Of a stretch of DNA of 37,220 bases, positions 1 through 37,220 are shown in pieces. Where the stretch lies: positions 5,624-42,843 of the forward strand of contig MHDZ01000100.1 in the NCBI GenBank assembly GCA_001805055.1. Direction: 5' to 3'. Numbering within the stretch: the stretch's first letter is position 1; each line of letters opens with the position of its first letter. The position numbers and the translations under genes were made by a program. The stretch comes from Nitrospirae bacterium GWC2_57_13. Lineage in GTDB: Bacteria > Nitrospirota > UBA9217. Under the pieces are notes generated by a model. It did not search any database. It was given only the letters and a program-made list of their open reading frames with translations, and was not told the origin of the DNA.

Positions 1-2
1 TT

Positions 3-389
3 GTCGAAGCCGCAAAGCCCACAAAGCAGCAAACAATCAATGCAACGTGGCGCGTTGAGGCGCTCTGGACCTTGCTTTGGGCCTTGGGGAAAGTGGAGAG
101 TCTGGATTTTCCCATCGCGCCCTGCGATCCGCAGAGGATCCATGGTCTGATGCCGAATCCGGAAGAAGCCAAGGGATTCATTGCCTCGGCCAAACTGCGC
201 AATATCGAGGCGATCCTGGATGAGACTGACAAGATATACCGCATCCATTGGGCCGTTCGAGATGCTCAGCTCAACAAAAAGACGGTACCCGCGAAACTTG
301 ATTCCGGAGTCGTTGTGGAGCGCCACTATGCCTTGAATTGGCTCATATGGTACGCAGATGAGTGGGATGAAATCACGACGGACACATAG
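3..389 (+). CDS. DUF4272 domain-containing protein, C-terminal part (5' end runs off the window)
   Basis: Frame is open from base 3 (VEAAKPTKQQTINATWRVEALWTLLWALGKVE...). The ...ERHYALNWLIWYADEWDEITTDT C-terminus is typical of DUF4272. The annotated ATG at 72 is internal. Confidence 0.75.
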   Translation, partial: VEAAKPTKQQTINATWRVEALWTLLWALGKVESLDFPIAPCDPQRIHGLMPNPEEAKGFIASAKLRNIEAILDETDKIYRIHWAVRDAQLNKKTVPAKLDSGVVVERHYALNWLIWYADEWDEITTDT

Positions 390-453
390 ACATGCCTTTC
401 GACGCGCTGCCGAAAGCAGCGCCAGCTGTTCTTTTATTATGGGAGTTTAAATC

Positions 454-1248
454 ATGAAGTTCTTGCATCCTGTCCTGCTGAGTGTCTTCATATCATTTTC
501 TGTTTCATCAGCAACTGCAGCTGAATCATCCCCCTTTTATTTCGGACTATCGAATGCGAAAGGGGATCAGGTCATCCTGTACAATCACGATGAGAATATT
601 CCCGGTCAATTGCATGCAATTTTGCCATCAGGCGGAAATTGCCTGCTGACCTTTGTTGAAAAAAGGGCCAGGAAGCCCGAGGACACGGGACGCCAAACAG
701 CGAAAAACTTCGACAACCTGGGAGGCGTTGTTTTTCAGGCGCCGAAAGAATGCCTTGCCGGCGACCGAACAGTTGTACTGATCGACTCGGATCATCTCGA
801 CAAACATACACCTGTCCCGGTCAAGCCCGATGAATTTTCACCAGTTGACAGTGCTGATATCACCCGCATTGAATCTGCAAAAAAAATGAAGGTCCAGTCT
901 TCCTGGAACCTGGCCGGCCTGGGTCCTGATGCAACCATCGCACTCGTTCAATTCCTCCCTCAAAGGAATAAAAATATTGCCAGCCTTGTATTGATCACAA
1001 AAAAGCATCTCGTCTTTGAGGACTACCGAGGCAGCACAAAAAATAACAACTCAGTATGGCGGGTAGACGATGGTGGTATTTTGAATCCCCGCGATTTTCA
1101 AATTCTTGCCGCCTTTCGGACCCCTTCCGGCATTGAGCTCATACGGGCCTGGGCCGGCTTTGAAGGCGAAAGCGCGGCGCTCTTGCGGGAAGAGGGCGCA
1201 AAGTTTTTGACTGTGCTCACTCAGTATCGTTATTGGGTCGGCCTGTAG
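454..1248 (+). CDS. hypothetical secreted protein
   Basis: ORF of 264 aa with N-terminal signal peptide (MKFLHPVLLSVFISFSVSSATAAE). Confidence 0.6.
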   Translation: MKFLHPVLLSVFISFSVSSATAAESSPFYFGLSNAKGDQVILYNHDENIPGQLHAILPSGGNCLLTFVEKRARKPEDTGRQTAKNFDNLGGVVFQAPKECLAGDRTVVLIDSDHLDKHTPVPVKPDEFSPVDSADITRIESAKKMKVQSSWNLAGLGPDATIALVQFLPQRNKNIASLVLITKKHLVFEDYRGSTKNNNSVWRVDDGGILNPRDFQILAAFRTPSGIELIRAWAGFEGESAALLREEGAKFLTVLTQYRYWVGL

Positions 1249-1271
1249 CAGCAGCCAGGCATAGGTAAACG

Positions 1272-1721
1272 ATGCGAATAACCTCCACAGACAGCAAAGC
1301 ATGGGTAGAGATCACACCGGGGAAGAGCTCCCTGTCTTTTACCATCGAATGTATGGTCATTGGCGGAGAAAGCACGCTCCATGGAAAGAACGCCGATCTT
1401 TACCTCCAGAATATTGAGGCGTTTGCAACGGACCTGGACAAGTTCATTCTCGACAGGAATCTGCGGCCCCAGCTGAATGGAGTATATGGACCGTGCCTGG
1501 AGTTCTACCGGTCCAAAACAAATGCCACAGCGGTGATGGTGCGCTTCATTGTTGTCGATGACTCCAGCGCGTATGCGGAAAACGTGGAATTCAAGACAAC
1601 AGGCGCATTTGAGATCAATGCCGAATTTCTTAATGAATACGTTAGCGGGTTCGAAGAGCTGGCAAAAGCCTGGCCCGCACTTCGCGATCGACTCGCTGCG
1701 TCAGCGCTAAGCAGAGAGTGA
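1272..1721 (+). CDS. hypothetical protein, possibly WapI/DUF6228-like immunity family
   Basis: 149 aa ORF; pattern of beta strands followed by DLYLQNIEAFATDLDKF resembles WapI/DUF6228-type small proteins. Weak assignment from memory. Confidence 0.45.
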   Translation: MRITSTDSKAWVEITPGKSSLSFTIECMVIGGESTLHGKNADLYLQNIEAFATDLDKFILDRNLRPQLNGVYGPCLEFYRSKTNATAVMVRFIVVDDSSAYAENVEFKTTGAFEINAEFLNEYVSGFEELAKAWPALRDRLAASALSRE

Positions 1722-1889
1722 CTCCCTGATGAGGAACTAAATTAGAACTTGACGACATCATTCAATCCGGCGACTCCTGCTCATATTTTGTCTGTGTCTA
1801 TTGACCCGAACGGAAAGCCACTGACATGCTCACCTGCAGGCGATTGCGGTCAGTTCGGCTTCGCCTTACAGGAAACAACGCTCAACTCT

Positions 1890-1985
1890 GCGGGCGAAGC
1901 GAAGCAATCTCGCAGCGCGGCAATACATTGACTAACGGATTGCCGCGTCGAAAAAACGTCCCTCGCAATGACAAGGAAGGGATTT
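1890..1985. repeat. dispersed 'GCAATCTC ... GATTGCCGCGTC ... CCTCGCAATGACA' type intergenic repeat with an inverted repeat
   Basis: CGCGGCAAT (1916-1924) and ATTGCCGCG (1939-1947) form a perfect 9-bp inverted repeat, within gcgaagcgaagcaatctcgcagcg...gtccctcgcaatgacaaggaaggg. Confidence 0.55.
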
Positions 1986-2215
1986 TCAGCCGCCTATACA
2001 TGGGTGACCCTGTGAAATTATGGATATGCTCAAAAAGACATCGCGAACCATCTCGAAATTCACTATACTCCAATAAGCAACCTGATGAACGTTTTGTTGG
2101 CAACGCGATATCTCAAGACCTGATGATCATATAAAAGGCATGTCCTTAGACATACACGAAAGCTGAGGCTTAAAATATGAACCGCACAAGGACCGACAAT
2201 CAGGAGGATCGCACG

Positions 2216-2569
2216 ATGATGAAACGCTTCGCCGTTATTTCCGTAATTTCCGCATTGCTTCTTAGCGCCTGCGGAGGCCGCATGGCGAGACCGATCAAGG
2301 CTGTATGGCCCGATGACGCGACCATGACATGCGAGGACCTCAGCTCCGAACGGCGGCGCAATAACGGGGAGATTGCGATGCTGAGGGCGGAAAAAGCGAG
2401 GAGGATAAAACACAATGTTGACTCCCTCTGCCTCTTCTTCTGCATCATCCCTCTGTTCACTTTGGATTTTAACGACACCCAGGATATTGAAGTTGATGCA
2501 TATAAAGAGAGAAACAGGCGGCTGGATGACCTGGCTCGCCAAAAGAACTGCCCGGCGGTTCAGAAATAG
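2216..2569 (+). CDS. hypothetical lipoprotein
   Basis: RBS caggagg before ATG at 2216; MMKRFAVISVISALLLSACGG is a lipobox-type signal. Confidence 0.6.
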   Translation: MMKRFAVISVISALLLSACGGRMARPIKAVWPDDATMTCEDLSSERRRNNGEIAMLRAEKARRIKHNVDSLCLFFCIIPLFTLDFNDTQDIEVDAYKERNRRLDDLARQKNCPAVQK

Positions 2570-2933
2570 CATAAGCTCGGATGGTATGGGTGACGCTCTT
2601 TCGTGATCGCCTTAGCATGGCCCAGGCTTGCACCTGCTGTCGGTAAAAAAGCTGATCGATTGCCCGCTGAAATGGGAAGTTTTATTGATCGACGGGCGTC
2701 GGGTTGGGGTCACATGAGATTCCCTGGTCTTTCACATACAAGAGGAAACACTTCGAACACCTGCAAGCTGCTCTTTCAGTGCGCCGAGACCATCGGGAAG
2801 GACGTAGCGGAATGGCTCCAGAAACCGACCATGAACGCCCAGCTGGGCACCGCAGGAAAACTGCAAGAGGACGAGGGGAAATCAACGGATACTGAGGCAA
2901 AGGATCCTGCCGATAAATAGCGAGCTGCTGATT

Positions 2934-3392
2934 ATGAAACTCTCACACACGCTCATAGTTGTTGTCTTTCTGGGTGGCTTCGTCGGCTGCACTGCAACCA
3001 CGCCGATGCTCGGCCCCTCACCTCCACACCCCTCGGAAGTGTCATCCATTCGTGTCGTTCCGATAACTCCGGCCGAAGGCGCGCCCTATGATATTTCTGA
3101 CCGCGTAGCCTCGATCGTCTCGTCCTATGCCTTTTCAGAGCAGGGATGGACGCCATCGAAAGGGCGCGTTCTTGCGCCGCTCTATCGCCTTGACTTTATC
3201 AAGGGACCAAAGACCGTGGCTGTCTATTGGCTTGGGACAAACTCCCACCCTCCGGAATTTCCCTGCTACTCCCTCTGCTCCGGGTGGTGGGTGGGCAGCT
3301 CGACGGCTGCCGGCGCGCTCGACAGCACTCGCTACAAGGGTCTGACCTCTTCGACCTATCTGTATCTGCTGCGCGACCTTGAAAGGCCATGA
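2934..3392 (+). CDS. hypothetical lipoprotein
   Basis: MKLSHTLIVVVFLGGFVGCTATTP lipobox signal; 152 aa ORF. Confidence 0.6.
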   Translation: MKLSHTLIVVVFLGGFVGCTATTPMLGPSPPHPSEVSSIRVVPITPAEGAPYDISDRVASIVSSYAFSEQGWTPSKGRVLAPLYRLDFIKGPKTVAVYWLGTNSHPPEFPCYSLCSGWWVGSSTAAGALDSTRYKGLTSSTYLYLLRDLERP

Positions 3393-3411
3393 ATGCGGGA
3401 AAGGAGGACCC

Positions 3412-3789
3412 ATGACAGAACAAAATCCTTTCATTTGGCATGAGCTGGTCACTCTTGACCAGAAAAGAAGCGGAGTGTTCTTCAGTCATCTGTTCGGCTG
3501 GACTTGCAAGGAAGTTGATGCAGGGCCATTCGGCATCTACACCCTTTTCCAGAAGAATGGCCGCGATGTCGCCGGAATGATGAACCCCACACCTGAGACA
3601 CCGGGCAAGGGGCCGTTCTGGCATTCCTATATCGCAGTAGAAGACGTCGAAGACTGCGCCAGGCGCGCTCCTTCGCTCGGCGGCAGCGTCATAGTCCCTC
3701 CCCATGATGTTCCGGATGTTGGACGGATCTGTATTGTGGCCGACCCCACCGGGGCCATAACGCATGTGATGCAGCCTCTGAGTAAATGA
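3412..3789 (+). CDS. VOC (glyoxalase/bleomycin-resistance) family protein
   Basis: RBS aaaggagg at ~3399; MTEQNPFIWHELVTLDQKRSGVFFSHLFGWTCKEVD...GRICIVADPTGAITHVMQP matches VOC half-domain pattern. Confidence 0.8.
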   Translation: MTEQNPFIWHELVTLDQKRSGVFFSHLFGWTCKEVDAGPFGIYTLFQKNGRDVAGMMNPTPETPGKGPFWHSYIAVEDVEDCARRAPSLGGSVIVPPHDVPDVGRICIVADPTGAITHVMQPLSK

Positions 3790-3950
3790 AGCATAACCGT
3801 GCCTTCAAGCATCTGCCGATGATCGTTCAAGCTGTTCCTGGTTTATCGCGGCGAAATTTAGGCTGTTACGGGTTTGCAGGTCGGATAGAGAGAATCAAAG
3901 CTTGATAAAAAGCCTAACCATCTGGACAAGCGGCTGATTCACGCGCCGGA

Positions 3951-4919
3951 ATGGTTGGTAAATATAAAGGAGCGCAGAACGTGAGACGAACATTAACGAG
4001 ATTATTCATATTGGTCATTTCTTGCTTTATACTGAATCTTGGATGCGCCGATAAATCCCTGAAAACAGAATCACCAGAAACGCAGCGAAATGATGACGCT
4101 GATGGCCATTTGAAATTACTTGAGGATCGTACTTTTGAGACACCTGAAGCAAAGAAATTCGGGCCATTCAATATTGGACAAAAACGCTTCTTCCTTACAT
4201 ATCATTATGTCGGCCCAACCACAGGTGCGTTACTAGAGATAAAAGATCAATCAGGCGTATCGTTTTTTAAAGAAGCCCATCACATAAGTCATGATTCACT
4301 GCTGGATGTTGAGGGCGCTTTTAAGCTTGAGGGCAGAAACGGAGAAGGCATTATCGTCTATTATGATGCAGGGCCTAACGCGCCCCCGTGCGGACCTGCA
4401 TTTCAAATTTTCAGTCTGGCAAGAGATTCATTTAAGCCATTGTCGACGCGCATATCGTTTTGCGGCCACTTTGAGAAATTATCTGAAGGAGCACCTGACG
4501 AGATCGTAATGCTGCCGGATGGCAACATTCTCAACGTAGGGGTCTGGAGTGATTCGTTTGGCATTCGCATTCCACTTAAAGTTGATTTTCAAAAAATGAC
4601 AATTACGCCCTCTGTGTCACAGGGCATATTTGATATCGACATCCCCTATTCAGTTGAGCCAATCAACACTTTTTCTGGACATGAGCTCACAATCTATGGC
4701 GCTCATAGTAGAAATGCAAAAAACGTGTCAATTGGCGCGGCAGAAATTCATACAATTGAATTTGTTAAGGCATATGCAGAAGTTCAATTAACAATAGTGA
4801 GCGAGTCCCAACTTAATATACAACTATCAAATGAATGGCTGAAAGTTAAAGTAAACGGGCATGAAGGATGGGTAAATGGAACAAATGATTATCGGTTATT
4901 AGGATTGCCGTTGTATTAA
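3951..4919 (+). CDS. hypothetical lipoprotein with possible C-terminal SH3-like domain
   Basis: LFILVISCFILNLGCADKS lipobox; C-terminal ...LSNEWLKVKVNGHEGWVNGTNDYRLLGLPLY resembles SH3-type 'GWV' segments. The annotated start may be upstream of the true start. Confidence 0.55.
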   Translation: MVGKYKGAQNVRRTLTRLFILVISCFILNLGCADKSLKTESPETQRNDDADGHLKLLEDRTFETPEAKKFGPFNIGQKRFFLTYHYVGPTTGALLEIKDQSGVSFFKEAHHISHDSLLDVEGAFKLEGRNGEGIIVYYDAGPNAPPCGPAFQIFSLARDSFKPLSTRISFCGHFEKLSEGAPDEIVMLPDGNILNVGVWSDSFGIRIPLKVDFQKMTITPSVSQGIFDIDIPYSVEPINTFSGHELTIYGAHSRNAKNVSIGAAEIHTIEFVKAYAEVQLTIVSESQLNIQLSNEWLKVKVNGHEGWVNGTNDYRLLGLPLY

Positions 4920-5091
4920 TCTTTTTTTTAAGTCTGGTAGAACACGACGAAACCCGATACATTAGACAGCCTGTCGCTCCACTTCTTCCACTTCATAGCA
5001 CGTAAGATCTCCGCGCTACTTCGCTGCTTGAGGGGAGGGGAGTACCGGGACGCGAAACCGATGTCCCTGCGGATCATGGCTCAGGCCCGCA

Positions 5092-5622
5092 GTGGACCGG
5101 CAAAGAAAAATGACAATGATGGGCAACACTTTTTATGGAGATTCAAAAAACGTGAAACGCACATTGAGGAATTCATTCTTCTTTGCTATTTTCAGTCCCC
5201 TCATCATTGCTATCCATGTAACAACGTTTTTCCTGGGGAAGAAAAGAAGCTTCCGCTTCTGGGGGCCGCGCATAACCCATACTGCGAAACTGGTGGTGAA
5301 GCTGTTTGTCCCTGATATCCCAACGTCACAGCATTTTGATCAACTATCTGCAAAGATAAGACCACGGATCCCGCTTTGGGGTTTTGTCTGGGATATTAAA
5401 ATAACGGAAGACACAAAGGATGTTCTCCAATTACACATCGGGAATTGTCCCTTTTGCGAGGTCTTTGCCTTTGCAGGTTTGTCGGAATTGAACCCCTATG
5501 CCTGCGAAGGCGACTGGGCGTATGCCGGAGAGAAAAGCGATAAATGGAGTTTCGACAGGAAACATCAGATCGGCACAGGCGATAGCTTTTGCGACCACAC
5601 GTATAAAAGGCTGCATAAATGA
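5092..5622 (+). CDS. L-2-amino-thiazoline-4-carboxylic acid hydrolase-like protein
   Basis: ...LQLHIGNCPFCEVFAFAGLSELNPYACEGDWAYAGEKSDKWSFDRKHQIGTGDSFCDHTYKRLHK follows the Cys-rich pattern of the ATC hydrolase family (PF14196). True start probably internal (5110 or later). Confidence 0.65.
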   Translation: MDRQRKMTMMGNTFYGDSKNVKRTLRNSFFFAIFSPLIIAIHVTTFFLGKKRSFRFWGPRITHTAKLVVKLFVPDIPTSQHFDQLSAKIRPRIPLWGFVWDIKITEDTKDVLQLHIGNCPFCEVFAFAGLSELNPYACEGDWAYAGEKSDKWSFDRKHQIGTGDSFCDHTYKRLHK

Positions 5623-5718
5623 ACTTGGGTCAAAAAAGGGACCGCTTCTCGATGACCTGTCGTGAAGCGGCCCTATGCATTCATATACTCCCCGGCGGCA
5701 TGCCTGCCGCCGGCCGAA

Positions 5719-5874
5719 TCACCGGTCGAGAATAAGCATGATGCCGGCGGCGATGGCAAGGATCGCCATGACCGTGCCGCTTCCCCGGAAGCTCAGCCCC
5801 AGCAAGGGCATGAGGCCTTTCGCAATAAGCCAGATAGCGAGAAGAAAAGTCCCCACATTGCGCGACAGTTTCAT
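5719..5874 (-). CDS. small (51 aa) two-helix membrane protein
   Basis: Below the ORF-track cutoff. Minus-strand GGAGGAAGACT-ATG gives MKLSRNVGTFLLAIWLIAKGLMPLLGLSFRGSGTVMAILAIAAGIMLILDR*; strong RBS and two hydrophobic segments. Confidence 0.7.
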   Translation of the reverse strand: MKLSRNVGTFLLAIWLIAKGLMPLLGLSFRGSGTVMAILAIAAGIMLILDR

Positions 5875-5967
5875 AGTCTTCCTCCTTGGATGATCGAAGT
5901 GATGTTAAACGTTTTGCCACAGAATTGCTTAGCGCAGCGCCACATCAGGCCAACGAGCCGAGTCCGA

Positions 5968-6052
5968 AACCCCTCACCCCCGCCCTCTCCCCGAAGGGGC
6001 GAAGGGATTTTTATTTCCTCTCCCATCAGGGGAGAGGATTGAGGTGAGGTCC
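5968..6052. repeat. CCTCACCCCCGCCCTCTCCCC...GGGGAGAGG...GGTGAGG imperfect inverted repeat (REP-like)
   Basis: cccctcacccccgccctctcccc ... caggggagaggattgaggtgagg read directly; arms complementary over most of their length. Confidence 0.55.
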
Positions 6053-6192
6053 ATTATTTTCTCTGCCGTGCCTGTCAGGTGAACATCTCTAGACAAGCAC
6101 ACGATCTTTTATTCCGTCCTTATCGAACGTTATCCGCTCTTTCCGTGTCCCTATAGGATCTCTTCAGGATCATTAACTTCTTCGTATTGCTG

Positions 6193-7038
6193 TTATTGTA
6201 GCACAGGATTTGACTCGGCAGGGACATCGGAGCGGGAAAATGACAGGACGTTCGGGCTGCCGTCCGTTTTTTTCCTGACAAAGGTCCGGACCGGCTCGAA
6301 GTCATGCCGGTCCATCAGCGTTGCGATGCGGCGAGCCTCGCTGTCCGACACATCGGCGGGAGAGATCGAGGAGATCTCGGGAATGATGAATATGCTCTCA
6401 GGTTTTACGTACGTCGCGAGCTGCTTGAAAAAGGACTCCTGGCACCGTCCGACGAACCCGCCGCCGATCATCACTTTCTCTGAGCGGACGGAGTTCAGGT
6501 ACTGATAGAGCAGCAGCATATCCTCCTGGGCAAGCGCTCCGTTCGTAGTTGACTCGGAATATACGTAGAACACCCTGCCTGCACCGTTGATCTGCCTGTT
6601 GAGATAGGCCCCATAGCCCGCCGCCGCATCCTGCCCCGTGATCGATCCGGCAGGCAGCACCAGGATCATGACCGCGTTGTCGCTGCCGGCGTTGTTCTCC
6701 AGAAACTTCGCCTCATTCCGAAGCTGGTTCCTGACCAGCCTGGCCCTGCCTCCGGAATATTCCCGTGCATTGTCTTCCGGAAAGAACAGCGCATAGGCGG
6801 GATGAACGATTATCGCAACGTGCGCAGGCTTGCCGGACAGGGACGCATCAACGACAGCTTCCCTGAGGTGAGGTATGGCTTGCGTTCCCTCGGTCTGTCG
6901 CTGATACCGGACGCGCTCCGCTGCCGTGGAAAGAAGCGGCCCGTCGCCTGCCCTGTGCCCCTGACATCCCGCAGCCGCGATGAAGAGGACGAGCACAATA
7001 TACCTGCTGGTCACGATTATAGATGTACGAAACTTCAT
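6193..7038 (-). CDS. hypothetical lipoprotein
   Basis: 281 aa ORF with MKFRTSIIVTSRYIVLVLFIAAAGCQGH lipobox signal. Confidence 0.6.
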   Translation of the reverse strand: MKFRTSIIVTSRYIVLVLFIAAAGCQGHRAGDGPLLSTAAERVRYQRQTEGTQAIPHLREAVVDASLSGKPAHVAIIVHPAYALFFPEDNAREYSGGRARLVRNQLRNEAKFLENNAGSDNAVMILVLPAGSITGQDAAAGYGAYLNRQINGAGRVFYVYSESTTNGALAQEDMLLLYQYLNSVRSEKVMIGGGFVGRCQESFFKQLATYVKPESIFIIPEISSISPADVSDSEARRIATLMDRHDFEPVRTFVRKKTDGSPNVLSFSRSDVPAESNPVLQ

Positions 7039-7153
7039 TGCTCCCGGGCCCTTTCCTTGACGGCTGTATAAAAATACCTAATTTTCGAGGTGATGTAAAC
7101 TCATTTTATTGCGGCAGAATGCTCTCTGGCGGTAATTAGCACTTTACAAACTC

Positions 7154-8041
7154 TTGATCCGATGCTATTTTTCATTCATGTTTATCGACCGCTGCCCGGG
7201 GAAACATCTTCTGCGTACAATTCCTTTCTTGACCGCTTTCGGCATCGCACTGTTTTATATGGCCTTTCTTGACCTCCCACTCCTTCACGCCTCGGAACCG
7301 GACATACGGAATGAGCGGATCGTGAATAGCGCGCCCTTTACGGGCCAACGTTTTCTGATCGCGCAGAACAACTCTGAAAGCAACACAACAGGCGCCGCAA
7401 TATCCGGAACATCCGACGGCATGACCTTCTGGGAATGGCTCTGGGACTATCTCTATACTGGTGCGAGTCTCACTGTTGGCGTTGGCACGCGCCAGGCCGA
7501 ACTGGAGGTAACGCGCAAGAGCGACGATGCCACCGGCAAGATCGTCCAGCGCGACGAAGAGGCCTATTTCATAAGCTACAGCACGCGACCCTCGTTATTC
7601 AGAAATTCGAAGTTCGGGTATACCTTCCTGCTGAACTACACGACCTTCAAACTGGACCAGCAGGAAATTTCCAAGGACGTATACGAGGACCTCGGGACCC
7701 GCATCCGGGGAAAAACCGCCTACGTAGTGCCGTCCTTTTTCTATCAGTGGGGGCAGCATGAACCTTATGCCAAGTTCGTACGGCTCGGCATCGGGATCGG
7801 ACTCGGTGTTGCGAAGTACCAGGGCGATATCATCATGACCGATGCCTTGCCCTACGGAGCTCCCATTTCCATATCGAACGGCTCCTACGACCTGAAGGCA
7901 GCGGCTGGTTTCTTCCTTGATGCCCGGTACCGCTTTATCGGGCTGAACATAAGCAGCGCAGGACCATCCTATAAGGACGACACCTACAAGTATGACGTCC
8001 GCGACATCGCCGTGTACCTCGGCTTCACCTACTATTTCTAG
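7154..8041 (+). CDS. outer-membrane beta-barrel-like protein
   Basis: Signal-like N-terminus, alternating hydrophobic strands and C-terminal aromatic ending (AVYLGFTYYF*). Start may be 7190. Confidence 0.6.
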   Translation: MIRCYFSFMFIDRCPGKHLLRTIPFLTAFGIALFYMAFLDLPLLHASEPDIRNERIVNSAPFTGQRFLIAQNNSESNTTGAAISGTSDGMTFWEWLWDYLYTGASLTVGVGTRQAELEVTRKSDDATGKIVQRDEEAYFISYSTRPSLFRNSKFGYTFLLNYTTFKLDQQEISKDVYEDLGTRIRGKTAYVVPSFFYQWGQHEPYAKFVRLGIGIGLGVAKYQGDIIMTDALPYGAPISISNGSYDLKAAAGFFLDARYRFIGLNISSAGPSYKDDTYKYDVRDIAVYLGFTYYF

Positions 8042-8146
8042 CTTTCCGCAATGATGCTTTACAAGCCTGATCATCCATGATACAGTCTCCTTCAACCTGG
8101 CCTGTCGAACAGTACCTTTTCCTGCAGCGTTCAAGACTATATATCG

Positions 8147-9517
8147 ATGACCCACTTCCTCCACGAATTCTTCTATCCCAGGACCGTCGCCGTTATCGGC
8201 GCCACGGACAAGCCCACGAAACCCGGCCGGGCGATCATGGAGAACCTTGCCGGCTTCACCGGTGAGGTCTTTCCCGTAAACCCGAAGCACACCGAGCTTT
8301 TCGGCCGACGCTGCTACCCCTCGATTACCGACATTCCCGGAACCGTGGACCTTGCCGTTATCGCGCTTCCCGTCATCGCTGTTGAAGCGGCCTTCGCCGA
8401 GATCGTGATGAAGAAGATCCAACGGCTCATCATGATCACCTCGGGCTTTGCCGAGGCAGGGGAAGAAGGCAAGAGGCTCCAGGAGCGTCTTCGCCAGGCC
8501 GCGATCAAATACGGGATCCGGATCATCGGCCCCAACTCCCTCGGCGTCTTCAATACGAAAAACGGCTTCACCAGCTTTTTTGTATCGCCTGAACGCATCA
8601 TGAAGCCGCAGCCGGGGAACCTCTCCATCATCTCCCAGAGCGGGGCCATTGCCGTCATCATGATGGAGGCAATGGCGCGGAACGGCATCGGCATTGCCAA
8701 GGCCATCAACTACGGCAATCGTGTTGACGTGGACGAGGCCGACGCCCTCGACTATCTGACCGAAGACGACCAGACTTCCGCGGTCGTGATGTACATCGAA
8801 TCCGTCGGCGACGGCCGAAAGTTCCTGCAGACCGCAAAGAAATTCGCTTCCCGCAAACCGCTCATCGTCTGGAAGGCGGGAAAGCAGGAGATGGGCGCAT
8901 CTGCCGTGGCTTCGCACACGGCCACGCTTGCGGGCAGATACGCGCTGTACGAAGCGGCGATCCGTCAATCCGGCGCCGTCGAGGCCTACTCCTTTGAACA
9001 CGCCCTCGACGCAGCCAAGGTCGTATCGCTCCTGCACCATACCTGTGTGGGCAACCGGCTGCTGATCGTGACGAACGGCGGCGGCATGGCCGTTGCTGCG
9101 GCCGACGCGGCCGCGCGGGAAGGGTTCGTCATGCCTCCTGTGCCCGAGGGCGTCCGTGAGGTCCTGCGGCGGTCCTTCCCCGCCTTCTTCGTGCTGAACA
9201 ATCCCATCGATATCACGGGGAGCGGCAGCGACGACGACTATTACCGCGCGCTCACCGAGGCCCTGCCGCACTACGACGCGGCCGTCGTCATCGTGCTCAC
9301 CGGGACCACGACGGTAACCGAAAAAAGCGCCGAAATAATCGCCCGGGCCTGCAAAGAACTGAGGAAGCCTGTGGCGACCTGCATGCTTCAGGGCATGCGC
9401 TACGCCGAGGATGTGGAGAAAAGCGTCCAGAAGCTGGGCATCCCGGCCTTCCCTTCGCCAGAGCGGGCTGTGCGGGCCCTGGCGGTGCTGCGGCGCTCGG
9501 GGTGCACGCTGAAGTAG
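8147..9517 (+). CDS. acyl-CoA synthetase (NDP-forming) alpha subunit: CoA-binding and succinyl-CoA ligase-like domains
   Basis: FFYPRTVAVIGATDKPTKPGRAIMENLAGFTGEVFPVNPKHTELFGRRCYPSITDIPGTVDLAVIALP...IISQSGAIAVIMMEAMARNGIG is typical of the CoA-binding half of ADP-forming acetate-CoA ligases. Confidence 0.9.
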   Translation: MTHFLHEFFYPRTVAVIGATDKPTKPGRAIMENLAGFTGEVFPVNPKHTELFGRRCYPSITDIPGTVDLAVIALPVIAVEAAFAEIVMKKIQRLIMITSGFAEAGEEGKRLQERLRQAAIKYGIRIIGPNSLGVFNTKNGFTSFFVSPERIMKPQPGNLSIISQSGAIAVIMMEAMARNGIGIAKAINYGNRVDVDEADALDYLTEDDQTSAVVMYIESVGDGRKFLQTAKKFASRKPLIVWKAGKQEMGASAVASHTATLAGRYALYEAAIRQSGAVEAYSFEHALDAAKVVSLLHHTCVGNRLLIVTNGGGMAVAAADAAAREGFVMPPVPEGVREVLRRSFPAFFVLNNPIDITGSGSDDDYYRALTEALPHYDAAVVIVLTGTTTVTEKSAEIIARACKELRKPVATCMLQGMRYAEDVEKSVQKLGIPAFPSPERAVRALAVLRRSGCTLK

Positions 9518-9570
9518 GGGCGGCCATGGCCGCCCGTGTTTGACAGGCATTTGGGCGAGCATGCTCGCCC
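9518..9570. repeat. paired perfect 18-bp palindromes (REP/BIME-like)
   Basis: GGGCGGCCATGGCCGCCC (9518-9535) and GGGCGAGCATGCTCGCCC (9553-9570), both perfect palindromes 17 nt apart, starting immediately after the stop codon of the upstream CDS. Confidence 0.8.
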
Positions 9571-9781
9571 CTACGTATGCTTGACATGTTCACACGATTG
9601 TTGCAAACAGCATGGCCTTAGTTACTAAAGAATCAAAAGCTCCTCAGAACGGGTAGAATATTTTCAATAAAAGCAAAAATGCCCTGTAAATAAAGGATGA
9701 AACGGCTGCTTTTGAACCGCCGTTTTCCGTCAATTTGCACTTTCCAATTTACAATTTCCCATTGCGGCAGGAGGCCGCACC

Positions 9782-10489
9782 ATGAGATCCCCATCAGGCA
9801 TCATACGCGCTGCCCTCAAACAGGGCCGCACCCATCTGCTGGAGCACGAGGCAAAGGAACTCGCCCATGCCGCGGGGATTCCCGTGCCGGACCATGTCGT
9901 TGTTCGCGCAAACGATGACGCCGCACTGAGAGCTGCGTCACGGCGCCTCGCCTTCCCCCTGGCCCTCAAGGCCGTATCGCAGGACATCCTGCACAAGACC
10001 GATGCAGGCGCGGTGATGCTCGACATCCTTGACGAGCGCTCCCTCGCTGCCGCTGCATCGAATATACAGCGTTCCGTATCTCAGCACCTGCCGGGCGCGA
10101 AGATAGAGGCGTTCCTGCTGGAAAAGATGATGCCCCCGGGCCTTGAGCTTCTCATAGGCGGCCTGCGGGACGAGCAGTTCGGACCGAGCGTGGCCTTCGG
10201 CCTGGGCGGAGTGTGGGTCGAGGCGCTGAAGGACGCGGCCTTCGGCATTCTGCCCATGACGAGGGATGAGCGGCTGGAGATGATGCACCTGACGCGGGCC
10301 TGGACGTTCCTGAAGGGATTTCGCGGGAGCCCGCCCCTGGACCTCGAAACCGTGCTCACGATCATGGATGCCATGTCCCGGCTGCTGGAGCAGGTTCCGG
10401 AGATCCGCGAGATCGATCTCAATCCGGTGAGAGTATACGAAAGCGGCGCAGTCGCTCTGGATGTACGGGTGGTGCTGAATTCGCGTTAA
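9782..10489 (+). CDS. acyl-CoA synthetase (NDP-forming) beta subunit, ATP-grasp domain
   Basis: LLEHEAKELAHAAGIPVPDHVVVRANDDAALRAASRRLAFPLALKAVSQDILHKTDAGAVMLDI...EIDLNPVRVYESGAVALDVRVVL matches the ATP-grasp half; lies downstream of the alpha half. Confidence 0.88.
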   Translation: MRSPSGIIRAALKQGRTHLLEHEAKELAHAAGIPVPDHVVVRANDDAALRAASRRLAFPLALKAVSQDILHKTDAGAVMLDILDERSLAAAASNIQRSVSQHLPGAKIEAFLLEKMMPPGLELLIGGLRDEQFGPSVAFGLGGVWVEALKDAAFGILPMTRDERLEMMHLTRAWTFLKGFRGSPPLDLETVLTIMDAMSRLLEQVPEIREIDLNPVRVYESGAVALDVRVVLNSR

Positions 10490-10844
10490 AATAAAAGGGA
10501 CCGTCCCCTTTGGTTCCCAGGGGCTGTCCCGGTCATAAACCTGAAAAGATCATGTCTTTCTCTGCGCACTCTCTCCGTCCCGCATCAAATGCTTATAGAA
10601 GCGCCCGCCCCGGATCAGATACTACTATGATGCGGGTCCCGCACCTTTGCCAAGAATAGCGGATGCGGGACTCACGAAACGGAGCCGGGGAAACGGAGCA
10701 GGGGAAGCGGGGGCGTCTCCGCGAGAAAAAAGTCTTTGCTTTCCTGCGTGCCTTCGCGTTCTTAGTGTAGTGGAATATTTGGTTCTGAATTTCCAGGGCA
10801 GGATACAGCTATAAAACCATCAACACTCTGATGCGCCCCCTTCC

Positions 10845-11906
10845 TCAACCCGCGGCCTTTTTCTCCTCAGCCTTCCGGCCCGCGGCCTGGCGCTCCATCC
10901 GTTTCGGCACCCGATCCATCCCTTCCAGCGCCCTGCTGCAGGCATCGACCGCGGCATCGATCAACTTCTGCTCCGTATCGATATTCGGGTCCGGCAATCC
11001 TGCAACACCGATGCTCATGGTGATCCGCGTGGCATCGGGCCAGGAGAAGGGATGGGCAGCCACGGCTTCCAGCACCCGCGCCGCGGCCTGCACCGCATCG
11101 CCGCGCAGCGTGTTGGGAAACAGGATCACGAATGATTCGCCGGTCCACCAGGCTATGGTGTCCACCTCGCGTATCGTGCTCTGCACCAACCCGATGATCG
11201 ACTTCACCAGCTCCTCATCGGCTGTCCGGCCCATCATGCGGCCGTCAAGATTGATCATCATACAGCTCATCTGCTGCATGAAGCGCACGCACTTCTTGAA
11301 CTCCTTCGAGAACATGGCCTCGAACTGCCGCCTGCTGAACAGTCCCGTTGTGGGGTCTATGATACTATTCCGCTCTTCCGGTTCCGCGGTCAACGCATCA
11401 GTGTCACCGGACGGGGTTCTGGGCACGAGCCGCAGCACAGGACGCCGCACCGCCATCGGCGTCGGTTCAGCGGCCGGGGGGGATGCCTGCTCTTCCGCAG
11501 CCCTGTCCGCCGTCTGATCGAGCAATCCAGCGACCATGACATTCAGTGCCCGCTCCGTATAGGGCTTCTCAAGATATTCGTCAGGCCTGTTCTCGGTGTG
11601 GGCGAAGGAGGCGGTTGAGAACCCTCGGCCCACTGTCAGGATGAGGGGCTTCCCGCGCGTGCCGGCATTATTCCGGAATCGCCTGCACAGGTCCATACCC
11701 TCGGTGCCGGGAAGCGCCGTGTCGATGAGGATCAGATCGAAGGGCTCATGGCTGGCGGTTATGAGCGCGGACATGCCGGACCCTGCCCAGAGCACATCGT
11801 AACCGGCACTCTCCAGGAAATCACGCGCACCATTACCCTTGGTCTCGATGTTCTGGACCAGCAGTATCCTCACCTTTTTCATAAAGAACGCCCCCTGGTC
11901 ACCCAA
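10845..11906 (-). CDS. REC-GGDEF protein with degenerate signature motifs
   Basis: N-terminal receiver (LILIDTALPG...EYLEKPY) and C-terminal diguanylate-cyclase fold (DPTTGLFSRRQFEAMF...WWTGESFVILFPNT...ITMSIGVAGLPD). Likely start 11882 (MKKVRILLVQN). Confidence 0.8.
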   Translation of the reverse strand: MGDQGAFFMKKVRILLVQNIETKGNGARDFLESAGYDVLWAGSGMSALITASHEPFDLILIDTALPGTEGMDLCRRFRNNAGTRGKPLILTVGRGFSTASFAHTENRPDEYLEKPYTERALNVMVAGLLDQTADRAAEEQASPPAAEPTPMAVRRPVLRLVPRTPSGDTDALTAEPEERNSIIDPTTGLFSRRQFEAMFSKEFKKCVRFMQQMSCMMINLDGRMMGRTADEELVKSIIGLVQSTIREVDTIAWWTGESFVILFPNTLRGDAVQAAARVLEAVAAHPFSWPDATRITMSIGVAGLPDPNIDTEQKLIDAAVDACSRALEGMDRVPKRMERQAAGRKAEEKKAAG

Positions 11907-12183
11907 CCTGCCCTGAACGGCCGGTTTCGGATGACGCTTAAGTCTACCACCGGTTTAAATGGTAAGTCAAGAGATTTTTGGTTATTAATCACTGCATGGT
12001 GAGGCGGGTACTACTTCACGGAAACGGGGCAGGACAGATACTTGTCTAAAAGCATATCCGTGACCTCTGAACCCAACCAGGCGTTCGCGATAAAATGCAT
12101 TTTTTCATGCTCCGGCTGAGAAGAAATACGATATACTAGACAAATAGTGCCGTTACTATAGTTACTTTAAAGGAGGAATCATC

Positions 12184-13074
12184 ATGCGATCCAGGATCAC
12201 AGCAGTTCTTGCAGTAGTTGTCCTCGCCGTGTCCCTGTTCACGACGCCGGCGATGGCTGCCGACCCGGCACTGAAACCCTTTGTGCTCGGCTCCAGCGGC
12301 CCCGGAACGATCGATGCAAAGCTGGCGGAGGTGAAAGCCGCTCTGGCGCTGGAGGGATTCGAGGTGGTCGGTGAATACACGCCCTACAAGGGAGCGCATG
12401 TCGTTGTCGTCACGAGCGAGGCACTCAGGAACAACGCGGCAAAATCCGGGTTCGGCGCCTATGGCGCGGCGCAGCGCATCTCCCTGACCGAAACGGCCAA
12501 AGGGCTCCAGATCGCCTATACGAACCCGCTCTACATGGCCCAGGCGTACCGCATGAAGGACGGCCTTGCCGATGTGGCCGCGGCCATGGAAAAGGCGCTG
12601 GGCAAAAAGAATGAGTTCGGGTCCGAAATTGGGATAACGGCCGGCAAGCTGCGCAAGTACCACTACATGATGATGATGCCCTACTTCGACGACCAGGTGA
12701 AGCTCGGGACCCATACATCGCACGATGAGGCACTGCAGGCCGTGGAGGCCAATCTCGCGGCGCGAAAAGGCGGCTGCGCCAAAGTCTACCGCGTTGATGT
12801 ACCGGGCAAGAAGGAATCGCTCTTCGGCGTGGCGATCACGGAAGGCGACGGCGCCGACGCCACGGTTATGAAGATCATCGATACTGCCGAGCTGAAGGCC
12901 ACGGCCCATCTCCCTTATGAGCTGATCGTGTCCGACGGGAAGGCCTATATGCTGCACGGCAAGTTCCGCATTGCCGTGAACTTTCCCGACCTCGCCATGG
13001 GGACGTTCATGAAGATCTCCGGCGCACCCGGTGACATCGAGGACAAGTTAAAACTGGTGGCCGGAGGGAAGTAA
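12184..13074 (+). CDS. periplasmic DUF302-like protein
   Basis: RBS aaaggagg; signal peptide MRSRITAVLAVVVLAVSLFTTPAMAA; internal pattern loosely like DUF302 (two-repeat layout). Confidence 0.55.
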   Translation: MRSRITAVLAVVVLAVSLFTTPAMAADPALKPFVLGSSGPGTIDAKLAEVKAALALEGFEVVGEYTPYKGAHVVVVTSEALRNNAAKSGFGAYGAAQRISLTETAKGLQIAYTNPLYMAQAYRMKDGLADVAAAMEKALGKKNEFGSEIGITAGKLRKYHYMMMMPYFDDQVKLGTHTSHDEALQAVEANLAARKGGCAKVYRVDVPGKKESLFGVAITEGDGADATVMKIIDTAELKATAHLPYELIVSDGKAYMLHGKFRIAVNFPDLAMGTFMKISGAPGDIEDKLKLVAGGK

Positions 13075-13365
13075 GCGGACCAAGACCCGCTTCAACATAT
13101 GGACTGGATGACAGGCCCTGTTCGAGAACCTTGGAGCAGGGCCTTTTCTTTTGGCGCAGCTTTGGATGCCCGGACCCGGAAGACCTCATGGGTTCGGGAC
13201 ATGATGCTGATCAGTGATTCCCAAGCCTCACCCCCCCCCGTGAGAGCCCTCATCGCCTGCCGAAAAATTGCCTCGGTGAGCGAAATCCCGCAACTCAGAG
13301 CGATTACGCGCAGCATATCCCATATTCAATAAATCTAACCTATGAAAATATAAACGGATTGCCCC

Positions 13366-13381
13366 CGGCACGCTTCTTGCT
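13366..13381 (+). promoter_or_regulatory. sigma54 (RpoN)-type -24/-12 promoter upstream of cytochrome 1
   Basis: cGGCACGcttcTTGCt: GG at 13367-13368, exactly 10 nt, GC at 13379-13380. Confidence 0.7.
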
Positions 13382-13390
13382 TAATATTGT

Positions 13391-13520
13391 AGCTGCACAA
13401 GTTATAACATCATAATATTGCTCTCAGGGCCTGACGCTTGCGACGGCGGCAGGTCACTGTGAAGGTCTAGAAGCCTTCTTGGCTGTCATCATCAGATGAC
13501 GCACGGGAAGGCTTTTTTAT
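13391..13520 (+). ncRNA. candidate structured 5' leader / riboswitch-like attenuator 1
   Basis: Hairpin CTGACGC-TTGCGACG-GCGGCAG (13431-13452), GAAGG (13461-13465) able to pair with CCTTC (13474-13478), then terminator hairpin plus T6. Same architecture as 15962-16085. Confidence 0.6.
13471..13518 (+). terminator. intrinsic terminator inside cytochrome-1 leader
   Basis: AAGCCTTC ttggct GTCATC atca GATGAC gcacgg GAAGGCTT then T-run. Confidence 0.75.
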
Positions 13521-13770
13521 TTTCTTGCCCTGAAAGATCTTCCCGATGGTCCACAGTACGGCAGAAGCTTGCTTCTCGCGGTCCAGAGACAACTGCGTCA
13601 TGGGTAACTACATGCTGCTTTTTGTGATCTACCGGATTTACAGGAAGAAGCACCGTCCCTTGCCGAAAGCGGCACAGGCAAAAAACGAGAAAGGGGGTAT
13701 TGGATATCTCGGAATACGTACGTTTTGAAGAGCATAGCACTACACAAAACGAGATGAAAAGGAGCGACAC

Positions 13771-15768
13771 ATGAGAAAAGTATTGTTTGTTGCAATGGCA
13801 TTCGCTTTCCTCGCAGTCAGCGCCCATGCCGGAGACAGATCGATCATTATGTCTGTCAATCCGGAACCAGCGCTTCTCGGCAGCACCGTCCGCTTTATAT
13901 GCACCGGTACCGGTGACTGGGAACACGACAGAATTACCAGCGGGAAAATGACGCTCTGGAATGCATCCAGCGTCAGGCTCCTCAGCGGCGTTTCGATGAA
14001 GGTCACCGAACTCACGGCGACCTATGATTACACGATCAAGAGTACGGAAAGCGTAGGCACGTGGAGGTTCGAGTGTACAATCGGTGACGGCGATCATACC
14101 GCTGTCAGGCAGGATACGTTTCTCGTTGCCGCGGCCGGCGGCGGGGGCGGATCCGGAGGGACAAGCCCGATCACGGCCCACCAGTCTATTACCTCATACA
14201 ACGGCCCCGCTACCTGTATTGCCTGCCACAAGACCGCCGGTACGGACATGCTGAACAGCCTGCACATGAAATGGTCCGGTCCGACTCCTGAGGTGACGAA
14301 CGGCGGCGGCGCAACGCTGGGGAAGGCGATCAAAGGCATCAACACCTTCTGTACCTATGCAATGTCTTCAAAGGGCACCTGCTTCGCTTGCCACGTCCGC
14401 TCTGATGGAAACGCGCCCCATGCACCGACGGTGAACGACGTTGACTGTCTCATGTGCCATAATGACACCTACCAGCGGAAGTTTGTCGTGGACCCGAACA
14501 GCAGCGTTACGGTAACAAATGTGCTTGGGATAGTCAAAACATACTCCTTCGGCCTTGTGGAGCCGGACGGCGACTATGTGACCGAACCCGACTTCACCGT
14601 GATGCCTCCGGACGTGACGATGGTTGATATAGCCAAGAACGTCCACAAGCCTACGAGAAAATCCTGCCTGCGCTGCCACGCGAAGGCCGGCGGCTCCGAT
14701 TGGGCGAAGCGCGGTGACATGGGGCTGAATTCCGTGACCCCGACCCGCGACCAGGACGTCCATATGTCTCCCGACGGCGCGAACCTGTCCTGCACGAAAT
14801 GTCACACAACGGCAAGCCACAAGATCGGCGGCCGCGGCATTGACCTCCGCCAGACCGAAGCCGCTGATCCGACCTGTCAAAGCTGCCATACCGCAGCTCC
14901 TCATCGATCGAGCGCTACGATGAACCGGCACGCTGCCGGCCAGGTCGCCTGCCAGGTCTGCCATATCCTCACCTTCGGGAAAGGCGGCGCAACCGAGATG
15001 TCCCGTGACTGGAAAAGCCCCGTCTGGAGCCCGCCCTTCTGCAATGCACAGGGCGGTTTCGTGGGTCATGAGGTCAAAACTTCCAACGTGAAGCCCGAAT
15101 ATGTCTGGTTCGACGGGACTTCGTATGTCTACAACATCGGCGAGGTCATCATGCCCAATGCGCAGGGCATCTACAACATGGCCAAGGCGAACGGCAGGGC
15201 CTTTGACGGCACGTCAAAGATCGTACCCATCAAGCGCCACTTCACCGACACGGCCCTGCATGAGTCCGGCAAGATCGTTCCCCCCATGATCATGTGGATG
15301 TTCATGACCGGCGATTTCGACCTTGCTGTTCAGAAGGGCATGGAAGAGCAGAACATGACCGGCAGATACACGATGGTCACCGCAGACGCCGAAATGCTGA
15401 TAACTCATGGCGTTGATCCGAAGACAAAGGCCCCGACCTGTACGGCATGTCACAATACGTATGGAACGACTCCGGACGGCACCAAGATGATACCTTTCGA
15501 TAAATTAGGGTACCACGTCTGGCCGGCAAAGGTCAGGGCCTGCACGCTCTGTCACTCATCCGAGACCATGTCATGGGAATCCATGCATGAGAAGCATCGC
15601 AGCAAGATCAGAAGCTGCAAAAACTGCCATACCACGGAGCCGATAGGCCTGGTGAAGCCCCAGAGCGACTTGTGCAACGACTGCCACAGCATGAAATCAT
15701 GGAGCGGCGCCAGCACGCACAAAAAACACGTGGAAAAGTATGATTGCACGAAGTGCCATAAGTTCTAA
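13771..15768 (+). CDS. dodecaheme c-type cytochrome with N-terminal Ig-like domain, related to octaheme tetrathionate reductase-type cytochromes
   Basis: 12 CXXCH motifs (CIACH, CFACH, CLMCH, CLRCH, CTKCH, CQSCH, CQVCH, CTACH, CTLCH, CKNCH, CNDCH, CTKCH); signal peptide; ~110-aa non-heme N-terminal domain then GGGGGSGGTSP linker; RBS aaaaggag. Confidence 0.93.
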   Translation: MRKVLFVAMAFAFLAVSAHAGDRSIIMSVNPEPALLGSTVRFICTGTGDWEHDRITSGKMTLWNASSVRLLSGVSMKVTELTATYDYTIKSTESVGTWRFECTIGDGDHTAVRQDTFLVAAAGGGGGSGGTSPITAHQSITSYNGPATCIACHKTAGTDMLNSLHMKWSGPTPEVTNGGGATLGKAIKGINTFCTYAMSSKGTCFACHVRSDGNAPHAPTVNDVDCLMCHNDTYQRKFVVDPNSSVTVTNVLGIVKTYSFGLVEPDGDYVTEPDFTVMPPDVTMVDIAKNVHKPTRKSCLRCHAKAGGSDWAKRGDMGLNSVTPTRDQDVHMSPDGANLSCTKCHTTASHKIGGRGIDLRQTEAADPTCQSCHTAAPHRSSATMNRHAAGQVACQVCHILTFGKGGATEMSRDWKSPVWSPPFCNAQGGFVGHEVKTSNVKPEYVWFDGTSYVYNIGEVIMPNAQGIYNMAKANGRAFDGTSKIVPIKRHFTDTALHESGKIVPPMIMWMFMTGDFDLAVQKGMEEQNMTGRYTMVTADAEMLITHGVDPKTKAPTCTACHNTYGTTPDGTKMIPFDKLGYHVWPAKVRACTLCHSSETMSWESMHEKHRSKIRSCKNCHTTEPIGLVKPQSDLCNDCHSMKSWSGASTHKKHVEKYDCTKCHKF

Positions 15769-15800
15769 AAAGCAATACAGCTCAAGTATCTGAAAGCAGC

Positions 15801-15837
15801 AAAAGGATGCCCCGCAATTCGGGGCATCCTTTTTTTG
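15801..15837 (+). terminator. intrinsic terminator of cytochrome 1
   Basis: AAAAGGATGCCCCgcaattCGGGGCATCCTTTTTTT. Confidence 0.9.
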
Positions 15838-15936
15838 GGAATATTGCTGAGCGAATCTACGCACGGCAGAGCGTTCTCGCGCACTGTTTCTTATATGCTA
15901 AATCATGAAACTCAGACAATCCAATGGCTTGGCTCC

Positions 15937-15952
15937 GGGCATATTTTTTGCT
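15937..15952 (+). promoter_or_regulatory. sigma54 (RpoN)-type -24/-12 promoter upstream of cytochrome 2
   Basis: GGCATATTTTTTGCTT: GG at 15938-15939, exactly 10 nt, GC at 15950-15951. Confidence 0.65.
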
Positions 15953-15961
15953 TCTATAGTA

Positions 15962-16085
15962 GATGTTTTTTCGAAAAGTGAATAGTACTTTAGCCTCTAC
16001 TGCTCGCGACGGCAGTAAAGCAAAACGAAGGTCATGAAGCCTTCCTGAGAGTCATCTTTCGATGGCTGTCGGGAAGGCTTTTTTA
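15962..16085 (+). ncRNA. candidate structured 5' leader / riboswitch-like attenuator 2
   Basis: Hairpin TACTGC-TCGCGACG-GCAGTA (15998-16017), GAAGG (16027-16031) able to pair with CCTTC (16040-16044), then terminator hairpin and T6. Homologous to 13391-13520. Confidence 0.6.
16037..16084 (+). terminator. intrinsic terminator inside cytochrome-2 leader
   Basis: AAGCCTTCC tgaga GTCATC tttc GATGGC tgtc GGGAAGGCTT then T-run. Confidence 0.78.
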
Positions 16086-16510
16086 TTGCCATTGGATTGG
16101 AATTCATATAAAGGTCGAAACTGAAGCGGTCTATCTGAAATTGATGAGTCAAAAAATGACCGCTTCAGCATGCCGGCAGCATCTACGTTTTCAGACGTGC
16201 GGTCAATGCATAAGAAAGGAGGCAAAAAAGTCCTATCACCCGTGGTCACATGCAGGAAGGGAGTCACGAAGGGCCTTTATATCCGATAATGCGTAATAAA
16301 GGACATGCGGGTGTCAGCAGAGAAGCTCTGCTCTTCATGACTTCGGAGGCAGGGACATTCGCAGCAAGCCGCTGGAGGGACAGCGGAAACGGTTCGATGG
16401 CGGAAGCCTTTCCGGGCCGCATCATACAGCGGCCGCCGTCCCGGCTTACTGCGGATGGAAAAGCAGTGATCTTGCATTGAGATGGATGCTTAAAATTCCA
16501 AGGAGGAACA

Positions 16511-18181
16511 ATGAAAAGGCTTCTCATCGCTCTATCTGCGATCACGGTTCTGGCCGGCTTTGCATCTGTCGGAAGCGCGGCTTCTACACATCTGACGATC
16601 ACGTCCTACAATGGCCCGCAGACATGCATCGCCTGCCACAAGACAGCGGGCCAGGAAATGCTGAACAGCCTGCACATGAAATGGGCCGGCCCCACGCCGA
16701 ACGTGACGAACGGCGGAGGCGCGGAGCTCGGCAAGGCCGTCAAAGGCATCAACACCTTCTGCACCTATGCCATGTCCTCAGCCGGCGCCTGCTTCAATTG
16801 CCATGTGCGTTCTGATGGAAATGCGCCCCATGCGCCGTCGGAAGCAGACGTTGACTGTATGATGTGCCATAACGATACGTACCAGCGGAAATTCGTTGTG
16901 GACCCGAACAGCGGCCTGACCGTAAAGAACGTTCTTGGCCAGACGAAAACATACTATTTTGGCCTCCAAGACGCGCTCGGAAATTATTCGATCGAACTGG
17001 ATTATGCCTTAATGCCTGCAGGAACAACGCCGGTCAGCCTCGCCCGTACCGTGCACCGGCCAACGAAAAAATCCTGCCTCCGCTGCCACGCGAAAGCAGG
17101 CGGCGGTGACTGGACCAAACGCGGGGACATGGGCGTGAACAGCGCGGCCCCGACCGTTGACCAGGATTTCCATATGTCCGCGTCAGGCGCGAACCTCTCG
17201 TGCACGTCCTGTCATAAAACCACGGCCCACAAGATCGGCGGACGCGGCATCGACCTTCGCCAGACCGAAGCTCCCAACCCGACCTGCACCCAGTGCCATC
17301 CCTCGTCTCCGCATGCTAATACCAAGTTGAACCGGCATGCCAGCCGCGGCAGGCTCACTTGCCAGGTCTGTCATATCCGCACCTTCGGCAAGGGCGGCGC
17401 AACCGAGATGTCGCGCGACTGGAGAATCCCCGTCTGGAACGCCGGGTTCTGCAATGGCCAGGGCGGATTTGTAGGAGAAGAAGTAAAGGTTGCCAATGTG
17501 AAACCCGACTACGTCTGGTTCGACGGGACCTCGTATGTATACAACGTGGGCGAAACGATCACGCCCAATGCCTCGGGAGTTTATACTATGGCAAAGGCGA
17601 ACGGCACGCCCTTCGGCCTCAATTCAAAGATCGTCCCGATCAAGCGCCACACTTCCATTATGCCCTTGCACACAAGCGGCAAGATAGTTCCCCCAATGAT
17701 CAACTGGATGTTCATGACCGGCTATTTCGATGACGCTGTCCAGAAAGGCATGGCCGAGCAGGGCCTGACCGGCGGCTACTCGCTCGTACCTGTTGATGCA
17801 GAGATGCTGATCACCCACGGCGTGGATCCGAAGTCAAAGGCGCCGGCCTGTTCAAACTGCCACAATCTCAGCGGAACGACTGCCGACGGCGGTTCGTACA
17901 TGGTGCCCTTCGACAAACTGGGCTATCATGTCTGGCCGGCAAAGGTCAAGGCCTGCACGCTCTGCCACTCTGCCTATAACTTGTCATGGGAAGCAATGCA
18001 TGATAAACATCGTGACAAGATCAGGAACTGCACCAACTGCCATACCAAAGAGCCGACAGGCCTGGTGAAGCCCCAGAGCGACCTGTGCAACGACTGCCAC
18101 AGCCTGAAAACCTGGAGCGGAGCCAGCACCCACAAGAAACACGTTGAGAGGTATGATTGCACAAAATGCCATAAGTTCTAA
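16511..18181 (+). CDS. dodecaheme c-type cytochrome, paralogue of 13771..15768 without the N-terminal Ig-like domain
   Basis: 12 CXXCH motifs (CIACH, CFNCH, CMMCH, CLRCH, CTSCH, CTQCH, CQVCH, CSNCH, CTLCH, CTNCH, CNDCH, CTKCH); aligns colinearly to the first cytochrome from TSYNGPxTCIACHKTAG to YDCTKCHKF*; RBS aaggagg; signal peptide. Confidence 0.95.
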   Translation: MKRLLIALSAITVLAGFASVGSAASTHLTITSYNGPQTCIACHKTAGQEMLNSLHMKWAGPTPNVTNGGGAELGKAVKGINTFCTYAMSSAGACFNCHVRSDGNAPHAPSEADVDCMMCHNDTYQRKFVVDPNSGLTVKNVLGQTKTYYFGLQDALGNYSIELDYALMPAGTTPVSLARTVHRPTKKSCLRCHAKAGGGDWTKRGDMGVNSAAPTVDQDFHMSASGANLSCTSCHKTTAHKIGGRGIDLRQTEAPNPTCTQCHPSSPHANTKLNRHASRGRLTCQVCHIRTFGKGGATEMSRDWRIPVWNAGFCNGQGGFVGEEVKVANVKPDYVWFDGTSYVYNVGETITPNASGVYTMAKANGTPFGLNSKIVPIKRHTSIMPLHTSGKIVPPMINWMFMTGYFDDAVQKGMAEQGLTGGYSLVPVDAEMLITHGVDPKSKAPACSNCHNLSGTTADGGSYMVPFDKLGYHVWPAKVKACTLCHSAYNLSWEAMHDKHRDKIRNCTNCHTKEPTGLVKPQSDLCNDCHSLKTWSGASTHKKHVERYDCTKCHKF

Positions 18182-18213
18182 AAAGCAATACAGCTCAAGT
18201 ATCTGAAAGCAGC

Positions 18214-18249
18214 AAAAGGATGCCCTGTAAATTGGGGCATCCTTTTTTT
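18214..18249 (+). terminator. intrinsic terminator of cytochrome 2 (paralogous to 15801-15837)
   Basis: AAAAGGATGCCCtgtaaattgGGGCATCCTTTTTTT. Confidence 0.9.
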
Positions 18250-18290
18250 ATGCACACGGGCGGGAGACTATCTTCAGTGTCCTGCTCCCC

Positions 18291-18887
18291 TCACGCCAGT
18301 GACCGCAAGGTCTTCCGGAACACTTCGATGGGCTGGGCGCCGACTATGGTCCGCTGCGGCCCGAGAAGAAAGGTCGGCACGCCGGTCACGCCGGCGCGGG
18401 ACGCTTCGTCCTGCATCTCGTTCAGCCTGAACAGGTAGGTCCCCTCGTCCAGGGCCTTCTCGAGGGCCGGGACATCGAGGCCCGCATCCCTGCCGAGCTG
18501 CGCGATCACCTCGCGGTCGCCGATATCCATGCCTGCGGCAAAGTAGGCCTGCAGGACCGCGTCGTGAAAAGCGTCGAACCTGCCCTGGTCCTTGCTGAAC
18601 TCTGCTGCCTGGAGCGCCAGGCGCGAGTTGGATATTGTCGTGATATCGGAGAAGATGATCCCGAAAGGAGCGCCCATGCTGCGCAGGTTCTGCATCATGC
18701 GATCCACGTCCTCGGGCCTGAACATCTGCTCGATCAGCACTCCCTCCCGCGGCGTGTCGGGATGGATCTCGATGCCGAGCCATTCCACCTGAAGGTCGAA
18801 TTCCTGCCGGAGCTGTTCGACAAGACCCTTGCCGATATAGCAGAAGGGTCAGATATAGTCGGAGACGATGCGGATAGGTATGCTCAT
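18291..18887 (-). CDS. DsbA/FrnE-family thiol oxidoreductase, predicted selenoprotein (Sec at codon 13)
   Basis: Reading through TGA at 18849-18851: MSIPIRIVSDYI-U-PFCYIGKGLVEQLRQEFDLQVEWLGIEIHPDTP...GVTGVPTFLLGPQRTIVGAQPIEVFRKTLRSLA*. The CxxC motif reads UPFC. The ORF track starts only at the internal Met at 18788. Confidence 0.8.
18818..18834 (-). promoter_or_regulatory. candidate bacterial SECIS element
   Basis: Minus strand after TGA: CCCUUCUGCUAUAU-CGGCAA-GGGUC-UUGUCG; 6-bp stem (one G-U) with a GGU-containing apical loop, about 15 nt after UGA. Confidence 0.7.
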
Positions 18888-19080
18888 GGGTACCCCGTTA
18901 GCAGCTAAAAACCTCCTGGACACGGATCAAATCTGATCACATCTGATAATGAGCAAAAAGACCACCGGTAGTTCCTGTAAAAAAGATTTTGATTTAACTC
19001 TGCGTCCTCCGCGCGCTCTGCGAGAGATGTCCTTTTGATTCCAGATTGTCCGGTTCAGGCTGACCCGAGATGCCGCGCTG

Positions 19081-19686
19081 CTATTGATAGGCGGACTTGT
19101 CGCCGATATCAAAGGCAATGGGCATGAAGACCTTTCGCAGCGTGAAGAGGACCAGAAGGACGGCGATCACCACCAGCCCGAAGGACGCGCCCCCGTTGGC
19201 GAGGCGGCCGGCCGAGACCAGCAGCAGATAGAACGGCATAATCATGGCAAGGAGATAGCCCTCGAAGAGCCTGAAGCAGAAGGCCTCCTTGGCGGCCACG
19301 AATCCCAGACATCCGGAAAGCGGCAGCAGGAGCAGCGCACTGGCAGGTGTCTGCAGGAGCGCGCCGGACAAGGACCCCTTGCCGATGAGCAGAAGCGCGG
19401 CAAGACAAACAAGACTGATGTAGAGCAGATTTTTCAGGTATATTTTGAACTTGCCCACATAGAGATGAATGAAGAAGACGCTCAACGCGACCGATGCATA
19501 GAGGCCGTAGAGTAGAATGTCCCCTGACACGCTCTTAAGCACTGGTGGAGAATCTGCGGGAGCCGCCGTGAGCAGATAGGCCAGGATGCTCATAAAGATG
19601 GCGGACAGAACGATGCCCACACGGTAGATCACGACCGTTATCTTGTCTTCCTTTGTCAGCGGCTGGAATGCCTGTTTTTCGCCCAT
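19081..19686 (-). CDS. integral membrane protein, DUF2301-like
   Basis: 201 aa with multiple TM helices and LSGCLGFVAAKEAFCFRLFEGYLLAMIMPFYLL segment recalling DUF2301. Confidence 0.6.
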   Translation of the reverse strand: MGEKQAFQPLTKEDKITVVIYRVGIVLSAIFMSILAYLLTAAPADSPPVLKSVSGDILLYGLYASVALSVFFIHLYVGKFKIYLKNLLYISLVCLAALLLIGKGSLSGALLQTPASALLLLPLSGCLGFVAAKEAFCFRLFEGYLLAMIMPFYLLLVSAGRLANGGASFGLVVIAVLLVLFTLRKVFMPIAFDIGDKSAYQ

Positions 19687-19738
19687 GGATCATCCTTTCC
19701 CTGCAGGAACCTTTGACCGCTGCAGCGCGGCCCGGAGT

Positions 19739-19924
19739 TTAATCCTTTTTGTCTTTCTTCCAGAAGGCAAGGTCGTTGAACATGGTCCTGAGCAGCTCCC
19801 GGGGCGACATCTCCGAGACCTCCTTGCACCTGCAGTCCTCTTCGCTCTTTGCGCCTGCCTGCGGTGAAACAGCCTTCTTCTTCCCCGGACCGGCAGGATC
19901 AGTGGTCGTGTGCTTATGCATGCT
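19739..19924 (-). CDS. small hypothetical protein
   Basis: MSMHKHTTTDPAGPGKKKAVSPQAGAKSEEDCRCKEVSEMSPRELLRTMFNDLAFWKKDKKD; compatible with a real short ORF, adjacent to the DUF2301-like gene. Confidence 0.45.
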   Translation of the reverse strand, partial: SMHKHTTTDPAGPGKKKAVSPQAGAKSEEDCRCKEVSEMSPRELLRTMFNDLAFWKKDKKD

Positions 19925-20079
19925 CATGGTCTCCTCCACGTGCCGCATTATACCACCCTTGCAGGAGCAAGGGGAAACCCTTTGCCTGCTGCCTGCTTTC
20001 AGGTATCAGCGGTCAGCTTTCAGCTCTTAGTTCCGCACTCCGCGCTCCGAACTCCCCACTCCGTACTCGCGCCCTCCCC

Positions 20080-20914
20080 TCATTCGGCCCGCGGACGGGT
20101 TATGACCTGGCCCGACCTCAGGTCCTTCAGGGTGAACACGATAGACCCTATGGCGACGCTGCTCTTGATGCGCACCGGCACCTTCCGGCTGTCATCGGTG
20201 AGCCAGACAAGGACCTCGCCCTCGCCCAGGAATATCCCGCCTGAGGCCTTGATCTTGATCGTATTGAACTCTCCGGCAGGCGTCTTTACCTTCTCCCTGC
20301 CCATTGTCAGGACTTCGATGGACCTGCTCGTTCTGCCGTCAAAGACTTCTATGATCATGGGCCTGTCAACGGCAAAGTCATTCCTCGTCCGCAGATAGTA
20401 GAACGCCGACAGGGTGTCCTGCGCCTTGGCGGGAATATCCAGGGTCGTCGGCGGATCATCATTCACCCTGCTCACGACCTTTCGGTTGGCGTGGTCGAAG
20501 ACCATTTCTCGCCGCCGCGTCCTCTTGCCGTGCCGCGCCTCGAGCGTGTACGAAAGGCTTTGCATGAGCTTCAGGTCGAAGACGCTCTGCACCGTGTCGC
20601 CCAGCGGATAGACCCTGCCCATGATTCCCTCGGTGCGGGACGTAACGATGAACCGGAGGACCTCCCTGCCGTCAGGGAGCTCTTCCCCCCGCACCTCCAT
20701 GACCGCGGTCCCCGCCTTCACGGCCTTTGACCAGCTGATATTATAGGTCAGCGCTTCTCCCGGCAGAAAGGCCTCACCGCGCGGCGCAGGGGAGATCGCT
20801 GCTCTTTTTTCCGCGCTGAACGCAGCAGGGACGACCATGAGCACCCCTGCGAGAAGGCACAGGGCGGCAATGGACCACTGTGTCCAACAGATCCCTTTGA
20901 GCAGGCTAGTATAC
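20080..20914 (-). CDS. DUF3108 domain-containing protein
   Basis: FLPGEALTYNISWSKAVKAGTAVMEV...RTRRREMVFDHANRKVVSRVND...DTLSAFYYLRTRNDF matches the DUF3108 pattern. Start taken at MYTSLLKGICWTQ. Confidence 0.75.
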
Positions 20915-21050
20915 ATGGAGACAAGGTACCACGGGCGGGCGGAAAAGTGAAGTACTATGGCGTGGCTGCGGGGTGTCCGGTGTTGCACTGTGGCGAGTGG
21001 TCGGTCTTCGCGGCCGGTGAAGGGAAGCGTAGCAGCTGATGGAGCAGGCC

Positions 21051-21110
21051 CGTTATTGAGGCACTACGCCTTCCCTAGCACTAAGTTGCTGATCGTAGAG
21101 CAATGCATCC
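21051..21110. repeat. diverged copy of dispersed repeat seen at 28107 and 34931
   Basis: actacgccttccctagcactaagttgctgatcgtagagcaatgcat versus tcagtccttccctctcactaaactgctgatcgatgagcactgcat at 28165-28208. Confidence 0.5.
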
Positions 21111-21137
21111 GGAGAAAAGACCGGGCCCCAAATATAT

Positions 21138-21166
21138 TCGAGGCGGGAAATATTCTCCCGCCTCGA
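21138..21166 (-). terminator. hairpin downstream of the LVIVD-repeat gene, possible terminator
   Basis: TCGAGGCGGGA aatattc TCCCGCCTCGA: perfect 11-bp arms; weak T-run. Confidence 0.5.
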
Positions 21167-21176
21167 ACGATACCCG

Positions 21177-24100
21177 TTACTTGAAGAACACCAGACCTCC
21201 GCTCCCGTCGGCAGCGTAGAGCCTGCCATTCGAGATCGTCACAGCCGTGCAAGCGCCCGCAGTAGGCGCAATGCCGGCGAGAAGAGGCGATGCGGGGTCG
21301 GTCCAGTCGATCGCAAGCACACCCGCCTCGGCAAAAGCCGCGTACAGCACGAGCCTTCCGTTCACAAGCGTGTAGCCCATCTTCACGGCGCCGCCCGCCT
21401 TTTCTTCATACCCGGCAACGAACTGAAGCTTGAAGCGGGAAAGGGCAACGGGACGATGGTCATAGGTAAGCGTTCCGGTGAGGCTCTTCTTCCAGACCTC
21501 CGTGGGGCTGATCCCCGCCGGCAAGGGCGCGATCAGGTCCGCAAGGCGGTAACAGACCACGCCGAAACTGTCGTAGGAGAAATACGCATGCTGGCCCACG
21601 ATGATGACGTCAACGGCCTGGCCGTCAGCCGCGCCGACCTTATCGTCCTCCATCTTGATCGGCTCGAAGACCTTCACGAGCTTCATGGCGAGCACGTCCG
21701 TGATGTCCACGACGCCCACGCCCCGCGGTCCTGCGGCAATCAGGGCATAGGACCGCGTTGTGGCCGAATCGGTCCAAAGCGCGATGCCCGACGCTGTTCC
21801 GAGCGGCGGCTTGAGCGTTCCGGCGCCGATGTTCGACACCAGGAATCCCGTCGAGGCCGACGTGGGCTCCTTGGTGATGTCGTAGACCGTCAGGCCGTTG
21901 CTGCCGTCAGCCACAAAGGCGTAGTTCCCGCGGATCTCGACGTCGTAGGCATGGTCCTGGTACTGGACGGGCATCACCGTGCCCCACGCGGCGTTGTGCT
22001 CGAAGGCGTCGGAAAGCGACAGTGGCAGGAGCAGCGGGCTGCCGACGGAGCCCTGGCCCGCCTCCACAGCGCCGATCTTCACGCGACGAATTCCCAGGCT
22101 GGCGCTGCCGGACCATGCCACGTTATTCACCGGGTCGTAGACCACGTTCGTGGCGTGCGACGCCGGGTAGATGGTCACCCCGTTCACGACCTCGGGATAC
22201 TCGTCCTGAAGCGTATTCGCCACGAGATGGACCGCATCGGTCGGATAGCCGAGGGTGTCCGTGATACTCCAGGCCGAGATGCCGTGCGGCCCGTCCGCCA
22301 CGTACACATAGGAATCAGACGACGCGATCCCTGCGGAATGGCCGATGGCGATGGTCTGCGTCGGCGAGCCGTCGGCTGCCGCGCCGATCTCGTCCGTGGT
22401 CGGGAAGTAGACCGGCACGGCATAACGGTCCGACATCAGCTTCGCCCGAAGGTTCACAATGTCGACGAAGTTGAAGCCGCCCGCTCCCGCGCACTCGAGG
22501 ATGTCCACGTTCCCCGCTGCGGTGATATTCATCGCGTCCATCAGCAGCAGCCGGTTGCCATGGCCGTTGAGCTCCGCGGTCACGAGCAGGCACGGCGCCT
22601 GGTACATCCAGGCGGGCATGGATTCGTTGTCCAGCGCGTCGTAGGCCGTCATGTCGTAGGACTTCACGAATTCATAGTCCGGCCAGTGGTTGCCCGGGAT
22701 GCCATCCGTGTCGTTATTGTAGGGCGCCTTCGACCCCCGCCAGCTCTTTTCCGGCGTTGAGGCCCCGTCGATAACAAGGAGACCCGCGAAATGGTCCGTC
22801 ACGTAAGCGTAATTGCCCCGGATCTTGACGTCAATGATGCCGGAATCCTTCAGCATCCCTGCGCCATAGTACGGCAGGATGCTCTGAGACTGTGTGCCCG
22901 TGGGGTCGCTGGGACCGTTGGCCGGCACGGCCGGGACATACCCGAGGTACCTGCCCTTCAGGAACGCTCCCGGTGTTGCTGCCTGGTAACCGGTGACGTC
23001 CACGGCGATCAGGCCGCCAAGTGAGTAGGCCAGATAGGCGATGGTCCTGTTCTTGAACTGCGCCAGATCGATTCCCTGCGCCTTGTAGTAGAACTTGCCG
23101 TACCGGTCGAAGTCGGCCCAGGGCGTGGGCGCGGCAACGTTGTTTTTCATGACCTGCAGGATCTCGAAGCTCGTCTGGCGATAGTCCGGCAGTCCCGTGA
23201 AATCATCCACGTAAGGATCACCCGTGGCCGGGTCCTTCTGCACGGCCTGGGGTGCATCCATGCCGATGAACCAGTCTTCGAGCACCAGGACGTCGGTGTA
23301 CAGATTGTAACTGCCCACCTGCTCCAGCGTCGAAGGATCGAAGATGCCGAGGCCGAGTTCTTTCATGCAGGCAAACAGCCTGCCTCCGAAGAGTTTGAGG
23401 TCGATCGGCCCGCCCCAGGGGTTTTCGCCCGCATACTGGAGCGTATACCTTTCGGTCTCGATCAGCAGCGTTCCATCGGCCTCCAGCACGGGCCCGGCCG
23501 CGTTCAGAAGATTGTCGAGCGCTGTCTTGTGGATGCCGTACTCCGGATCGGCGATGAAGAGGCTCACGCCGTCCGTGGCCAGGGCCGCCACCGGCGCCTG
23601 GATGCTCGAGATCACGTTGTTATACAGGATCGATCCGCCGCCTTCGGTGAAGGTGATGCCGTCCTGATAGTAATTGAGATGCACGGTCCTGACCACGGAC
23701 AGCAGCGTCGGGTCCGTCATGTCCACGACCACGACGCCCTCGGTGCCTGCCGACAGGAGCGCGTAGTTCCTGCCGTTGTAGGCCACGAGATCGATGTCGT
23801 TGATGAATCCCGGCACATACACCGAATACACGGGCCCCTTCGCAGCGCTTATCGGCGTGGCGATCAGCCTGCTGCCGATGTTGAAGATCGCCCATTCCGC
23901 GCCGTTGTACAGAAATTTGTTGACCGCCGTCGTGGCGCCGCCGACCTGCACGTTCACGCCCAGGAAGGGAAACATGTCCACGGGCTGCACGAAGACCGAC
24001 ACGTCCTGCGTGACCGCGCTCCCGTCAGCGCCCGTGACCACCAGCCGGAACCCGAGCTCCGTGTCCACGGCCACGGCCAGAGTTGCTACATCTGCCGCTG

Positions 24101-24365
24101 CCGCCGCAGCGCTCACCGCAGTGAGCGGCACCTTCGGGCCCTTCGTCTGAGACCATGAGAAGGACGCCACATCGCCGCCGATGAGCGCCGAGAACGTCAC
24201 GGTCGTCGTGCTCCCTTCAGAGAAGGACGCCGGCGCTGCCGTGAGCGACGAGATCGTTGCCGCCTGTGCTGCGCGATGCACGGCCAAAACCGCCCCGATC
24301 TGAAGCATGAACCCCATCATCAAGAACCACGCACTTCTGCCTATGACAGTCCATACGCTGCGCAT
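21177..24365 (-). CDS. large secreted LVIVD-repeat (beta-propeller-like) protein
   Basis: Signal peptide (MRSVWTVIGRSAWFLMMGFMLQIGAVLAVHRAAQA); recurring VVVDMTDP/LLVIDGAS/VGVVDITDV/LAIDWTDP units. AAGGGAGG RBS precedes ATG at 24365, so this start is preferred over 24386. Confidence 0.75.
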   Translation of the reverse strand: MRSVWTVIGRSAWFLMMGFMLQIGAVLAVHRAAQAATISSLTAAPASFSEGSTTTVTFSALIGGDVASFSWSQTKGPKVPLTAVSAAAAAADVATLAVAVDTELGFRLVVTGADGSAVTQDVSVFVQPVDMFPFLGVNVQVGGATTAVNKFLYNGAEWAIFNIGSRLIATPISAAKGPVYSVYVPGFINDIDLVAYNGRNYALLSAGTEGVVVVDMTDPTLLSVVRTVHLNYYQDGITFTEGGGSILYNNVISSIQAPVAALATDGVSLFIADPEYGIHKTALDNLLNAAGPVLEADGTLLIETERYTLQYAGENPWGGPIDLKLFGGRLFACMKELGLGIFDPSTLEQVGSYNLYTDVLVLEDWFIGMDAPQAVQKDPATGDPYVDDFTGLPDYRQTSFEILQVMKNNVAAPTPWADFDRYGKFYYKAQGIDLAQFKNRTIAYLAYSLGGLIAVDVTGYQAATPGAFLKGRYLGYVPAVPANGPSDPTGTQSQSILPYYGAGMLKDSGIIDVKIRGNYAYVTDHFAGLLVIDGASTPEKSWRGSKAPYNNDTDGIPGNHWPDYEFVKSYDMTAYDALDNESMPAWMYQAPCLLVTAELNGHGNRLLLMDAMNITAAGNVDILECAGAGGFNFVDIVNLRAKLMSDRYAVPVYFPTTDEIGAAADGSPTQTIAIGHSAGIASSDSYVYVADGPHGISAWSITDTLGYPTDAVHLVANTLQDEYPEVVNGVTIYPASHATNVVYDPVNNVAWSGSASLGIRRVKIGAVEAGQGSVGSPLLLPLSLSDAFEHNAAWGTVMPVQYQDHAYDVEIRGNYAFVADGSNGLTVYDITKEPTSASTGFLVSNIGAGTLKPPLGTASGIALWTDSATTRSYALIAAGPRGVGVVDITDVLAMKLVKVFEPIKMEDDKVGAADGQAVDVIIVGQHAYFSYDSFGVVCYRLADLIAPLPAGISPTEVWKKSLTGTLTYDHRPVALSRFKLQFVAGYEEKAGGAVKMGYTLVNGRLVLYAAFAEAGVLAIDWTDPASPLLAGIAPTAGACTAVTISNGRLYAADGSGGLVFFK

Positions 24366-24807
24366 ATGCCATACCTCCCTTGCCATGGTCTATCCTCACG
24401 CGGCAGTTGCTCCGGCCATTCTATCCGAAAGGGTTCGCCATCCGCGGAGAACGAACAATATCTGTGATGTCGGGATGCTCGTGCACGCTGGTGTCTATAA
24501 GATTCGATACTGTGATTATTCAGGAGTGAATTTGTACAGATTCCTGGAGAGATAAAAGCAAGACCTGTACCACAGCGAGGAATGAACGCAAGTCTCTGAA
24601 AAAACAATAGGGAGGTGGAAGAACGAGGAACTGCGGGGTCAGCAGCCTGGTGAAATCACCGGGGGACATGGCCGTATTCCCAGGCGTACATTCAGCTTTC
24701 AGCTCTTTTCGCCGGTTCTCAGAATCCTTTTTACTTCACGTCATGCGGCATCCCCGCGTAGCCCTGTCGAAATGTCTCACCCTCGGGATCTATACGGACG
24801 ATCCAGC

Positions 24808-25263
24808 CTACTTGAATGTCATGGCATATATCTTTTCATATGCCAGCGCACGGCCCTTTTTCTGCTGCGCAATGAACCTCTCTGCCGCTTCGGCGCTCTT
24901 GAAGACCACGATGCCCGACTCCATGGGAGTTGCTACGCCTGCATCAACCACATAGACGGCCTTTTCGACGCTTACCTGCTCCCCGGTGCTGTAATCATAG
25001 ACATAGGCATTCTCGTCAAAGGCTGCCTGGCGCATGGCGCATTCGCCGCTCCGCCACATCATGGCGCAGCTGATGTCGTCAAAGGCCGAGCGCTCCATCC
25101 CCTCCATCACGACCGCCGAGAACCTGCGGTCCTTTTCCGCGATCTTCATGTCGCAGACCTTGCACATGGACGGCACCGTCATCTCTTTCGTCACTGCCGC
25201 GACCACTGCTGCCAGCGCCATGACCGGCAGTACCACTCCGACCCATATCAAGACTTTTTTCAT
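24808..25263 (-). CDS. NosL-like protein
   Basis: MKKVLIWVGVVLPVMALAA...VPSMCKVCDMKIAEKDRRFSAVVMEG...AFDDISCAMMW...AYVYDYSTGEQVSVEKAVYVVDAGVATPMESGIVVFKSAEAAERFI: NosL-type CxxCDM and domain layout. Confidence 0.8.
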   Translation of the reverse strand: MKKVLIWVGVVLPVMALAAVVAAVTKEMTVPSMCKVCDMKIAEKDRRFSAVVMEGMERSAFDDISCAMMWRSGECAMRQAAFDENAYVYDYSTGEQVSVEKAVYVVDAGVATPMESGIVVFKSAEAAERFIAQQKKGRALAYEKIYAMTFK

Positions 25264-25509
25264 CTTTTCCTCCCCTGAACGCCTCCGGTTCGGACATTCT
25301 CTGACTGCCGCAGCCGGCTGGCAGTCTCTCTTCTAGAACCGTAATCCCGCATGCTAAAAAAATCAAGCGGGAAGTCGAACAGAATGACATTTTGTCGAGT
25401 GCGAACAGAACCGCGGCAGGGTTCAGGGAGCAGTCAAGTCTCTGCTGCCGGACTCTCACCTTATTTGCGGAACGTACAACCATAGAGACCTGGCGCCGCG
25501 GATTTTTGA

Positions 25510-26916
25510 TCACAACAACACTTCAACACGCTGCTTCAACTCGAAAGATTCGTTCATGCCATTGAAATAAATGCAACGCTTCTTCCCGTCCCATTGCATG
25601 GGCCTGCTGGCATACGGGTCCGCATACCGCGGCCCGGCAGTCCCGAGGAGGTGCTCAACCTGGGAGTCCGGTACGGCCTTTTGCTTTACCAAGACCTTCA
25701 GCGCGACCAGGCGCATGAGCCCGTCGAGGTCATGCCCGCGTCTTGAGTAACCATACAAAACCTGCACCGCCGCATCGATGTAAAATTTCCCCACAGGATT
25801 GTAGACCATGTCCAGCCTGATCCTCGACCGATCGCGTTCAACGGTCAGTCCTCTGCGCTCTTTCAAGCGGGCCGAATAATCCGGACCCTTCATCGCGTCA
25901 AGCGCCATCACGTCGATGAACGTCCTGCCGGCAATATTGAACGTTGCATTGGGCTTAAAAAAGAGCCTGAAAAAAAACTGTCCCACTCTGCTCACGACAC
26001 CGGGTTCACCGCTTTTCGTCGGCTCTGACAGTCCTTGCAGGATCGAAGCATTCCCGTCCCGGGCCATGGTAGACACCAGATTCCTGACATATCGCGCTTC
26101 GAACTGACAGACTCGCGCCAGGCTCCGCTCCTGGTCCGTGAGCGGCTGCACGATGTTGTTCGCCATGACAATATCAGCGGGGGTTAGTTTTTGCAGGGAT
26201 ATGATCTCGGATAAGGCACGTATGTCCGCACTCAGGAGGGAGAAAGCGACCAGTTTACCGAGCAGCGCATTGCCTTCCGCCGCCATACGGCGCAGAAAGA
26301 CAGTGTCCTGCCGGATCATCGCCAGGGCAGCTGAGGTCTTACCGTTTTTCACGTGCATCGCTATCTTTGCCAAAAAAAGCTGGTGCGCTGTCCGTATCGG
26401 GGAAGTGATATTAAAAGCGGTTGCTGTGACAGGCGGCAGTGTTTCCTGAAAATGCGGATATGCGATCAACTGGACATAGCGGTCCAGCATGAGCGTATTG
26501 TCCGCAAGAATGCGGGTCGTCTCCGCACTCCGGCCAAGGTAATATGCCAGGCATCGGTAAGGATCGGGAGCACTATGGCACAGGTCTTTACCGCCTCCGA
26601 CAAGTTGAAGGCGTTTCTCGCCAAGCATGGCAACGGGAAAGAGGACGGCCTGGCTAGTGGGATCGGCCTGAATGATCTTTTCGTATTCAGCGACCATCTC
26701 GACCCCGCGGGCATGCATGTCCTCCCCGGAAGGAGCCTGAAATCCGAAAATTGCGAAGTAGGCGTTCTCGCCCGGCGGAATGGGGGCGGGAACAGAACCT
26801 AGCTCGGCAACCTCGGGAGCGAGTCTTTCATCAACGGCATTGATGGCCGGCAGCAACACCAAAATGGCCAGAATCACCACACCTGTCCATTTGAGGATCT
26901 TTCCAACGTTTTTCAT
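25510..26916 (-). CDS. hypothetical membrane-anchored protein
   Basis: MKNVGKILKWTGVVILAILVLLPAINAVDERLAPEV TM anchor; long ORF. Start moved inward from 26985. Confidence 0.6.
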   Translation of the reverse strand: MKNVGKILKWTGVVILAILVLLPAINAVDERLAPEVAELGSVPAPIPPGENAYFAIFGFQAPSGEDMHARGVEMVAEYEKIIQADPTSQAVLFPVAMLGEKRLQLVGGGKDLCHSAPDPYRCLAYYLGRSAETTRILADNTLMLDRYVQLIAYPHFQETLPPVTATAFNITSPIRTAHQLFLAKIAMHVKNGKTSAALAMIRQDTVFLRRMAAEGNALLGKLVAFSLLSADIRALSEIISLQKLTPADIVMANNIVQPLTDQERSLARVCQFEARYVRNLVSTMARDGNASILQGLSEPTKSGEPGVVSRVGQFFFRLFFKPNATFNIAGRTFIDVMALDAMKGPDYSARLKERRGLTVERDRSRIRLDMVYNPVGKFYIDAAVQVLYGYSRRGHDLDGLMRLVALKVLVKQKAVPDSQVEHLLGTAGPRYADPYASRPMQWDGKKRCIYFNGMNESFELKQRVEVLL

Positions 26917-27087
26917 AGCGGGAACCCCCTTTTTTCGCAGTCCTGGAGCGCGCTGAAGTCCCTTGGCGGTCTCACAATCCTGCATCCGTCAACCTTCGCG
27001 CGATGCGTCTTCATTGAAAGCGACAACGAGCAGCCCGCCGGCAGAATAACAGACCGGGTAGAGCGTACGCTTCCGGCAGCCGCACCA

Positions 27088-28074
27088 TCATCTGCCGGTC
27101 GCTGTTGTTCCCGTCCCCTGCGCCATTGCCGCGTTTCCCTCTCCCCGCCATCCAGCCGCACGGAGGATCTCCGGAAGATACAGTCCATTCGGAACACTGC
27201 GCAAAGAGATCTTCGTTGTCTTACTGTCGGTTTCAAAGTGCACATAGCCTGCTTTCAAACCGACCTGCCGCAGCTCCGTAAACCTGATCTGCTGTGTGCT
27301 CCCCAGACGCCGGCCGATCGACACCATATCGTTCGCGATCTCGATCGGCCCCAATGTGATCGAGCCCTGCAACCGGATCTGCTTGACGGTCCAGTCAACG
27401 GCGGCAGGTGCCATAAGAGGATAGCTGATCGTAACCCATCGCGACGCATTTAAATCAGGCCCGCCGACCCTCCGATAGGGGGGTGTCCCGAGCATGATCG
27501 TTTTCCCCTTTCCCCGCACCACAAGCCTGTTCTTCTGATCGGTCATTCCATAACTCTCTCCCACGAGCCGTGTCGTTATCATACGCATGTCTGCGGTTAC
27601 CGTCTCGATCTCATCCCAGCTGATGAGCACACGTTTCAGCAGAGGAAACCGGGAGATCATCAGGAAGCCTGTTTCGGAAATCTCTACCATGATTCCCTGT
27701 TCGTAGAAAAAAATATATGCGGCGGCAAGGACGGCAATGATCGAAACCGGCGGCACGAGCTCCGGCAACATGAACGCGCTGACGACGCCAAGCGTCAGTC
27801 CGACCATCGGCACCATGATAAAATATTGCGCGGCAATGGTGGACATGCAGAGAAAGCGCAGGAGCACGAATGCGGCGAGGAAGCCGATCGCTCCCGTAAG
27901 GGATGGGATCCGCAGCGACGCGTCCTCGGCTAACGCGGGGATCAAAGGACTGAACAAGGCAAAACCTGCAAGAGCAAGCGCCAGGAAGGCCAGTATCTGG
28001 TACATGCGGCCGCGCCGGAACACCAGAGAAGGACTGACGGGATGGCTGGTGTATGCCGCTGAAGCATTTTCCAT
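27088..28074 (-). CDS. membrane protein with PH-like domain
   Basis: Several TM segments followed by MVEISETGFLMISRFPLLKRVLISWDEIETVTADMRMITTRLVGESYGMTD, a bacterial PH-like pattern. Confidence 0.6.
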   Translation of the reverse strand: MENASAAYTSHPVSPSLVFRRGRMYQILAFLALALAGFALFSPLIPALAEDASLRIPSLTGAIGFLAAFVLLRFLCMSTIAAQYFIMVPMVGLTLGVVSAFMLPELVPPVSIIAVLAAAYIFFYEQGIMVEISETGFLMISRFPLLKRVLISWDEIETVTADMRMITTRLVGESYGMTDQKNRLVVRGKGKTIMLGTPPYRRVGGPDLNASRWVTISYPLMAPAAVDWTVKQIRLQGSITLGPIEIANDMVSIGRRLGSTQQIRFTELRQVGLKAGYVHFETDSKTTKISLRSVPNGLYLPEILRAAGWRGEGNAAMAQGTGTTATGR

Positions 28075-28106
28075 GTAAGCCGCCTTTCTCTCAACAGATC
28101 ATTGAA

Positions 28107-28208
28107 TGATATTTCCTCGGTCAGTGCAGGTAAAGGGCAGAGGGTCATGGCTCATACTGTGGTGTCAGTCCTTCCCTCTCACTAAACTGCTGATCGATGA
28201 GCACTGCA
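28107..28208. repeat. dispersed ~95-bp repeat, copy 1
   Basis: tgatatttcctcggtcagtgcaggtaaagggcagagggtcatggctcatactgtggtgtcagtccttccctctcactaaactgctgatcg; near-identical to 34931-35025. Confidence 0.8.
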
Positions 28209-28356
28209 TGTCCTGGTGAACAGCTATCTGCTGTTGAGTATAGCCACATTTCCGTACGGCCTCAATGATCTTTCCGCCTCAAATAAGAGAAAGGTAACGG
28301 GTAAAGACGTGAGCCTAAGATGTTATCAGGTATTCCTGACAAGGGCCTTGTATCAT

Positions 28357-30981
28357 TCATGGGGTGCCGAGGATTTCCCCGATCTTCCGGGAAAAAGCAT
28401 GCAGACTGAACGGCTTTTGAATGAAGTGTACGCCTTCTTCCGGGATGCCGAGGTTGAGAATTACATTCGACGTGTATCCGGACATGAAGAGCACCTTGAT
28501 TTCAGGCCGTATAATCTTGATCCGGTCTCTCAGCTCTTTGCCGTTCATTTCCGGCATCACGACATCCGTGAGAAGGAGATCGATAGGACTGTGGTTCTTT
28601 TCGCAGAGAGATATGGCGTCGGCAGAATTATTCGCGATCAGGACTGTGTAGCCGATTGCTTTCAGCATCTCCGCTGTCATCCCGCTCACCAAGGCATCAT
28701 CTTCCACCAGCAAGACGGTCCCGGTGCCGAAAACGAGCGGCGCCTCATCGGGTCTTGCAGGCACTTCTTCCGGGTCAACGCCTTTTGGGATGTACACTTT
28801 GAACGTTGTCCCGGCGCCCGGCTCACTGGAGACATGAATGAATCCGCCATTCTGTTCGATGATGCCGTGGACCGTGGCAAGCCCGAGCCCCGTTCCTTCA
28901 CCAACGCCCTTCGTCGTGAAAAAGGGCTCAAATATATACGTAAGGGTCTCCGTATCCATGCCGATCCCGTTATCGCTCACTTCCAGGAGAACATAGTCTC
29001 CCGGCAGAAGCCCGCCCTGTTCACGGCAGCATGCCTCATCAAGTTCGATGTTGGCCGTTTTGATTATCAGGTTGCCCCCGGAGGGCAAGGCATCCCGGGC
29101 ATTGACCGCCAGATTAACAAGGACCTGCTCGATCTGTGCCGTATCGAACATGATGTTCCAAAGGGCGGCCCCTGGATAAAACTGAAGCTCAACGTCCTCG
29201 CCGATAAGTGGAGCAAGCGTTTCTTTTGCACTTGAGATACTATCATTCAGGTTTATCGACCGGGGCGCAATAAGCTGCTTTCGGGAAAAAGCAAGGAGCT
29301 GGGCGGTTACGTCCCGGGAATGAGAGGCTGCTTTTTCAATTGCCTGGAGATCCCGAAGGAGCGGATCATGAGCGGGAAGGCGGGCTGCGATCAATTCCGT
29401 GTAGCCAAGAATGACGCAGAGCATATTGTTAAAATCGTGGGCCACTCCCCCTGCCAGGCGGCCGATGGATTCCATCTTCTGTGACTGCACTAATTGGGAC
29501 TGGAGTTTTTCTTTCTCTTCCTCGGCATGCTTGCGGTCGGTGATGTCCCGCAGGACCGCCAGGACGCGGCCTTCCCCGCCGATTCGCGTGGTTGACAGAA
29601 GCACTTCGACCCAGAACAGTTCACCACTCTTTCTCCTGGATAACCACTCAAATGACTGAGTGCCGCCCTGGAAAGCCTTTTGTATCCATTGCCGTGCTTC
29701 CTCCAATGAGTACGGCGGCTCTCCTGAGCTTATCTTCTGTACCGTCTGATGAAGCAGTTCTTCCCGGGTATAGCCGAACATTTCCTCGACGGTCTTGTTC
29801 GCTTCCACGATGTTGCCGGATTCCGCATCGTGGACGAATATCGCATCTTTTGAGGCATTAAAGATCTCGCGGTAGTTTCTCTCGCTTTCGACGAGCGCCT
29901 TCTCCCGCGCTGCAAGCTGATCGGCCATATGATCGAAGGTGCGGCCCAGACTCCCCAATTCACCGCCGACGACAAGATCTGAAATCCTGACCTGAAGATC
30001 ACCATCGGCAAGATCTCGTGAGGCTTTTTCCAGGAGGGTGACGCGGTCCGCGATCGAACGCTTGCCGATGACGGAGGCGATAAAAAACGCCAGCACGAGG
30101 AACGAAGTGTACAACGTCAGATTGTACCAGAGTGACTTATTGGCGCTCGACAGGACAACATCAACCGGCAGCCCTGCCCGGATATACATGTAGGGAGACT
30201 CCTCGCCGGCAAGACGCAGTTTGCGATAGGTTATGATGCGTTCAACGCCGTCAAGGTCGAGGATGGCAAGCGTATCGACATCAGCACCCTCCTGCATGCG
30301 CTTGAAAAGCCCCAGGTCGAGTTGTTTCCCGACGTATTTTTTGGAGTTCATGGCGCTGCTCATGACCACGCCGTTGTGGTCTAGAAGCATATAGCTCGCG
30401 CCGGGCGGCAGTTTGGAACGCTCCAGCACGGGCTTGAAAGAATCAGGGATGAAGCCGACGCAAATGGTCCCGCTGACCGCACCGCGTTCATTTTTTTGGG
30501 GATAGGCCAGATTGAAGGACGGCCTGCCCGTGGCCCTGCTGACAATGAATTCACCCGATGATAGCTGCCCGCTTGCCAGCGCATTCCTGAAGTACCGTCG
30601 GTCGGATATGATAAAAGGAGGTTTTACGGGAACCGCCGTTGCCCAGACCAGGCCGCTGCGATCGGCCATGAAGATGTTCGAATACTGGGCGTGCAGCGCG
30701 AGGATGTCTTTCAGGACCGGCTGCACCCGTGCGGTATTCTGCTTCCTTACATCAGGCAGTTGCGCCAGGGCGGTGATCAGCTGCCGCGCGGCAATGACCA
30801 GACCCTGCTGTTCCGCTGCGATGCTCTCGGCAAGCTTCTGGGTCTCCCTGCGAGCGTCCCGGATCGCCTCTTCACGCAGGTTCATGCCTGAATTGATGAT
30901 AATGCCCGCAGCGGGCAGGGCCACGATAAGAGTGATGAGAAACAACTGTGCTCGTATTGACAGTGAAAATAATCCGGCCAT
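28357..30981 (-). CDS. hybrid sensor histidine kinase: cache-like sensor, HAMP, PAS, HisKA, HATPase_c, REC
   Basis: TM-flanked extracellular sensor; LEKASRDLADGDLQVRISDL (HAMP); YREIFNASKDAIFVHDAESGNIVEANKTVEEMFGY (PAS); GGVAHDFNNMLCVILGYTELI (HisKA); EPFFTTKGVGEGTGLGLATVHGI (HATPase); VLLVEDDALV...LLLTDVVMPEMNGKEL (REC). Confidence 0.93.
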   Translation of the reverse strand: MAGLFSLSIRAQLFLITLIVALPAAGIIINSGMNLREEAIRDARRETQKLAESIAAEQQGLVIAARQLITALAQLPDVRKQNTARVQPVLKDILALHAQYSNIFMADRSGLVWATAVPVKPPFIISDRRYFRNALASGQLSSGEFIVSRATGRPSFNLAYPQKNERGAVSGTICVGFIPDSFKPVLERSKLPPGASYMLLDHNGVVMSSAMNSKKYVGKQLDLGLFKRMQEGADVDTLAILDLDGVERIITYRKLRLAGEESPYMYIRAGLPVDVVLSSANKSLWYNLTLYTSFLVLAFFIASVIGKRSIADRVTLLEKASRDLADGDLQVRISDLVVGGELGSLGRTFDHMADQLAAREKALVESERNYREIFNASKDAIFVHDAESGNIVEANKTVEEMFGYTREELLHQTVQKISSGEPPYSLEEARQWIQKAFQGGTQSFEWLSRRKSGELFWVEVLLSTTRIGGEGRVLAVLRDITDRKHAEEEKEKLQSQLVQSQKMESIGRLAGGVAHDFNNMLCVILGYTELIAARLPAHDPLLRDLQAIEKAASHSRDVTAQLLAFSRKQLIAPRSINLNDSISSAKETLAPLIGEDVELQFYPGAALWNIMFDTAQIEQVLVNLAVNARDALPSGGNLIIKTANIELDEACCREQGGLLPGDYVLLEVSDNGIGMDTETLTYIFEPFFTTKGVGEGTGLGLATVHGIIEQNGGFIHVSSEPGAGTTFKVYIPKGVDPEEVPARPDEAPLVFGTGTVLLVEDDALVSGMTAEMLKAIGYTVLIANNSADAISLCEKNHSPIDLLLTDVVMPEMNGKELRDRIKIIRPEIKVLFMSGYTSNVILNLGIPEEGVHFIQKPFSLHAFSRKIGEILGTP

Positions 30982-31124
30982 CAGGGCTTATCCTTCTTGA
31001 ACGGCATCCGGGCTGATGATCTCGAGAATTTCTGTGTCAATTATATCAGGTTTTTAGCGGTCAATGAGGCCGGCGGCGGAAAACGACGCTGTCAAATAAC
31101 ATATAACTCCGGCTTGACCTTTGC

Positions 31125-31973
31125 TTACGGGACCTGCTCGCTCTCATCCCTCGCGGACACGTTCCCGCCGGAGTCGCGTATTTCCTCGTTCCTGAAGCGC
31201 ATCTGCTCCTCCATGACGAGGGAGGTAATCTCTTTCTGAAGGTAGATGAACCGGGGAGAACTCACCTCCCGGGGCCGGGAAAGCTCTACGGGGACGATCT
31301 GCTTGATCGTGCCGGGTCGATAAGTCATCACAACCACACGGTCGGCAAGATAAATCGACTCCTCGATGCCGTGGGTAACGAATATGACCGTTTTTTTGAG
31401 CTCCATCCAGATCCGCAGAAGTTCATCCTGCATCGTGCGGCGGGTCAGGGCGTCGAGTGCGCCGAAGGGCTCATCCATCAGCATCATGGGCGGATCGAGC
31501 GCCAATACCCGGGCGATCGCCACGCGCTGCTTCATGCCGCCGGAAAGGTCCTTGGGAAAGCGATCCCGAAAATCAAGGAGTTGAAGTTTCGCCAGCAGCG
31601 CATCCACCTTTTCCTTGATTATCTGCTTCGGCAGCTTTTTGATCTCGAGGCCGAAGGCGATGTTCTCCGCCACCGTCATCCAGGGGAACAGTGCGTATTC
31701 CTGAAACACCATTCCCCGGTCCGGCCCCGGCCGCGTCACTTCCGCACCATTTGCATACACCCTGCCTGATGTGGGCAGGGAAAAACCGGCGATGGCGTTC
31801 AGAAGCGTCGACTTCCCGCATCCGGAAGGCCCCAGGATGGCAACAAACTCGCCGTTATAGATCGTAAGATTGATCTCCTTGAGGGCAATGACCTCCTTGT
31901 CACCGCTGCTGAAGACCTTATCAACGTTTTTAATAATTACGTGCGGAGCTTGCATGTTTTCAGTGTTGTTCAC
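31125..31973 (-). CDS. ABC transporter ATP-binding protein, nitrate/sulfonate/taurine (NitT/TauT) type
   Basis: Walker A GPSGCGKST, LSGGMKQRVAIARVLALDPPMMLMDEPFGALDALTR, VIFVTHGIEESIYLADRVVVM. Confidence 0.93.
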   Translation of the reverse strand: MNNTENMQAPHVIIKNVDKVFSSGDKEVIALKEINLTIYNGEFVAILGPSGCGKSTLLNAIAGFSLPTSGRVYANGAEVTRPGPDRGMVFQEYALFPWMTVAENIAFGLEIKKLPKQIIKEKVDALLAKLQLLDFRDRFPKDLSGGMKQRVAIARVLALDPPMMLMDEPFGALDALTRRTMQDELLRIWMELKKTVIFVTHGIEESIYLADRVVVMTYRPGTIKQIVPVELSRPREVSSPRFIYLQKEITSLVMEEQMRFRNEEIRDSGGNVSARDESEQVP

Positions 31974-32030
31974 GTTCAGTACTTTCTTCTGGTGCTTGAG
32001 ATTTGCTATGTATCCTCTTTCTCGTCACTG

Positions 32031-32855
32031 TCAATCATGCCCGCTGTGCCACCGGAGCAGATAGTGATTGATCCTGCTCATGGCCGTATCGATGGCCAAG
32101 CCTAACAGGCCGATGGTGATCATGCCGGCAATGATCTTGTCCGACCAGAGAAACTCCCTCGCCTCGAGAATGCGGTAGCCGAGGCCGCTATTTACCGCGA
32201 TCATTTCTGCCACGATCACGACGATAAAGGCCACGCCGATCCCAACCCGAAGGCCCGTAAGAATGTACGGCATCGCCGCAGGGAGAATGATGCGCAGGAA
32301 CAGGGTATGGCCGCTGGCACCCAGGTTTCTCGCGGCGCGGATGAGCAGCCGGTCCACATGGCGGACCCCGGAAATGGTATTCATCAGCACCGGGAAAAAA
32401 GCCCCAAGACTGATCAGGAAGAACGCCGGCGGATTGCCGAGACCGAACCAGAGGATGGCGAGCGGGATGTAGGCAATGGGGGGTATGGGCCGCAATATCT
32501 GAATCAGCGGATTGAACAGGTGGTAAATAAAGGTACTGGCCCCCATAAGAAGGCCGAGCACCAGGGCAGGTAGTGCACCGATTACAAAGCCCCCCAACAC
32601 GCGCATACTGCTGGCAAGAACATCATGGGGCATCTCGCCGGAAAAGAGCCAGGCGACAAAATGTGTTTTCCCGGCATCGTAAGGCTCATGAGGCAGTGCG
32701 TAATCGATCCACCGGAGAAAGACCCGGGACGGGGACGGGAGTATATGAGGGCTGATAATGCCTCCCCGGGAAAGCGCCTCCCAGAGGACCAATAAGATGG
32801 CCGGCAGGAGGATCGCGTACAACAGTTTCTTGAGCAGAGAAGATCTGTCTTTCAT
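32031..32855 (-). CDS. ABC transporter permease, NitT/TauT type
   Basis: Multi-TM protein; NLGASGHTLFLRIILPAAMPYILTGLRVGIGVAFIVVIVAEMIAVNSGLGYRI is the typical EAA-loop region. Confidence 0.92.
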   Translation of the reverse strand: MKDRSSLLKKLLYAILLPAILLVLWEALSRGGIISPHILPSPSRVFLRWIDYALPHEPYDAGKTHFVAWLFSGEMPHDVLASSMRVLGGFVIGALPALVLGLLMGASTFIYHLFNPLIQILRPIPPIAYIPLAILWFGLGNPPAFFLISLGAFFPVLMNTISGVRHVDRLLIRAARNLGASGHTLFLRIILPAAMPYILTGLRVGIGVAFIVVIVAEMIAVNSGLGYRILEAREFLWSDKIIAGMITIGLLGLAIDTAMSRINHYLLRWHSGHD

Positions 32856-32945
32856 GGAACAGGCACCCCGTGTTTACCCCATCACTGCAAAATACTGCCC
32901 GCAACGGGAAGACGGACCGGCTTCCCTGTCATGCAACTACAGGAT

Positions 32946-33911
32946 TTATTTCACTTTCAGTTCCTTTTTAGCCTTTTCCAAAAGGTCGAGTTTCACATAC
33001 TCCTTTGCTTTCGGCGGTTTGGCCATTTTCCCGATGCCGTATTTCACCATCATGTCCGTGGAGACCTGCACCTGCTGCACGGTCACATCATAGGTGAAGG
33101 TGGAGTTGTCGATGGCATCGTGATAATCCTCGGCGGTCAGCTGGCCTTTGAACATCTTTTCCCGGACGTATTGTTCCGCCGCCTTCGGGTTGTCGATGAA
33201 ATACTTCGTGGCATCAACAAAGCATTTCATGAACCGTTCGGCCACGTCCTTCCTGGTGTTGTACATCGCCTCGGTCATGATCAGTGTCCGCACCGGCTCC
33301 CCGATGGGCGTATCATACGGCTTGATGATCTCCACGCCGAAGCCCTTGCTGATGGCTTGGGTGGACTGCGGCTCCGACTGGCACATGGCGTCGATATTCT
33401 TTGCCATCAGCGCCTGGTTCATATCGGCATAGGCCATGTAGACGATTTGCACGTCTTTGTCCGGCTTTTCCGAAAAGGTGAGATTATATTTCCCCAGCTC
33501 AGCCAGGAGGACCAATTCCTGCGCCCCGCCGCGCGGAACGCCGACTTTTTTCCCCTTCAGGTCGGCCACCGAGCTCCACTTCATGTCGGACCGCCCGACG
33601 ATGCGCGCTCCACCTTTGGCAAACCCCGCCACGATCACGATAGGAACATCGCTGGCGCGGGCGACGATGGCCCCGTCCACAGCGCTGGCGGCGACATCGA
33701 TCTCTCCGGCAATGATCGCCGGAATAATATCGATCCCCTTGGGGAACACGCTCTCCTTGATCTCGAGATCATATTTCGGGGCTATTTCCTTCATGTACCA
33801 GACAGCGCCATAGTGGGCGAACTTCAAGGTCCCCAGACGGACCACATCCGCGGCGGAAGCGGAAGAAGCCCCGACCATGACCAGCAAGAAGCAAAGCAGC
33901 ATCTTTTTCAT
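32946..33911 (-). CDS. ABC transporter substrate-binding protein (NMT1/SsuA-like)
   Basis: Signal peptide MKKMLLCFLLVMVGASSASAA; VRLGTLKFAHYGAVWYMKEIA...IPAIIAGEIDVAASAVDGAIV...DLKGKKVGVPRGG. Confidence 0.9.
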   Translation of the reverse strand: MKKMLLCFLLVMVGASSASAADVVRLGTLKFAHYGAVWYMKEIAPKYDLEIKESVFPKGIDIIPAIIAGEIDVAASAVDGAIVARASDVPIVIVAGFAKGGARIVGRSDMKWSSVADLKGKKVGVPRGGAQELVLLAELGKYNLTFSEKPDKDVQIVYMAYADMNQALMAKNIDAMCQSEPQSTQAISKGFGVEIIKPYDTPIGEPVRTLIMTEAMYNTRKDVAERFMKCFVDATKYFIDNPKAAEQYVREKMFKGQLTAEDYHDAIDNSTFTYDVTVQQVQVSTDMMVKYGIGKMAKPPKAKEYVKLDLLEKAKKELKVK

Positions 33912-34145
33912 TGTTTCCTCCTTGTGCTTATAGAATCGTTCATAACGCGTCCCAACCCGGACAAGCCCCGATTCTCGGGACAAGCCTAAGCAAAATCCAC
34001 CACGAAGACACGAAGAAGTGCATTGTCCCTGATTTTAAGTTCAATTCTTTTTTTTCTTCGTGCCTTCGTGGCAGTCTTTTGTTTTGCCTCTGTTCTTGGT
34101 GTCTTTGTGGTAAAACATTCAAACCATTTTGAGAAGAATTCGGTC

Positions 34146-34715
34146 CTAACCCACGATCACTTCATCGAGCGAGCGTTTGGGCACATGGTGGACGCCTTGA
34201 GCGTCCCTCCAGTATTTTATGTCCCCTGCAGGGCCGACCGGCCCTATCACAACAGTCTCTTTGGGCTTTCCGAGAGCGATCACCAGAAGAACCTCGAAGT
34301 GGTCAGGTATCGCCAGCGACTGGCCCAGGGCCGGCTGCCGGATCGTCGCTATGATGCAGCCGCCCAGACCCTTCTCCGTAGCGCCCAGCAGGATGCTTTG
34401 CGCCGCAATGCCGTGATCGCAGCCGAAGGACGGCTTAATTCTCTTGTCTCCCAGGAGAATGATGTACGCAGAGGGCCGCTCGCCTTCCGCAGGGCCGGGC
34501 CACTCCTTCAGATAAGCCGCCCACCCTAAGTGCGGGAAGATCAGGGCATTCCGGGAAGCATCACCGGACACTATGAACTTCAACGGCTGCATATTGCCGC
34601 CGGTCGCGGAAAGCCTGGCGAGATCGACCAGTTCCTTCAGTGTCTCCATGCTCACGCTTGCGCTCTGATGGAAGCGCCGGCAGCTCCTGTTTTTCAAGAC
34701 AAGGTCTTTCATCAT
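34146..34715 (-). CDS. nitroreductase family protein
   Basis: LVLKNRSCRRFHQSASVSMETLKELVDLARLSATGGNMQPLKFIV...GCDHGIAAQSILLGATEKGLGGCIIATI...VLLVIALGKPKE. Confidence 0.92.
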   Translation of the reverse strand: MMKDLVLKNRSCRRFHQSASVSMETLKELVDLARLSATGGNMQPLKFIVSGDASRNALIFPHLGWAAYLKEWPGPAEGERPSAYIILLGDKRIKPSFGCDHGIAAQSILLGATEKGLGGCIIATIRQPALGQSLAIPDHFEVLLVIALGKPKETVVIGPVGPAGDIKYWRDAQGVHHVPKRSLDEVIVG

Positions 34716-34930
34716 CAGATAAGGCCTCCTCTAGGGATTACTGGTCCTGACCCGGGCATGCTGGAACCAAGATGTACGACGAAGACAGGCCGAGCACTCG
34801 CAACATTTGGATCCACGGGTGCCTCGCACGCACCGGGCTTCTCCGCGTCCAAAATGCCTTGTTGAGATAATTGATTATACGTTTTCGGGAGTATATCAAA
34901 CTTGACAGGGAAAAGGAATCGAAAGAAAAA

Positions 34931-35025
34931 TGATATTTCCACGGCCATTGCCGGTAACGGGCAGAGGGTCATGGCTCATACTGTGGTGTCAGTCCTTCCC
35001 TCTCACTAAATTACTGATCGCCGAG
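34931..35025. repeat. dispersed ~95-bp repeat, copy 2
   Basis: tgatatttccacggccattgccggtaacgggcagagggtcatggctcatactgtggtgtcagtccttccctctcactaaattactgatcg. Confidence 0.8.
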
Positions 35026-35273
35026 TGGTTATCCGGGGCCTTCTTCCGGTCTATGACCATAGAGAACGCCGTAGTCGCAACGCCGAGCCCGACAATACCA
35101 AAGAGAACGAGCATGAGCGGGTCTTTCGAGAGTGCGTAAAAAGCCATGAGCGCTGCGAGAATGAGGGACCGCACAATGATGGTTGTCGCGTACAGGACTC
35201 CGGCCCGCTGCCGGATGATCTGCGCCACGAAGATCCCGGGGGACAAGAGCAGGACCCCTGCGAATCGGACCAT
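34989..35273 (-). CDS. small membrane protein; C-terminus encoded by the dispersed repeat
   Basis: MVRFAGVLLLSPGIFVAQIIRQRAGVLYATTIIVRSLILAALMAFYALSKDPLMLVLFGIVGLGVATTAFSMVIDRKKAPDNHSAISNLVRGKD*. Start uncertain. Confidence 0.5.
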   Translation of the reverse strand: MVRFAGVLLLSPGIFVAQIIRQRAGVLYATTIIVRSLILAALMAFYALSKDPLMLVLFGIVGLGVATTAFSMVIDRKKAPDNHSAISNLVRGKD

Positions 35274-35575
35274 GATGTCGTTGTACGTTCCTGTTGACCA
35301 GATTAATAACGGCTGCGACGAGTAACAAGGGACGAGGTTAAAACTCCACTAGTAGCCGAGCGGATCCCAGGCTTTCAACCTGATCACATCCACGCCGGGG
35401 TTCGGCAACCCGGCGATCTTCCAGGCCTTGACCGGATCAATGAATTTCTTTAACTACGGCAATCTCCTGCTCTTGTCGAGCGGCCCGGAAAGACCTCCAA
35501 ATACGCCCAATTTCAATTGCGCGCCCCCCCGGTGCCGTGTTATACTGTGGCAACTTTGAACCCGGGAGGGCTTGC

Positions 35576-35839
35576 ATGGCCGCAAACAGCGAAAAAGTGA
35601 AGCTCTACGCGCTCAGCACCTGTTCCCACTGCAAACGTACGAAGCAATTCTTCCAGGAGTGCAAGATCGTTGTCGATGTCGTGGACGTGGACCTGCTGAC
35701 AGGGAAGGAGCGGGAAGACATCATCGAGGAAGTGAAGAAGTACAATCCCAGCTGCAGTTTCCCGACGATCCTGGTCGGAGACCGGGTGATCGTGGGATTC
35801 AATGAGCCGGAACTGCGGGAGGCGCTGCACCTGTCATGA
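35576..35839 (+). CDS. glutaredoxin-family protein
   Basis: VKLYALSTCSHCKRTKQFFQE...SFPTILVGDRVIVGFNEPELREAL: CxxC plus cis-Pro (TI after FP) pattern; RBS gggagg; ATGA overlap with the next gene. Confidence 0.88.
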   Translation: MAANSEKVKLYALSTCSHCKRTKQFFQECKIVVDVVDVDLLTGKEREDIIEEVKKYNPSCSFPTILVGDRVIVGFNEPELREALHLS

Positions 35840-36168
35840 CAGCGGAAGAGCTCTACCCCATCCTTTCGAAGTATGCCGAATCGCAGCGCATCAGGTTGAA
35901 CAAGGACCGGGAGACGGTTATGGACATCCTGCGGGGCCTGCTCACGAACGAGGAACGGTACGGCTATCGCTCCTGCCCCTGCCGTCTGGCCTCGGGGATC
36001 AATGACCGGGACAAGGACATCATCTGCCCCTGCGTCTACCGCGACCCGGACATCAAGGAATACGGGAGCTGCTACTGCGAGCTCTACGTCTCCCTGGAGT
36101 GGAACGAGGGAACGGTCCCGCACCGCCCGGTGCCTGAGCGGCGGCCTGCGGAAAAGAGCCGGCTGTAA
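35836..36168 (+). CDS. ferredoxin-thioredoxin reductase catalytic subunit-like protein
   Basis: YRSCPCRLASG...DIICPCVYRDPDIKEYGSCYCELYV: the CPC/CPC/CYC cysteine set of the FTR catalytic chain. Confidence 0.9.
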   Translation: MTAEELYPILSKYAESQRIRLNKDRETVMDILRGLLTNEERYGYRSCPCRLASGINDRDKDIICPCVYRDPDIKEYGSCYCELYVSLEWNEGTVPHRPVPERRPAEKSRL

Positions 36169-36224
36169 AAGCCGCGGCACAATTTGCGTCTTTATCTATT
36201 ATACTGTGAAAGGCTTTTACGACA

Positions 36225-36617
36225 ATGAAAAAGAAAAAAAAGGACACAAAGAAAGCGGACATGCCTGAGTTCGAGTTCAAGGAATTCACTCCCGAAGAGG
36301 ACGCCGTCTATCACGAAGCGGTCGAGAAGTTCCGGGCCGCTGTCGACTCCGGCAGAACGCTGCAGCAGGCCTATGACAGCTTCCCCATCGCCGACAAATC
36401 GCTCGAGACGATCATCCGGGCGGATTTTCTGAAGATCATGATCGCCGAGCTGCACTTCGGCAAGGGCATGACCATCGACGACCTGGCAGGCAAGTTCGGC
36501 GTGGGCACGACGCTGATCCAGGACACCATGAAGCGGATGCTCCAGGAGGCTGGAGTCTCGGCTGCGAATCAGTTCGGACAGGAATTCGGCAGCCTCGAAC
36601 AGCCGACGAACGACTAA
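36225..36617 (+). CDS. hypothetical protein with possible HTH segment
   Basis: 130 aa; MTIDDLAGKFGVGTTLIQDTMKRMLQEAGV is HTH-like. Confidence 0.55.
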   Translation: MKKKKKDTKKADMPEFEFKEFTPEEDAVYHEAVEKFRAAVDSGRTLQQAYDSFPIADKSLETIIRADFLKIMIAELHFGKGMTIDDLAGKFGVGTTLIQDTMKRMLQEAGVSAANQFGQEFGSLEQPTND

Positions 36618-36629
36618 GCTCCGGCGAGG

Positions 36630-36983
36630 TCAGGGCTTGATGTAGGCGAACCCTTGGGCCTGGCGCTTTACCATCTCCGTCATGCTCGACGCCACCACGG
36701 TGACAAAGGCCGGCAGTTCCTGAGCATCGATCTTCTGGGCAACAAGCGCGTTGTTGCAGGCAAAGAACTTCACACTGCGCTTCGCCAGCTCTTCCATCCG
36801 CTCGATCTCGCTCTTCACAGCCTCATCATTCCTCGCAACGTAGCCATTGACGCCCCGGCCGTTCGAGATGACGTGCGTTTCGATGCTCCTGCCCTCATCG
36901 TCCTTCAGCATATTCGTGATGTTGTTCAACGCAATATGCCAGCGTTCCGGCTCGTTCACATGGATCAGCACCTTGAGTGACAT
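36630..36983 (-). CDS. DsrE-family-like protein
   Basis: MSLKVLIHVNEPERWHIALNNITNMLKDD...IETHVISNGRGVNGYV...FFACNNALVAQKID: DsrE/DsrF-like pattern. Confidence 0.8.
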   Translation of the reverse strand: MSLKVLIHVNEPERWHIALNNITNMLKDDEGRSIETHVISNGRGVNGYVARNDEAVKSEIERMEELAKRSVKFFACNNALVAQKIDAQELPAFVTVVASSMTEMVKRQAQGFAYIKP

Positions 36984-37220
36984 GGATTATGCACCTCCGT
37001 TGTCTGAATTCTGGAGTGAGCTCAGTTCCCGTCCCACCGCGGGGTGACTGCGGGGAGTTTCAACCCAAAAAAAGAGCTGTTGGACGCGGATCAAATCAGG
37101 ACTGTCTAATAAAGTTAAAAGGAGTTCTCCTGTTCTTCGTCTTGCAATCTCCGGCATATTCTAATTCCTCCCGAGCTCTGTTGATGAAGCAGTCAAAAAA
37201 ACAATGGCTCTTCTCCAAGT

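Follow-up and report, generated by a model that had tools for sequence, protein, structure and literature searches.

The window, a stretch of 37,220 nucleotides of DNA from Nitrospirae bacterium GWC2_57_13, carries two genes for c-type cytochromes on its forward strand, at 13771..15768 and 16511..18181. Both products belong to the same family and contain 12 CxxCH motifs each, in agreement with their initial annotation as 12-heme cytochromes. They resemble octaheme cytochromes of the tetrathionate-reductase family, with scores below the family cutoff; the core of the first resembles the TIGR04315 octaheme family, again below cutoff. Respiration of sulfur or of another oxyanion is a possible theme of the regulon described below. 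An ordinary strong terminator (GGATGCCCCGCAATTCGGGGCATCC followed by a T-run) is present at 15806-15838, 3' of the first cytochrome gene, so each cytochrome probably has its own transcription unit. A gene encoding a REC-GGDEF diguanylate cyclase (10845-11906) lies upstream of the cytochromes on the opposite strand.

Each cytochrome gene is preceded by a leader, and both leaders have the same layout on the forward strand: a GG-N10-GC sigma54 site comes first, two hairpins (P1, then P2) follow, and an intrinsic terminator comes last. The sigma54 -24/-12 sites are located where they had been annotated, at 13367..13380 (CGGCACGCTTCTTGCT core; weighted score 22/23, shuffle p 0.00) and at 15938..15951 (GGGCATATTTTTTGCT core; 20/23, p 0.01). 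Both exhibit the core in a TGGCACG-N4-TTGCW context and score well above shuffled upstream DNA, and their use in vivo is predicted. In leader 1, P1 spans 13428..13455, P2 spans 13461..13478 and the terminator spans 13469..13518, with a T-run from 13513 (-28.6 kcal/mol; z -6.6 for the terminator alone). The corresponding elements of leader 2 span 15998..16017, 16027..16044 and 16036..16084, with a T-run from 16079 (-33.8 kcal/mol; z -7.8). The positions of the terminators are those previously proposed, as is the spacing between the -12 GC and the T-run (133 and 128 nt).

The loop of P1 had been described as a conserved loop of 8 nt. It is indeed conserved, but it comprises 6 nt, UGCGAC in leader 1 (13439-13444) and CGCGAC in leader 2 (16005-16010), and it is closed by a U.G pair. 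The antiterminator that had been proposed from the pairing of GAAGGTC with CCTTC also exists, and it can be refined to the second hairpin, P2, which has the same design as P1: the arms GAAGGU and GCCUUC enclose the 6-nt loops CUAGAA in leader 1 (13467-13472) and CAUGAA in leader 2 (16033-16038). The linkers between P1 and P2 are 5 and 9 nt long, within the admitted range of 2-25 nt. P1 is defined by folding and by covariation over 26 leaders, and P2 by folding and by its recurring pattern. In both leaders, P2 and the terminator have one arm in common, which is 3' in P2 and 5' in the terminator, and their folds are mutually exclusive. The full-length leader folds as P1 and the terminator, and the RNA preceding the 3' arm of the terminator folds as exactly P1 and P2 with their 6-nt loops. 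Whole-leader folding gives z scores of -4.3 (leader 1) and -5.3 (leader 2) against dinucleotide shuffles.

A covariance model, R1, was built from 14 leaders of the window's family and refined as R2 from 26 leaders; a covariance-model scan of the entire window returns exactly leaders 1 and 2. The covariation first seen between the two copies of P1 is upheld across these 26 leaders from 14 genomes, with 54 alignment cells altered on both sides of the stem, versus 17.9 +/- 4.4 after shuffling and 5-12 in controls with a displaced pairing. As the 26-row alignment is fitted to the covariance model, this count should be read with caution; an unfitted 14-row MAFFT alignment agrees with it, with 15 double-change cells versus 4.5 +/- 1.7. 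P2 is nearly invariant, as would be expected when one arm also belongs to the terminator, and so contributes little covariation. Only the two short loops, the stems that carry them, and the arms of P2 and the terminator are conserved. These results support the initial proposal of a duplicated, sigma54-driven terminator leader with an antiterminator.

The leader recurs outside the window. Within the window's family, five genomes contain the P2 pattern GAAGGTCNNGAAGCCTTC, with one mismatch allowed, together with P1 and a terminator, and usually with a sigma54 site. One-mismatch P2 matches without P1 and terminator (L001-L007, L011, L012 and L015) were inspected and excluded, and a plain count of GCGACGGC was rejected as a motif test since this word is too common to be informative. 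With R1 and R2, six leaders are found in the window's genome (G000), four in G002 and two to five in G003, G004 and G010, while member genomes of families f4, f6, f14 and f35 contain one or two. Hexaloops are exhibited by 23 of the 26 P1 and 22 of the 26 P2 hairpins, the remainder having 7-nt loops; the leaders of f6 have 7-nt loops in P1 and P2 alike. In one leader of the window's genome (L071:1501-1623, contig C27), a long P1-P2 linker folds as an A/T-rich hairpin, which would hold P1 and P2 spatially close. A scan of viral contigs for the motif found none.

Two hexaloop hairpins, the second of which overlaps the terminator, are the published design of ANTAR targets (PMC3369931), and we therefore searched for ANTAR domains (PF03861). 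The window's genome encodes a REC-ANTAR response regulator (G000:C43:48211-48369), the ANTAR profile of which scores 76.3 bits versus a cutoff of 27.3. Among the 14 genomes of the window's family, the strong motif is present in all five ANTAR-positive genomes and in none of the nine ANTAR-negative ones. The 14 Nitrospirota genomes with a strong motif (13 from a scan of 299 genomes, plus G016 from a separate scan) are all ANTAR-positive, ANTAR being found in 117 of the 299 genomes overall; as related genomes are not independent, the p-values of this co-occurrence are no more than a rough guide. In G000, in G002 and in the f4 genomes G016, G025, G041 and G048, the motif immediately follows the ANTAR gene on its 3' side, and in G003 it flanks that gene. 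R1 gave no convincing match in the ANTAR genomes of Chloroflexota, NC10, Conexibacter and Bacillota. Weak R1 matches lie directly beside Bacillota ANTAR genes (L148, L149 and L152); their P2 loops are of the canonical A1 type, and they were left out of the member count.

Two other features of the ANTAR neighbourhood were observed. Next to the ANTAR gene or its leader, a Cys-containing protein of about 75 residues (CKLF[ST]D...HLC..RRREL...GGFSCEGC) that matches no Pfam family is encoded repeatedly: at L076:10855-11073 (G000:C43) and near ANTAR in G002, G003 and G010. A substrate-binding sensor of the AmiC/NasS type was considered beside the ANTAR gene and rejected, the neighbour being a PGA_cap protein.

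These associations bear on the initial annotation, in which the leaders were read as a candidate uncharacterised riboswitch or as a protein-responsive attenuator gating costly cytochromes. A small-molecule riboswitch, of an unknown class or related to GEMM, would use its ligand to stabilise P1 or P2 against the terminator. Such a device would have the observed terminator/antiterminator architecture and conserved P1, c-di-GMP-type riboswitches regulate Geobacter cytochromes, and the REC-GGDEF gene lies upstream within the window. However, the window contains no Rfam match at gathering thresholds and no GEMM consensus, as already noticed for the latter: leader 1 has no match up to E=10, and leader 2 has only chance-type matches below gathering, with no GEMM among them (a mir-3167 match is merely the terminator hairpin). 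Furthermore, there is no aptamer-like core outside the two short loops, and the motif is strictly associated with, and adjacent to, the genes of an ANTAR RNA-binding response regulator. We consider a riboswitch highly improbable, and the tracking of ANTAR presence by the motif supports the protein-responsive option instead.

The loops of the leaders differ from the canonical ANTAR loop at one position. The adenine at loop position 1 is important for EutV binding. Known ANTAR RNAs exhibit A1 and G4 in every loop (PMC3369931, PMC8934654, PMC8164766). Across the 45 hexaloops of the leaders, position 1 is occupied by C (41 loops) or U (4 loops), and never by A; in contrast, G is present at position 4 in all 45, as in ANTAR RNAs, and position 5 is always A. 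The loop code is Y1-N-N-G4-A5-N here, versus A1..G4 in known ANTAR RNAs.

In the structure of EutV bound to RNA, Tyr164, Arg142, Lys149 and Glu160 hold G4, while Met172, Asn173, Arg175 and Arg177 face the remaining loop and the stem (PMC8934654). With the EutV numbering transferred by our reading of the protein alignment, the ANTARs of motif-positive genomes retain the G4 contacts R142, K149, E160 and an aromatic residue (Phe or Tyr) at 164, and they exhibit an arginine in place of Met172 and an asparagine in place of Arg175. The motif-negative Nitrospirota ANTARs examined have Met172 and Arg175. The R172/N175 ANTARs form one clade (support 99/95), which indicates one evolutionary change spread across many genomes rather than repeated co-evolution. 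We also scanned for paired loops without constraining position 1: R172/N175 loci yielded C1/C1 pairs, and a Met172 locus, likewise from Nitrospirota, yielded an A1/A1 pair (AACGAC, AATGAC). The motif was also predicted from the protein: the L089 genome, selected for its R172/N175 ANTAR, proved motif-positive (E 1.2e-6), and in another R172/N175 genome (L088/G219) the covariance-model search detected no motif. In other Nitrospirota, Met172 ANTAR genes (L044, L186, L189 and L191) have dual hairpins nearby, at least one hairpin of each pair bearing a loop of the canonical A1 type.

The departure at loop position 1 could mean that a different RNA-binding protein, merely travelling with the ANTAR gene, binds the antiterminator, and small conserved genes do adjoin the leaders. 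This is nevertheless highly improbable, as the dual 6-nt-loop geometry, G4 and the overlap of P2 with the terminator are the very description of an ANTAR target, the residues contacting G4 are kept while the loop-facing ones change, and the Nitrospirota locus with the A1/A1 version has a Met172 ANTAR next to it.

In the window's genome, the leaders precede the two 12-heme cytochromes, two further multiheme cytochromes (L071 and L073), an NtrC-type sigma54 activator (L075) and, beside ANTAR, a small operon, where the gene for a small protein comes first and two small genes and an OmpP1/FadL porin come after it. Cytochromes are also leader targets in G002, G003, G004 and G010, and the other targets in the family are a sigma54 activator (G002), the ANTAR itself (G003) and a REC-GGDEF protein (G004). 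In other Nitrospirota families (L052-L058, L066 and L167), DsrE, TusA and OmpP1/FadL genes are found instead of cytochromes. Sigma54 sites were sought in the leaders of the sigma54-activator genes L070 and L075, and none was found; these leaders exhibit TTGACA-like sigma70 elements, which suggests a feed-forward loop, in which the ANTAR would control a sigma54 activator too.

A weak match resembling the leader (E=0.002) was obtained in G005, a genome that lacks ANTAR, and looks like a relic. At this locus (L060:1501-1597, G005:C39), P2 is intact, P1 has decayed and a sigma54-like site is present; genes for the small Cys protein and for Rieske/cytochrome b lie downstream. The relic and the strength of the terminators would fit the absence of any regulation, the leaders being related repeated terminators that simply limit cytochrome transcription, or a decaying repeat element. 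This reading has a negligible probability in view of the compensatory changes in P1, the invariance of G4 and A5 in the hexaloops of both hairpins, the sigma54 sites at a similar distance in 13 of the 18 leaders of the window's family, and the functional relatedness of the target genes.

A GAF/HisKA_2 histidine kinase adjoins ANTAR in the f35, f14 and f6 genomes. Full-length homologues are present in G000 (locus L209, G000:C40:8427-9806), G002, G018, G043 and G296, and a split one in G004. None was found in the ANTAR-less members of the window's family, in G025, or in the incomplete genomes G003 and G010. Within its GAF domain, this kinase carries an insertion in which about seven cysteines are conserved, as read by eye from an alignment of four homologues; kinases of this kind are encoded at L209, L208, L207 and L210, and the G002 kinase gives a weak match to two CW domains. 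This Cys-rich kinase is the likely sensor, and redox or metal would be a reasonable guess for what it senses.

Taken together, each leader is very probably an ANTAR-type, protein-dependent transcription antiterminator, with the Cys-rich GAF/HisKA_2 kinase probably acting upstream; we infer binding, phosphorylation, the signal and the direction of control (activation). Judging by the promoter motifs, the leader transcript would be initiated by sigma54 RNA polymerase and an enhancer-binding activator. By default, the nascent RNA would fold into P1 and the strong terminator and halt about 120 nt in. Upon signal, a kinase, probably the Cys-rich GAF/HisKA_2 protein encoded on G000:C40, would phosphorylate the REC-ANTAR encoded on G000:C43, and the phosphorylated dimer would bind the loops of P1 and P2. 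Bound ANTAR would keep P2 closed and sequester the 5' arm of the terminator, allowing read-through into the cytochrome gene. We further consider it fairly probable that an ANTAR clade of uncultured Nitrospirota was recoded from A1/G4 to C1/G4-A5 by the loop-facing changes Met172 to Arg and Arg175 to Asn, and that in one family it governs a sigma54-dependent respiratory regulon of multiheme cytochromes, which lies outside nitrogen metabolism and may be under a Cys-rich kinase that senses redox state.

An ANTAR would then gate multiheme cytochromes, some of the most expensive proteins that these uncultured Nitrospirota of groundwater make, and their expression would be doubly locked, by sigma54 activation and by antitermination. 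The altered loop code and the identifiable protein changes make ANTAR RNA specificity directly testable, and the covariance model combined with the R172/N175 signature offers a practical way of mapping such regulons in uncultured genomes. In a partial full-text literature collection, no paper was found that mentions both ANTAR domains and multiheme cytochromes.

Known ANTAR antitermination mainly concerns nitrogen metabolism. In Geobacter sulfurreducens, GnfK/GnfR (Ueki and Lovley 2010, as cited in PMC8164766) is reported to be a kinase and an ANTAR response regulator acting by antitermination on nitrogen-fixation genes. This pair resembles the present system in combining a kinase with ANTAR antitermination in an anaerobic, cytochrome-rich bacterium, but its targets are nitrogen-fixation genes rather than cytochromes. 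GEMM-I riboswitches (c-di-GMP / cGAMP) sit upstream of Geobacter multiheme cytochromes and likewise reside in terminator-bearing leaders; however, GEMM-I is a ligand aptamer, and the window leaders have no GEMM match. The RNAs of EutV/EutW (Enterococcus faecalis eut) share with the leaders two 6-nt-loop hairpins with G4 in both, a P2 overlapping an intrinsic terminator, and a REC-ANTAR regulator with a histidine kinase (PMC3369931, PMC8934654). In contrast, the EutV/EutW system has A1 loops, Met172/Arg175 and ethanolamine genes as targets, whereas C or U at position 1, Arg172/Asn175 and multiheme cytochromes behind sigma54 promoters are found here. NasR/nasF of Klebsiella oxytoca and NasT/nasA of Paracoccus also combine an Ntr (sigma54-type) promoter with ANTAR leader antitermination, but they control nitrate assimilation genes through canonical A1/G4 loops; NasR senses nitrate itself, as a one-component NIT-ANTAR protein, and NasT acts together with NasS (PMC5424462, PMC7496416). 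As double control by Ntr and ANTAR is known from Klebsiella nitrate assimilation (PMC5424462), this combination is not new; what is new is the loop code, the changes in the protein that match it, and the cytochrome regulon.
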